From: Rusavskia elegans
Lineage: Eukaryota; Ascomycota; Lecanoromycetes; Teloschistales; Teloschistaceae
Length of the DNA stretch: 64,000 nt
Direction of reading: 5' to 3'
NCBI GenBank assembly: GCA_011316305.1
Contig: SAUG01000013.1
Location: forward strand, 124,001-188,000
Positions 1 to 64,000 of this stretch are shown in pieces (positions within the stretch are counted from its first letter, which is position 1; the number at the start of each line of letters is the position of its first letter). The translations under genes were made by a program, and so were the position numbers. A model generated the notes under the pieces. It made no database searches. It saw only the letters and a list, made by a program, of their open reading frames with translations, and was not told where the DNA came from.

Positions 1-867
1 AGGTAGAGAAAACGAACTTTGCCGACTGGTGGGTTGGAGCTTTGGCCAAGACAGCAATACAGAAGCAGCTTATACCCACGGAATGCAGGATGATCGAGGT
101 GTTGTTCAAGTATCGGAGAGCGCGTACGCCGAAAGAGTTGATCACGCCGTGAGAAAACAGCACGGCGGCATATATGCCCAAGGTCTTTCCAGCGGTGGGT
201 TCGTAGCTTGTGCCTACGGTGGCAGTAGTTGAAATCAGGTTTGCCAGTCCGAAAGTAATGCCGGTGGTAACTGCGACCTGACCCAAAAGATTGAACCTGC
301 CACAGGATTAGCAGGCCGATTCGAATAGCAAATTGTGTCCACCGTACCATCCGGTGACCCAAGAAGCGAAGGGGGCGATGTTTTTGGGTGCGAGGATGGC
401 TGCCCAGAAATATGGCCCTCCACTTGTAGGGACAGCCGAGACAATCTCAGCCATCCCAAAGCCCACGAACATAGCTAGCCAAGTCCTGTCAGGTCCAATT
501 TGCGCTGGCTTCTACTCCTGTAGACCAACATACTGAAGAAGCTGACGACGATCCATCCCACAGACATGACAGCCGGGCCACCTGTGTTCAAGCCATATTG
601 GAAGAGCCTGCGGGGGGTCATTGAGAAGGAAGTGAGAGGGTCTGCGAGGGGACGCATACGTCGTGAGACCTGTGATAACACTCTGTAGATATTGTCAGCG
701 TCGAACGGGCTTTTGATACGATCACGCGAACATGGACGTACAATGATAGAAAACGAGACGCCGAAGTTGTGCAGCATGCTCCAATCGCGCTTCAGATCCT
801 GCCTATAACCCATCTCGGCCAGCTTGTGTTCATCCATGGCCTCGGTGTCTGACTTGGGAGCCTCCAT
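1..867 (-). CDS. APC-family amino acid/GABA/choline permease, 5' part (C terminus off the window)
   Basis: Plasma-membrane permease of the fungal APC superfamily (UGA4/HNM1-like), importing a small amine or amino acid; the substrate cannot be read from the sequence. Five exons join in frame: 867-742, 682-660, 607-534, 474-348 and 296-1, with four introns of 50-60 bp. The spliced protein has the family's N-terminal signatures: a DEHKLAEMGY lead, RDWSMLHNFGVSFSII, SVITGLTTLFQYGLNTGGP, then SFFTMFVGFGMAEI and SGGPYFWAAILAPK in the first membrane segments. I chose the ATG at 867 because it lies just before the conserved cytosolic lead; an in-frame ATG at 954 also exists. Only about the first 200 residues of an expected ~500-550 are present because the gene runs off the left edge. 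Family assignment is firm; substrate is unknown. Confidence 0.88.
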
Positions 868-1737
868 GATGGCTGCCTTTCCCAGATCCTCGAGCGGTGT
901 GTAGTGCCCCTGGATATGGACAGTGAAGATTGCAGGACAGAGGTTGGCGAACAACAGAATGGTGGGAGAGTGTTAAAGTCCACAAGTTGCAGTGGCCATA
1001 CTCGTCTCGCGAAGGTCCAGACATGGTGCTATCAGGAAGCTATCAGGAAGCTATCAGGGAGCTAAAACTGAAGTAGTGGTTCCTCGATGAGGTGAAGGTG
1101 CTGCTTCATGCAGGGCGGGGAGTGTTGATTGCATCTGATTGGTTCAGGAACAGCTCTAGCGGCGTTCTTCTCGCTTACTGATTGACGAGGGGTCGAGGGG
1201 TCGAGGGGTTGAGCGTCTGCTGACTTGCTTGGAGTAAAAAATTTATATCCTACCTTACAGGCTGAAGCCTTTCAGAGTTCTAGCCAAGGTAGTATGTACC
1301 GGGCCAGTCTTATGGTTGCCAGGGGTCATCTCAGGATAAAGCATTTGACGGTAATCGGAGTTCAATTAGAAGTTGTAAACGCTGAGGGGTCACTGTCGCT
1401 TCTTCTCAAGTACTTTGCAAATATAATACGTGACTCGTCAGTGCGAAGACATCATACAATACATGCAGTCTCGTGGTTACTGTGAATGTAGCGCTGTAAG
1501 TCTCGGGGAAACGGTACAGGCATATATCAAACCCGGAATGGAAATCCCACACGATGATTTTGCGGGACTGCAACGATTGACCCTGCGTGACTGATCAGAG
1601 TCGAATCGAAACGTTGTCTCCTCATGGACTGGGGACAGATGACTTCTCAACGGCCTCCCAGAATTCAGCAGACTACTCTATGTAGGTAGAAACGGTGAAA
1701 CTCAGCCTTGAGCCTCGGCAAAATATCACCCTTCGCC
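868..1737. other. Intergenic, divergent promoter region
   Basis: Lies between the minus-strand permease and the plus-strand YAP-binding-like gene, so both promoters should be here. Apart from the 11-bp tandem repeat and a GGGGTCGA-rich stretch near 1185-1210 I see no gene; short open frames here have no family-like content. Confidence 0.6.
1028..1063. repeat. Short tandem repeat, about three 11-bp units
   Basis: Three adjacent copies of GCTATCAGGAA (the third with one change), plus a trailing GCT, lie about 160 bp upstream of the permease start codon. They are visible directly. They could be slippage or repeated protein-binding sites in the permease promoter; nothing distinguishes these. Confidence 0.6.
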
Positions 1738-3797
1738 ATGTCCAACAACGACAATCCTCTAATTAAAGCTCTACCCCCGGCGGTCGACTACCTCTCTTAC
1801 CTCACGATCCTCGAATACAACTTGACGCTTGAGCAGCTCCCTCTCCTCCATGATATTCTCCAAGACACAGCTTTGACTGCCAACATTGGCTGGGATCTCG
1901 TCCATCTACTCCTCCCACTACTGCCGCAATCCCAGCAATGTCTGCAGGACGTCGCTCGGTTGGGGAACCCCCGAGAAGTCGTCTTGAAAGTCACAGAGCT
2001 TCTCGAAGCTCTTGCAACCCCGGATGAAGAGATAACGGAAGAGGAATATGAGGATGAACAGGAGCAACTCGGTGACAGCGAAAGGGCAGAGGATAGCCGA
2101 CCGGACGACCCCCCAACTGGAACAGCTGTATCCAACGAAAAGAATACTTCCGCCGCTGCTTCAAGGCAAGCGGGCGATTCGACATCTTGTGAGGGACCAT
2201 CTAACGTCTCGCAATTCTCCGCCCTCCTCGACATGCTTGCCATCCTCCATCCTCGCATCAAAACCAAATACCCCAGCCGCTTCCTCTCCACATCTCTGCA
2301 GGCAGTACTTCCCGCGTATGCTACTCTTGTTCAAGATGCCCAGGCGACCGATGCTGTTCTCAGGTTTATCAATACGTTTGCTGGAGCCAAGAGACCCAGG
2401 CTGCCGCCTCGGAAAAGCAGTACCCAAGTCCCTACCAAAGTCGCGCAGCTCCCTGCAGCTGCACCTGATCCTGAAGCGACTGAGGAGTCACTGGCACCCG
2501 GAGAGACAGCCTTGAAGGAGAAGCTTCTCCAGTCGTTTCTCACTTTCGTTGCGGAAGGATATATGTCCTCGCTGCCCGTCGATGATGATGTTCCAGCGTT
2601 GTCATGGTCTATCAGGCTGCTGGAGCATCTTTACCCCGAAAAAAATATTCCAGGCAGAAGGACAACTAGCGAGGCGTTCGAAGAAGACGAAGCACTTCAC
2701 CGCCGTGACTCTACGGTAGGACAAATGCTCGTGAGTAAACTCGTCCCGTATGGTGGTAGGCTACTAATAATTCCCAGGCTCTTACAAGTGATTTTAGCCT
2801 CGCACTCGAAGATCTTCGCGGCGCTCTTGTCGAGCCCGATACCCTGGCCAATGACGAGTCCACTGATCTTCCGGCCTCCGCGTCTGAGGTCCCTCTCTCC
2901 CGCCCTGGCTGCTTTTACCTCCTCTGCGCCAGCTACGCATCAGCAGTCCTTTTCCGTGCCCCTTCAAAGCAACGTCAAGACCCCAGCAAGCCAACAATCT
3001 TTTCTCTCCTTAGTGACTTCCTTGGCGACCCCTCATCCTCTACGTTCGGCAGTGAATCCCTCTCACTCATCGATTCTCTTCTCTTCTTCGGACACTATAC
3101 TCTCCATGGCGATGATTTGGGAAGCTTCCTAGAACGACCCGAAAATGACTCTGTGTTCACTAAGACGTTGCAATACTTTTCCATTATTTCAGCCAACACC
3201 CCATCAGCCGCACTCCGATACGCTGCCCATCTCTTGACATCAAAGATCTTGCACGCCCACCCTAACGATCACCTGAGATTATCATTCATCAAGGACACAT
3301 TGCAGCACTGTCCATACGAGAACCTCAAGGGCAGCGCCGTCGGGTGGCTAAAAGATGAGATTCTGGCGGCGAACACACCAAAGATTTCCAGCGCTGCGGG
3401 TCAACGGTCTCTGGAAGGGAGTAACGAGAAGACCAATTCTAGCATTTTCGCAACACCAACCTGCATCGCAACACTCACCCCCCATCTCTTCATCTCTCCA
3501 AACAACATGACGACCAAGGATGAATTCAACGCGCATGAAGGCTTCTTCCTTGCAGCGCTGAATTTATATTATCTGCTCCTGTGCAAGGAAGGGCTGAAGG
3601 AAAAATTAGATCTCCGGGGTGCAATGGTGCAGGTCGAGGAATTAAAGGCAGATGGTGGATGGTTAGGTTCGATGGAAAAGGGCCTCCAGCGATTTAGAGA
3701 TGCAGGCGTAGACGAAAATGGTAGGGATGTGGAAGGAGGGGAGCAAATGAACTTGCTGGAGGGTATGATCGCTATGTGTAAGGAGAAAGATAGGTAG
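1738..3797 (+). CDS. YAP-binding/ALF4/glomulin-like protein
   Basis: Alpha-helical protein of the fungal YAP-binding (Ybp1)/glomulin-like family. Known members act in the cytosol in oxidative-stress signalling or bind cullin-RING ligases; the role here is inferred from the family. Two exons, 1738-2730 and 2778-3797, are split by a 47-bp intron (GTGAGT, CTAATAAT branch, CCCAG) and give 670 residues, close to yeast Ybp1. The N-terminal half is leucine-rich helix (NPLIKALPPAVDYLSYLTIL onward), an acidic stretch lies near residues 100-115 (EEITEEEYEDEQEQ), and a Ser/Thr/Pro-rich loop follows near 120-160. The C-terminal half (LDLRGAMVQVEELKADGGW) is again helical. An in-frame ATG at 1708 would add ten residues; 1738 fits the usual start MSNNDNPLIKAL better. 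The family call rests on recalled similarity. Confidence 0.75.
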
Positions 3798-4507
3798 ACG
3801 AATCTGCAACAGCACATTCATTTCCTGAAGCTCTCGAAATATGCATTACGTCCTTTCTTTCCACGGGCCTGGCCTACTCATAACTGAAAACGATACGCAA
3901 TACCCTTCACAGCGTCATTAGTAATCGAGCACTTCCTTACAACGGCAAGCACGAACCAATTTGCCAGATGCGTGCAGGAGCGCTATAATACATGCCCACA
4001 ACACATTGCAATTTCAATTCTCAAAAGTGTCAAGTTTGCAACGAGTGTATGTTATTTATTACAAAATATCCGATCTAAACGAATGCATCCAACATCTGTG
4101 TGGTGTGTATCTCAAAATCTCCAATCAAAAAGCATTCTTCGCCAATCTGATATCCTATAACCACGCATATATCCCTTTCCTTTTCTCCCCCGCCCGGCCA
4201 ACAAAGAAAAAAACAAAAAACATGTGCTCATGTCCGCCCGAAGTGAAGATATTAAAATAGTCGTGGGTAAAAATGGGGGTAGGCTGAATTGAATATCTCG
4301 AAATGAAAAGACAAAGAATGACCATCTCCATCACAGCCAAAGTGCGTCAGAAGATCCAGTCGAACAGGGTATTTGAAGAAGGAATGATGGCGTCCTTGCA
4401 GAGGGTCGAGAACGTCTTCATTTTGTCCGTGCTGAGTTCCATTTGCGATTTAGAGTGTGGGGATTGGGGAGTGCCCATTTCCCGTGTTGTGTGGTTTGAA
4501 GAGGAAA
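3798..4507. other. Intergenic between convergent genes
   Basis: Holds the 3' ends of the plus-strand YAP-binding-like gene and the minus-strand peptide-precursor gene, with an A-rich run near 4202-4222. No coding content recognised. Confidence 0.55.
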
Positions 4508-4975
4508 TTACATGATCGTGCAGCCTGTGAAGGCGAAGCCTGTTTTGGGAGCATGTCAGCTGGGTGTTGTTGTCTGTGCGGGTTTTGATCCTTGAGGGGA
4601 GGGGGATGAGGGTGTGTAAGGGGTGGGCCGTTTGGGCGATGTTTTTCGAAGGATGAAGAAGGAAGGAGAGAAGGATTGTAGAGGTAGGGGGAAAGAACGT
4701 ACCACGACCCTCATCGTACTCCTCAGGCGCGGTCTCGGCGGCCATGACGGTGCAGCCTGTGAATGCGAAACCTGTATTTAATCACATGATCAGCATTTGC
4801 GTCGCTTATCATACTTTTCATCCTTCTTTCCTTTGACTTGCTGGTCTTTGGGGGAAGGATGTTGGGAAAAGGGGCTATAGGGTAAATGGCGGTGGAGGGG
4901 GGTAGACATACCGCGACCTTCGTCACGCGGGGCAGGGATCTCAGTAGGAGCAACGGCGACGGTTGAGGGAGACAT
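4508..4975 (-). CDS. CaaX lipopeptide precursor with two repeat units (pheromone-like)
   Basis: Three small exons, 4975-4912, 4771-4703 and 4539-4508, give a 54-residue protein with introns of 140 and 163 bp (GTATGT...ACAG; GTACGT...ACAG). A further probable intron in the 5' leader spans 5146-5032 (GTGAGT...CTCTAG). The protein starts MSPSTVAVAPTEIP, then carries two copies of DEGRGFAFTGCT(V/I)M: the first is internal (CTVM), the second is the C terminus (CTIM, then TAA). C-T-I-M is a legal CaaX box for farnesylation, proteolysis and carboxymethylation. Small size, MSPST-type start, acidic spacer and terminal CaaX match ascomycete a-factor-like precursors; repeated internal CTVM units recall the h-type precursors described in Trichoderma. 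Both introns interrupt the same Gly codon of each unit (phase 1), and exon 2 is exactly 23 codons. The pheromone role is inference; a small prenylated protein of another kind is the alternative. Confidence 0.72.
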
Positions 4976-6268
4976 TTCTGCTGGTTTGGGATCGGTAAAG
5001 CGGGAAGGCTTTGAGTTGGATTTGGTTTGAACTAGAGATTGTGGACAGAGTGAGCAAAAGTCGACGTAGGGTGGAGCAGGAGGTGAGCGTGTAATGGGAA
5101 AGGAGGTGAGGGGCGACTGTGAGGCTGGGGGGTGGGGTATACTCACGGTTTGAAAGAGTGTGATCTGAAATGAAGACTGATCTGTGGGTGACAGAAGAAG
5201 AGTTGTGGAAAGGGAGCGGTTGCTAGATTTATGGTGGAAAGTGGAAGAAAGAAAGATGGATGACACCGGAAGTGAGTAGCTTGAAACTCGATGTAGTCAA
5301 TGGCGTTTGAACCGGACTGGTGGATGTATGTTGAAACGATCCTGGGGGTGAATGAACTGCTCTTCTTTCGGTCGTTGGTATTCTTCCTTTGCAAATTTGG
5401 TGGAGTGATGATGGAGGTGCCAGTCTTTGTATGGGCTTAGTATTGTTGTTATTTTAGTATTGTTCTTCAAAGTGCGAATGATTCTGGATTAACGCAAGAT
5501 GCCAAGATAAACTGCATCAATGGGTAAAATCAGATGACTCGTGACGCGTGGCGCATTCATGATGGATGAGGCGCCGGTGAGTCAGATATATCCTAACAGA
5601 ATGAGGATGTGCATCGGACCACAGTAACTTTTACCTATTTCGAAAGGGAGCATCTTTCCCCTCTGACAAAGTACGACAAAGAAAGAACACAGAAAAGATA
5701 AGAGGATGCTTGTTCATGGCTGAACGGCTTGTATTGTCAATTGAGATGGCAGAAAGAGGGCTCCGAGGAAGCCAGAGACAGTTTGGTAGAACAGTGGAAC
5801 GAACTATCGCAGATTGCTGATCGGTGATAATTGTACAATACTACCCTGAGACCGCAGAAGTCGACGCTTAGGACTTGGAACAATACCACAGCAGCTGTCG
5901 AGAAGAAGCTGCTCTGACCCTGTATTAAAGGGGCAAGACCGCACTTGTGCCGCATGACTGGGGGCAGTGATGAAGAAAGGTCGAAGATGCACAAGGGCTA
6001 AGGCATGCTGGATCACAAAGCAATGCTGATCTTGGAACAGACTGATACAACAAGCTGTCGCCGCTTTCATGAGGATTCTGGAGAGCGTGTGGTTCAAAGA
6101 AGGTTCAGTGTCGGTCCCTTAAGCGAGCGCATCTGTTGCGCTTAGTATTGTTCTTTGCAGCCATTGTCCTCGACCCAACCAATCATGGGACGGAACCTCG
6201 ACCGGTTCGCAGCATCGTTCGATATGGACGTTCATTTCTGCATTCGTCCGACATTGGTCTGGTCATGT
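4976..6268. other. 5' leader of the peptide gene and intergenic DNA
   Basis: 4976 to about 5400 is probably the leader and promoter of the minus-strand CaaX peptide gene and contains its likely leader intron (5032-5146). From 5400 to 6268, up to the end of the phospholipase D gene, I see only short open frames with no family-like content. Confidence 0.5.
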
Positions 6269-9200
6269 TTACGTATAGACCTCCTCCGTGAACGCATTCA
6301 GACTGACCCCCTCCTTTGCAATGTCTTCTTTGATCAAAAACAGCAAAGGCATCTCTACCAATGTTCCTTTAATGGTGCTGAGCAGCTCCTTTAGTTCCCC
6401 AATCCCCGGCTGGCCAGGAGAGAAATTCTCGGCAACGACGTGCCCCCACTCATATCTGGCGGGCACTTTTCTCACCTCTTTACCATCTGCGCCCTTTTCC
6501 GACATCTTGAAGAAGCTTTCGTAGAAGTTGTCGTAATCCTTCCATGTACGGACATCATCATGAGGTACCGGATGAAATGCTCGGCCAAACGCAACGGTGT
6601 TCTGGTGCGCTCGGCTATTCCAAAGGTTGATGAAGCTGTTCGACAGAGGATCGACTACCAGTCGGTCTTCGCTCGACCCAAAATCATAGATGTTGGGCAC
6701 ACCGATCGGTTCGAAATTGGCGTCTGGTCGCTGCATATCTTGTGCTCGCAGCAAGCCAAGATGTTTCCGAAAGAGCTGCCTCCGTAGTGTAGCTGCAAAT
6801 TTGGTAGCCCGCCATGGTCGACCGTTCATATACGAGTCAATCGGGGTGGGATCTTCGACGATGATGGCGATCTCCGAGTCATGATCTCCATTTTGCGACC
6901 GGTCGTTGAGATTAGCGGACCCACAGATCACTACTCGATCGTCTGCAATGAGAACCTTGGAATGCACGTAGAGTTCCTCGCTGACGAACGCATCCATTTC
7001 CGATACGTTGCCATTCTCCCAAGGAACACTGCGGATATCCACTCCACCAAGCATGTAGCACTCGCTGACGCTGTCCCATCGGCCCGTGCCAAGCCCTTGT
7101 CGCCCTTTCGTGCCTTGGGTGCCTCGCTGGTACTGTTCGTAGCCTTGTCGGTCCATGGTGAAACCTCGGTTTTGACCATCATCTCCTCGCGAGGGGTAAT
7201 CTACTGGAAGTTCAACGGCGTCGTTGTACTGCTGCTGCGCTGCCCCGAAGGCCACCCCACTGCTCTTTTCTGCATCCCGCATGGAGGCGCTACAGTTGAT
7301 ACGATCGTAGTTTCGTAGGTTGTAAAATCGAATGTACTGCGTGGGATCGAATCCTTCATTCGCAATCATCTCCATGATACTGTGGCCTCCGCGATTGATG
7401 GAGTTGTACTGGAACTCCATAATTGCTCGCGTGCCGAGACTCGCATCGTCCTTGAGATCTCCTGCAAATCCAGGGACCGCAGGAATGGTAACGATGACCT
7501 TGTACTTCTCGCCATTTCTCGCAGCCCGAAGTATCCGATCAACGAGTGCTGCCCCGATCTTGTTCCTGACAGGCTTCTGGGAGTCGCCGGTGGCGGTAAT
7601 GAAGAATTGATTCTCGATGTAAATGAAATGTTGGCTTCTCTGGATCACATCGATATACGCATTCTGGATCGAGTGCTCAACGGCAACGCCATGGCTCCAT
7701 TTACTGCAACTTCGAACGATCTGGCAAGAAATCCCGGCGTCCTGGAAGCCACCGTGCAATCGGCCATGATGCTCAAAATTATCTTCCATCCGCTGCACTC
7801 CGTCACTGAAGCGGCCTCGTACAGCTTCTGTCATCCGGTCTATCCCCTGCTCTACGTGGTGATGGTGATGGTGACGTCCGTCCTGATCCATTGAGCCAAA
7901 TCCTCTGGAGCTGCTTTCGTCCTCGTCGAAGTCAACGCCACGGGATGATTGCGGTGGAGGAGCAGAGTACTCCCCGGACCCTTGAACGTCCTGCCTATAA
8001 GGGCTCGCCGGTGGCTGATACTCTTGGTAGGGCTGTGATGTTCGCAGCTGCGGAGAAGCCTCTGGCTGATATGAATGTGGTAGTGGGGTGTAAGAACGCG
8101 TTGATGCAGCCGAAGACCGTTGCTGATATGTGCCAGCCTCATTCTGGTTGAAAGTCAATCTCGAATAGCGCACGTCCTTTCGCACGTCATATTTCTCGTT
8201 GTATATGAAGTTCCACCTCTCCACAAAGTGCGCCCTCAAGTCTTCAACAACCGGCCCTCGGAGACTGACTGAAATGTCGGACCAGCCCATCCTGGAGTTC
8301 GTTGTGCGGTCGAGCTTGTTATTCTGCCAATGGGAAACATCCTGAAAATCAAGAACGCGTGCATTGTTGTATTCTTGACCCGGGAAAACCGTGTTATCAA
8401 GGTTAGATGGGTGACAATCGGCAATTGGATGTTGGTTCAGGTCCCACCGTCCATAACATAGATCCAGACCACCCATGAACGCCGTCCTGCCATCGACAAC
8501 GCAAAGCTTTTCATGGTGTGCCCAGTAAAGAATGACATCGTCGTTCATGCCGTAGACGGCTTGCAACGCATCCAAGGGTAAAGACGCTGCAGTCTTTGCA
8601 GACAGTGAGAGGTTTTGTAGAGAAGATAGGAAAGACGACTGCAGGGTTTGGGCATCAGGTAGATGGTCGGGATGTCGGAAGACCGCTATATTAGGATGCA
8701 GTTTTTCAAGGGCATGTTTGGTATGGCTTGAGCAGACTGGGACAAATGGGCTCATCAGCTGGTTTTCCGACTCCAAGTACTCAAGCGATGCAAAGGTGGC
8801 AGCCAAGCCTAAACCGGTCAAGGTAGAGCTGAATCTATCGGTATGGCGAGGCAGGAGAGAATGAAGATATCGAGGTATGGTTGGGGACAAATACTTACGG
8901 GTAAGAGCTTGTGTGACTTCTTTGTAGACAATGATGTTCACCCTCACTCCGCGCTGAGCAGCAGCTTGAAGCATGCGGTCAATTCGATATTGTTCATTGT
9001 TGGCCGGTGGTCTTCGAAGATATAACTCTGGCGACAGCCACCAGTCCATAATCCAGATAGATTCTCTTGCTTGCTCTAATGCTCGAGAGACCGCCCACAT
9101 GTACCCACACCCATCCACATACCACTTGATGTCATTGTTGTTCCTTTGAGCTCCGAAGCTACCGTAGCGATTTTGAGATGGATTGTGCATGCTGTTATCG

Positions 9201-9538
9201 CACTGGGTCCCTGAATGCGCATGACTGCTGGTACTGGCTCTTCCTGAAACTCTCTGTTGTAATTCTGATCCAAGCCCATGCACCGCACCATGCAGGGTAT
9301 TGAAAAGGCCCGAGACTAATCCCGTCGGCTGCCCAGGACCTCCATTGGCAGGTATGCTTGACGGACCTTGCCCTGAATATTTCCCTCGAAATTTGCGATA
9401 AGTGTCCCCAATCAGGCCTCGCTCGTCTCCTTCGCCATCGTACTGGCCATCCTGGTAATCGTTCTGGTCGTTGTTGGGTGAGGACCGTCCATGGTAGTCG
9501 CCGTAGGCCAGCGGGTCTTCCCTATACTCTTGCGACAT
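6269..9538 (-). CDS. Phospholipase D (two HKD motifs)
   Basis: Hydrolyses phosphatidylcholine to phosphatidic acid and choline at membranes. Both HxKxxxxD half-sites are present: HHEKLCVVDGRTAFMGGLD near residue 287 and YVHSKVLIADDRVVICGSAN near residue 804 of the spliced protein, the latter followed by NDRSQNGDHDSEIA. The whole span is open (1089 codons), but 8898-8737 looks like an intron of 162 bp: donor GTAAGT, acceptor TTTGTCCCAG, removing 54 codons. Splicing restores QALTLCSSHTKHALEKLHPN, the expected run between strands. Exons are then 9538-8899 and 8736-6269, giving 1035 residues. No PX or PH domain is evident at the N terminus, which is disordered and rich in Gln, Gly and Ser. The linker between the HKD halves is long and disordered and includes six consecutive His codons near 7860-7880. 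Confidence 0.93.
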   Translation of the reverse strand: MSQEYREDPLAYGDYHGRSSPNNDQNDYQDGQYDGEGDERGLIGDTYRKFRGKYSGQGPSSIPANGGPGQPTGLVSGLFNTLHGAVHGLGSELQQRVSGRASTSSHAHSGTQCDNSMHNPSQNRYGSFGAQRNNNDIKWYVDGCGYMWAVSRALEQARESIWIMDWWLSPELYLRRPPANNEQYRIDRMLQAAAQRGVRVNIIVYKEVTQALTRKYLSPTIPRYLHSLLPRHTDRFSSTLTGLGLAATFASLEYLESENQLMSPFVPVCSSHTKHALEKLHPNIAVFRHPDHLPDAQTLQSSFLSSLQNLSLSAKTAASLPLDALQAVYGMNDDVILYWAHHEKLCVVDGRTAFMGGLDLCYGRWDLNQHPIADCHPSNLDNTVFPGQEYNNARVLDFQDVSHWQNNKLDRTTNSRMGWSDISVSLRGPVVEDLRAHFVERWNFIYNEKYDVRKDVRYSRLTFNQNEAGTYQQRSSAASTRSYTPLPHSYQPEASPQLRTSQPYQEYQPPASPYRQDVQGSGEYSAPPPQSSRGVDFDEDESSSRGFGSMDQDGRHHHHHHVEQGIDRMTEAVRGRFSDGVQRMEDNFEHHGRLHGGFQDAGISCQIVRSCSKWSHGVAVEHSIQNAYIDVIQRSQHFIYIENQFFITATGDSQKPVRNKIGAALVDRILRAARNGEKYKVIVTIPAVPGFAGDLKDDASLGTRAIMEFQYNSINRGGHSIMEMIANEGFDPTQYIRFYNLRNYDRINCSASMRDAEKSSGVAFGAAQQQYNDAVELPVDYPSRGDDGQNRGFTMDRQGYEQYQRGTQGTKGRQGLGTGRWDSVSECYMLGGVDIRSVPWENGNVSEMDAFVSEELYVHSKVLIADDRVVICGSANLNDRSQNGDHDSEIAIIVEDPTPIDSYMNGRPWRATKFAATLRRQLFRKHLGLLRAQDMQRPDANFEPIGVPNIYDFGSSEDRLVVDPLSNSFINLWNSRAHQNTVAFGRAFHPVPHDDVRTWKDYDNFYESFFKMSEKGADGKEVRKVPARYEWGHVVAENFSPGQPGIGELKELLSTIKGTLVEMPLLFLIKEDIAKEGVSLNAFTEEVYT

Positions 9539-10055
9539 CTCGGCAATTATCCTCGCGAACTGACTGTGCTGTCGTTGAACAGATTCTTCTATGCCATCCG
9601 ACGTTGCTCTCGTGAAGCCAAAACGGTTCAGTGGTAGCTGTTATGACCGCTGAAACAAAGTGATTTTGGTGTATAAAGGTCCCTCGAGGGCGCTGACATC
9701 ATTGGTCATCAGCCTCGCTCAAATCCGTGCCAAGAAAGAAAGGTCATGACTTCGATTTGTGCCTTGAATACGTACCACTACAAAATGACCCGTTGACATG
9801 GTACTGATTAGCAAGCTTGTTGAAAATGGAGGCACCAAGGGCGGTCTCCCCCACATGTGCCGGACACTCCGCTTCTCCGCAACCAAGGCCTGAACGATGA
9901 CATAGGTGGGACTCCGCACAATGGCCCATCCTACCACCACTACTATCTGGTCTCCAGGTACACAACATCTGCCAATTTCTGTCGGGTCGAGCTCTCACGA
10001 CCCTCGGAAAAGCGACGATATCCAGGACTCACTTTGAGCGCATAGAACCCTAGCG
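9539..10055. other. Divergent promoter region between phospholipase D and cyanase
   Basis: About 0.5 kb between the start codons of the two divergently transcribed genes. No open frame with family character and no clear repeat seen. Confidence 0.55.
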
Positions 10056-10648
10056 ATGTCCAGAATCTCGACACTTGACGTAAGCTTGTCTTCGAACATG
10101 GCTCGCAATGAACTTTAGCTGATCTAAATCGCAGTCTACCCTAGCAGATCGCCTTCCCATACAGGCACGCACCCTCTTCGAAGCCAAGGCTCAGAAGCAG
10201 CTCTCATTCGAACAAATCGCAAAGGAGCTCGGACGCAACGAAGTGGCCGTTGCAGCTATCTTTTACGGGCAAGCTCAAACCTCGCCTGAAGATGTTGACG
10301 CTCTTGCAAGAGTCCTTGGGATAGAGAAGTCTAAGTTGGAAGCTCAGTTGGCCGGTTACCCCTTCCGAGGGCAAACAATGGACATGCCGCCAAAAGAGCC
10401 CTTGATCTACCGACTGTATGAGATTGTGCAGAACTATGGATATGCATACAAGGCTATTTTGAACGAGAAATTCGGTGATGGGATCATGAGCGCTATATCG
10501 TTCTCGACCAAAGTGGAGAAGGAGACGGATCAGGATGGAAACAATTGGGCTGTAATTACCATGAGAGGGAAATGGTGAGTCCAACATCTGCCCCCAAAGG
10601 ATGTGAAGCATACTTACGGGTTGAAGGTTACCATTCTCTAGATTTTGA
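10056..10648 (+). CDS. cynS: Cyanate hydratase (cyanase)
   Basis: Converts cyanate and bicarbonate to carbamate and CO2, detoxifying cyanate and releasing nitrogen; cytosolic and decameric in known cases. Three exons, 10056-10079, 10135-10574 and 10627-10648, give 161 residues, the usual family length. Exon 1 codes only for MSRISTLD and exon 3 finishes the conserved WLPFSRF end. The N-terminal helical domain ([20 protein letters not shown]) is followed by the C-terminal catalytic domain. Catalytic residues are all present: Arg101 and Glu104 in [12 protein letters not shown] and Ser127 in GIMSAISF, matching E. coli Arg96, Glu99 and Ser122 with a constant offset of five. The gene looks intact. 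Confidence 0.97.
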
Positions 10649-11245
10649 GCTTCACTGTATCCCTCATTATCTGTACAGCAGCTATTGCCTACCCCACCTC
10701 TCGTTCCGATTCAGGGGTCAATAGAAAGGTCCTATACAGCACCTCGAATTATGTTGTTTACTATTTTACCGCGTTTTTAAAGAAGTCGCCATCTACTCAT
10801 GTAGCAGTTACACAGCCGGATATATGCCGTCGGTATATCGAAATCCCATATCGAGGTACCGACTGTTGTACACCCTCGTCGGTGATTATCAACATGTATC
10901 AGGCCATTCTTACGTGACGTTCAACATGTTTTCCGTTCTGTTCCAAGACAAGGATGACCCATGTGAATGAGTGCAAAATCGTGGTATCGACATATTTCTC
11001 CGAAGTTCCACCTGGGTTGGTGTTTACTTTTGATCCCCTTTGCATTACCCTGCGAAATGTTGTAGTCAATTCAATAATGTTACTTGATGCCCACCTAATG
11101 ATGGGCTGTTTACTCCTCGGCGCACACATCTTGATGTACCACAAGGCCTGAAAAAACAAAACCCAGCACCACGAGTCTGTGAGCCCATCGATCTGCTACT
11201 TCAGCAAATAGGCTTTTTTTCTGTCTCCAACTGACCGTCCGCAGG
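10649..11245. other. Intergenic
   Basis: Between cyanase and the next plus-strand gene. CTGACCGTCCGCAG just before the ATG at 11246 could be the acceptor of a leader intron. Nothing else recognised. Confidence 0.5.
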
Positions 11246-11914
11246 ATGTCTCAATCCACCACATCTCTTGCCACCAAACGCAATTCCCTCCGGGCCCCCG
11301 GCCGGGCTCGACTAACCAAACAACCCTCAGCCCTTTCCCTGCGTTCTCCACCACTATCAAACAGACTATCCACAACCCCAACAACCAGCAAATTCTCCAC
11401 CCAAGTCCCAACCACCAAAAACAACAACGCAAAACGCCTCTCAACCCACTCCCTCCGCTCCCTCGTGCGCAAAAAATCAACCCATTCCATCGCCTCCAAA
11501 AGCATTCGCGGCATCTCCCCCTCACCATCCATCTCTGCCCCCGCACCCCCACGCGAACTCCTCCGTCTCTCGGAAATCCTCGATCCCGAAGAACTCATCC
11601 GCGAACACCGCAGCCTGTCCGGCACCCCTGCTCCAGGGACACCAGTCAGTCCCAACAACCCTGACGGCGAATTCCCTGCACTACAAGCGACGGAGTCGGG
11701 GGGAGAAGCGAGGAGGTTGATTATCCATTCGCCTAGTGGTGCGAGGTTGGATGCGGAGGCTTTTGCCCAGCGAAAGGATAGGCCGTTGACTTTGGGAGAG
11801 AGGCAGCAACGGATCAGGGACGAGATGAAGAGGCAGGCGGATGATGAGAGGCGTGAGGGGTTGGAGAGGGCCATGAGGAAGCAGGGGCAAAGGGCTTGTT
11901 GTCGGGTGATGTAG
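11246..11914 (+). CDS. Disordered basic protein ending in a CaaX-like CCRVM
   Basis: Single exon, 222 residues; function not recognised. The N-terminal half is Ser/Thr/Pro-rich and basic (MSQSTTSLATKRNSLRAPGR onward) and predicted by eye to be disordered. A short helical segment (LLRLSEILDPEELIREHRSL) lies near residues 105-125. The C-terminal third (LDAEAFAQRKDRPLTLGERQ then RIRDEMKRQADDERREGLER) is a charged helix, possibly a coiled coil. The last residues, RACCRVM, form a possible prenylation site (C-R-V-M) with an adjacent Cys that could be palmitoylated, and the basic helix before it would suit membrane binding. That arrangement suggests a peripheral membrane protein, but this is inference. 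Confidence 0.7.
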   Translation: MSQSTTSLATKRNSLRAPGRARLTKQPSALSLRSPPLSNRLSTTPTTSKFSTQVPTTKNNNAKRLSTHSLRSLVRKKSTHSIASKSIRGISPSPSISAPAPPRELLRLSEILDPEELIREHRSLSGTPAPGTPVSPNNPDGEFPALQATESGGEARRLIIHSPSGARLDAEAFAQRKDRPLTLGERQQRIRDEMKRQADDERREGLERAMRKQGQRACCRVM

Positions 11915-12377
11915 GTGGTGATTACAACGGTGCTGGGTAGTACGTGACAACGAGTGGTATGACGATCGATGGAGGTGCGCAGTCTCGTTTGTATAGTTGT
12001 GGATTACAGGAGCTCAAAAGTTTGCTTTTGATAGGGAAAGAGGTATGAATTACGAGTGCGGAAAATAATGATGATCTAATCCTGCTTTGCATGAATTACA
12101 GTCCACGGCTTAAAATAACGCAGAATATCGTGATACATATAAACAAACCATCCAATCCTGCAATACCGTCGCTGGTTTGGCACATAACCCACACCAACAG
12201 CCAAAATTGCCATAATCAAAGGCCACCTCATCCAATCATTCTCTCTCATCCTCGTCGACGTAAATTTTGCGATTAGCAGCTAACCCAACCATCCCACCCA
12301 GCTGTCTTGACTCATCACGCTGCCTTTAATAGAATGAATTACCCGGAGCTGGCATACCCAAGCCCAGGCCCAAAGTA
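11915..12377. other. Intergenic between convergent genes
   Basis: 3' flanks of the plus-strand CaaX-ending gene and the minus-strand membrane protein. AT-rich; no coding content recognised. Confidence 0.5.
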
Positions 12378-13604
12378 TCAGATAGATGTACAATTCTTTG
12401 ACGCAAACTTCTGCGCCCCATTCGCAGCAGTATTCCTGACAGTGATATTCCGTAACCGCATTCCATTGTCGCTTACCGGTGGCGACATCGTAGGAGACAG
12501 CGGCCAGCTACCTGGCGTGGGGGAAGCCGGTCTCACATCTTGTAGATGATTTGATTGTCCAGCAGTTGTTGAAGCGGCCGAAACGACAGCGGCAGGAGAG
12601 AGAATAAAGGTCCTGTTGCGGCCATCATCGAACGTCACGCTTCTCTGTCTTCGGGGTCGATGACATATGTGCGAGCGCCGTCGATTGCTGCTATCTGTTG
12701 CGCGTCTTTGGCGCCTTGGTGGAGGGGGAAGATCACTTGAGGAGTCCGATTGCTGGAGGTTTGCTGGGAGTTCATGACATCTGGATAGTATGTCGTCGAT
12801 GTCGTTGGGGATGGAGTCCATGCTTTGTCTGAGGCGCCATTGTAAGATTCGTGCCTCGTCGGTTTGTGATACAGTTGTAACCGAGTTTTCGTACGAGCTT
12901 GAGCTGTTTCGCCGAGTTAATCGTCTTGGGATTGGCTCTGGGGTAGGCGGCGTAATCGGCGAAACCCTTGGATCCGAATCGGAATCGATCGAAGCGGTTG
13001 ATATTGTCGTCTCACGAGCGGAAGTCAGATCGCGAAGTTCTTGAACATATTCCGTTACAAAGGAACCAAATAGGCCATCTTCAACAAGCTCAATGTCGGC
13101 TCGGTACGCGAACTGTTAGGGTTGTTCGTTGCAATATTCGTTTTTTGGGGCAAACGGAGGCTATTCAGCCTTCCCCTGTCCATTGGCCGGATAGATCCGC
13201 CAACGGGTGAGTCCGTCTCGGGCGTCTTGTCCTTCTTGATGATGACGGCGCAGGCTGTGCCTGTCGTGAGGGATATGAGGTAGCTCATGTGATCGATTCG
13301 GCTGGGTAACATTGATTTCGGTTAAGGGCTGCCTCCAGTCCAAAATTGTATCTCGACGTTCAATGTTGTAGACAGGGATTGATGCCCACCGGTGAGAATG
13401 CCGACACTGCGTGCGGCTTATGTGGTTTGAAGAGCTTGACAGACCGCTTGAACTTCCAACTCCTGATCTTCCTTGACCGGACTCTGGATCGGCCTGCATT
13501 GTGGGTGCAAATTCCTGTTTACATGCATGCCACAGGATAACCCCTAGAACGACCAACAGCGTAAGGCCAACCCCTAAGCCTACACCGAGCTCCTGTGATG
13601 CCAT
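12378..13604 (-). CDS. Putative single-pass membrane protein, exon structure partly uncertain
   Basis: No family recognised. Exon 1 begins at 13604 (or in-frame 13628) with MASQELGVGLGVG leading into one strong hydrophobic helix (LTLLVVLGVILWHA), then a Ser/Gly-rich cytosolic-type region. The last exon is clear: it starts at 13112 after CCCTAACAG and is open for 245 codons to 12378, reading FAYRADIELVEDGLFGSF, then a polar tail with Pro-rich and Arg-rich stretches. The donor for the intron between is unsure: GTTACC at 13310 keeps frame (total about 342 residues) but is a weak site, and an extra small exon in another frame around 13310-13120 is possible. Function unknown; the layout resembles fungal one-helix plasma-membrane adaptor-like proteins. 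Confidence 0.5.
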
Positions 13605-14348
13605 GGTCTTGGGATGGGGGTTGCCCAACAGGGAGACCTAGTAGACGGATCGAGCGAAGAGAAGTACGGAATTACTTTAATAAACAGGTACTTCGAAAAT
13701 GGCACACCGGAGGAAGAGCGAGATTGATAGAGAAAGGTACAACATGCTCCATCTTCACTGTTTCACAGCGGACAAGCAAAGAGTCTTGATGCTTTGCAAA
13801 GTCTGATGATGATACAACAGTGTTACTTGGGTTGCCACAGAGATAGTACAACGTATACGTCGAGATGCTAAACTTAGGCGATGAGAATTCATCGAAAGCT
13901 CAGGCACGTCGTGACGGCCGTCTAGAATAAGTGATAAGGACTTTGGCCGTCGAAGCCCATAAGAAGAAGATCCGCCAGCATCGTTACAAGCTGTCAAAAC
14001 CAAGAGCGTACCCAATGAAACGTACATAGCGTTTGGAACCAGTCGACCTAGCCGATCAGGATCTGGCAATAGCGGTGCACCTCTTGAACGTCAAACCATA
14101 GCCTAACAGCGAGGCTGCTGTGACAAACCTCAGCGACACGAGAAAGATCTGGCATGATTTGAAGCTTTACTGGTAAAGAAGAAAACCGTTGGAACGTCGA
14201 GCGGACGATTGACGAAAGTCCTACATGGATCGAATTGTTGCCAATACTCATAACTTGGGAGCTTATTGATAGACTTCGACAAATCCATGATAATACAGAG
14301 CCACAAACGCCATGCTTGCAGGAATTCTGTCGAAGATGAAATTCGCCC
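13605..14348. other. Intergenic
   Basis: Between two minus-strand genes; promoter of the membrane protein and 3' flank of the sugar transporter. Open frames here show no family-like content. Confidence 0.5.
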
Positions 14349-15941
14349 TCACTCCATCCTTTCTCGCGCTTCACGTTTCCCCCAGACCTCCTCCATACCA
14401 GACTTACCTTTCGTTTCAGGCACCCAGTATGCGATGAAGCATCCTAACAGGGCTGCGAAACCAGCAAAGACAAAGTATACCTTGCCTTGCCCGCCCAAGG
14501 CTTTATCAACAATGGGGAAGAATTGGGAAACGAGGAAAGTCGCAATCCAGTTGGCGGCCAGCCCGCAACTTTGCGTTGTGCCAACGGCTTCTGGTCCAAC
14601 AAGCTCATTGGCCAGGATGAATGGGACTGGACCCAGTCCGAAGGCAAAAGAAGCTACGAACACCAGAGTTGCCACTGCGGCCAGGAGCTTGACACCAAAC
14701 AAGAGCCCAAGAGCCAGCAGCGTGGAGCATGTCCCCATGCCAGCGATACTGAGCAGGATACACGTCTTCCGGCCGATCTTGTCTGACAAAGGAGCGCATA
14801 CAGCGGTTGCCACAACGTTGAGCGCGGACACGGCGACGATGAGTAGAGAAGCAGTCGCGGGTAGAAGAGAGGATAGCAACGATACCGAATACATGACGAT
14901 ACTGTTGATACCGGTCAGCTGCTGTGTGAACATAACAGCAACGACGGCAATAATGGCTGGGCGATAGGCGGGATGGATTATAGCATCCCATATACCAATC
15001 GATGCCGTTGCAGCTTTGGGGTTCGGAGCTGGATGCGATCCTGGCGGAGCGCTCAACAAGGCCTCTTCTTCAGCTAGAGGGAGATCAGCAAGACCACAAG
15101 AAAGTCATGGAGCCACTAACAGATGTCATCCTCGGTCGCATCGATGTTCCATGCCTTGACTTCGGCATCAACGTCTGCTTTGTGACCTCTGATCTTTTGC
15201 AAGATGTGTCGGGCATTTTGCGGTGATCTATGTTCAGCCAGCCATTTAGGGCTTTCGGGAACCAAGATCAAGCCAACCAATTGCACCAGACCAATCACTC
15301 CTGCAACAGCCAAAATGATTCTCCAGAGGTTGCCTTTGCTCAAAAAATAGCCCAGAAGCTGAGCGACAAGTATACCCATGCATATCGAAATTTGTGTGAA
15401 TGCGCCAAAAAGACCCTTCTCTTTTGGAGGAGCGGTCTCTGCGATGTAAATGGGTACCACAACAATGGCAGCGCCACAGCCCAATCCAGAAATGAGTCTA
15501 CCAAAGGCGAGCATGGGAATATTGCTGGCAAAGGTCTCGATGGCTGCGCCCAGGACGAATGAAACCGTTGTTGCCCGCATTGTGAGAAGCCGCCCGTACT
15601 GATTGCAACTGGGCCCAGCGCTGAGCGCACCAATGAGGCCGCCGAGGGTAAAGACGGATGTGACGACGGAGAATTGCGTGGTGTTCATGGGTATACAATG
15701 AGGAAGTGAGGTAGAGAGGGCGGATTGCTCCGGGCTGCCCTTCTTGCAGGTAAGGACATCTTGCGGTGCGTTGAGCTCAGCCTAATGGGGCCCGGTCAGC
15801 AAAGAAGCGCTGTTTCTGCATGTTACGGACAAGATGGAAGCCAAATTGGAAAGGACCAAGAGTGGTCACAAGTAAAACGTATGCGAAGTAGGCTGTTGTA
15901 TCCCGTACAAGGGACTTGTGGAGAGGCTCATCATGGGCCAT
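14349..15941 (-). CDS. MFS sugar transporter, GLUT-like
   Basis: Twelve-helix major facilitator of the sugar porter family, moving a hexose or related sugar across the plasma or vacuolar membrane. Exons 15941-15831, 15781-15121 and 15073-14349 join in frame to 498 residues, the normal family length. The start is MAHDEPLHKSLVRDTTAYFA, followed by LGPFQFGFHLAELNAPQDVL as helix 1. Family motifs include GRLISGLGCGAAIVVVPIYI then ETAPPKEKG after helix 4-5, PESPKWL at the end of helix 6, QQLTGINSIVMYS in helix 7, DKIGRK between helices 8 and 9, and PETKGKS after helix 12. The motif set resembles animal GLUT and fungal vacuolar GLUT-like proteins more than the common HXT group. Substrate unknown. 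Confidence 0.92.
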
Positions 15942-16202
15942 GAAAGATTACTATTATTGGCTCCACCACTGTAATGGTATCAGAGTCACTACTATGTCTG
16001 TCCAGAAGGTTGATGACACGGATGGTACTCCGAATGACGAGTAAGGCGAGGGGCTTGGCCGACGAGCGGCACGACAGCCGCGCGTATGAATTGTAAGCAA
16101 CATCCCGAGGGTCCGTGTCACATGATTGTACTCTGGTCCAACTTCCATCATCGCCTCCGTGGCCACGTTCTTCTTGCCTGCTAATTCTCACAACCAAGGC
16201 AA

Positions 16203-16880
16203 ATGGCTTTCGATTTCCTCACCTTGCCACCTGAAATGCGGTCCATGATCTACTCTATCATGTTCTCACGTTCTGAGCATGTGTTTCTGTTCCCTGCTGT
16301 ACCCGAGGGTGCATATACCCTGCTGGGCAATCAAGCCAGACTTCAGACAAGGCTTGATGCTTCTTCGAGCCTGCCGTCAGACTCAACGACGAGGCAAGCG
16401 CTGTTTTATATGAGTGTATTACCTATCTTATCCGCCCTGAGGTAAGGGAAAATATGGCACCTGCATCGCTGTATCGCTTCAGTGACGACATTGGGCCTAT
16501 CAACCGTTGCAGAAAGCTACGCATCGAGCTTTATCTCGACCAACTGAACAGCGCACCTTTGATCCGGGACGAGGAAAAGTATCTAGGTGCAAGCTTGGCA
16601 ACTGACGGTCCTATGCAGCTAGTCGTGTTGATCTGTTTGAATTCAAATATCTATTCTCGGTAGTCGGCAACTCGTGTTCAGATGCACAGCACACAGATCA
16701 GACCTCGAATGGACTTCCCAACGGCGATTGGAGAGAACTTGACCAGTTGAAGCTCGAGTTAAGTGCCTTCTTCCAAGCCATCCAATGCAACCAATCAATG
16801 AGATATCCTTGACCCTAATAAATCTTTCGGCAATGTCCTTCCTATTAGCTAGAAGATGCTCATGCCTCCAGTGGCCAAAC
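16203..16880 (+). pseudogene. 2EXR/F-box-like protein relic with frameshifts
   Basis: Begins with a good 2EXR/F-box-like start, MAFDFLTLPPEMRSMIYSIM. The family's next block, normally of the form LLRACRQ-NDEASAVLY, is split over two further frames: GLMLLRACRQT is shifted from the start frame near 16345, and NDEASAVLYECITYLIRPEV is shifted again by what looks like one extra C near 16384. Further matching fragments (SLYRFSDDIGPINRCRKLRI; GDWRELDQLKLELSAFFQAI) continue to about 16800 in mixed frames. Two or more indels make a functional product unlikely; introns do not explain the shifts because no splice sites fit. Known relatives are small predicted adaptor proteins of unknown substrate. Confidence 0.65.
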
Positions 16881-18449
16881 AAGGTGTCAATTACCAGGCT
16901 TAATCCTCTGTCAAAGAATGGGACGCGATCTTCAAATTCTTTATACAAAATTGTCTCCCAACAAACTTCCACGAACTTCCATCTCATAGCTTGGCAAGCA
17001 TTTCTCCGTAACATTGTACTCCACGGGCCCTACTGTCACACCAAGAAAGGTCACGGTGCAAGATACCACTAGTCGAGACGTACAGGACTTTACGCCATTG
17101 CTCCATTCGAGACTTTGGGCGAAAGTTTCTGAACTACAAGTCATTGCTCTATGCATCTCTTGCCCTCGCTACGCCACGCCCGCCTGAGTGCCGGCAAATA
17201 TCTCTTTGTCGAGCCTCCAGGTCCACAGAAGGGGGTGACCAGCAATTCTGATTTTACATTTGCAAGTGTTGCGTCGGATGAAAAGTTGCTCTTTCTGCCA
17301 CGACGCTTGAAGCCGACAAGTCCGACGAAACTGTGTCACATCACTTTGGAAACCCTGGGTGACCGGCTCTGTCATGCATGCCATCCGTGTCTAACGCACG
17401 ATGTGCGCACCACAGTAAGGTCGGCAAGACACAGCGGACGCTGTCGAATGAAGAGTGCACGTGGCAGAATGCAAGGGTATCACCCCATATGGAGCCTCAG
17501 TCCATACAAGGAACGAGAAAGTGCCTTGAACGAAAGCATTCAGAATCTATACTAAACTTGGCTCTGACGCAAAATAGTATATTTATCAAAAATAGCAATT
17601 GAAAGCACGAGTATTTAACTATAAGAAGACGCCCCGGCTCCGACTGGGGCCTGTTTGGCCTTGTGGACAGAATCCCCCAATTAGACTCCTCCTTTGTGGC
17701 AGTTTAGAGATAGAACCAACGACAGTTCCCCTCGCGGATCAGAATTGGCAGCAATAAGTGCATCTACTACACCAGCACCTGCAACTACAATGGAATCGGG
17801 TCAATAGATTCAACTTCCACCGATCTACCCAGTGCAAATCAAGAAGGCGAGAGGGTAGGGCATGCTGCTATAGGCAGAAGCGTTGCAGCTCTGTCGTTCT
17901 TGGGTGACGGATTCGGGACATCACTGGCTGCTGGATGCGTTCACGAGGATGGTTTTTTCAAATTTTATCGTCATGATCCACATTCGAGTGCTTGAGAACA
18001 CTTATTAGTAATGGGAGTATCTAGTTGTGCAGTGGTATCTAATGAAGATCCCTTTCAGCATGTTCTCTATGAAGCGAGGGAAGATGAATGTGCTGTCGTG
18101 GCCTCAGTGCTCGTTGCTACGAGTCCCAAGACATGGTAAGGTAATTGGAGGTCAGCATCGATTTCGAGAACGATATGGGAGTGGGTCTAGTTTTGTTGGA
18201 ATTACTGCTGTACAACTGGCACAGAATAAGGTAGTCAACGGTGGTGAACAGTACCGTTGTACGTTTGGGAAACAATCTGGTTGTACATTCTCGATGGTCG
18301 CATTGCATTAAGCCGGCTAACAACGTACTACAACAATTTGATAAACCATTCCGATCCATCATAACCCATGCTCAATCTTGAGGCTTACAACTTTCTAATA
18401 AAACTTGTTCTGCCTTTCTCTGCTTGGCCCGTTCTTACCTAGCCATCAA
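16881..18449. other. Gene-poor stretch
   Basis: Downstream of the 2EXR-like relic and up to the catalase 3' end. A possible stem-loop (GCCCC...GGGGC) lies near 17632-17650. Short open frames near 17150-17560 and 18027-18311 have no family-like content; I see no supported gene. Confidence 0.45.
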
Positions 18450-20216
18450 TCAGTGGCCGTTCGCAACACCGTTCGATCCATTTACCCTTGTGCCGTTAGT
18501 GCCTGGATGGTCCCGGCTCTCGGCCTTGTGGGTGCTCTTCTCCGGCGCGCCGTTGTTTGGTGCAACGCTTGAACCGACCTTCTGTGCCATACCGTTGGCT
18601 GCCTTGTTGCTAGCTTTAGCAGCCATGCCGTTGTGGGTGCCGTTGAAGCGTAGGTTGGAAATGCCATCATAGCCCTTGACGCCGGTCGCCTTTTCCATCC
18701 GGGAGGCAAGATCTTCGGAAACCTCGCGGAAGATGCCAATTTGACGCTTGATAATTTCCTCCTTTTTGCAATTTGCCATGTGTCCGGACATATTGTTTAC
18801 GAGGCGTTGCTTGGCGTCTTCATCAAACACGCGCTCGTAGAGGGCTCGTGGGGCCTGAAAATCCTCGGGGCGAATCTCACTGAGGAAGGTTATAGCGTCG
18901 CTAGTGAACTGGCCATGAACCTTGTCGAGATCGACAGTGCGTTCGCGGAAGGAAATGGGTTCGATGGATGAGAGGTAATTGGGTCGGGCACCTTGGTTGT
19001 AGAAGGCCATGTTGCCGTCACGCTGGAAGTTGGCCATTCTGTAATTCGTTCGGGTGGAGTTGACGGGAAGTTGCTGATAGTTGACTCCAACACGATGACG
19101 GTGGGCATCTGGATAGGAGAAGAGACGACTCTGAAGTACTGGATCGGCAGATGGCTCGATCCCGGGGACCATGTGAGATGGGTTGAAAGCTATCTGCTCG
19201 ATCTCCGCAAAATAGTTGACAGCATTCTCGTTCAAGACAAATTTGCCAACCTCGCGGAGAGGGAATTGCTTTTGGGGCCAAACGTGGGTAAGATCGAAGA
19301 CGTTGATGCGCTGTTTCTCCCAAAGATCCTCGGCCTCTTTAGCGGTCATGGTCTGCCAGTAACAAGTCCACGAGGGGTAATCGCCCTTCTCAATACTTTC
19401 GTACAAGTCCTTCTGAGAAAAGTCAGGTGAGAAGTTAGCCGAGTCCTCCTGGGTGATAAACTTGGTGCCTTGGTCGGACTTCATGTGGAATTGACCGTAA
19501 ACCCAGTCGCCCGACTTATTCACAAGTTTCATGGTATGGCCCCCATATCCGTGCATGAATCGGTAGCCATATGGAATGCCACGGTCGCCCATCAGAATGA
19601 GGACTTGGTGGACTGCCTCAGGATTCTGCGACAGGTAGTCCCAAAACATGGTCGAGTCATCGGCGTGGGTCAGGTGTGTGGAGGGGCTACGCTTCTGGGT
19701 GTGAATGAAATGAGGGAACTTGGCGGGATCTCGGAGGAAAAAGACAGGAGTATTGTTTGCTACCATGTCCCAGTTTCCTTCCTTCGTTCGGAATTTGACG
19801 GAAAAGCCGCGAGGATCGCGGGCACAGTCATGGGAGCCGGACTCGCCACCAACGGTGGAAAAGCGCACAGTCAGCGGGCATTGCTCACCCTCTTTGCTGA
19901 AGATGTCGGCTAGACATAAGTCATCGATTGGCTTGGTGCAAGTAAAGACGCCGTGGGCACCGCTGCCTTTTGCGTGGACGACTCTCTCCGGGATGCGTTC
20001 TCGATCGAAGTGTGACAGAAGATCGATTAAATGGAAATCTTGGAGTAACAACGGGCCATTGCTGCCCATCCGCTGGGTCTCATATGGATGAGGCATAGGA
20101 ACGCCATTGCTGGTGGTGTAGATTGTATCTTGAGAGGTGGCGCTGCGATCGTCGTCGTAGGTACGGAATTGGCGACCGGGGCCGTCCAAAGGCTGTGCAG
20201 CTGCTGAGGGCGGCAT
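18450..20216 (-). CDS. Monofunctional haem catalase
   Basis: Breaks hydrogen peroxide down to water and oxygen. Single exon of 588 residues. The distal His is His81 (VVHAKGSGAHGVF), the catalytic Asn is Asn155 (NNTPVFFLRDP), and the proximal haem-ligand Tyr is Tyr368 (RLFSYPDAHRHRVG). The core, about residues 40-510, is the small-subunit (clade 3-like) type with no C-terminal flavodoxin-like domain. The last ~65 residues form a low-complexity Asn/Gly/Ala/Lys-rich tail ending SNGVANGH, with no peroxisomal SKL-type signal, so a cytosolic location is more likely. The gene looks intact. Clade placement is by length and recalled motifs only. Confidence 0.96.
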   Translation of the reverse strand: MPPSAAAQPLDGPGRQFRTYDDDRSATSQDTIYTTSNGVPMPHPYETQRMGSNGPLLLQDFHLIDLLSHFDRERIPERVVHAKGSGAHGVFTCTKPIDDLCLADIFSKEGEQCPLTVRFSTVGGESGSHDCARDPRGFSVKFRTKEGNWDMVANNTPVFFLRDPAKFPHFIHTQKRSPSTHLTHADDSTMFWDYLSQNPEAVHQVLILMGDRGIPYGYRFMHGYGGHTMKLVNKSGDWVYGQFHMKSDQGTKFITQEDSANFSPDFSQKDLYESIEKGDYPSWTCYWQTMTAKEAEDLWEKQRINVFDLTHVWPQKQFPLREVGKFVLNENAVNYFAEIEQIAFNPSHMVPGIEPSADPVLQSRLFSYPDAHRHRVGVNYQQLPVNSTRTNYRMANFQRDGNMAFYNQGARPNYLSSIEPISFRERTVDLDKVHGQFTSDAITFLSEIRPEDFQAPRALYERVFDEDAKQRLVNNMSGHMANCKKEEIIKRQIGIFREVSEDLASRMEKATGVKGYDGISNLRFNGTHNGMAAKASNKAANGMAQKVGSSVAPNNGAPEKSTHKAESRDHPGTNGTRVNGSNGVANGH

Positions 20217-21048
20217 GTTGGTAACTGTGTCGAAGAGGATGTGATGGTTAGTGGATGGAGTCAGTGTACAGGAGATAGAACAACTATTTCGGGTGATGGA
20301 AAGGAAAGATGTCTTGCTGGCGAGAATGTTCAGTAATATGTAGTTGCAGGTCAGCCGAGGGGCAACCTAAGAGCGGGGCACAGGCCTTTCCTTTTTCGGT
20401 GCGGACGTCACTCCACCAATCACATTTTCGTATGGTTTCCATTCTTTCCGATTTGCTCGGAGTCACGGTATCAGTACTTTACTACGATCAACCATCCAAT
20501 CTGTGATCTCGCTCGTTGCATCACCATCAATCCTTCCCCACTCTTCGGCCCTTTCTCCGTCAGAGCAAGGGTGGATCTGCATCTTCCAGAATCATACTGA
20601 ACGAGCAGAGTCTTGGCAAATACATCATAATTGGCTGCCATTCGAATTGTTTCCATGTTTCTAGAGTAGAGCAGGAATGCATCATTCTGTCCTCATACGG
20701 TTGCGCGGCCTCGGCAAGTCTTGCTGCGAATCACCTCTGAAGAGTTCTGATACCTCTCATTTCTGGACAGTATTGATACCTTAGTTGGTTCGAACTTCTC
20801 AAATCGGACAACCGCCCATCCAAGCCAACAAAGAAGGATACATCCTACCGGTACCTGCTTGTCTCTTGCCCTGGCAGGACACTTCAGGTGTCGGACCCCA
20901 GACTTGCCGGACAAAAGGATAGTTGAAGAACAAGACTGAGTGTTTTTTCCCGCAACTAGTAGCATCGATCCCTTGTGCCAAGCATGTAAACAATCCCATC
21001 ACAGGGGCCACACGACGTCCTCAACTTTCAATCCCACCCCTGCTGTTG
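20217..21048. other. Intergenic
   Basis: Catalase promoter side (20217 onward) and 3' flank of the secreted two-module protein. No supported gene; no stress-element cluster that I would defend. Confidence 0.5.
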
Positions 21049-22217
21049 TCAGATTGGATGTTCTTTCACCGTGACCACGATCTTGCCATTGTCGCCTGTC
21101 TTTGTCAATCGGCCTGCTAGGTTATGAAAGCAAATGCACACGTACCAAGCCAACTGGCAGTGCCTCCTTTTCCTTGCATCACACACATGCCAGCAATGGC
21201 AACGGTAGCAGCCCAGATATCGTACCAACTAGCTTTCTCATGGTTCGTGTTCGTTAGATCGACGGTTGTGACTAGCTGTGCTTTGAGAACAGGGTTGACT
21301 GGCCGAAAGCATTAGCATTATCCCCAGAGAAGAGACATCGGGTATATTCCACTCACCGGAAATGTATCTCAATGGAAGCACGACTCGGACGCCTCGCACT
21401 CCCCGCCGCCCAAAGTCGGTCCGAGTTGATACGGCAGGCATTTTCCGCAGAATCTGACCCATGTACTGTGACCCAGATAGGAGTAAAGGGCCTCGACATG
21501 ACACTGTCGGAAGATAAGATCTTATGGTCAGACTAAGTCCACCGTCGACCCCTAAAACAAGTTCAGTCCTAATCAATCAATGTAACTGTGATCATTGTTC
21601 CTTTGACAGATAATGTCGCCGTCGGAGAATCTGGATAAGATTTACCAATATTCGATGCAATGGCTCCTTCCGGCTTGGCTTTGTATTCGAGGCAGACTTC
21701 CGACATCTCTTCGGCAGCATCTCTGAGATCGAGATAACTGCCTCTTGCTCCCCCTGTTTGGGCGACTTCGATTGCACATTTCCCGTCCGCTGAGTCCCCA
21801 TGCAATGGTCAGCGAAGTCACATCGGATTTGCAGTCACGAAGTACCATCTCAAATATCTTCGGCCTGCAAAGGGATGATGGAAACTGACCGCTGATCCAT
21901 CTCCATGGCGTGGCGACATCGATTCCAGGCTTTCCTCGCGGACCAAAAGTCAATGCACTTTCACTCGCTGGAATATATGCTAGGGCTTCTCTGCAACTTG
22001 GAAGCTTCAGATCGTGCCCGTATGTATCGGGCTTACACTCGACTGCCAAGCCAAGTCTGGAAGGTAACCGCAATACAGATGAGTTTTGAGCAGGATCTGT
22101 TACAACATCGGGCGATCGTTGTGCGATCAAGGCAGCGGAAGCCGATATCGGGCATACTGTGACACCGATGATCGCAATGAAGATCCCACAGTGACCTAGA
22201 AAAGGAAAACTTGACAT
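21049..22217 (-). CDS. Secreted two-module protein of unknown function
   Basis: Five exons, 22217-21890, 21789-21646, 21551-21357, 21298-21146 and 21095-21049, join in frame to 288 residues. Residues 1-28 (MSSFPFLGHCGIFIAIIGVT then VCPISASA) look like a signal peptide. The mature part has two similar modules: a Cys or strand start, a PASxxxLTFG or PAVSTRTDFG segment, a WRWIS or LRYIS strand, then a helical part ending in ASNIG or ASWLG. Introns fall at matching places in both modules (after WIS/YIS and at NIG/WLG, all phase 1), so the gene probably arose by internal duplication of an exon pair. Similar small secreted proteins are widespread in filamentous ascomycetes but I know no function for them; an effector-like or wall-associated role would be speculation. 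Confidence 0.78.
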
Positions 22218-23724
22218 TTGGGCTGATTTGCTGTGTCTATGGTTCACCTCTGGAAGTTGGAGGCAATGTCTGCAAATGGGATTTGCTGGCCGTATCTTGT
22301 ACTTTGCTCCTCCAAGCTGATGGACCCCCCCACGCACCTCTTCATCAAGGCGGCATTTGATCTGGGGCGCTTTTCGCCGGACCCGAATTGAGAAGCCTGC
22401 TGCGGTCGAATGGTCCGCTTAGCGGGTTCATGTAGGTACTACTGACCACCCGTGTCGCGTATCTGATTATCAAACTCTTTTGAACCCTCTCGCGCTTCTT
22501 GCGCTATGCTGTTCGTCTTTCTCCCTCACAAGGCGCACAAGACTCAATCCACACTCATGGTAGATGAATGAAGAACATGTTCCAGTTCTTGTATTTGTCA
22601 GCAGCCAACGCCTGTCGAATATAAGTGTTTCAGCCGTGCTTAGGGCGGCTAAGACGAGCGTCAGATGGTAAGGTACCCAGGAGCCCACATATATGTTGGG
22701 CTGCCATCTAAGATATGACTGGGTCCATTCCGTCAGGACTCTTCAAAACCCCAAGAGGAGTGCTGTTGCCTCAGCCCTCAGATCCTGCTCCCGTCTACGG
22801 AGTACCGAGAGTAAGCTCGTAGCTATAACGGGAGCGTGGCGCTGAGCTAGCTGTTTAGAGCAAAAGCTAGGATCCGATCAGGGTTAGCGCAAGGAAGTTT
22901 CGTCGTTTGCATCAGGACTTTTGCAATCAAAAACTAACGGTAGCGGACATATTTCTTAGCCTCTTTAGTCGTATTAGGCCGAAAGTGGTCTAGGCCCAAG
23001 GCCAACTCCAAGCTAATATATATCTTACTTGTTGCAGCTATGTCCAGAGGTATACAACGTTTTCCATCAAGCTTCCGTCAGATGATATCATCCACGCAAG
23101 TGAATCGAGGAAGATGATAAATTTTGATAACCGTTTCCTCTTTTCAAGCTGCGCCTGAAGTCATAGGCGCGGGGGCGAGACAATATTAGGATTACTAATG
23201 AATTCGGAATAAAAAGGGATTCGCTATTTGCCAAAAAAAATACAATCGTTTCCAGGAGCTTGATTCGTTACGGAACGAGATTCGTTATGCCCAGGTTCGT
23301 TGTAGCCAGGGGTGACTGTAAACTAACGATGACGGCGCGTCTTAGAGGCGGAGGGGTGCATGCATGACTCTCCGGGCCTGTGGTGCCAGCCTGCTTGTGG
23401 ACCCAAGGTCAGAAAATGACCGCATAGGCAAATTGTTGACGCACACGTACCACCCACCGCATGCACGCCTACAGAACAGTGCGCGGAGCAAACGAGTAGT
23501 GGGTATCCTTGAGTACACATGGCGTGCAAGTGCATAGGCCCTTGCAAGGGGGGTGTAGATGGTAGGATTATGTCATGAGTTGCGATAAAGCTAGCCTCGT
23601 GCTTTCCATGTCCTCTAATTGGTGGCATCACTTTTTGATCAGTCGGAGCTTCTGCTCTTTTCCTTGCCTCGATCTCTCAGCTTCATGCAAACCTTTCACT
23701 TGACTCTACTTTCAAGCCTTCGTT
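22218..23724. other. Gene-poor stretch, 1.5 kb
   Basis: Promoter side of the secreted protein, then degenerate-looking DNA. Near 23262-23302 the sequence TTCGTTA recurs two or three times around a short palindrome-like core. No gene supported on either strand. Confidence 0.45.
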
Positions 23725-26265
23725 ATGGGGCAGCAACATTCTCCAGATAGGAGGCTGGTCTATCTGCACTGCTCATCAATCTTCAGCGGGGCAAACGCGC
23801 ATGTTCGAAAGTTAAAGAAGATATCTCAACTTCTTCAGAAGCATGAGGCAGCCATCAAAATTCTGACAAAGGAATTTCCCTTGCCAGCCGTTGCTGCGGT
23901 TGCGAAAGAGTTGCTCGAAGAGCGGATTTTCGAATCCTTACCTCGGGCGAAACTTCGTTACCCAGAGCTGTTCCAGCCGTCAGAGACGCAAGAGGCCGAA
24001 AGAGCGGCCTCGGAGGTAGAAGTCATCAGGATCGAGGCTGAGGCAGTACAAGACGCAGTGCTGACATCCGATAACGAAGGAAGAGATGAGTGCCTGGATT
24101 TTGAGCAAGGCGAACAGAAGGCTAAGCTTGACGGGACCTCAGAAGACAAAGATATCCCAATCAACGCTGTGGGACAGTGGCAAGTACAAGCACGGGAGAT
24201 AGACCACTCCATGTGGCTAATCTTTTTGATAGCCCACAAACGACGACCCAAGCACACCAGGCGCTGTCTATCCCTCGGCTCCACCCTGTGTATTTGCCAT
24301 TCAGGACCCAACATAAGGTTTTAGTCCTGGTCCAATATCTACTTGAGGAATGCTGTCTAGATTTCGGCAACACCTGGGTCCCAGATTTGATGGAGGCGCG
24401 CAAGTGGAAAGAAGCAGAGTCTATTGAACTTACCGAATGGACCAAGAGATTCTCGAAACACGCCAAGTCTCTACCGCTATCAGCGTTCGAACGGGTCCCC
24501 GGGAAAAGTATTGCTGAAGTGCTTTTTGGAACAAGCAATCTTCGTCACTCGGCTGTTCATCGTCTTCCAACGAGCGCAGCCGGAATTTTAAATATGCTCA
24601 GTGCAGCTATCAACTTTGCAGAAGCCCTTAAAGACTCCAAACGGGCTAAGAAGGTATTGGAAATCAGAACGCAGCTAGAGGCCAGCGTAGAGGAAGTTGT
24701 ACAGCATCAAAATCTGCTCGAACGTAAGCTTACAGCTCAACTTGAAGACATTGCGTGTCGGAGAGCTGAACTTGACGAATTGGAAAGATTATCTATCGAA
24801 GAAATGGTGGCAACCGACAAGAAGCAACGCACTGAGGTTGGCTCTGCCTTTGAAGACTTCCTTATTGCCTCCCAGCAGATCTCCAATCCTTGCGCCTGCA
24901 GTCATACACCGAACTTTGACGGAGCGAAGATGGATTCTAAGGTAGAAGAGAACACTGAGAGTAGCTGGAGAGGTATGTTTCTATTTGCTGTTCCTTTATA
25001 TTATCCATCTTATGTTCCCTTTAGAACATGAACTGGAGCCTTCAGTCGGAATAAATGAAGCGCAAGCCTACGACCAAAGTCCATCCAGCGAAGAGGAACC
25101 TGATCAAGCCGAAAAGCCGCAAGAACATGACCGACTCCCTTGTCACGATTACTGTAGGGGGAGTGTGGAAGAGAAATCAGAAGTCTCAGAGTTGGACCCT
25201 CCAAACTTCATGTCTAGGGGGCGAAAGAACAAAGGTAAGAAGGCCGCAACATATAGCTGGGCTGATCCTGTACCTGAAGAAGCGTCTATTCTTGTGGATG
25301 AAACGCCTATTCTTGTGGATGAAGCGCCTATTCTTGAGGATGAAGCTCCTGCTTCACCAGATGCGTTTCCCGTCCCAGCACATATCACTCACAATGTGGG
25401 TCGGGGATGGCCTCGATGCGGAGCTCGGGGATCCGTCGCAACTGGTAGTATGGCTGCAGAGCCGTATAATGCACCAGAGGAAGCTCTCCCTGCCGAAGAA
25501 ACTTGCTTCGCCGCACCGGCGGAAGCTAGCCCCAGAGATAAACCTTGCACCATTGCGCCAGAGGAAGAACCCTTGCCTGAGCATATCTGTTCTGCAGAAA
25601 ACACAATCTGCAGAGAGGAGCTGATGGAAATGGGAAAGGCTGCTCCAGGACCCACGCTGGAAAGTTCACAAGTCGAGCCCATTTTCGAAGGGTTCGACAG
25701 CGCAGAGAAAGATGCAGTCCACCAACACCACAATATCTCGCCCGACTTTAACGATCCCTGTGAACCACCGCCAGAGCCTGACGTCGCTCCAACGGATAGT
25801 GCCCCAGCTGAGAACATTGAGCGCCTTGTCCACCATCCAAGGCCTTCTGTATGGGCCAGGCGCGATATTTGTGATTTTCATTCCCCTCCTCCGTCGGGGC
25901 CACCATCCATAGTAACTTCCGTCCTTGAGGATGCAGCCCCTGAGGCGCCAACCAAGGATAGCCATACTATCACGCTCAAAATTCTCAACGGCAGCAAGGT
26001 TTTCAGATCCATCGTTTTCATCAGAGACTGTACACGAACGGCAATCCTAAACGAAGCAAGAGCATATTGCGTTAGATGTGCGGAAAGTAATCAAACTTTT
26101 GGCAGGTTGCTGCCGGAGAGGTGGAATTTGGCCTTAGTATCGCTCAAAATGTACGGGTACGACACGGACTTGTCGACATACAAGGTTGAAAATCTGTCCT
26201 CTCTAATTCGGACTGTTGAAAAAACGGGTATTCCGAGGTTTACGCTCCAGATCTCCAAGATTTGA
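23725..26265 (+). CDS. Large coiled-coil/disordered fungal protein, unrecognised
   Basis: Three exons, 23725-24183, 24261-24972 and 25025-26265, keep frame and give 803 residues; introns have GTACAA...CACCAG and GTATGT...TTTAG ends. The N-terminal region is helical (ANAHVRKLKKISQLLQKHEA). A second helical block near residues 260-380 has HSAVHRLPTSAAGILNMLSA followed by a long coiled coil (VLEIRTQLEASVEEVVQHQN onward). I recall this block from fungal proteins of unknown function. Residues ~405-700 are acidic, Pro-rich and disordered and include a 21-bp tandem repeat. The last ~95 residues (HTITLKILNGSKVFRSIVFI ... ISKI) look like a small alternating beta/alpha fold, perhaps a beta-grasp or PB1-like domain. 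No catalytic motif seen. Exon 1's donor GTACAA is not ideal. Confidence 0.68.
25282..25344 (+). repeat. In-frame 21-bp minisatellite, three units
   Basis: Three adjacent 21-bp units encode (A/T)(S/P)IL(V/E)DE repeats inside the acidic disordered region of the unrecognised 803-residue protein. Units differ at a few bases. Copy number would be expected to vary between strains. Confidence 0.7.
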
Positions 26266-27567
26266 AAAGTATCAAGGTCGATTTATTCTCCTCATCCTTG
26301 AATTTTGAGGTCAAGCTCTGCATAGAATGAACACTATCGAACCTTGACATTCGAAACAAACTCTGGTCGTGTGCGGTGCTCCTCTATGCACCGGTGTGGT
26401 AACCATGTCTTCCGTCAAGATGTTCAAACTCCATAGATGTCTGAAACAGGGATCTTCGGACGGGAACAAGTAAAGAGTGAGAAGCCAAGGGGAGACAATC
26501 AAGCGTCATTCGGACGAAATTGTTCCTTCCATCCGAGTGAGCGAGAGTAAAGATTAGAAGTTACAAAGAACGGTACCTAGTCCTGTGAGAACAGTCCGGT
26601 ATAGCCTTTGTTCTTATCGACATGTAGCCAAGAGCATGTACGTACTCCGACGGAGAATTGCAGTCAATTGACTTGGCGGGGAAAGTGCCGGGCTATGCCT
26701 GGAATACCGGAGATTTGGATGGATGTAGGGCATGTGTCCAGCGTTGAACTATGCCAGTCGTTGTTGATTTGGGATCATCGTTGCCGAGCACTCACACGTC
26801 GCCCATGCCCAGGCCGGTTTATTAATTACTCGAAGTGCCTCAATCAGGGCAAGACTGCAAACCAAAGTATAGCCAGCAACTATAAATCATCCTTGGACCA
26901 GCATTAATTTGCATCGTCTGGCTTTTTCACCCCATGCGATATGTGGCCAAGTGCTAAAATGGCAAACAAGCAGCATACAGCTATCTTATCATTGGACCCT
27001 TGGAGCACGCTTTTCGTCGATTGCCTTGGTGTATCCGTTGATCTCACAAGTACGCTTGCTTCTCTGATAGGTTTTCCTGCTAGAGGACGATACGGTTTCC
27101 TATTGCGACGGCTAAATAGCGTCGCTGGCCGATACGCAAGCCTTCCGCAATGGGCTTGGGAGTAACGAGCATGCGGACGGAGATACCCTGCCAATGCGTC
27201 AGTAGCTTGATTCTCGTCACATACTCCGTACAGGGGTTATGTTCTGACAACAAGACTGATGTGTACGTGTATCCTGGGATCAGCGTTACTATTGTTCGAG
27301 AATGCAGCATGTACAGCATTAGCACGATGTGCAATTCCAAAGCCATTGAAGTGGATTGAATGTTCGAGTAGCTTCCAGAGCCGAACAAACTCCAAGCACC
27401 GGGATGACCAATATATTGCATGTGCCACTTCAAGCGTCCACAGACTCCTCTAGACTCTTACCGTCATGCAAGATCCACGATCTATGTAGTGCATTTGGGG
27501 CTGCTTTGGACGAAGCATGATCAACGCTGTCAACGTAAGGTAGGTACTTCTGAGCGGATCTTTCTGG
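26266..27567. other. Gene-poor stretch
   Basis: Between the 803-residue protein and the PKS-NRPS relic. Open frames near 26904-27433 do not match recognisable synthase motifs, so I cannot extend the relic into it with confidence. Confidence 0.45.
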
Positions 27568-28723
27568 TCAAATATGGAACTTACCGAACTCATAATTAAC
27601 CTCAATTTCAGGTGTGAAATTCACATATTGCTTTGTTATAGGCTCCAAAAGAATCATCCGATAGGCAAGATTCGAACCGCGAAGGAAGAGATGCCAGCTA
27701 AATCCGCCCATGACTATGTGATGGTACCCCAACATAAAAGGATGCAAGTCCGGAGCCCGAGTGACTAAAGTCACGCTAAAGGTCCGCCCATGCTTCAGGT
27801 TCCATACGGTGTTCTTAAGCGTCTTCAATTCGCGCTTGATGAATACCTCTTTGGATGTGTGTACGTGCTTGAAATAAACACTTGCCGATGTAAGCACTCC
27901 TTGCATGAACTATCCTGTGTCCGGCTTGGAGAAAAAACACATCCGGAGGGACTTATAATGGGATATAACGATGTCCAAGGCTCTGCGAAACCTCGCGATT
28001 TCGACCTCACCAACAATGTTGTCTGAGATGGTGACAATGTAGGCGGTGGAATCTCCAATATAGTTGCCCATGAACCACATCCTTGATTGGGCAAACGACA
28101 TATTGGCTATTCATCTAAGGTTCTTGTTGCTCAACGACTCCAATTTTGCATCCAAGCTTGAGAGGCTCTCATTTTGCACGGGATTAACGGTGGATGCAGG
28201 TGTTATGTCAACAACGTTGATGCTAAACTCGTTTTCTGATGTCCGCAAGAAATCATTGTCGTCACCGTCGGTAATACTAGAGGCCACGCTTGAATGCTCA
28301 CGAGTCGAGAATTCCTTCATCTGCCTTCACAGCAGCAAAATCCTCTTCAATCTTTGCTGACTTCAGTGCAAAATGTCTTCTTGCAGCGTCGCGGCAAATC
28401 TCAGCTGCTGTGGAGCCACCAAAGATACTGAATGTTGGAATCTCAACGTGTAGCTCCTTTAGAAATCATGTCCTGATCTCGACGGCAAGCAAGGATTCGC
28501 ATCCGAGCTCAAGCAGGGATATGTTCATGTTGATGGTACTTGTGGTAATTTGCAGCACGGCCTTGAGCATTGAGGAGAATGTGCCTTGTATCACGATCTC
28601 TGCAGAGTCTTTTGACTCAGCAGTGTCCGGCTGTTGTCCGATATGTAGCTTCGACAATGTGGTCTGCTGCTGCGCATTACTATCAACCTCGTTCATGATC
28701 AGATGGGGTTCGGTGTCAGACAT
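27568..28723 (-). pseudogene. PKS-NRPS hybrid relic: ACP, linker and condensation domain
   Basis: Read from 28723 downward, the minus strand shows, in the order expected for a fungal PKS-NRPS: a carrier domain with SLLELGCESLLAVEIRT around the phosphopantetheine Ser (normally LGxDSL, here LGCES); an in-frame TGA where Trp is expected; then FLKELHVEIPTFSIFGGSTA and EICRDAARRHFALKS. A Ser-rich linker near 28320-28110 follows. The condensation domain starts MSFAQSRMWFMGNYIGDSTA, continues past a stop, and reaches YHHIVMGGFSWHLFLRGSNL, where the HHxxxDG motif has Gly in place of Asp. Stops at several places, a lost Asp and the absence of all other domains show a dead remnant. The TGG-to-TGA change fits RIP-like C:G to T:A decay. 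It shows an ancestral secondary-metabolite locus here. Confidence 0.82.
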
Positions 28724-28958
28724 TATTGCGCAATGGTGTCATTTTCTAATGGGCATGATTTAAATGAGTAGTTGTTATCTCGGCTTAGAAGCCAGACCCT
28801 CCGATAGAGCTCGTAAAGGCACCAGAGGGTATCGGACAAAAGTCAAGGAAGCTTTAGGGCACAGACCCTAATCAGATCTTGGGTTCTAAGCTTGGGTTTA
28901 TCGCCTTCGGTAGACCGACTTTGATCTCGTGCATGCTCTTCCAAAGTCCCTCGCCCCG

Positions 28959-31402
28959 ATGAAGCGCAAAGTTGGAGCCCTCGAAAAGGTCGATGCTGAT
29001 CTGTAAGATACATGTGCACTTGTGGAACCATCGAAGCTGAGATGGACTCGGCAGATCGAGTTTGCAGTATAAAATCCGAAGAGATCCTACGTGCTGGAGC
29101 CCTACGTATTCATCCATGATTTTCTCTGACCAGTGTGCAGGTCCTACAAGGAAGACTTTCTCAACCAATATCAGCAGTATGAAGCGCAGCGACAAATATT
29201 CATGCAGGCCCCGGCGTCAGCCACCGACACGGGCATTGTCTCTTTTCGAGACTTGATCGATTTAATTGCTCATGTGGCTGACTGCTACCCAACCGACACT
29301 GCCCCGTTCCCTGAAGATCTGATACAGCTCGTGAGTTTACATCATGAGCATCTTGAGTCAGAATTGCGGGAAAAGGTTGTCGGGAGCCTCGTGCTGCTAA
29401 GACGAAAGGACATCATCGATTCTCCGAGGTACGGATTCAGTTGTGGGTACGAACACTGCCCAGCTAATTTGGGATGATCAGGCTTCTCCAAACATTTTTC
29501 CCACTCCTCATATCAACACCAAGCAAATCTACACGAGCCCTTCTCTACCAAAAATGCCTCTCCGATCTTCGCACCTCCAATGCCAAAACCACAAATCACC
29601 GCCTCAACCGTACTTTTCAGACTGTGCTCTCCAATCTTCTTACTTCTGATCGGACTTCACCGAAAGGACTATGGGCTGTCAAAATCACTCGGGAGTTATG
29701 GAAGCGCCAGATATGGACAGACTCCAAGGCGGTTGAGCTCATGAAAGAGGCCAGCTTGGCAGATAACGAAAAGGTCGTCGTTGGTGGCGTTCGATTCTTC
29801 CTTGGTGGTGACAAGGAGAGGGAAGAATTGGATGACGAAAGCAGTGATGAGGATGCTATCGACATGGGAAAGATCAAGCATCAAATCGGCATCAACAAGA
29901 AGACCAAGAAGAAGGCCAGACAAATGGAAAACGCCGTGGCCACGGTAAAAAGGAAGGAGCGTAAAAAGAAGCAACCCCACCCACTCAACTTTTCGGCATT
30001 CCATTTGCTCCATGACCCCCAGGGATTCGCAGAGAATCTGTTCTTCAAGCATCTGCAGAACGGCAAGTCAAAGCTCAATCTGGATCAGAAATTGCTCGTT
30101 CTGCAGCTTGTGTCGCGCCTCGTGGGCCTGCATAAGCTGACGATCATGAGTCTGTACTCATACTTCATCAAATACCTTACCCCTCGCCAACCATCCGTTA
30201 CGTCTTTTTTAGCGTCTCTCGCTCAAGCTACGCACAACTTGGTTCCACCAGAAGTACTCGAGTCTCTAGTAAAAAAGATAGCAGATGAGTTTGTCTCCGA
30301 TGCCGTTGCCACCGAGGTCGCGTCTGCTGGTCTTAATGCAATCCGTGAGATTTGCGTTCGGCAACCTTTAGCCATGAACAAAACGCTGTTGCAAGATTTG
30401 GTGGATTATAGGAAGAGCAAGGACAAGGGTGTGATGATGGCTGCCAAAGGATTACTTGGGCTTTATCGAGAGATTGCGCCTGGCATGCTCGAGAAGCGTG
30501 ACCGGGGCAAGGAGGCAGCGATGGGCTTAAGAAGTGGCGGGAGGAAAGAGCAGAGATTTGGCGAAGAAGTCGTAGGCCGAATCGAAGGATTGGAGTTGTT
30601 GGAGAAATGGAGGGAGGAGGAAAACCAACGAAGAATAGCTGCAAAGGGCGATGAAGTTGAAACAGACCCGAGCGACGACGATGTAGGCGATGAAGATGGC
30701 TGGGAAGTTGATGAAGACTCCGACTCCGACTCCGACTCTGGTGGATGGCAAAACTTCTCGAGCGATGATGACGCGAACGATGTTAATCGAGTTGGGCGAC
30801 CATCGAAAAAGGCCAGGCATGATCCTACAGCCTCCGGCGAGACCGAGGATGAGGACGAGGATCAGGACGGAGACAAAGAGAACAATCCCGACCACGCATC
30901 CGAAGCAGCAAGATTGGAGGCTGCAGTCTCCTCTCTAGCAACTACCCGCATTCTCACCCCAGCTGATCTGGCCAAGCTTCAAGAACTTCGGCTTGCGGCC
31001 AGCGTCAACAATGCTCTTCCTGCCTCCCAACGCAAACGTGCCGCCCCAGCTCATCAGGCTTCTCTACAGCGACACATTGATGACCCCCTCACAGCCGCCG
31101 AGATAGAAGGCCTTGCCTCGTTGTCGACCAAAAACACCAAAGAACAGAGGATAGCCATTGCTAAAGCGGGCAAAGAGGATAAAGACGAGGTAAAAAAAAG
31201 CACAACGGCGAGGAGGAAGGAGAAGAAACAGGAACAAGGGAAGAGCACGACGAATCGAGAAAAGGCCAGAAAGAAAAACTTTTTGATGACTTTGGGGAAG
31301 GCCAAAGGAAAGCAAAAGAAGAGTCTAGTGGATAGGGGCAAGGTGCTGAAGGCGCACAAGGAAAGAGGGAAGAGGGGAGGGAAGAGGGGCAACAAAGGCT
31401 AA
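28959..31402 (+). CDS. SDA1: SDA1, ribosome biogenesis/60S export factor
   Basis: Nuclear protein needed for 60S subunit maturation and export and for actin organisation and the G1 step in yeast. Four exons, 28959-29002, 29055-29090, 29141-29428 and 29482-31402, join in frame to 762 residues; yeast Sda1 is almost the same length. The start, MKRKVGALEKVDADL, leads to LQYKIRRDPTSYKEDFLNQY, the family hallmark. Helical repeats continue through DSPRLLQTFFPLLIST and SLYSYFIKYLTPRQPSVTSF. An acidic stretch (DEDSDSDSDSG, near residue 540) is followed by a very basic C terminus (KARKKNFLMTLGKAKGKQKK), typical of nucleolar factors. The short 5' exons (44 and 36 nt) are easily missed. Looks intact. Confidence 0.97.
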
Positions 31403-32291
31403 GTATTGTGATAAATCAAGATGTCGTGTCCAACCGTTCTGAAGGCCAACATCCATGGGCCATCCCACCTTTCTACAGCCTAGCTGTGGTAAGTCCAGGA
31501 ACTTCTGGCGTTGTCTCGGCTTCAGCATGATCCTCGGGCGTTGGCATCGAGGGATCGCGCTCACGTTGCTGGAAAGGGCGCTTCGTAGTCTCCTTGGATG
31601 TTCGGTACAGATAACATTTCTGTAAGCTGGGAACTTTCTTGACTACGAGTGACTGCTCACTGCACGTCTGAACACAGATGACACTTCGAGTTGAGTTTCC
31701 GTGTGCGGAAGGACGATCTCAAATCACATATCCATCTTGATGCTGATTGCTGAAGACACCAAGCCATCGTAAGAAGCATTGGATTTTCTGGCTGCAAGCA
31801 TGTAAGTTCGATGACTGAATTCGTAAGCCAGTCTAATACGTGCTTCTATCATTTCAGCTTCTCTGGTTGATGTTCCAGGCTGGCGGCATTTGGCGTCTTA
31901 ACCATATCCTAATTACTATCATCACTCCGCTCCTTCTAATTGAAAGGCCATAATCCACTGGCTCATTGGTACAACATAGTTGCTGGCAAGGATCTTGGCA
32001 TGGGGTGGAGTTGAAGGCCTTCTTCACCAAGACATCACCCTTGAGTGAAGCTAGTGTCTCTAGATGAAGTAACATTTGGAAGGTTACGTTCATTTGGATT
32101 AGACGAAGAAGGCTATGGTGATGGTCAAGAGGAATATTTCTACCAGAGATTCTCTTGTGCAGCAACAAGTTTTTCCCTAGTGACCCCCTACATTCGATAT
32201 CTTGTCTGAGTGATTTCCCAGCCATAGAATCCGAACTTCATCCTACTGTATCTGTTCCCTTTCCTGCTCTGAAACAGCATCCTCTCGCACA
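31403..32291. other. Intergenic
   Basis: Between SDA1 and the large esterase-protease gene on the same strand; must contain the latter's promoter. No supported gene. Confidence 0.5.
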
Positions 32292-35200
32292 ATGCTATTC
32301 GATTTCTCGGCCATTGCCGCCGCTGTGGCTGTGATGACCTCTTCTCTGCGCGGGCTCACGTTCAGTAAGTCAAGGCAGGTCTTGTCGTTCGAGCAAGACT
32401 GACCAGGCACAAGAAGGAAACGCCAACACAAATATGACTTCTTTGATGATGATGAGCAGTAAGTCTACATTCGCAGCAAACGGGAGTTTAATCTTCATCA
32501 TTGCTGAAAGACACGTACAGCCAATATTATGCAACTTCCCTCGATCAGCCCTCGAGCCAATATTGGCAATGGGGTCCAGCTACGAATTTATCCGCTCGGT
32601 GATTCTATCACCAGCGGGACGGGGAGCACTGGCAGCAATGGGTATCGTATTGGCCTGCAACGCAATCTCGCTGGCAGTAAATTACTCTTCGTTGGCTCAA
32701 AATCTGGTGGCACAATGTCCAATAACGTACGTCCACCAATGGATTGCTACTTTCATGCGTGTTCAAGGAATCGTTTCTACCGCAAACCTATCTTTTCGCT
32801 AACGAAAACTTAGTGGAACGAAGGATGGGAGGGCTACAGCGTAAGCCTTGTCCTACAGTCAGTGCGACTTGGAGATATGCAACTTCAACTTACCCTGGAC
32901 ACAGATCTCACAGATCGCCGAGAAGGCGAAACGTTCTCAACACTCCTTGGATCCCAACGTCATACTTCTCCACGCTGGGACCAACGACTTAAATGAATTT
33001 CCTCCTGTTGACCCCAGCCAGGCTCCAGACCGGCTGGGGGCTCTTATTGACCAGATCATTGCAGATAGTCCTGACGCCATCGTCCTGGTAGCTCAAATCA
33101 TCAATGCGGCCAATCCTGCTACAGAGTCTCTAATTCAAGCATATAACAATGCTGTCCCTGGTGAGGTCAAGCGGCGGGCGGATTCAGGTCATAAAATCAT
33201 CGTCTCTGACTTCCGGAGCATCACTGCCGCAGACCTCAAGGACGGCATCCATCCGACCGACGCTGGATATCAAAAGATGGCAGACATCTGGTTTAAAGGG
33301 ATCCAGGAAGCTGCCCAAAAGGGCTGGATCAAAGCCCCGAAAACTCCCGAACCAAAGCTTGGTCTACCGGCATCTGGGCCAGGCGATCGCTACTGTCTGC
33401 AGCCGCCGTTCTGGGTTGAAGCCATCAAGGACAAGGCCATTGCCACTGGCGTAGGTCACAACGGAGACTTGAATTTCCATCCAAATTGGGTCAAAGTAGA
33501 CAGCCATGCCACTGGCATCGGAAAAGATGGTATAGGTGTCGTCTTCGCTGATCTGAATGGAGATAGTGAGTTTTAGGACAAACGCATTGGTGCAACTACT
33601 GATGAGCTTCGTCCTCAGAACGCACAGACTATTTATACGTGAATAAGACTAGGTCTAAGCTCCTTGGGGTTCTGGGTATGACCAGGAGATGCTGACTCGG
33701 AAATTCTCTAGTGGCTCTGTCATTGCATATCTCAACAGTGGTTCCAGCGATACGATGTCCTGGAATCCGGTCAATGGTGGCAAAGAGATTGCCAGCGGCG
33801 TTGCGTCAGGAGAGAGAATAAGATTCGTTGACATTGGTAAGAAAGCTCAATTCTCGACTTCTCAAATACCCTGACTAGAATCCGATCAGACATGGATGGC
33901 AAAGACGACTATGTGGTCATGGGAAACCAGACGGCGAGTGCAACAGTCTACCTCAACCGAGGCCCGAAACAAGGGGCACCAGGCAATTGGATCTGGGATG
34001 GCCCACATGAGGTTGCACCAGGAGCTCCCGGAGCTAGAGGCCGAGACATCGTGTTTGCAGATATCAATAATGACGGTATCTGAGGCTCCACAGTCTCTGC
34101 AAAGTTTATACTAACCTCTCTGCGCTTTGCTCAGGACGTCCCGACTACCTCGTTGTGAACAACAAGACTGGTGCAGTTGGCGCTTTCCTCAATGTTGGAA
34201 AACACAACATGATCAAAGGCATCCAATGGATCGGTGCAGGTCAGATTGCTAATGGTTTTGGATCCAGTGACATCGCAATGAAGGACATGACAGGCGATGG
34301 TAAACCCGCCTGCCAATCCCCTCCGTTTGCAAGTATACTAAAATGGTGTTCTCTTCGGAGGTCGAGCGGAGTACTTACAATGGTCGAAGACTGGCGGAAT
34401 CGAGGGTTATTTGAATTTGTATGTGCGATCGTTCTGCAAACTCCTAAGTAGCAATTCTACCAATGATCAAGCTGGCTAACTTTGCGTACAGTCGTACTGA
34501 ACATGAGGTCTTCTTCTTCTTCTAATACTACCTATGTGGAGACGCTTCCTAATCTTGGTGCTTACTAGGGTCAACCTGGCTGGCGTCACACCATCTTCTT
34601 CAACGAAGGGGGTTTGGGAAAACCATCGGCGTACAATCGACTGGCTGACTTCAATGGAGATGTGAGCGATCTGCGGGTCCTCTCAAGTACTCAACAATTC
34701 TGACCTGTTCCAAAGGGGAAAGCCGATTATGCCCAGGTCTCCGAAAAAGGTGCAGTTACCCTATGGTTGAACAAGGGCAGTGCAGATACTTCGGTCATAG
34801 GGGATGGAGTTCACTTGGCCGATCTGGACGGTCAGAAACTTCACACGCAACCATTGGCTGTCCGCTGATTGTCTCAGGTGACGGTCGGGATGACTACGTG
34901 TCACTTGCATCCAACGCAGCAGCAACTCTTTATATAAACGGTGGTCGATCTAAAGATGGCCAGAAATGGATATGGTACCCTGCCGATGAAGGCAAGGAGA
35001 TCGCGACTGGAGCTGGCGCCAGACGGGAGCAAATAATATTTGCTGATAGTAAGAAACTTTCCTTCTAGCAATACTTACCCCAGAATTTCACTTTTTGAAT
35101 GGATGAAGAGCTGCTGATTTCGAATTTCCTTAGTGGACGGTGATGGGAAAGATGATGTAAGGCTCTCACACTGGTCCATGAGAGGATAGATTCTGACCCG

Positions 35201-38200
35201 GTGAAAGTTCTGCGTAGTCGATCCCAAATCTGGTGCTATCATACTGTACAAGAACGGCGGGCCTCATCCCAAAGGTGGTTGGATCTGGGTTGCTGCAAAT
35301 GACGGCAAACCTATTGCAACTGGCCTTGGACCCGGCAGAAATGTCCGTTTGGCGGACATGGATGGTTAGTACGGTGAGGACTTTGCCATGTTGTCTGTTA
35401 ACCGGCCCTTCCAGGTGATGGAAAAGCGGACTATGTTATCCTCGGCCCGCGGGGAGAGGCCTCGCTATACCTCAATAAAGGAGAGAAGACAGGCGGATGG
35501 AATTGGGTCGCCTACAACGACGGCAAGCCTATAGCTACGGGGATCGGGTTCGATGCAGACCACGTGCAATTCAAAGACATTAACGGTTGGTACAAGCTAT
35601 CTTCCCTCCACGCTTACTGACCAGGGAAATCTAGGAGATAAAAAAGCCGATTATATTGGGATAGTAAGTGCAGTACTCAGACTTGACTTCCGCTCACATA
35701 CTTCCGTGCTTCGTGCCGGGTAACAAAACGTGCCGGGGCTAGCAGGAGGTAAACCTAGGTGTGTCCAGGTAGAGTCCTGCTGACTCGAATCTCTCTCAGG
35801 GTTTGCTTGATGGTTCGGCAGTTGTTTACGCTAATCATGGGCCGCAGCCGAATGGAAAATGGCTCTGGATCCCAATGAACAACGCCAAATCAGTCGCAAC
35901 TGGTGTGGGCGCTGTCGGCGCTGATGTTCGCTGGGGACGAATGGAAAAGACCGGTAGATATTCCTTCCTTGCTTTGTCGCCTAACACTGGAGCATTACGA
36001 GCATGGCTGAATGGCTGCAACCAATTGAGCCCTCAGGTTGGAGGCTCTAGCGGCTCTGGCGGCTCAGACGGTACTGGGACTGGAAATGGACAAGGCACAG
36101 GCTCTTCCGACCCTCCCAATACCGGTTCAAATTCTGGCGGTTCGGGCAGCAATCCTGGTGATCCAGATAGTTCTGGAGGTTCTGGAAACGGCGGAAACGG
36201 AGACAACGGATCAGGCAACGGATCTGCGGGACCTTCGCTCGATGCTCCTCCCAACGGCAATAGTCTCACAGGCGAATACCTTGGTGGTGGGAAAGAGATT
36301 CCTGCTGCTGGCTTATCGGCACTGGGTCTAGCAACTGTTGGAATCCCAGCAGTCATTTCTGTAACGCCATACGCCATTACAGCCCAGAACGACCTGACTA
36401 CTGCCAACGAAGCCCTGAAAGCTCTTACAGCAGGTGCAGCAACCTCTGGTGGGGTATTAGCTGCAGCAAGTGCGGTCGAGATAGCGGCAAAAGGTCAGTA
36501 GTCACTCTCATACGTCCCTATGCTGCCCAAGAGCTCGACGTTGTCGAAAATCATGAAGACAACCGCTGAATCTAGCAGATTTCGATGCCCTGTCACAACA
36601 GTCCAAGATTTGGGATTTGAATTCTTTTTCCAGTGGTTTGAAGGGCGAAGCTCAGAAAGAACAGAAAGCACTGCAAGATACAGCCAAGTCTCTCTCAGAC
36701 TTGGTACCTGGCCTCAGGAGATGTGGTACCACGCTTAAAAGAAGTGATTCATGCCCAATTCTTTTCAAATCGGCTGCCGGGACAGTTGGTGGTAAGTCCG
36801 CGGTGACACCTCTTACTTGGTTCACCCTGGGGAATGAACCTGACCTTCCCCCCTTCCTAAATCCTACATCTGGCTCTAGCCCCAGTTCTGGCGGCTCTAG
36901 CTCTACTTCTGGTGGCCCTGGCTCTGGTTCTGGTGGCTCCGGTAGTGGTAGTGGTAGTGGTGGTCCTAATGGATTTGGTGGCTCAACGCTCGGTGGTGGG
37001 CTTCCTTTCCCCAAAGGAGGGCTCCATGGTCTTGGGCTGCCAACCAGAGGTGCTACAGCAATCAACAGCCTCAAACCGTACGCCATTTCCACGCAGAATG
37101 CTGTTTCGAAAGCTCTGGGTCTTCTGAATGGCCTTTCCGGTGGCGCTTCAACGGCTGCAGCTGATGTGTCTGCTGCAGCAGATTCTCTTGCTGCTGCTGG
37201 TTCCGGTAAGTACATTTCATTGCGCACATTTGACGATCGGATTCCAGTGTGACACAGCGGGCTCCTATCTAACCTTTACAGACTTTACAGAGCTGTCGAC
37301 GGCACTTGGAGATATAGAGTTGTCGAGCGTTCCCGGTGGCCAGATATTTGAGGCTCAGCAAACTATATCGGCTCTCCAATCCCTTGCGAAGCAGCTCGGG
37401 AATGCATTGCCGCCGCTGCGTGGCTGTATCAGTAATCCAGGGATCTGCCGCAACATTTATCGTGGCACGGCTGGTCTCGTAGGTGGAGCCAGTATTGGTG
37501 TACCGTTGGCCGCGATCATTAATTACGACAGTACTGGCAAGTTGCGACCGACCCCAGTGATTCTGCCAAACTCAACTACGACGAGCACATCCTTGCCGAC
37601 TGCGTGGATCCTGAATACTATACCAGGAACTTCGGTGAAGGATTTTCGGGCCTTCATCAAGACCTTGCCAGATCGTGGCTCTGGGAAACAAATGATCTTC
37701 GACGGATCTGACTATCAGAACTATGTTACTAGAATGACCAAGGAGGAGGCGCTCATTGTCAATAAGGCTCCAATCGTTGACATGATGACTCGTAATGATC
37801 CGGTCAAGCTTGCACGGCACTTGTTGAGCAATCAGACAATAGGATTACTGTCCCACCCGCTCGACTCCAGAATCGTTACCCCGGTCATCGTCCGAGCTGA
37901 TCATCAACAGCGCTACCAACAGATGATATCAGCACCAAGAACAGAGAGAATTTCCTTCATGCTCTCAGACGTCAGACTTGGGTATCAGTATCATTACGAA
38001 CAATCTAGCGGTCTTGGGAGTTATGTATACGTCTTTGACGGCGGCTTCGAATTCCGTCATCCAGTAGGTTTATCTCAGTTTCAGCAAAGACTGGCGCGGT
38101 TCACTCACTGATATCCCGATTGTCAGGAATTCGTTGGTCAGACGCCAGAGTCCTACTTTGTGCCCGGGCTATTCGATGATAACGGGCTTCCTGTGGCAGA

Positions 38201-39189
38201 CATTAGAGATGATATGCAAGGTCACGGTACTGCGTGCGCAGCAGCGGTGGGTGGCAATGACCTGGGCATTGCGAAGAACGTCAAAATCATTGGCGTCAAA
38301 TTCACCTCAAACGATGAAATTAAGCCTGAGGATATGATTCAGGCGTGGAGATGGGCAATCTGGGATGCTAGAACAAAGAATCGACTGGGTAAAACAGTCT
38401 TCAGCATGTCTTGGGGTGTGTTTGCCAACCCAGGTCATTGATGTTGCTGACTCTCATGGACATTGTGTAGGTTGGCCAACACCGTACTATGACCTTCCGA
38501 ACCAACAACATTTTCCTGCATATTATCGCGCACCGTTTAATATTCCGCCACCTAGGTATGCCGAATGGTGGCCCCCCCTCCTAGCCGAAGCTTGGAAAGA
38601 GGATATCGTCACCGTCTTCTCGACCGGAAATAGAGGAGGACCACCCCAAGTAGCAGTAGCAAACCAAGGTTCTCAAAGTCCGACGCGCTTTTGCAAAGCC
38701 AACAATCCTTGTATCGCTGTTGGGAGTGTTGAAGGCACTGGTCAACCGTCTCCTTTCAATCTTCCGATCGGACCAAACCCTGCGTACACCTTCGATCAGG
38801 ATCTCGTTGGTGAGAACACTGTATTCGCGCATGGATCGAATATCAGGATTGCGAACATTCAACAACCTGACGATCCCGCATTGTACAAAGTCGATTCGGG
38901 GACATCATTCGCTACTCCCCAGATTGCTGGCCTTGCAGCGTACTTTCTCAGCTTACCAAACTCCGTCCAACCTTCTCCAGGAGAGGTGGCGATGGCTGTT
39001 AAGCAGCAGCTCGTCAGACTTGCCCGAGACAACAGAGTCGACGCACCGAAGCTTGCCAACAACGGCGTCTGGGATACTCCCTGTGGTGCTCTGACTAAAC
39101 GAGAGAAGGCCGAGCTACTGGCAATGGAAGCGGCCCTGGCTTTGGAGAAATTAAAGGGTGTGCATCTCGTACAGAGTCTGGCTGCTTAG
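32292..39189 (+). CDS. Secreted SGNH esterase - VCBS repeat - subtilisin-like protease fusion
   Basis: 22 exons join in frame to 1806 residues: 32292-32364, 32521-32726, 32814-32840, 32905-33565, 33619-33652, 33712-33836, 33890-34075, 34135-34299, 34361-34418, 34492-34507, 34569-34661, 34716-34830, 34878-35048, 35134-35156, 35208-35364, 35415-35585, 35635-35663, 35800-36493, 36579-37205, 37282-38063, 38127-38415, 38471-39189. Residues 1-24 look like a signal peptide. The SGNH esterase has Ser53 (PLGDSITSG), Asn129 (HAGTND), Asp215 and His218 (DGIHPTD). Nine FG-GAP/VCBS-like loops follow to ~842. Gly/Ser linkers near 850-920 and 1098-1130 each precede a duplicated ~150-residue module. The subtilase has Asp1463 (VFDGGFEF), His1504 (QGHGTACA), a TGN oxyanion Asn and Ser1713 (GTSFATP). 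Known family members with SGNH plus VCBS usually end near the NGCN at ~842; here the frame runs on. Two genes mis-joined is the alternative. Confidence 0.78.
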
Positions 39190-42100
39190 ACGTGGAGGAA
39201 ATTGATGGGAATGGTGGAGAGTCGAAGTTGATATCCTGCAATCTTTGCATGCAACCTTTGAGGAGAGATTGATAGAGTCTGTATGCTTTTACAGACTGAT
39301 GGAGACTATCAGTGTGACTAATAAATGTGTCGCTGCGTTCTCCTACCCTTGCGGAAGTGAGAGAATGGAAGCTTCCAAGAAAAAGCGTTGAAGGTGAAAT
39401 GCATGTTTTATAAGACAGCACGTAGAGTGGCAAGCTTACATCTTGAGAAACACAAGTTTAGACGTTAAGTCTGCGGACTGAGTATCTGTTGACACTTCAC
39501 AGAGTGAGCTTACCGAGCCAAATATTGATGCTATGATGGTTCACTCTTGGTAAGTCCTTGTCCTTCATCATGTAATTCATCGATCTGTCCCAGACTTAGC
39601 TCACCGACTTCCTGACAGGGACAACGCATTTAAGAAGACCTACTACCTGGTCAAGGTCACTGCCTCCCTACAACACATCCCAGTCGAGATTCAAAACTTC
39701 GACAAAAAGAAAAACCCCATACCTCAGTGTTCCAGGTCAACAACGATCCATCAAACTATTCATGGAGTAATCTCCACTTGAGCTCCTTGGGTTCTGCTAA
39801 CAATATGAATACAGGCTAGATGGAAGAGCGACAAGCCCTTCCAGGTATCTTGGCATTATGAGGTGTATGGTGAAGATTGTTATGAAACAGAAATCCTTCA
39901 AACCCTACTGTCCCTTGATGGGGCCTTCATCCATACACTGTCCATCACTTGGGAATCTCTGCCAATGAGAAGATGGAACGTACTTAATGCCTTCACACTT
40001 CTGCAGGGCCTTCTTGCCATTCACTGCACTATCATCGATGGATAGCCCATGTATGGCTATTCACGTAGTTCAAACGCTAACTTCTCCAGTCTATTCATCT
40101 GTATTCACTTGCTGTATTGCCTGCATCTTGGCCGATTCAATCAGTTGGACTGTGATGAAGCTGAGGTGGACTTATCACATCTCTGTCGGACATTCAGCTC
40201 CTCTCGTGTACTTCAGCAGCTTCCCTTCCCACATTTTTGTTCTTTCTTCTTCTATTAACTTGCTCTCAAGCTGCAACGACACATTACAGTTTCTATATAT
40301 TACTTTGGTCAATTTGGTTTATTTTTGGTTTTGGTGCCCGATAAACCAGTGGTTCGGTGAGCAAATCAAGCGTTGGTACACCAGCATCGAATACACGGTA
40401 GCAGAACTGGTACCCCAGTTCAATTGACGCAAATAACGGTTCCTTGGAATTTCAATTTAAATCTGCTCAGCAATGTGACGCATCTTTCCACCGATGACTA
40501 TATATTACTTATCTTTCTTTTTCTATCTTGCCTGTCTAATTTCTATTTTAGTGTATTCATCCATTTGTTCTCTCATCGTGTTCTTCTTGCAACTCTCTCT
40601 TCCATTTCCCACATCATGTCGGCAACACGTGCTATTCCTGGCGAATTTTTGTTACTTTCCCATGCCATTCAGCTTTGACATTACAAACCCATGATTTGAG
40701 CCAATCGGAGCGTGGCTCATCGCAAGAAAACTCCGACGCCGGGGACGATCTCGAAGTCGAGACTGTGCAATCCACATTTGACAGAAAAGGCACACTGGAC
40801 TTCGCGTACCTGACTCGATAAGATCGCTAATTTGCTGATCCGTAGAAATAGCAACAAACCCCCCAGGTCTTGGAGGTCCAAAACGGACGAAAAGGACTGC
40901 GTCAAAAGTCTTGTTGATAGCATATGCTCTCGCAGAGCTGGTAGCCTCATATGGGAGTCAAAATTTGAGCACTGGGATATGGGAATGCTCATTCTTCCTT
41001 TGGAAGCCTCTATTTCGACTTTGCCACGCAGGAGTCACACTTCCAGGTTATACAACATGGTCATTCACGGTTTCGACAACAAAATATGGCATCATGAAAG
41101 TCTCATCGGTCAATATGTCACTGCATATGCCCTCGCCTTCTATTTTCTTCTGAAGATTCCATCAGACAGCAATCCCATGGCCATATCTGCATCGCATGAT
41201 GATCTATTATCCTACGCTTACTACTTTACGAAAGGAGCCGACTTGGCTACTTCTTCACCTTGGGTCTCCCGGCACGAACCACCAACCCCAGAAGGCCGTA
41301 TCCAAGGCCGTCAGGGATCGTCGTGTCACCACTGCGAAAGGCATCCCGTCGCATAGTGAAAACGGTCTCCATTTTTTATTCCTGCACATGCTGTGCTACG
41401 CCAGATATCTTCTCTCTCAACAGCTACCCAGAAAAAAAACTCATACTTTGCTTGACAGAGTGAGCCGTTTTGCGGATTTGCGTCTTGGAGACTACATCGT
41501 TATTGATGCTGGCCTTGAGATAAGTCCAAAGCGGTTTTGACCTCCAACAAGTAAAGTATCTAATACTCACTCTTTTCACCAACGGCAAGTCCGCGACAGA
41601 GAATGGGAAAGACAGATCCAAGAGCTCCAAATTCGGGTGCAGAATCTCGAGAATCAGTGGCAGGAGCTCGAGCGTCATACACGCCTGTTGAGCGAAGAGG
41701 CAAGACTGGACGATCTCCTATCTTGACGACGCCAATTTTAAGCCATCGCAGCGTGGTCTTGCAGCAGGACGGGGCGGATTCCGAGCACCAGACGGCTTCT
41801 GGTAAGGTCGTTGAAGTTACTGGGCCCGACAAGGGCGTTTACAAGCATTCTTCTTCGAAGATGGAATCAGTCCTCGGTTTTTTTGTAGCTACAACTGACC
41901 CGGGGAAGCTGTAGGGTCGTGTTAATTTGTCACCGACTCCAATCCGAGATGATACTGATCTAGCCTTACCCGGAGATTCAAGACAGAATGCTCTTCATGT
42001 CCGTTAGCCAGGAGAGCCAGCGTAGAGCTCGAGATCCCTTACGCTACGGTGTCCTACGAATGGCAAATTCCTTATGAGCACCCCGTCGAAGAATCAGCTG

Positions 42101-43119
42101 GACGCGCGTGGACAAGCATGCAGTTGAGAAAATAGAGCACGAGGAAAGAGCATGAATTCGTTACTGTTTACTACTCTCATACTAACCGATGCTTGGGGAG
42201 TATGCAGACCACCCGATTACGGTAATAACGTTGAAGAGCTTACGATGTTGGCAGTCAATCATGACAAGGGCTCTTTTCACAGCACAGAGGTGGAGGACAG
42301 GATGTAAGAAATTGAATGACGAACCTTCGCACAGTGGTCGCCAGCGACGCCTCTCCTGGTGTCGATGTTTTTGCGTTACAAAACCTGCGACTTAAGACAT
42401 TGCAAGTCCAAAAACGAATGCCATACGATTTTAGACCTTGCTCCATATCCCGGCCTCATTCAGCTCGGGGACAAATTCCTTGACTCTTTGATGGCGGGCC
42501 TTGCGAAAGCCAGATGCCCAGACTACTTGAACATACAAACGATAATGCGACTACGACGAGAAAGTCAGTACCCTAGGGCGAAGAATGGTGGAGGTTGCCA
42601 GGATTCTCCAAACATCGATTTTAGTAGCGATTGTCAAACACGAGAGGAACACAAGGAGAAACATTAAGATCAATAAGACGAGTCGTACCAACTCACACCC
42701 TTTAAGGACCGACGACGCTTTCTCCGATAAAGAAATTGAAGAAGAACGTGGATACTTGAGCATCGAAGGCTACAACTATTGTGGAGACAACTATCACTCT
42801 GGTAGTCTCCCAACTAAATACCCTCCACCCACCTTACGAGACAATCCAGACCATACATCCCAGTACGCCTTCGGAATCAGACCAATCTTGTCTGCGACAA
42901 CTCAAACCAACATCCCAAGCATCACAGCGCTTCAAGCTTGGGGAACTTTCCACTCGCAGTTTGCAGGTGTTCATGGAGAGACCACGAACGTGAACATCTC
43001 GATGATGTGGAAAGAACTCTGGTGTTACCATGTGTAAAAACGACATGGGACTTGTTGACATGTTCGAACAGCAACGCAAGTTCATTGCCAAAGTCAAGCT
43101 CGGCAAGCAAGAGGAATAA
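39190..43119. other. Decayed, gene-poor region, 3.9 kb
   Basis: No intact gene. Two exon-like pieces stand out: 39552-39737 (WDNAFKKTYYLVKVTASLQH, flanked by GTAAGT/ACAG splice signals just upstream) and 41586-41727, which encodes a charged coiled coil (QVRDREWERQIQELQIRVQ, ending LDDLLS and a stop). Pyrimidine-rich AT-rich DNA fills 40200-40680. I cannot assign a family to either piece; they may be remains of broken genes. Confidence 0.45.
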
Positions 43120-43556
43120 ACGCCAGAGGAGGGAAACATGCAGCTAAAGCAGATGCCTTCTGCAAGGCCCATGAGGTTGCTTTAGCTCAGCGGCTGATCT
43201 GTACCGCCAACACGCTTGGAAGTGAAGTTATCAGTAAGATTTTCACAACCGATGGGAGTGAGGTCGCTATTTTCATGGACGAAGCATCTCAGCAATCAGA
43301 AGTCGACTCGTGGGTTTTTCTACGTATGAAATGCCTGGCCAAAATCTGCTTGGTCTATCTCATTGGCGATCATCTACAATTGCCCCCGGCAGCATGTTCA
43401 GCAACTGCCAACCCACGATGCAATGAATTCGGTCCACAGGTTCTTGTATCACTGATGAAACGCCTCGCCGAAGAGGGATTCCCATACAACAAGCTCACAG
43501 CGGTCTTGTCATTCCAACTTATTGTGATCTTGTACCTATACTTTCTTCGGCGGTGA
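43120..43556 (+). pseudogene. Superfamily 1 (NAM7/DNA2-like) helicase relic
   Basis: An open stretch reads GGKHAAKADAFCKAHEVALA, then the ICTANTLGSEVIS segment, the Walker B-like motif IFMDEASQQSEVDS, the motif III block LIGDHLQLPPAACSATANPR and NEFGPQVLVSLMKRLAEEGF. This is the middle of a fungal SF1 helicase of the kind that normally continues into a QYRMHP motif; here that motif is lost (LTAVLSFQ) and a stop follows. No Walker A segment is found in frame upstream and the region upstream has stops. Fragments near 43850-44060 may be further remains. Non-functional fragment; the exact parent subfamily is not resolved. Confidence 0.7.
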
Positions 43557-44799
43557 GATATCGGATACCGCCCGGGTCTACCGAATGCAACAACTCCATT
43601 GAAAATTCAGCTGGAAGCTCGTAAATGAATACCCGATCAAAATAGTGCCTAGAGAAAAACATGAGCTGGTTGGAAACAACAATGGTGGTATTCGGCCAGG
43701 CGATTACACGAGAAAGCCCGTACCTGCGGGCGAAGAAACGATTAACATCCTCAGCCATTCAGGGGGCAGAAGTTATAAATCAATAATCTGACTGACGACA
43801 ACCCTGAAGCCTGTCCCGTATCTTTGAAAGAACCATGCGTCAGATACATTATTGGATTCATACAGCATAGGACGACTTACTGTTTCAATAAGTATGCTCG
43901 AAGCTGCATTGCATCTAGAAAAACGAACGGTCCTACCAATGGCCGACACTGTACTCGCGCACGTGGCTGCCCCTTGTCAAAAGTCGGCTCTCAAATCGCT
44001 ACTGCTTTGGAAAGATAGCGACGTGAAACATCTCAAGAGCTATGTAGCTATGTGGACGAGCAAGTCAAGAATGGGACCATCCAAATTCCCCCAACCCCAG
44101 TGGCGAAAAGATTGTTGTTCAACACGGAGAGGTCCAGCAAACTGGAACTTACTTGTAACACCAGACAACAATCAAAGCATCACAATCTACCACCAGTACC
44201 ACGCTAGCTCAAGAGCTCAACGACGAGGAGCACAACAATATCCCAAAGAGAGCAAAACAGAAACATTTCCCCAATAAGAAACAAGAATAGGGACGTCAAA
44301 AACTGGTCGAAACACAAAACAATCAAAGCGTTGAGTCCACCTGAGTACAGGTAACCGTCAAGGAGGCCTAGAAGCTGGATCATCCTTCGTCCCTGGTCTA
44401 AATATCTGGACTTTCTCGACATGGGTCATGGGGGCCAAAATCCGAGACCTCTTGGACGAACTCCTTTTTGATAAGTTCATCTTTGTGGGATAAGTGAGAA
44501 AAGGTCGGGAGAACCGTATCCATTTTGAAGATCGGTCAAGAATGACACCATTTCAACCATCGGTGGACATGAGCAAAGTCTACAAGACTGCCTGCAACCA
44601 ATATTTTGCTGCGCACGACAGCCGTGAGAATCATCATACGACGCTGTTATTCATTCTACTTGCCTTCATCTCTGGTAGTCCACAAACCCGTCTCTCCGCA
44701 AACCGTACGATACCCGTGCACGTGTTCCGGAGGCGTCACTAGACAAGATGTGAACGTCCAGATAACCTCAAACACCCACTGAAAACATTTCCTCTACGG
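43557..44799. other. Decayed DNA between helicase and copia relics
   Basis: Possible helicase C-terminal debris near 43850-44060 (ALHLEKRTVLPMADTVLA). Otherwise no supported coding content. Confidence 0.4.
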
Positions 44800-45346
44800 G
44801 ACCCCCCTTATTTGTTTGACTATATTACGGTCATCTACAAGACAATATACGTCAAGCAGGTTGCGGAGTTTCAAGCTAAAATCTTCAAGAAAACCGTGTT
44901 ATCTAGGTGAGGTATCATGTTACTTGCGCATCCGAATAACTCGTGATAGATCCGCCTTCCAGGTCCCATTATGCCAAGAATCATACATTGATAATATCAT
45001 GAAGAAATACAAGACCGTCTTCTCTAGTAAAGCCCCTAGAGCGCCACTGATCAACTCCGAAATCCTCGTCAAGGGCATCGCCCAGTTATCGCCTCAGCAA
45101 ATCGTCAGCTCACTGAACTTCGCCGCCATCACTACTCGCCCTAATATCGCGCATGCCGCCTCCAAGCTCTCTGAGTTCCATAGGAATCCTTCCGAACGTC
45201 CTCAGATAGCAGCTACAAGACTTATGCAGTACCTGGGACACACCAGATACTGCATACCTGTCTATGACGCACAGGCAACAGATCCACACAAGATCAAGCA
45301 TTTGCTCCAGCCAGAAATTCGTTCTAAACTGCCAGGAAGAGATTGA
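44800..45346 (+). mobile_element. Ty1/copia retrotransposon relic (reverse transcriptase C-terminal part)
   Basis: Fragments of a copia-type polyprotein in two frames. FDYITVIYKTIYVKQVAEFQ stands where copia elements have the catalytic VDDI block (the second Asp is lost, as Tyr). After a frame change come YLRIRITRDRS and QESYIDNIMKKYKTVFSSKA, then QQIVSSLNFAAITTRPNIAH and RLMQYLGHTRYCIPVYDAQA. These are the thumb and connection of the reverse transcriptase. No LTRs, integrase or RNase H could be recognised nearby. A frameshift, the lost catalytic Asp and absent flanks mark a dead copy. Confidence 0.8.
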
Positions 45347-47170
45347 ATCCAACTGATAACAGACATGAGAAATATCACGGGAGGCAGCAACGTGGGCAGA
45401 CCCAGAAGATAGCCATTTGAAAAAGCGCCATCATCAGAATCTAAGGACCGAGGCTCGGAGAATTTGACACAATTGCGGTGCGCCTGGGAATCCACTAGGA
45501 ATCATTCGTATCTCACCACTGGTAGCGAAATAAGTTTGTATTCACCATGGTCAACGAAGCCTGTCTCTGGGCACAGAAGAAACAATACAACACTACCGCA
45601 AACTCGCCTACCTTGAGCAATATCCGCTCAACCACCATCGACTCGACGATTCGTGTATAATGGCCCTTACCGGCGACGCTGGAATCACTCCCACAATCTT
45701 CCGCCTGATTCTCCAGGCAACATCTCGCGCCCAAGCTTTCTGCCGGCACGATGACTTCATGTATTCTTCCACGTCTGAGCTTGAAGTGGCACTGAATTTC
45801 ACGATCGCGGACGTTTTTCAAATACCGAAAAGCTTTTTGAGATTAGGGATCCATGGAACAAAATCACAGCTCTTGCTCAAGCCCATCTATCTACCTTGCA
45901 GACTTTCTGTGTGTGACATGATTTCTCATAGAGCTTCTATCGGACACGGAGACTAGTCCAGAATACATACAGTGCAAGCTAGGCCGCAGCAAATTCATGC
46001 TTACCACCAATACGCCAGATCGATCAACTTTGCGGCCGATGCAAGTCGCCCCTATATCGCTTACTAATATGAGTATGGCTCGTAAGGAAGAGCTATCTTA
46101 CTTACTTCACCCACCGACCACAACGTTCCCTTCCTGCTACGCGGAAAAGGAGCAAATCAATCCCAGAGCTCGGTAAGCCTTACAGACGGAACAGACCACA
46201 AACACACAGCAATGTCAACGGCCGGAAAATGCTGACTCAAACAGCAATAAGAGATAATTATTGAGCCGAGAGAAGTCACGAGAGGTAGAAGAAATAATGA
46301 GCGTTTCCAGCGTTTTCGGCAGTCGAACAGAGACAAAACAGCAAAAAATGCGGTCAATGGGTGGAGGTCCACGAGTGAAGAAGTCGGCAAAGTAGTCAAG
46401 AAGGGAAATGATATGATAGCTTCAGAACATGCAGAATTGAGCACTCGATGATTTTGAAAGCCTTTCTACGCTACTGAGATTTTTGTACGCTAGTCAGAAG
46501 AAATGCCAACTGGTCAAATATCCAAGCTGTGGATTGTAGTCGATCCAAAGACTTTCTTTGTCTTGATATTTTGCTCCTGTTTGAGTATGTTGTATAGTGG
46601 AGGATGTGGCATGTGATGGTTTCTCAAGAGGATCCATGAGTAATTATTCCAGGAACGAACTTAGTGATCGCCTGATAAGGGGTGATTTGCCTTGAAACAA
46701 CAACCCACCGGTATGCTAATGCATGTGGCAAACAGTACCTCGCACCTCCTCGGAAGAAAGCGACGGCGTCGGGCTTGCCAGTGAAGATCTTGTTGTAATA
46801 CGTCTGCAATAGAGGGGTCGTAAATGAGGTAAAGTAAATACTGTAGTATAAATGTGTCGAAGATAGGGATGATATCTCAGCTTCTGTCAATACAGACGCG
46901 GACAATTGAGGGGTTGAGACGGACGTATGTAGCGATGCAATAAGACAGCCCACGCAACGTAAGAGGCTATAAGACCAATGCAGCTTTGAATTCGAAAGCC
47001 ATCGAAAATACTGTTCACTTGGTAAGATCTCGGTTTATTGCTTCGTATTAGTGATGGCCTATTTCTCTTCCGCCTCGCTCAAGGCTCCAGCCACAAATAA
47101 AATGGAAGGAATAAAGACTTGGCTTCCGCCAGGGCGGTGAGCATAATACAGACCTTGATATTACAAAACA
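45347..47170. other. Gene-poor stretch, 1.8 kb
   Basis: Right flank of the copia relic and 3' flank of the Whi2-like gene. Open frames at 45660-45956 and 46624-46953 have no family-like content; the first may be out-of-frame element debris. Confidence 0.45.
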
Positions 47171-49102
47171 TCACGACAGAAACCGCCGCTGGGTGTTTCT
47201 AGCTTTCTCTCCACTTGTTGCCTCGATCTTCACTGCAACCATGACGATCTCCATACCTCGTTCTTCCTGCCCATCGGTGCCTTCATTCAATCTTGACTGA
47301 AGTCTAAGACGCCACTGACTCTTTTCTACAGTCCAGATCCGTCTTTTCCCCTCATCGGCTCCCTCCTTTCTTCGCTTGGCAAGATGATCATCGGACGGCG
47401 ACCCTAACGGTCTCTTCGTAGAGGCGGTCTCAACCATCTGCAGTGGAGTGTGAGGCCAGTCTGCCATTGTCTCTGCAAATTCTTGGACCTCCACAGTGCC
47501 CGCATAATTTTCATCAAATAGCTCAAGGTCCTCATCTACCCATTCTTTCCCGTCAACCCTGATGCATGCCTGAGCACTTATGTCCGCCATTATTGTCTCC
47601 TCACTCAAACCCGTACTTCCTGGTCCCTTTCCTCTTATATCCGGTCTCCCTCCTTCAGCCATCATCAAACCCAAGGGTACTGTGGTAGGTAAGTTTAATT
47701 TGTTGGCGATAGTTTGAAAGAGGGCGGTAATGCGGGAGCGGGTATTGCCGAAGACGGTAATGTGCTTAGTTGTGAGGTCGAGGAGGATCGGTTCTGTGGC
47801 GGTTGAAGCGCAAATTTCCAGGATTAGGGCGTGATGGGGTTCGGAGATAAAGGGACGGGCATAGCGTACGTATCCGGGATTTCTTTTTGGAGGATGATCT
47901 TCATCTGGTAAGGACCGGCTGTCGTATACCGCTGATATTTGAGAAGGTTTCAAATCTTGTAGCCGGATTACGATCTCGGTCACGCGCTGTTCGAGATTGA
48001 AAGTGATGTCATGGGGAATGAGCTTTTGCTCTAAGCCGCGGAGATTGTAGTATCTGACGTCTTTGAGGAGCTGATTCCGGTGATCTTCGTTCCTGATAGT
48101 CAGTGGGTAGCCTCGTAGCAAGTGCAGGATGTCGGAGAAGATCTGCGGCGATCGATTGGGGATACGCGGAGGGTGGATGCCTGGTGGGCGGAGGAGACCG
48201 CGGGGATTGAGACCGGGAAACACATCACCAGGCGAGGTAAAAAAGACCGTGAAGCCGAGAGTGAAATAATTTGGCGTGTCACCGGGGGCGGAAAAGATGT
48301 CGCGTGGGACGCGGAAGTGCTCATTGCCAACCTCGACAAATATTTCAGACTCGAAGAGTTGGGACTGGAGACGAGGTACTGACAGCATCAATAGAGGAAA
48401 CGAGACAAGATATCAAGGACTTACGACGGTAAAATTGAGCGTCAGCGAAAAGCTTGACGAAGTCGCGGCCGTCTGTAGGAGTTATGAGGTAGCCTGGCAC
48501 TGGATCAGCGCACCCAACCCTTGGTTTGGCACGGTTTCTTCTACCTTGGAGATGGCGCGCAATATATCGAAAGGTTTCTGGATCTCTATCGATGTACAGT
48601 GTTCTCACAGCGCCTGTGCGATCCTCGGTTTGTTGCAGCTGTTCGATGAAATAGGCAGAGAAATACGAGGGTGCTCTAGGATTCTCAGTTCATCATCGCT
48701 GCAAATGAAAATGCCATGTGACCTACCATCAGACATGATGGATGCGCCCGAGAGTTTGAACAGCTCAGAGCCGATCTGAATGGAGAAGCCCTTTTCATCG
48801 GGCAGAGTGGGCAAATCTTGTTGGCTAGAATTACTGGCCGCAGAATGCACGATCCCAGGGGTATTGATGGACTCATCGAGCCGATCTAACTTACTGAAAT
48901 CAAAAGAGGCGAGAGACTGAACGGAGCGAGTTGACGAGGTAAGAGAGCCATCTCGTCTTGGTGGCTCCAACGTCTCCCTTTGACCACCCTCTTCCGATTG
49001 TGATATGCCAGACCGTGGCATTGGCTTTTGTTGTGTTCTGCCTGAGAAGGTCGAAGGCTTATTTTTGGAAGAGGAAACTCCAGCGGGTGCATTGGTAGAC
49101 AT
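47171..49102 (-). CDS. BTB/POZ protein, Whi2-like
   Basis: Four exons, 49102-48727, 48673-48545, 48493-48425 and 48378-47171, join in frame to 593 residues. A disordered Ser/Pro/Gln N-terminal ~95 residues precedes a potassium-channel-type BTB fold: GFSIQIGSELFKLSGASIMS, APSYFSAYFIEQLQQTEDRT, VRTLYIDRDPETFRYIARHL, DGRDFVKLFADAQFYRLPRL. A second BTB-like half follows (SEIFVEVGNEHFRVPRDIFS, then HLLRGYPLTIRNEDH). The rest carries an RLQDLKPSQISAVYD block and a basic nuclear-signal-like C terminus (KRRKEG). Fungal Whi2-type proteins of this build restrain growth under nutrient stress by binding Psr phosphatases; that role is from the family, not the sequence. Intron 1 uses an unusual TAGAG acceptor but frame and conservation support it. 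Confidence 0.87.
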
Positions 49103-49910
49103 GATCTAATGATATATTTCGGAAGGCTTTGTAATCAGCCCTGTGATACTTTTTCGATGAATAACGACACAAACATCTGTTAATATGCATGACGATGGCA
49201 GTAGGATATACAACAGTCCCATACATTCCCCTCGAGAGATTGCTGTAAAGCCATGCTCGAGGTTCTGCTGAGTAGAGAGAACCGGAATTGCTTGGTTATT
49301 GGACGGCACCGGGAGCAAGAACTTTTGGCTGACTTGTTGACGCGATATCTATGAGCTCATCTTGATGAACTCAGCGGCAACTTCTCTGGCTGCTGTACCC
49401 AATGAAGACCAAGTGGTTGACCGTCGATGTTGCCAACAGGTAGCTGTTGGGCTCGAATGATTGACGTGAGAATATAGCCTGCTGACGTAATAAGACATAG
49501 GAGATCCTAATCTTGGCACGCTTCATTACAAGAAGCTAGACTGAGGTGGATATTATCGTTCATTCTCGACTTCAAAATCTCCGGTCATTGGATTTCAGGA
49601 AACGGCCTGCCGGAATCTGAGGTCTCAAAATGATTCAACCGGACCTCACCTCTGGACCAACGAGAGCGCATAATGGATGAGCGCCAACACGTCCAAGGAA
49701 AGCTGTACTGGAGGGTGGCAACTGAAAGCTATTGGCCAAGTACGCGCCGACATCAACAACGTGCAATGTCACTCTCTCTGGGATCATTGCGACGGCCACT
49801 CTCCGACCAGGCGTCGAAATGATACAAGTGTCCATCGGGAAACTTGACTTCCCTATCTTTTCAAGCGATTACATCTCGTTTGTTGCACTGCATTTCTATC
49901 ATCACTATCG
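49103..49910. other. Divergent promoter region
   Basis: Between the start codons of the Whi2-like gene (minus) and the patatin gene (plus). No supported coding content. Confidence 0.5.
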
Positions 49911-52900
49911 ATGGCGGCATCCGAGGTTTCCACTTTGCCCAGCCTTCTTGAGGCTGAAGGGTCCGACGGCCATGTTGGCATGAATGTGGACGAGGTTTTG
50001 GAGGCCACAATCGACGAGGTTACCGTCCATGAAGACGACAATGAAAAGTCGAAGCACCATCTATACACTCAAGGCCTGGAGAACCTCTCCCCAGATCTGT
50101 AAGGCGCATTTGGATCGATAGCAACAAATGAGGGTAGAAGCTAAGCAATCCCAGTATACGTCGTATCTCTGGGCGGATGAAGTTCTCGTTGCACTGTGTT
50201 CACTGCCACCAACAAGGCTCAGTCCATGAACTGTGTATATGCTCTGGTTGTCGAGGCAGGACTTACCACAAGTCCTGTTGGCCAGAGGCATTGTTTCATA
50301 TAGCGTCCGATCACAGCTCAATTGTTTGCAAGCCGCCCATTGATTTCGTGGAATACGTCTGGGTCAATTATTTGCTGAAGTCACAAACGGGACCCGAAGA
50401 GCAAGCTGAGCTCCACAGAGCAGACATGTGGTCTTCATGGTTCAACGTCCCAAACCGACAGGACCGTGTAAAGCTCTATGCATATCCCCGTCTTCAAATG
50501 CTGATCAACAACGCGCAAGCTTTACGAGACGATCGCAAACCATTGGAGCAATTCCCAACTCTGGTGTCATTTTTTGGTGAAACAGGGTAGGTCAAGTCCT
50601 AAGTACTTGTCCTGGCAATTTATTATTCCCTTAGACAATGCAATTGGGTCTGGCATTCATGTCGTTCACAGCCTTCGATTTCTTGAAGAAATCTCCCGTT
50701 ACTCAATACCAGAAACTGATCTTGTAAGGGGTGGAAAGAACACCCTAATTAGAGCCTTGATCCGAAATGCTGCAGCAAATACTTATGACGAGGTACCCAT
50801 TCCAGGACACCATGCCGAAAAATACAGGTCTACTAGTGGAGGAGTACACCTGTACTGCGATCCCAGGACCATTGATAGTGACGTGCCTCTTCTCTACGCA
50901 GGTCTGTTCGAGACATCAGTCAGTGACATAACTAATTCTGTGATGCAGACTGCGAAGGGCTTCGTGGTAGCGCTGTCTCAGTGGCAACTCAGTTCGTCGA
51001 AGAGGGCGTTCACTTCGCCCCACCCCGGCAACATTATGATCAGCACGCCGCACGAGATCGTGCGAGCTCGAGTCGGCGTGGACCCGTGGACGACCACAGA
51101 GAGACCGCTTTTCGTGCAATGTCTTTGCAATGGGCAAAAAGCCTCACTGTCCGGTCAGATAGAGGAACAAAGATCGTGGTACATCCAGATTCTAGGCAGA
51201 TCATTGTCAAGGAGCTCTATCCTAGACTCTTATATACCTTTTCGGATGTCGTGTGCTATGTGACTAACAACCCTAGGTAAGTAGGGCTTGGTGTGACACT
51301 CTTGGCTTCTTCCCAAGGACTTACGCCGATATCAGAGCAACTGAAAACGAGCTCGACCACTTATTCCAGTGGGCTTCTATTGGTCATGAACGGACCGTCA
51401 ATCAGCGTATCCGACCCGGTTTGCTTATCATCATCAACAAGGATGCGCCAGACTCTGATGAAAGATGGCTGGACGTTGACTATGCTACGAGTGAACTTCT
51501 CCGACACCTTGAGTTATCAAGCAAATTCGAAGATCTCAAGGAAGAATGGCGTCTTAGGGGACTTCCGATTTCTACCTCAAGAGATCTCATACTGTGCTAT
51601 TACGATTCCTTCCGCATCATGTGCATCCCAAGTTTAACCCCAGAGACAACGCACGAAATTGCTATACAATATTCACGACTCTACGATGAAATACGAGCTA
51701 TCTCGGGCCGGCTTAGAAGAAAGAAGATGCAAGTCCACATGAACCTGAACGTACGAAGCTTTTGCAACTACGTAGAGCACGTTTGCAACCGTCTAGCAAG
51801 GGATATGAAAAGCTCAGTCGACTTTCACTACTTGGCAAGTCGAAATGCGAGTCGACCTGTCAAATTTCGAGACCATGTTGTGGCCCTGATGGTAAAGCTC
51901 AAAGAAGACGAAGAGAGTGTAGATCCACCAAATGATGTACAAGAGGCGAGACTTATTGACCGTCTGATTCCGTTTCTCGCATGTTGCATTGTGTCGCAGA
52001 GTGCCAGTGACAACAGTCTACGAGGTCAGTACAGCAACATATTAATTAGTTGCTGCCGGAAGTTATTTTAATAGTTCTAATGGCAGCGCACAGATGTACA
52101 GATCCAGTCTTATCTGAGAGACTGCCGTCAAGCACTAGAAAGATTTCGGGAGACATCCTGGCGCTGCGAGATAATGAGTGGCCAAGAGCGGTGCCGCAAT
52201 TACTGGACCGGACATGAGAAAGGGCATCAATTCTCCCGACGGCCAACGACAACTTCGCGGCGCGATCCGTCGCTGCTCGTTGGGGCGTTCCACTGCACAT
52301 GGAATCCCGAGGGACTGATCAAAGCTCTGTACGCTGAGATATGTCAGCAGGAGGGTGGTGAGTTAAGAATCACTTTCTTTAATACTGCCAAGAGAAGTGG
52401 TGTCTGCAACGTGCGCAGTAATAGAACTTGTTTCACATGTTTGGCAGAATGTCCAGTCTACATTCTACCATGTGAATATGTTCAGCATACTATCTGTGCA
52501 CGCTGCGCAACCAGATTCAATCACAGTTTTGGTCGAAGTCAGGCTACACTATGTCTGCCGCATTGCCCTTTGGGATGCCGCTTTCAGGGGTGAAAGCCTT
52601 GGCATAATCGCATCAAACCTGCAACCGCTGGCGTGAGGATACTATCGCTCGATGGGTGAGTTTTGAGGCAGAAGTTCCGATGGCTGGCTCTGATGAGATC
52701 TAGTGGGGGCATACGTGGTATAATCGAGCTCGTGATCCTACAGAAACTGCTTGACGAGGTGGGGTTTGATCTTCCCATCCAGGAGTTATTTGATTTGGCA
52801 ATTGGTACAAGCACTGGTAGGTTGAAATACTCTTTTCTCCAGCAGACTGACTGTAGTCTGATCTGTTATCTTAGGGGGTATAGTCGCGCTGGGCTTGTTC

Positions 52901-54142
52901 AAGATGGGTTGGTCGGTTCAGAATGCAATTCGCAAATTCGAACGATTGAGTGCTCAAGCATTCTCAAAGTATGACCACACCGGTGTCCCCATGTTTCGAC
53001 ACACCACACAACTATTGTTTTCCTACCGATATAGAGGCGAAGGCTTGAATTTAGCACTGAGGACAGCGTTCGGTGAGGGATCATTATTCGGATTCAACGA
53101 ATCTTCAATTGCAGAAAGGGTCAAAGTCGGAGTCCTCGCCGCTGTACCAGGTGGTCGTCGACCGTATCTGTTCACAAATTACTCACGAAACCACACGGGT
53201 CAGGACACGGACTACTTGGTCCGAGAAGACGATCTGGAAGACGAGTTGAAGTGCTGGGAAGCGGCGCGCAGCACCGCAGCAGCTCCTACCTATTTCCCGC
53301 CATACTATCATAAGGCCAAGCGACAGCCATACATTGATGGTGCTTTACACAGAAACAATCCTATTCAGATACTGGAGGAAGAACGCAGAGCTATATGGAC
53401 AGATGAAGCTCCGCCTGATATTTTACTCTCAGTCGGTACGGGTATTCAAATTGGAGCCGACGGATCCGCAAAATCTGCAGGTAGGCGTCAAAAGACGGCG
53501 ATGAAGCTTCTCCCAAAAGGCATTCGAGCGAGAATCGCCGTTGGACTTGATGTCATCCAAAGTACAGTCGACTGTAACCGACAATGGGACGAATTTGTGA
53601 AGTCGATGAAATGGGACCAGAACACCCATCGTGTCTGCCACCGACTGAACATAGGTCTTGAGGACCGTCCCCCCAATCTAGACGACGTTGACGCAATGAT
53701 CTCTCTAAAAGAGAAGGCCAAGCGGTATTTACACCGCGGGTATTCAAATCACGCCCAGATACCGTATCTCAACCGACGTTACAAAACAGCACATAAGCAT
53801 ATTGTGGCGGTGGCACATCGATTGACTGCCGCACTTTTCTATTTTGAAACGACCGCTGCCGACGAAGATGGGAAGTGCGTCGGGATTCTGCACTGTCGCC
53901 TGAGCACCGCCATGCGAGATCAATTCCGACGTCTGCTTAACGAAAATCCGACTTTCCGCGTATGTCAGAAGCTTCGAGGTGATAACTGGAATAGTAGTGC
54001 TCTCAACCCCCAGTTTGACGAACGTACTTATTCCGGCAGCATCACATTCCCAATTACGTCTGAGAAAAGAGTGATCGAGATAACTTTTCCCAAATGGGGC
54101 GGCTCTTGGGAACGTATTAGCGGATTTCCCGTTGGGCGATGA
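49911..54142 (+). CDS. Zinc finger - P-loop - patatin phospholipase protein, one in-frame TGA
   Basis: Eight exons (49911-50098, 50155-50586, 50729-50901, 50949-51276, 51318-52024, 52094-52655, 52704-52816, 52875-54142) keep frame for 1257 codons. Order: Cys/His zinc finger from ~77 (CVHCHQQG...CICSGCRGRTYHKSCW); P-loop GETGGGKNT at 204-212 with Asn where Ser/Thr is usual; DCEGLRGS as a Walker B-like block; a second Cys-rich RING-like part (CFTCLAECPVYILPC); then patatin with DGGGIRG (796-802), GTSTGG with nucleophile Ser833, and Asp989 in YIDGAL. This is a known fungal FabD/lysophospholipase-like family, resembling STAND-type immune proteins. One codon, 776 (TGA at 52591-52593), sits in GCRFQG-stop-KPWHNRIKP just before the patatin domain. 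No splice pair removes it without losing DGGG. The gene may be newly dead, read through, or carry a sequence error. Confidence 0.85.
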
Positions 54143-55574
54143 GGATCACTTTGTGGCCTGGTTCGGTGTTGGCAGCTTGAATATAACGAATGTGGATAGA
54201 ATCCAGTACGTATTTACTGGGCGGCATCACAGATCTTGTCACTATTACAGTCATGAAACGTTATCCATGACATATATACACAAGCGTAGATATCTTGAGC
54301 ACGGATAATACATGGAAGAAAATATGATATATTTGATGCTTGTGGACCAAGGTCTGGATTTTCTTACTACTTCAATCCAAGAACCGTGTTGAAGATCACG
54401 CAACCAGCAAGTACGAAATGTAATAAAAGATATAATAGATTGCGAAACCATTAATCTGTAAAACTGATGTATAACAAATACCCGGTCCCAATTCACGCCA
54501 CTCTTAAGTAGACAGAGATACTTCCGTGTCCATTCGGCATAGCTAGGTACTGTTTCATTTGATGAATATCCTTTATTTTTAGAAAATCTTTGGCTCTATT
54601 CTCGATAATATGGTAAGGGTCACCACCCCGACCAGTGGTCTACTTTCCGTCTTCAGTCTCTACATCGTAGTCGTCTTTCCCCAGCTCTTTCTACGTTCGG
54701 TAAGCGTCTGGGTCAGCTGCACTATGGAGCCGCTGGGTAATATACAAGAAGCGTCCAATTTCTAAGCTATCTAACTCGAGAGAAAAATATAATTGTACTG
54801 CTGAGCTAATTTGCTTCTCCCAGGCCCAGCTCTCGGAATTTTCCGAGAGTTCTGAAGCTTATACATATAAACAATCTCCCCCTCCTAGAAAATCACCGTC
54901 AGAGAGGGAAGGAAAGGAAACCGTTGTCCACCGTAAAGCTCCACAATGGAAGAGAATACCTACGAAGAAGGAAGAAACCATATAGCCCGTCGAAGAGTGA
55001 CAGAATCAAATCCATCCACTGTATCATAGATCCCGTAGAACAAGTAAACGAGTGACAGAAAATAAAGAGCTTATACGTATTATATGAAAGTGCTCATCGT
55101 GGACTGGGACCTAGGTAGCCAAGTCGAGAGCCGCTCCACCATCCTTGTACTGCTTAATGTGGTGAAGGAAAACTGTAATTGCTTTGCCCGCGTTATCAGC
55201 AGGTCCGAGTCCACACCGTAATCAAAGTGTCGCAATGTAGCAACGAGGACGCATTCGGTCCTTCTTTGGAAGTGGTCGCACTTACTTCCCTCTCTCTTCC
55301 GCTGATCAGTCAGACCATGGAGGCTGTTCCACAGGCAGTGATCAATCTTTTTGCAATGATGGTGCCATTGTCCACCAGACGTTCAAATCCTGATATCAAA
55401 CCAAGGGTTGGGATATCTATCATCTGGAAGCTGTTGGCCATTTTGACGGATATTTAGTAGGAAGTCACCGATAGAAGCCTTGCTTTCGCTCACCCTTCTG
55501 CCCTGACTTTACCCATCACATGTTCTTTGCTCCCCTACTCGGCGCCTGCTATACCGCCTGCGTCAGCCCCTACC
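54143..55574. other. Gene-poor, AT-rich stretch
   Basis: An inverted repeat TCTCGGAA/TTTTCCGAGA lies near 54830-54850. On the minus strand 55457-55330 opens with MANSFQMIDIPTLGLISGFE but soon meets a stop; I cannot splice it into a convincing gene. Confidence 0.4.
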
Positions 55575-56048
55575 TCACCCCCGTCTTCTCCAACTGTGTA
55601 TGCTGGTTCGGAGGTGAAAGCCCCACAGCGAAGAACCTCGATAGCAGGGTCCACATCCCCCATCTCCTATATGAGTATCAAAGAATGTCTCATTTTCGAG
55701 CCTTGTAGGATCTTGCGGGTTATATAAAAGTCCATCGTTTAGAAAATCTCCGTCTTCGAAGACCCAGCCAGCGAACGCAAAATCGCCACCATTCATCATC
55801 TCGTCTTCAAGCTCGAGCGAATAATTCGAGATTGCTATACCAGTCGCCAGCGTACCAACACTGAACTGCTCACGGAACCGAGGGTTGACCAGGCACAACA
55901 GATACACATAAAACAATAGTAAGCCCGCGCAGCCTGAGATTTGGTTGCTGCTGCTTCTGTAGGTGGGAAGCTGCTGGAATGTCCTGATACTGGGGAATGA
56001 AGCCATTGTGCGTCGAGAAGATCCGTGGCGAATTAAACGTCCAAGCAA
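55575..56048 (-). CDS. Possible small membrane-anchored protein
   Basis: Open frame of 157 codons (or 143 from the second ATG at 56006, MASFPSIRTFQQLPTY). It has one hydrophobic segment (ISGCAGLLLFYVYLLCLV) and an acidic, Asn-rich part (NYSLELEDEMMNGGDFAFAG). Around 55630 the conceptual sequence changes character (Arg/Trp-rich), while another frame reads GDVDPAIEVLRCGAFTSEPA; a 3' intron with an acceptor near CATATAG may therefore be missing from the simple reading. No family recognised. Existence as a gene is uncertain. Confidence 0.3.
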   Translation of the reverse strand: MLGRLIRHGSSRRTMASFPSIRTFQQLPTYRSSSNQISGCAGLLLFYVYLLCLVNPRFREQFSVGTLATGIAISNYSLELEDEMMNGGDFAFAGWVFEDGDFLNDGLLYNPQDPTRLENETFFDTHIGDGGCGPCYRGSSLWGFHLRTSIHSWRRRG

Positions 56049-57288
56049 TGGTGAAGATGGCTCTGCGAGCGATACAAAGCTGAGTCTTTGTAATATGGTG
56101 CTTCTGCAGAGGAAACGATATTTGAAAATCTTGATTTCAGAATTGAAAGCCGTTGTCGTTTATAATCTATACGAGCAGCCGACGGTATATCTATACTCGT
56201 ATTCTATGTCGGGCGCGCTTTGGTTCTCGGGGCAATCGTGTGATAGAAGCGCCCCATTAGAAAGGCAGATGCCATACGAAAAGAAATGAATGGACCAGAG
56301 AAAAGGCAAACGAGCCATGTCCTATATGCTTGTGATGAGCCTACTTCACCTTGACTTTCCATTGGATTACAGATTCAATACCCTTGCCAGAAACAAAAGG
56401 AAGACATCATATGAATGACGGTGGAAAGAAGAGGAACGCCAAAAAGTTGATGAAGCTTCTTCACATGGAATGCGACAGTACAACAGTATGTGAATGGTAA
56501 CGAATGGGTACAGGAGAGAACGCTTCTGAGATGTACAGCAGTAATACCGCACTTGCAAGTGCACTACCAAATATACATACATACCACCTAACATTTTCAG
56601 TCACGATACTAAGCTCGCGACGGTAGAGGGAGCCGAGAACTTAACAAGAGGACTTCATTGGAATCCTTATGAGCACGAGAGAGCTGTTCTTGATCTCCAG
56701 GCCCCGAATAATAAAACAAGATGTCGGATGTTGTCGATATCAGACTCCAAGAGGCCACCCCTGCATTCGTTCACTACCTCTAAAGGCGGTGCAACAGCAG
56801 CAGTTGCGATGATCGACGTCGTGAATACGGTAGTCAAAGGAGATTGGGAGTGCGAGTGACCGCCTGACTGGTACCGATAGTTTCTTGAGGTTCATTTTAT
56901 TCTGTAAGAATGGAAAATCACTGCAACCTCATGCTAGGAAAACACAAAGCTGGAAAAGTCATCTTTGATTAGGATAAGTTGCGAAAACGCTGTCTGTCCC
57001 GGCTCCAAACGAATCTTCAACTCGAAAGGAGTGCAGGTAGGAGGAAGATGTCATCGGTAGAGCCGAAATAGTCGTATTCGAGATCCGATTCTTAAGCTCT
57101 CTGTCCTAATCCAAACATATCAATGGTGAGAACGCCGAGCACTACTATGTGTCTTGCAGCTATTATGATCAAGCTTGCTGACAAATGACCCGTTGCCTAA
57201 GCCCCCCAGTACTGGGCAAAACATCTTAAATGCAATTCCCTGAATATTACCTTCGTAACAGTTCTCACAAAAAATTCGAAGCCTTTGT
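56049..57288. other. Gene-poor stretch
   Basis: No supported coding content; includes the 3' flank of the glutathione S-transferase gene. Confidence 0.5.
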
Positions 57289-58312
57289 TCATAGCGAAGC
57301 ATCATAGGATCCTTCGATGTCTATGATCTTCTGGATAGCCTTCTTGTTGCCTTCCATCGCCTCCATTCGATTAACGTATTCGAAAAGTGCCGGGTATTTC
57401 TCTTCACTCAGTCCGGCTCGGCCTTTGGCAGCGCTAAGAGGGAAGCTTAACAGAATATCAGCCCCTGTTAGCTTCGATCCACAGAGGTACCCTCCACCAT
57501 CAGGAGCCGACTTCACTTGGCTTTCGAGGAAGTTCAAGTTGTTCTCCAGATTTGGTCTAAGGTACATTGATTCGATATTACCGGTGATTGCATTCGCTAT
57601 TGGCTTGATGAAGAAAGGCGATTTCTCTCTTACAGCTTTGGGAGGTCAGCCGTCTTCCACGTCTACGCTCTGTCAACGGGAGGATCATACCTCTCAGCAG
57701 TAGTGCTACCACAAGATAAGGCATAAGGGTGCCTTCAGCATAATGCATGAAATAGCGATACCTTAGCCATTCCTCTGTCTCTCCTTGCACTTGGCCTTCT
57801 TTACCATTCTGATACTGGTTCGGCGCCAGCGAAGGTCCAAAATGCTCGATAAGATACTCGGTGATAAGCCCGGACTCCGCAAGGACGAGAGGCTCAGCAG
57901 CCCCTTCCGCTTGGACGCTGACGAGTGGCGATTTGCCAAGAGGGTGAATCTTCTTGAGCTCTGGTGGTGCAACCATGTTGACTCGCATGTATGTCTTCAG
58001 CTCGTAGTCGACCTTAAGTTCCTCAAGCAGCCAAAGGATTCGCTGTGCCCGCGACTTCTCAAGCCTTGACTTAAGTAAGCACGGCGAACTTAAATCGTAT
58101 TTTTGTTTTGCATAGACAATAAAACGCAACAAGAAAAACAACCAAACTGTATCACCGTTACTCTACCAGACAGCTCTTCTACAATTTGATCTTATGTAGC
58201 GAAAGACATCATACTCCATAGAATTGAACAATAATACTCACCAGTAGAGGATGACTTTGGTCTTGCCTTGGCCTGTAGCAACCTGCTGCTTCGACTGCTC
58301 TGTAGAAGACAT
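57289..58312 (-). CDS. Glutathione S-transferase (Gtt1-like)
   Basis: Conjugates glutathione to electrophiles or reduces peroxides; membrane-associated in yeast Gtt1. Three exons, 58312-58242, 58064-57691 and 57635-57289, give 263 residues. The thioredoxin-fold domain reads KTKVILYWLEKSRAQRILWL, LLEELKVDYELKTY, HPLGKSPLV and the glutathione-binding ESGLITEYL. The C-terminal helical domain runs from EEWLRYRYFMHYAEGTLMPY through YLCGSKLTGADILLSFPLSA. The short first exon (71 nt), with the start MSSTEQSKQQVATGQG, is separated by a 177-bp intron. Transcribed divergently from the NDUFB4-like gene with 288 bp between start codons. Looks intact. Confidence 0.93.
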
Positions 58313-58600
58313 GATAATAGAAGCCGTTGAAAACTGACGATTTACGTTTCTGGCGTGTGGACGGAAGCAACGTTAGGATTGCCCTGGGAGATGATGTGCT
58401 CTAATAACTTCTCATCGGATATCCACGAAACGTACTTCCGAACCTCGGTTCGATTTGTCCAATCACAGCCAAGCCCCAAAACTCTATCCTAAGCGTGTGC
58501 ACGGACCAGTGACTGCAACCCCGAGCCTTCGACGACACAGCCAGCACCTGTAACAAATTATCAGCAAACCGGCCCCTAAGTGCTCAAATCAGCCGGAAAC

Positions 58601-58990
58601 ATGGCAGGCCACAATAACAGTCAGTCCTGTCTTCCCAGTTCAAGCTTTTTAGTCCCGCTAGAAAGCCGCTGACCCGTCCCTGCAACAGCTCTCGCAATGG
58701 ACCCCGGGCTGGTCAAATACAACAGTATAGCCCCCCAGACACACATTCCTCTATTTTCAAGAACCTCGGAAGCAATGAATTTTAGTGTATCGGAAGAAGG
58801 ACTGACGCAATGGGCCGGCAGACATGCAAACAAACCGCTACAAATACTTCCGGTGGACAGCAAGAACAGGCTGGCTGACGGTTGCGTACGTGGTCGCGTT
58901 CCCGGCATTCATTGGGTACTTGGGAACAGTCACCGATGTGAGTGGAACTTTAGTAGTTGGAATCTATATGAACAGGGAGATCGGGAGTGA
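58601..58990 (+). CDS. Complex I accessory subunit, NDUFB4/B15-like
   Basis: Single-helix inner mitochondrial membrane subunit of NADH:ubiquinone oxidoreductase. Exons 58601-58619, 58689-58724 and 58822-58937 join to MAGHNNTLAMDPGLVKYNN, MQTNRYKYFRWTARTGWLTV and AYVVAFPAFIGYLGTVTD, which match the fungal subunit closely: the LxxDPxLxxYNNM lead, NRYKYFRWTxRT, and one membrane helix. The last exon (58976-58990 in my model) adds only GDRE and a stop, giving 61 residues, shorter than usual because family members continue with a basic RGKRRGD-type tail. Either the tail is lost here, or the true last exon is further 3' and I have not found it. Confidence 0.8.
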
Positions 58991-59365
58991 AGAGATGCCT
59001 GGTTGGCTAGGTAGTTGGTAAAATATTGCGGAGATGGCTCTGGATTTGATGCTGGAATAATCCAGGGACCCTGTTCTGTGCTTTGCAGCGATATCGAGAA
59101 CAACGGCTGATACTGAATGACAGGGCAAATGGGATATGCGAGGGAAGAGGAGAGGAAACCCAATGTCTGAGTTTTGAAGGACTTGAGGATCAGATAAGGG
59201 CATGGAGTACGGCGCCGGTGTTGCAAAGAACAGGACATGAGTGTGACATTAGACAAAACTACAATGCTGTCGAAGGCTTTCCCATTGATCAGATGCCAGC
59301 GGGCCCACGCAATGAGGTATCAATACTCGTACGTTACATGTCGCAACTGAACCCTTTGCCAACCC
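58991..59365. other. Intergenic between convergent genes
   Basis: 3' flanks of the NDUFB4-like and SAP18 genes. It could hide the missing 3' exon of the former, but I see no RGKRxGD-type segment in any frame. Confidence 0.4.
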
Positions 59366-60202
59366 TCAATAGCCTCTTCCCCTTCCCCTCCCATAACCCC
59401 TCACATCCGGTATCCTCTCTCCCCTCCTCCACTCCCCGCTCGGCACCCCCTCCCCCAACCTCCCACCACCCCTCTCACCACCGCCATACCCTCCTCTTGG
59501 TCCTCCTCTTCCCCTACCATATCCGCCTCCAAAACCGTTTTCTCTCGGTGGTCCCGCATAAATACCACCTCCTCCCCTAGGTACTCGATTCCCACCAGCA
59601 AAGTCTGCCTTCGGTATCGGTGCGACACTCCCATCTCCCAATGGCTCGAAGATCGCACAGTCCACATAATCGCCTATCACGAACCTCGCGTCCGCAAGCG
59701 TTTTGTCCGGCTCCCCTTGTAGTTCCCCACTCATAACACCTGATGTGACCACATCTTTCTCTTCTTCTGTAGGCATTATCCCCGGCCCATCCCCACCAAT
59801 GACAACGTTGCCTATTTCCTTACTCAGATAGCGCGGAGGGAGATCGGCGGTGCCCGGACGAGGAGGACGAGTGTCGGGATAAACCAGGCGGTAGGCAAGG
59901 CGAGTCCCTATTAAGGGTGTGGGAATGAGAGAAGGGAGCGCAGTCGTAAGGAGATGGGAGAGTTCGCGCAAGGTGCAGGTCGGCCAGGTGTATATTTGGA
60001 GATGCGGAGGGAGAGGAGCGGTGGTGGAAGAAATAGGGAAATCGTCGAGTCTACTGTATGCATCAATATTTGGAGACCGCCATGGCAGTTTTGAAAGCCC
60101 GGCGTACCTGTGGAAACCACCCGTTCGATAGAATAGCTTCAAGTGGAAAGGGCAGGTCGTTTGTCGGTCGACCTTCCCGCCAGAACCTGTTTGCATGGCC
60201 AT
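59366..60202 (-). CDS. SAP18: SAP18, Sin3-associated/splicing-associated protein
   Basis: Small ubiquitin-like-fold protein found in Sin3 histone deacetylase and in ASAP/exon-junction complexes in the nucleus. The span is open throughout, but 60107-60054 is a 54-bp intron (GTACGC...ATACAG); splicing turns FHRYAGL... into FHSRLDDFPI and restores the family pattern. Exons 60202-60108 and 60053-59366 give 260 residues. Hallmarks are DRQTTCPFHLKLFYRTGGFH, LQIYTWPTCTLRELSHLLTT, GTRLAYRLVYPDT and RYLSKEIGNVVIG. The C-terminal third is a long Arg-Gly-Gly/Gly-Tyr tail (GGGYGRGRGGPRGGYGGG), a probable RNA-binding and arginine-methylation region. The upstream in-frame ATG at 60295 adds a lead that does not resemble the family. 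Confidence 0.92.
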   Translation of the reverse strand: MAMQTGSGGKVDRQTTCPFHLKLFYRTGGFHRYAGLSKLPWRSPNIDAYSRLDDFPISSTTAPLPPHLQIYTWPTCTLRELSHLLTTALPSLIPTPLIGTRLAYRLVYPDTRPPRPGTADLPPRYLSKEIGNVVIGGDGPGIMPTEEEKDVVTSGVMSGELQGEPDKTLADARFVIGDYVDCAIFEPLGDGSVAPIPKADFAGGNRVPRGGGGIYAGPPRENGFGGGYGRGRGGPRGGYGGGERGGGRLGEGVPSGEWRRGERIPDVRGYGRGRGRGY

Positions 60203-60690
60203 TGCTGAGGAAGTATTATTAGGGAGATCAGTGCAGAATCTGGCCCCTTGCCTGCGACCTGCCTGATGTGGGAAATCTACTCTGTGAAAGACCAAAGTTC
60301 ATTGATTATTGGGATGCCGACGGAAGACTTCCGCGCGTGAATTTTGCTTGTTCCCCTTTTCCCCGACATTGGTGCACATACTACAGACCCAAGTTATCAC
60401 GAAGCTTTTAACCCGGTGAACACAACGCTGGTAATTGATGTAGTAGCTAGATAGTGATGTCTGAGCAGTCATTAGATCAATATCGCTTTTCGAGGTATCG
60501 ACTGTCGCACGCCCCCTTTGCGATTGATTTTTGACCAGACAAGCCCCCTATTCACAAGTCATGTCAGAGGATAAAGCCAGATCGAGCGATGCAGAGCTTC
60601 GTAGCCAGAGGAGTTATCTGAAATAGTATCTACAGCTATAGTCAAGCAACACTTCTGATCTTACAAAGCTTCTGAGATCTTCAAGGATCA
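60203..60690. other. Intergenic
   Basis: Promoter of SAP18 and 3' flank of DBP6, both on the minus strand. No supported coding content. Confidence 0.55.
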
Positions 60691-62829
60691 TCATTTCCCT
60701 TCGGCTTCTGTCTCTTCTCCTAGTTTTGCCAGAGCATCCGAGTAGTTCTTCTTTTCTTCGTCATTCCAGCCTCCCTCCTTCACGTATTTTCGTGCGACCT
60801 TCTTGTTACCCCTCTGAACCCTCTGGCCCCTGCCAATTTCGTTCCAAAACCATCTGCCCTCTGTCCATCCAACAAGCGTGATAGCTGTACCCGCTTTGCT
60901 GGCTCTAGCCGTTCGTCCTACTCGGTGGACGTAATTATTGACGCTGGATGGGATGTCGTAGTTAATGACGTATGCAAGATTTTGTATATCAAGTCCACGA
61001 GATGCACGATCCGTAGTGATGATAGTGTCAAGCTTGCCATCACGGAATTGCGAAAGGATTTTTTCGGATGAATTCGTAGAAGACTTTGTCAGAGTAGCGG
61101 CCGTGGAGGCTTGTTGCGGAGCCAACAATGAGAGTAACCGTGATAGGCGATGTGCGGATGAGGTCGAACGGGCAAAAATCAGCGATCCGCGCAGCTTCTC
61201 GGTTGGAATATGGTTCTGGTAGTCTTCCATTGAGACATCGGGGTCGGAATCGGGATCCATGTCGGACGAGGAAGAAGACCCTGCGGACGAAGTTGCGTCC
61301 GAAATAGAATCATGGTCGCTGATCTCGTCGGTGTCCATTCTGTCGCTATCATTGCCATCTTCGGATGTTTCAACAGCGACATTGTGGACCTTTTTCTTTG
61401 AGCCGCGTGATGATAATGTTGAAAAGTCCCTGATAAGTTCTATCAGGTACAGCGGTTTGTTCTCCTCGTCTTTGATCTGAATTGCGATTTCCTGCAGCTT
61501 TGATGGCAAGCTAACCTCGTCACTGGCTCTGACGTCCGCCACTGTTTCATCTAATTCTTCGCCATCTTGCTTCGAAGCTCGATCGCCCTGAAGCATCACT
61601 AGTTTTGGTCGTCGCAAATTTAACTCTTTCAGCTTGCTGACGTCTCGTGTCATCGTTGCACTGAGTATGACCTTGCGCACCTCCCTCTTGCGCAAGAGGT
61701 GAAAATCCTGCATCATGCGAATTTCGAAATCATTTGGTGGATCTTGACGTTCAAGTGCAGGCATGACGGAGCCGACCCATTGCTGGAAACCGTCCTCCAA
61801 TAAGCGATCAGCTTCATCAATCACAAGCCATTGTACGTGATCCAGCGTAAAGCCTCGAGTGTATTCGAGATGCTCAATCAGACGTCCCGGAGTGCATACA
61901 AGAATGTCAACATTAACGTAGTCCTCGTGTACATAGCCAACGAGCTTCTCCCCCATCGATGATGATGATGATAGTCGTTCTTCATCCCAATTCAATAGTG
62001 CCTCATCTTCGTCCATCTCTCGCATTTGTTCCTGCCGATAAGCATCTGGATCATACTTCAGGTCCTGACTGATCAATGCCTTTTGCTCTTCTTTCAACGT
62101 TTTGCTGCCGAATGCAGTCCCAACCTTCAATCCACTGCCTTTGCTGCACAGGTTCAGAGTCTCGCGCGCCTGATTGACAAGCTCTCTTGTAGGAACAACA
62201 ACAAGCCCGCGAAATTTTGTCAAAGCTTTTCCACGCAGTGCTTCGATCATTGGTAGAGCGTAAGCGAGAGTCTTACCAGAACCCGTTGAAGCGGCGATGC
62301 ACAAGTCTCCCTTGTGTTGCTTAGCCCCTGGCAACAGTAATTCAAGTACTGCGGCCTGAATCGAGAAAGCCTCGCGAAAACCTCTTGCTCTGAGAGATGC
62401 CATGGTAGTGGGGTTCAATGATAGATTTTCAAACGGCAAGGTACCAACGGAGGACGCTTCGACAGGGTTGGTCATCCATGATGGCAAAGCGGAAAGTGCA
62501 GATGGTGGCGCAGGATCAGGTACTTGAGCTGGTTGGGGTAAAGGAAGGAGCCCATGAACCTTTGGTGGTGTGGCTGCTCTCACATCGGCTTGAATGTTGC
62601 TGCTGATGTCTTCCGCAAGGTTGGCAGCTGATTTGATAGACTTTCCGTACTTTGACAATACCTTGCCGTGCTTCGTCTGATCAGACGTCGGCTCATTCAG
62701 AGCAGTCTCTTTCTGCTTCTTTCGCTTTTTAGCTGAACGAGACTCTTCCGAGTCATTGACGTTCTGCTCTATGTTGGCACTGTTCGACGGCGGTATGTAC
62801 CGCGCATAGAATTGCGGTGTCATTTTCAC
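60691..62829 (-). CDS. DBP6: DEAD-box RNA helicase DBP6 (DDX51-like)
   Basis: Nucleolar ATP-dependent RNA helicase needed early in 60S ribosomal subunit assembly. Single exon, 712 residues. All core motifs are present: motif I AASTGSGKT (179-187), PTRELVNQ (motif Ia), TPGRLIEHL (Ib), VIDEADRLL with DEAD at 338-341, LSATMTRD (SAT 390-392), IFARSTSSAHRLSRLL (IV), TTDRASRGLDI (V) and YVHRVGRTARA (VI). The N-terminal ~120 residues are basic and disordered (KKRKKQKE). An acidic Ser/Asp-rich insertion between the two RecA folds (SDRMDTDEISDHDSISDATS) and the long insert after motif Ia are typical of the Dbp6 branch. Looks intact. Confidence 0.95.
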   Translation of the reverse strand: MKMTPQFYARYIPPSNSANIEQNVNDSEESRSAKKRKKQKETALNEPTSDQTKHGKVLSKYGKSIKSAANLAEDISSNIQADVRAATPPKVHGLLPLPQPAQVPDPAPPSALSALPSWMTNPVEASSVGTLPFENLSLNPTTMASLRARGFREAFSIQAAVLELLLPGAKQHKGDLCIAASTGSGKTLAYALPMIEALRGKALTKFRGLVVVPTRELVNQARETLNLCSKGSGLKVGTAFGSKTLKEEQKALISQDLKYDPDAYRQEQMREMDEDEALLNWDEERLSSSSSMGEKLVGYVHEDYVNVDILVCTPGRLIEHLEYTRGFTLDHVQWLVIDEADRLLEDGFQQWVGSVMPALERQDPPNDFEIRMMQDFHLLRKREVRKVILSATMTRDVSKLKELNLRRPKLVMLQGDRASKQDGEELDETVADVRASDEVSLPSKLQEIAIQIKDEENKPLYLIELIRDFSTLSSRGSKKKVHNVAVETSEDGNDSDRMDTDEISDHDSISDATSSAGSSSSSDMDPDSDPDVSMEDYQNHIPTEKLRGSLIFARSTSSAHRLSRLLSLLAPQQASTAATLTKSSTNSSEKILSQFRDGKLDTIITTDRASRGLDIQNLAYVINYDIPSSVNNYVHRVGRTARASKAGTAITLVGWTEGRWFWNEIGRGQRVQRGNKKVARKYVKEGGWNDEEKKNYSDALAKLGEETEAEGK

Positions 62830-63234
62830 GCTGGGTTCGCTTGAGTCTCCTCAACAACAGATTTGGATTGGTTGGTCCTCCTTGGGTCAAATACACAGTG
62901 ACCGATACCTCGATTTGTACTTCCGTTATATCGATTGCATGTAGAGCGGGGCGGGGCATATATAGCTGTGAAATTACTTTTATACTGGTTGAGTTGTCGG
63001 TGGGAGATTACGTCACCAGCGCATGCTTGAGCAAATTTGGGTTAATGGAGCCATTATCTGGTTTGATTTAGACCGGGGTACGAGTTCTCATACCGTATAT
63101 TCAGTCTTGTGCACTAACTAGTATTGCTTAGCTTCCCGAACTATTCACACGTTACGCGCGGCTAGTTAACCGCGGGCCACCAGGCAGCCCTCGTACAACC
63201 TCAAATCAATGCTTGTTCCTGTCCCACTCAGAAC
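62830..63234. other. Divergent promoter region between DBP6 and sideroflexin
   Basis: About 0.4 kb between start codons. No coding content seen. Confidence 0.55.
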
Positions 63235-64000
63235 ATGTCAGCCTCTCTTCCTGGGAAGCGGGATCTGCCCGCGTCTCAATACAACCTTGACACCTATTGG
63301 GGGCGTGTGAGGCAGTCCGCAGACTTAGCAGATCCGAGGTAAGGCTTTGAAGTGCCTCAGCATGGAAAGCTACGGTAGGTATACCGGAATGGCCTCTGGG
63401 GATGAACACAATCGTGTGATCCCGCCCTAACAATGCACTGTGCAGAACTCTCTTCGTATCTTCAGCGGGACTGGAGAGCGCAAAGCGCCTCGTCTCATCA
63501 TACAAACAAGGGCATGTACCGTCGATGACACCGGAGCTATGGAGAGCGAAGAAGATTGTGGATTCAACCCTGCACCCAGGTACTCATTATGACCAGTCCT
63601 AGTCATTACAGAAGCTGATCAACCACAGATACCGGCCAACCCGTCTTTCTACCCTTCCGAATGTCCTGCTTTGTCATCTCCAACCTTGTCGTCACAGCCG
63701 GCATGCTCACCCCCGGCCTCAAAACAACCGGCACTCTCCTCTGGCAAATAACCAACCAATCACTCAACGTCGCCATCAACAGCGCCAACGCTAACAAATC
63801 AACCTCCCTTTCCACATCCACCCTCATCCAATCATACTTCCTCGCTGTCTCCGCCTCCTGCTCCGTCGCCATTGGCCTCAACTCGCTTGTCCCACGCTTA
63901 AAGCACCTTTCACCGGGAACACGGACGATTCTGACACGACTTGTCCCTTTCGCGGCTGTAGCTTCGGCGGGCGCTCTCAACGTCTTCTTGATGCGGGGTG
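63235..64000 (+). CDS. Sideroflexin (mitochondrial serine carrier family), 5' part
   Basis: Inner mitochondrial membrane carrier; animal SFXN1 imports serine for one-carbon metabolism. Exons 63235-63338, 63446-63579 and 63629 to the window edge join in frame. The start MSASLPGKRDLPASQYNLDT is followed by TYWGRVRQSADLADPRTLFV, the family's conserved lead, then MTPELWRAKKIVDSTLHPDT, LPFRMSCFVISNLVVTAGML and the NQSLNVAINSANANKSTSLS stretch that contains the signature Asn-rich loop. About 205 of an expected ~320-330 residues are present; the C-terminal membrane segments are beyond the window. Looks intact as far as it goes. Confidence 0.94.

What the first reader, a model, noticed from the sequence alone, without database searches (positions are those of the whole stretch)
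4508..4975. Repeat-exon CaaX peptide precursor, likely a lipopeptide pheromone gene
Seen: a 54-residue spliced product with two copies of GFAFTGCT(V/I)M, each preceded by DEGR, the last ending in a CaaX box (CTIM). Each unit is split by a phase-1 intron in the same Gly codon, so every unit is delivered by its own exon, and the middle exon is exactly 23 codons. Skipping it would yield a one-unit precursor; duplicating it would add a unit without breaking frame. Known: a-factor-like precursors are tiny and end in CaaX, and h-type precursors with internal CTVM repeats are described in Trichoderma. Inference: this is a related but differently built pheromone precursor that small-ORF gene finders would miss. 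An internal CTVM would need cleavage after Met to become a CaaX terminus.
Basis: partly seen in the sequence, partly recalled or inferred. Interest (0 to 1): 0.88.

Follow-up and report, generated by a model that had tools for sequence, protein, structure and literature searches.

The report
Two-unit CaaX pheromone-like gene, lichen fungus
A probable lichen-forming fungus carries a tiny spliced gene for a 54-residue protein made of two near-identical units with lipid-attachment signals, most likely the precursor of a fatty mating pheromone; repeat precursors of this kind are known in other fungi, but here each unit is split by its own intron.

Summary
Minus-strand exons 4975-4912, 4771-4703 and 4539-4508 encode 54 residues with two units DEGRGFAFTGCT(V/I)M. 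Both introns are phase 1, in the same Gly codon of each unit, with good splice signals. An annotated 54-aa orthologue in Xanthocarpia lactea keeps both units and a terminal CaaX box (48 of 54 identical). An unnamed ENA protein matches the exon 2 tail 15 of 15, then stops matching at the predicted donor. Six of seven base differences between the units are synonymous, so the internal unit seems selected as protein. No second copy was found; the genome has MAT1-1-1, STE2 and STE3. Best reading: a two-unit a-factor-like farnesylated pheromone precursor. Mating function is inferred, not shown, and nothing explains how the internal unit would be released (no dibasic site). Multi-unit CaaX precursors are already in print (HPP1, Huntiella, rhodotorucine A); new here are the lineage, as far as my searches reach, one intron per unit, and a shared Met that could start a 24-aa one-unit precursor. 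Exon skipping is possible in frame; no evidence bears on it.

The parts
4912..4975 (-). Exon 1: start codon, leader MSPSTVAVAPTEIPAPR and DEGR plus the first base of the Gly codon of unit 1
   Evidence: 15 of 17 leader residues identical in P0001
4772..4911 (-). Intron 1, 140 nt, phase 1, GTATGT donor, CTGAT branch site at -22, ACAG acceptor
4703..4771 (-). Exon 2, 69 nt: (G)FAFTGCTVM of unit 1, linker AAETAPEEY, DEGR(G) of unit 2
   Evidence: P0002 shares 15 of 15 residues up to the donor
4743..4745 (-). Internal Met codon, last residue of the internal CTVM; could start a 24-aa one-unit precursor MAAETAPEEYDEGRGFAFTGCTIM
   Evidence: reading frame and context; use as a start is inference
4540..4702 (-). 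Intron 2, 163 nt, phase 1, GTACGT donor, CTGAC branch site at -20, ACAG acceptor
   Evidence: donor position supported by P0002
4508..4539 (-). Exon 3: (G)FAFTGCTIM and stop codon TAA; terminal CaaX box CTIM
   Evidence: CTVM in P0001
5032..5146 (-). Possible 5' leader intron (GTGAGT..CTAG), no CTRAY branch site
   Evidence: weak
1699..3797 (+). Neighbour, convergent with the gene: YAP/Alf4/glomulin-family gene (PF08568), in two overlapping open frames
   Evidence: flanking gene, not part of the system
6269..9640 (-). Upstream neighbour: phospholipase D gene (PF13091, PF00614)
   Evidence: flanking gene, used to place the organism

Best explanation
This is a real gene with three coding exons, without a detected second copy, of a fungus that is probably a Teloschistaceae lichen former; it encodes a two-unit a-factor-like (CaaX) lipopeptide precursor. 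Shown: the reading frame and splice signals, conservation in a relative, the two units, the terminal CaaX box, the lack of dibasic sites, and pheromone receptors and prenyltransferase, M48 and ICMT family members in the same genome. Inferred: the terminal Cys is farnesylated (X = Met), the last three residues are removed and the Cys is methylated; an N-terminal cut near DEGR/G leaves a peptide such as GFAFTGC or DEGRGFAFTGC with a farnesyl methyl ester, exported without a signal peptide and read by STE3. The internal unit is kept by selection on its protein sequence. The simplest origin, untested, is an in-frame fusion of two tandem one-unit genes, each with one intron in its Gly codon, in which the final Met of the first CaaX box became the initial Met of the second gene. 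Whether the internal unit is itself matured is open.
For: Structure and splice signals. Orthologue P0001 of equal length with both units and a terminal CTVM; identical residues 15/17 leader, 13/14 unit 1, 8/9 linker, 12/14 unit 2. P0002 stops matching at the predicted donor. Six of seven base differences between the two 14-codon units are synonymous; binomial P 7.6e-4 against 22.6% expected. The introns show no similarity above shuffles (99 of 500 reach the score), so the duplication looks old while the units stayed alike. STE3, MAT1-1-1 and STE2, the MAT gene lying between frames that I read by eye as SLA2 and APN2. ICMT, M48 peptidase and prenyltransferase family matches. Published a-factors are small, lack a signal peptide and end in CaaX/CpaX (PMC3068285, PMC13037118, passages).
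Against: No transcript, peptide or mutant evidence. The prenylation and processing families are housekeeping (recalled) and I did not tell their members apart; M48 and ICMT also ring in 10 and 5 of 14 control genomes. PMC13037118 asks for a hydrophobic N-terminus, which this protein hardly has. The published Leotiomycete candidate is not expressed by mating type, and its authors argue against a classical mating role. Only one full-length orthologue was found; wider searches gave none. The synonymous-change test treats all changes as equally likely, and the unit borders were chosen after seeing them. The alpha-factor gene was not found by one pattern search. No Pfam family matches.
Confidence: 0.6

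Rival explanations
1. Prenylated small protein without a mating role: the terminal CaaX box anchors a short protein to membranes, where it serves a vegetative or developmental function.
For: High conservation (48 of 54; the overall divergence from X. lactea was not measured) and no proven mating link. The Leotiomycete CaaX candidate showed no mating-type-dependent expression and in B. cinerea was highest in sclerotia (PMC10569646; there M. fructicola showed none and A. resinae had one mating type only). A CaaX box alone is not diagnostic, as that paper says.
Against: The unit is duplicated as peptide plus CaaX, which has no evident use in a mere membrane anchor; size and layout resemble multi-unit a-factors.
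Confidence: 0.27
2. Both units are matured (a sub-case of the best explanation), as described for rhodotorucine A and suggested for h-type precursors: a protease frees the internal unit so that its CTVM becomes a C-terminal CaaX box.
For: The internal unit is as conserved as the terminal one (13/14 against 12/14) and differs from it at six synonymous sites and one other. Tandem CaaX precursors giving several peptides are described for rhodotorucine A and suggested for HPP1 (PMC3068285).
Against: CTVM is followed directly by AAET; no dibasic site in the protein (it has no Lys at all); a cut after Met is not a step of CaaX maturation that I know of.
Confidence: 0.2
3. One-unit isoforms (a sub-case of the best explanation): an internal start at the shared Met (24 aa) or skipping of exon 2 (31 aa) makes ordinary one-unit a-factor precursors beside the two-unit form.
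For: Both read in frame to the same terminal CTIM; the shared Met is kept in P0001 and P0002.
Against: No transcript evidence; the internal ATG lies behind a start codon with a good context. That P0002 begins at that Met reflects a gene caller, not translation.
Confidence: 0.12
4. Chance reading frame or artefact of choosing splice sites.
For: No RNA data; small product; no Pfam family.
Against: Orthologue at E 4.5e-25 and exon-limited similarity in P0002.
Confidence: 0.02

Closest known systems
h-type (hybrid) pheromone precursor HPP1 of Trichoderma reesei and relatives in Hypocreales (PMC3068285; abstract, sections 5 and 6, and passages read)
   Same: Small (48 aa), no predicted signal sequence, repeated GC(T/S)VM motif with the last copy forming the terminal CaaX box; unique copy; processing of internal copies unexplained
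   Different: HPP1 has three copies of a 6-residue motif, T. reesei HPP1 has two Kex2 sites (dispensable), and its authors found orthologues only in Hypocreales (PMC10182648 also names Verticillium); here two 14-residue units, no dibasic sites, an intron inside each unit
Repeat a-factor genes of Huntiella and other Ceratocystidaceae (PMC10182648, passages and discussion part 1; PMC13037118, passages)
   Same: Similar peptide units, each followed by its own CpaX/CaaX box, no signal peptide; need for extra processing stated as unknown in Huntiella
   Different: Huntiella: up to seven gene copies, up to five units, stated to be without introns; unit sequences quoted there do not resemble this one by eye
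Putative a-factor of Leotiomycetes, BCIN_13g03330 family (PMC10569646; abstract, sections 9, 21 and 23, discussion part 1 and passages read; its sequences were not visible to me)
   Same: 45-64 aa, most often ending in CTVM, Ser/Thr-rich N-terminus, Gly-Tyr near the C-terminus in 87 of them (here GF; GY in unit 1 of P0001)
   Different: No internal repeat is mentioned in the parts I read; homology not testable here because the table letters and supplements were not available
Rhodotorucine A precursor of Rhodosporidium toruloides (seen only as described in PMC3068285)
   Same: Tandem pheromone units separated by CaaX-like spacers
   Different: Basidiomycete; several peptides are produced, by enzymes not known when that paper was written; no relation claimed
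Aspergillus fumigatus a-factor-like pheromone / ppgB (Krappmann et al. 2025; only its mention in PMC11787670 seen, paper not held)
   Same: a-factor-like pheromone in a non-Sordariomycete Pezizomycotina
   Different: Sequence and layout not seen; no comparison possible

Membership tests
Ascomycete a-factor (CaaX) pheromone precursor | Very short precursor ending in a CaaX/CpaX box | tested here: met
   54 aa ending CTIM; CTVM in P0001
Ascomycete a-factor (CaaX) pheromone precursor | No secretion signal peptide; hydrophobic N-terminus (criteria of PMC13037118) | tested here: inconclusive
   By eye the N-terminus lacks a long hydrophobic stretch, which fits the first part and not the second; no signal-peptide program was run
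Ascomycete a-factor (CaaX) pheromone precursor | Cognate receptor STE3 in the genome | tested here: met
   PF02076 at C61, E 2.7e-56 and 2.5e-26 for two stretches; 0 of 14 control genomes
Ascomycete a-factor (CaaX) pheromone precursor | Expression in MAT1-2 cells, farnesylated peptide secreted, needed for fertility | not testable with these tools
   no RNA, peptide or mutant data
h-type / multi-unit CaaX precursors | Repeated unit with an internal CaaX-like box and one at the extreme C-terminus | tested here: met
   two units, 13 of 14 residues identical in the window, 12 of 14 in P0001
h-type / multi-unit CaaX precursors | Three copies of (L/I)GC(T/S)VM (strict h-type definition of PMC3068285) | tested here: not met
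   two copies, TGCT(V/I)M; so not filed as h-type proper, only as built like one
alpha-factor-type precursor | Kex2 dibasic sites between repeats | tested here: not met
   no KR or RR found by script; KK and RK absent by inspection
Leotiomycete BCIN_13g03330 family | Sequence homology to BCIN_13g03330 | not tested
   its letters were not available; protein searches over about 30-94 and 91-290 aa gave only P0001 and P0002, and nothing, respectively

The most novel reading that the evidence does not exclude
Lichen fungi of the Teloschistaceae use a lipopeptide mating pheromone whose precursor is assembled from exon modules: one intron in the same Gly codon of every unit lets exon gain, loss or skipping change the number of pheromone units without shifting the frame, and the last residue of one CaaX box doubles as the start Met of the next unit, so that one gene can yield two-unit and one-unit precursors.
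Probability: 0.12. Interest if true: 0.8.

Novelty: new variant of a known kind. Interest (0 to 1): 0.5.

Why it matters
a-factor pheromones outside Sordariomycetes long went unfound; PMC10569646 calls its Leotiomycete candidate the first in Pezizomycotina outside that class, and PMC11787670 cites an Aspergillus one. My paper searches (capped listings of an open-licence library) showed no a-factor from a lichen fungus. A concrete 54-residue candidate makes mate recognition in lichens testable with a synthetic farnesyl peptide. The conserved internal unit without an evident cutting site poses the open question of how multi-unit CaaX precursors are processed in a clean, two-unit form.

Tried and rejected
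Paralogues: a six-frame search of the own genome at E up to 10 found two stretches, both exons of this gene. Of 14 GGNTGYACNRTNATG sites in the genome (6 for the reversed control) two are this gene's, and only the one in exon 3 is followed by a stop codon. Wider relatives: the protein search over about 30-94 aa gave 2 of 2 candidates; the one over about 91-290 aa gave 17 candidates, none at E 10 or better; genome contigs (bacteria and archaea) gave 223 pattern matches, none confirmed. The protein database does hold many fungi: in the phospholipase D control 25 of the 120 listed rows (of 2005 hits) bear genus names that I take, from memory, as Teloschistaceae; no X. lactea row is among the 120. 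So the lack of more hits reflects missed small genes or divergence, which I cannot tell apart. Alpha-factor by the pattern WCxxxGQxC: 4 sites against 2 in the control, none repeated in its frame, two with a stop codon inside; dropped. Upstream TGAAAC sites at 5282 and 5332: 32 in the window on both strands, and no TGAAACA between 4976 and 5900; CAAAG, 203 in the window, 6 there; neither given weight. Common origin of introns 1 and 2 by alignment: not above shuffles. HMG-box hits: 6 of 6 read as peptides by eye; none was taken as MAT1-2-1, but the one at C141 (L012) resembles MAT-type boxes, so absence of MAT1-2-1 is not settled. Literature for the unit letters: 30 papers, 20 listed, none on fungal pheromones by title; one listed paper on a bacterium holds TGCTVM and was not opened.

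Full report
What is there. On the minus strand of the window, between a phospholipase D gene (6269-9640, minus, upstream) and a YAP/Alf4/glomulin-family gene (1699-3797, plus, convergent), three short exons read MSPSTVAVAPTEIPAPRDEGRGFAFTGCTVMAAETAPEEYDEGRGFAFTGCTIM. Both introns (140 and 163 nt) interrupt the Gly codon of each unit in phase 1, have GTATGT/GTACGT donors and ACAG acceptors, and CTGAT/CTGAC branch sites that begin 22 and 20 nt before their ends. Exon 2 is 69 nt, 23 codons. The proposed 5' leader intron is weaker (GTGAGT, CTAG, no CTRAY). No Pfam family matches the product.

Where it is. The window belongs to an assembly of 44,163,098 bases in 217 contigs. The phospholipase D neighbour is 96% identical to an unnamed database protein and 84-89% to the next ten, among them proteins of Calogaya, Squamulea, Polycauliona and cf. 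Caloplaca. I recall these genera as Teloschistaceae; Xanthocarpia was looked up as Teloschistaceae, Xanthorioideae, Lecanoromycetes. So this is most likely a lichen-forming fungus of that family; the species is not settled.

Is it real. The protein search returned 2 of 2 candidates. P0001, annotated in a metagenome-assembled Xanthocarpia lactea genome, is also 54 aa, and 48 of 54 residues are identical: leader 15/17, unit 1 13/14, linker 8/9, unit 2 12/14; both units and a terminal CTVM are kept. P0002 (E 6.1, not significant by itself; unnamed ENA source) starts at the Met of the internal CTVM, is identical over the 15 residues up to the predicted exon 2 donor and matches 3 of 20 residues beyond it: the similarity ends where the donor was predicted. 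The chance-frame reading can be set aside.

What selection says. The two 14-codon units differ at seven bases; six are synonymous and the seventh exchanges Val for Ile inside the CaaX box. With 22.6% of single-base changes synonymous, six or more of seven has a binomial probability of 7.6e-4. This simple test ignores transition bias, and the unit borders were drawn after seeing them. The introns no longer align above shuffled sequence (99 of 500 shuffles reach the score). Taken together this suggests an old duplication whose two protein units are both held in place. The internal unit is therefore probably not dead weight.

How it probably works. Known CaaX chemistry (established knowledge) would farnesylate the terminal Cys (X = Met), trim three residues and methylate the end. 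The genome has prenyltransferase (7 stretches on 3 contigs), M48 peptidase (5) and ICMT (1) matches. These are the families of the farnesyltransferase beta subunit, Ste24 and Ste14 (recalled); I did not sort their members, and they are expected in any ascomycete. It has STE3 (two stretches), STE2 and an alpha-box MAT1-1-1 between frames that I read as SLA2 and APN2 by eye, the usual MAT1-1 setting. An a-factor gene in a MAT1-1 genome is not odd: pheromone genes of heterothallic filamentous ascomycetes lie outside MAT (recalled), and expression, not presence, is expected to differ. So a receptor for an a-type pheromone exists, and no second copy of this gene was found. I commit to a two-unit a-factor-like precursor at 0.6. 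The mature peptide would end in GFAFTGC; the conserved DEGR may belong to it or mark the cut.

The internal unit. There is no dibasic site, and CTVM runs straight into AAET. In HPP1 the Kex2 sites are dispensable, and its authors consider a rhodotorucine A-like maturation by unknown enzymes (PMC3068285). The Huntiella authors state that further processing is unknown (PMC10182648). This gene shares that puzzle in a small form. Two further routes read in frame: skipping exon 2 (31 aa) and starting at the internal Met (24 aa); nothing found speaks for either. The layout [leader-unit]-[M-linker-unit], with the last Met of the first CaaX box also the first Met of the second part, suggests a fusion of two tandem one-intron genes; no one-unit relative was found to test this.

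What is known. Multi-unit CaaX precursors are described in Hypocreales (PMC3068285: abstract, sections 5 and 6, passages), Huntiella (PMC10182648: passages, discussion part 1) and other Ceratocystidaceae (PMC13037118: passages). A 45-64-aa a-factor candidate, most often ending in CTVM, is described in at least 111 of 124 Leotiomycetes (PMC10569646: abstract, sections 9, 21, 23, discussion part 1, passages). It showed no mating-type-dependent expression in three species, on thin data: no expression at all in M. fructicola, one mating type only for A. resinae, and MAT genes barely expressed. An Aspergillus fumigatus a-factor-like pheromone is cited in PMC11787670 (passages; the paper itself not held). 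The ten paper searches listed no a-factor of a lichen fungus; several listings were capped (for example 20 of 1,738, 20 of 30, 10 of 151) and the library lacks most subscription journals. By the strict h-type definition (three copies) this gene is not a member; it is built like one.

Verdict. Observation confirmed; interpretation partly supported; a new variant of a known kind. Interest 0.5: a good candidate for a missing pheromone in a large fungal group, with an unusual intron-per-unit layout, but with function unproved and the general design already in print.

Noticed in passing
L008 (G000:C170:302500-312400): An alpha-box MAT1-1-1 gene lies between frames that look like SLA2 and APN2, so the assembly carries a canonical MAT1-1 idiomorph; among six HMG-box hits elsewhere none was taken as MAT1-2-1, though the one at C141 (L012) resembles MAT-type boxes by eye.
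   Followed up: partly
window 4743-4745, minus strand: The Met that ends the internal CTVM could start a 24-residue one-unit precursor; the same Met is present in both relatives found.
   Followed up: partly
window 5282 and 5332: Two TGAAAC motifs 50 bp apart upstream of the gene; 32 such hexamers occur in the whole window, so this is weak as a pheromone-response signal.
   Followed up: partly
G000 whole genome: No alpha-factor gene turned up with one WCxxxGQxC pattern although STE2 is present; the alpha-factor may have another repeat sequence, be split, or be absent.
   Followed up: partly
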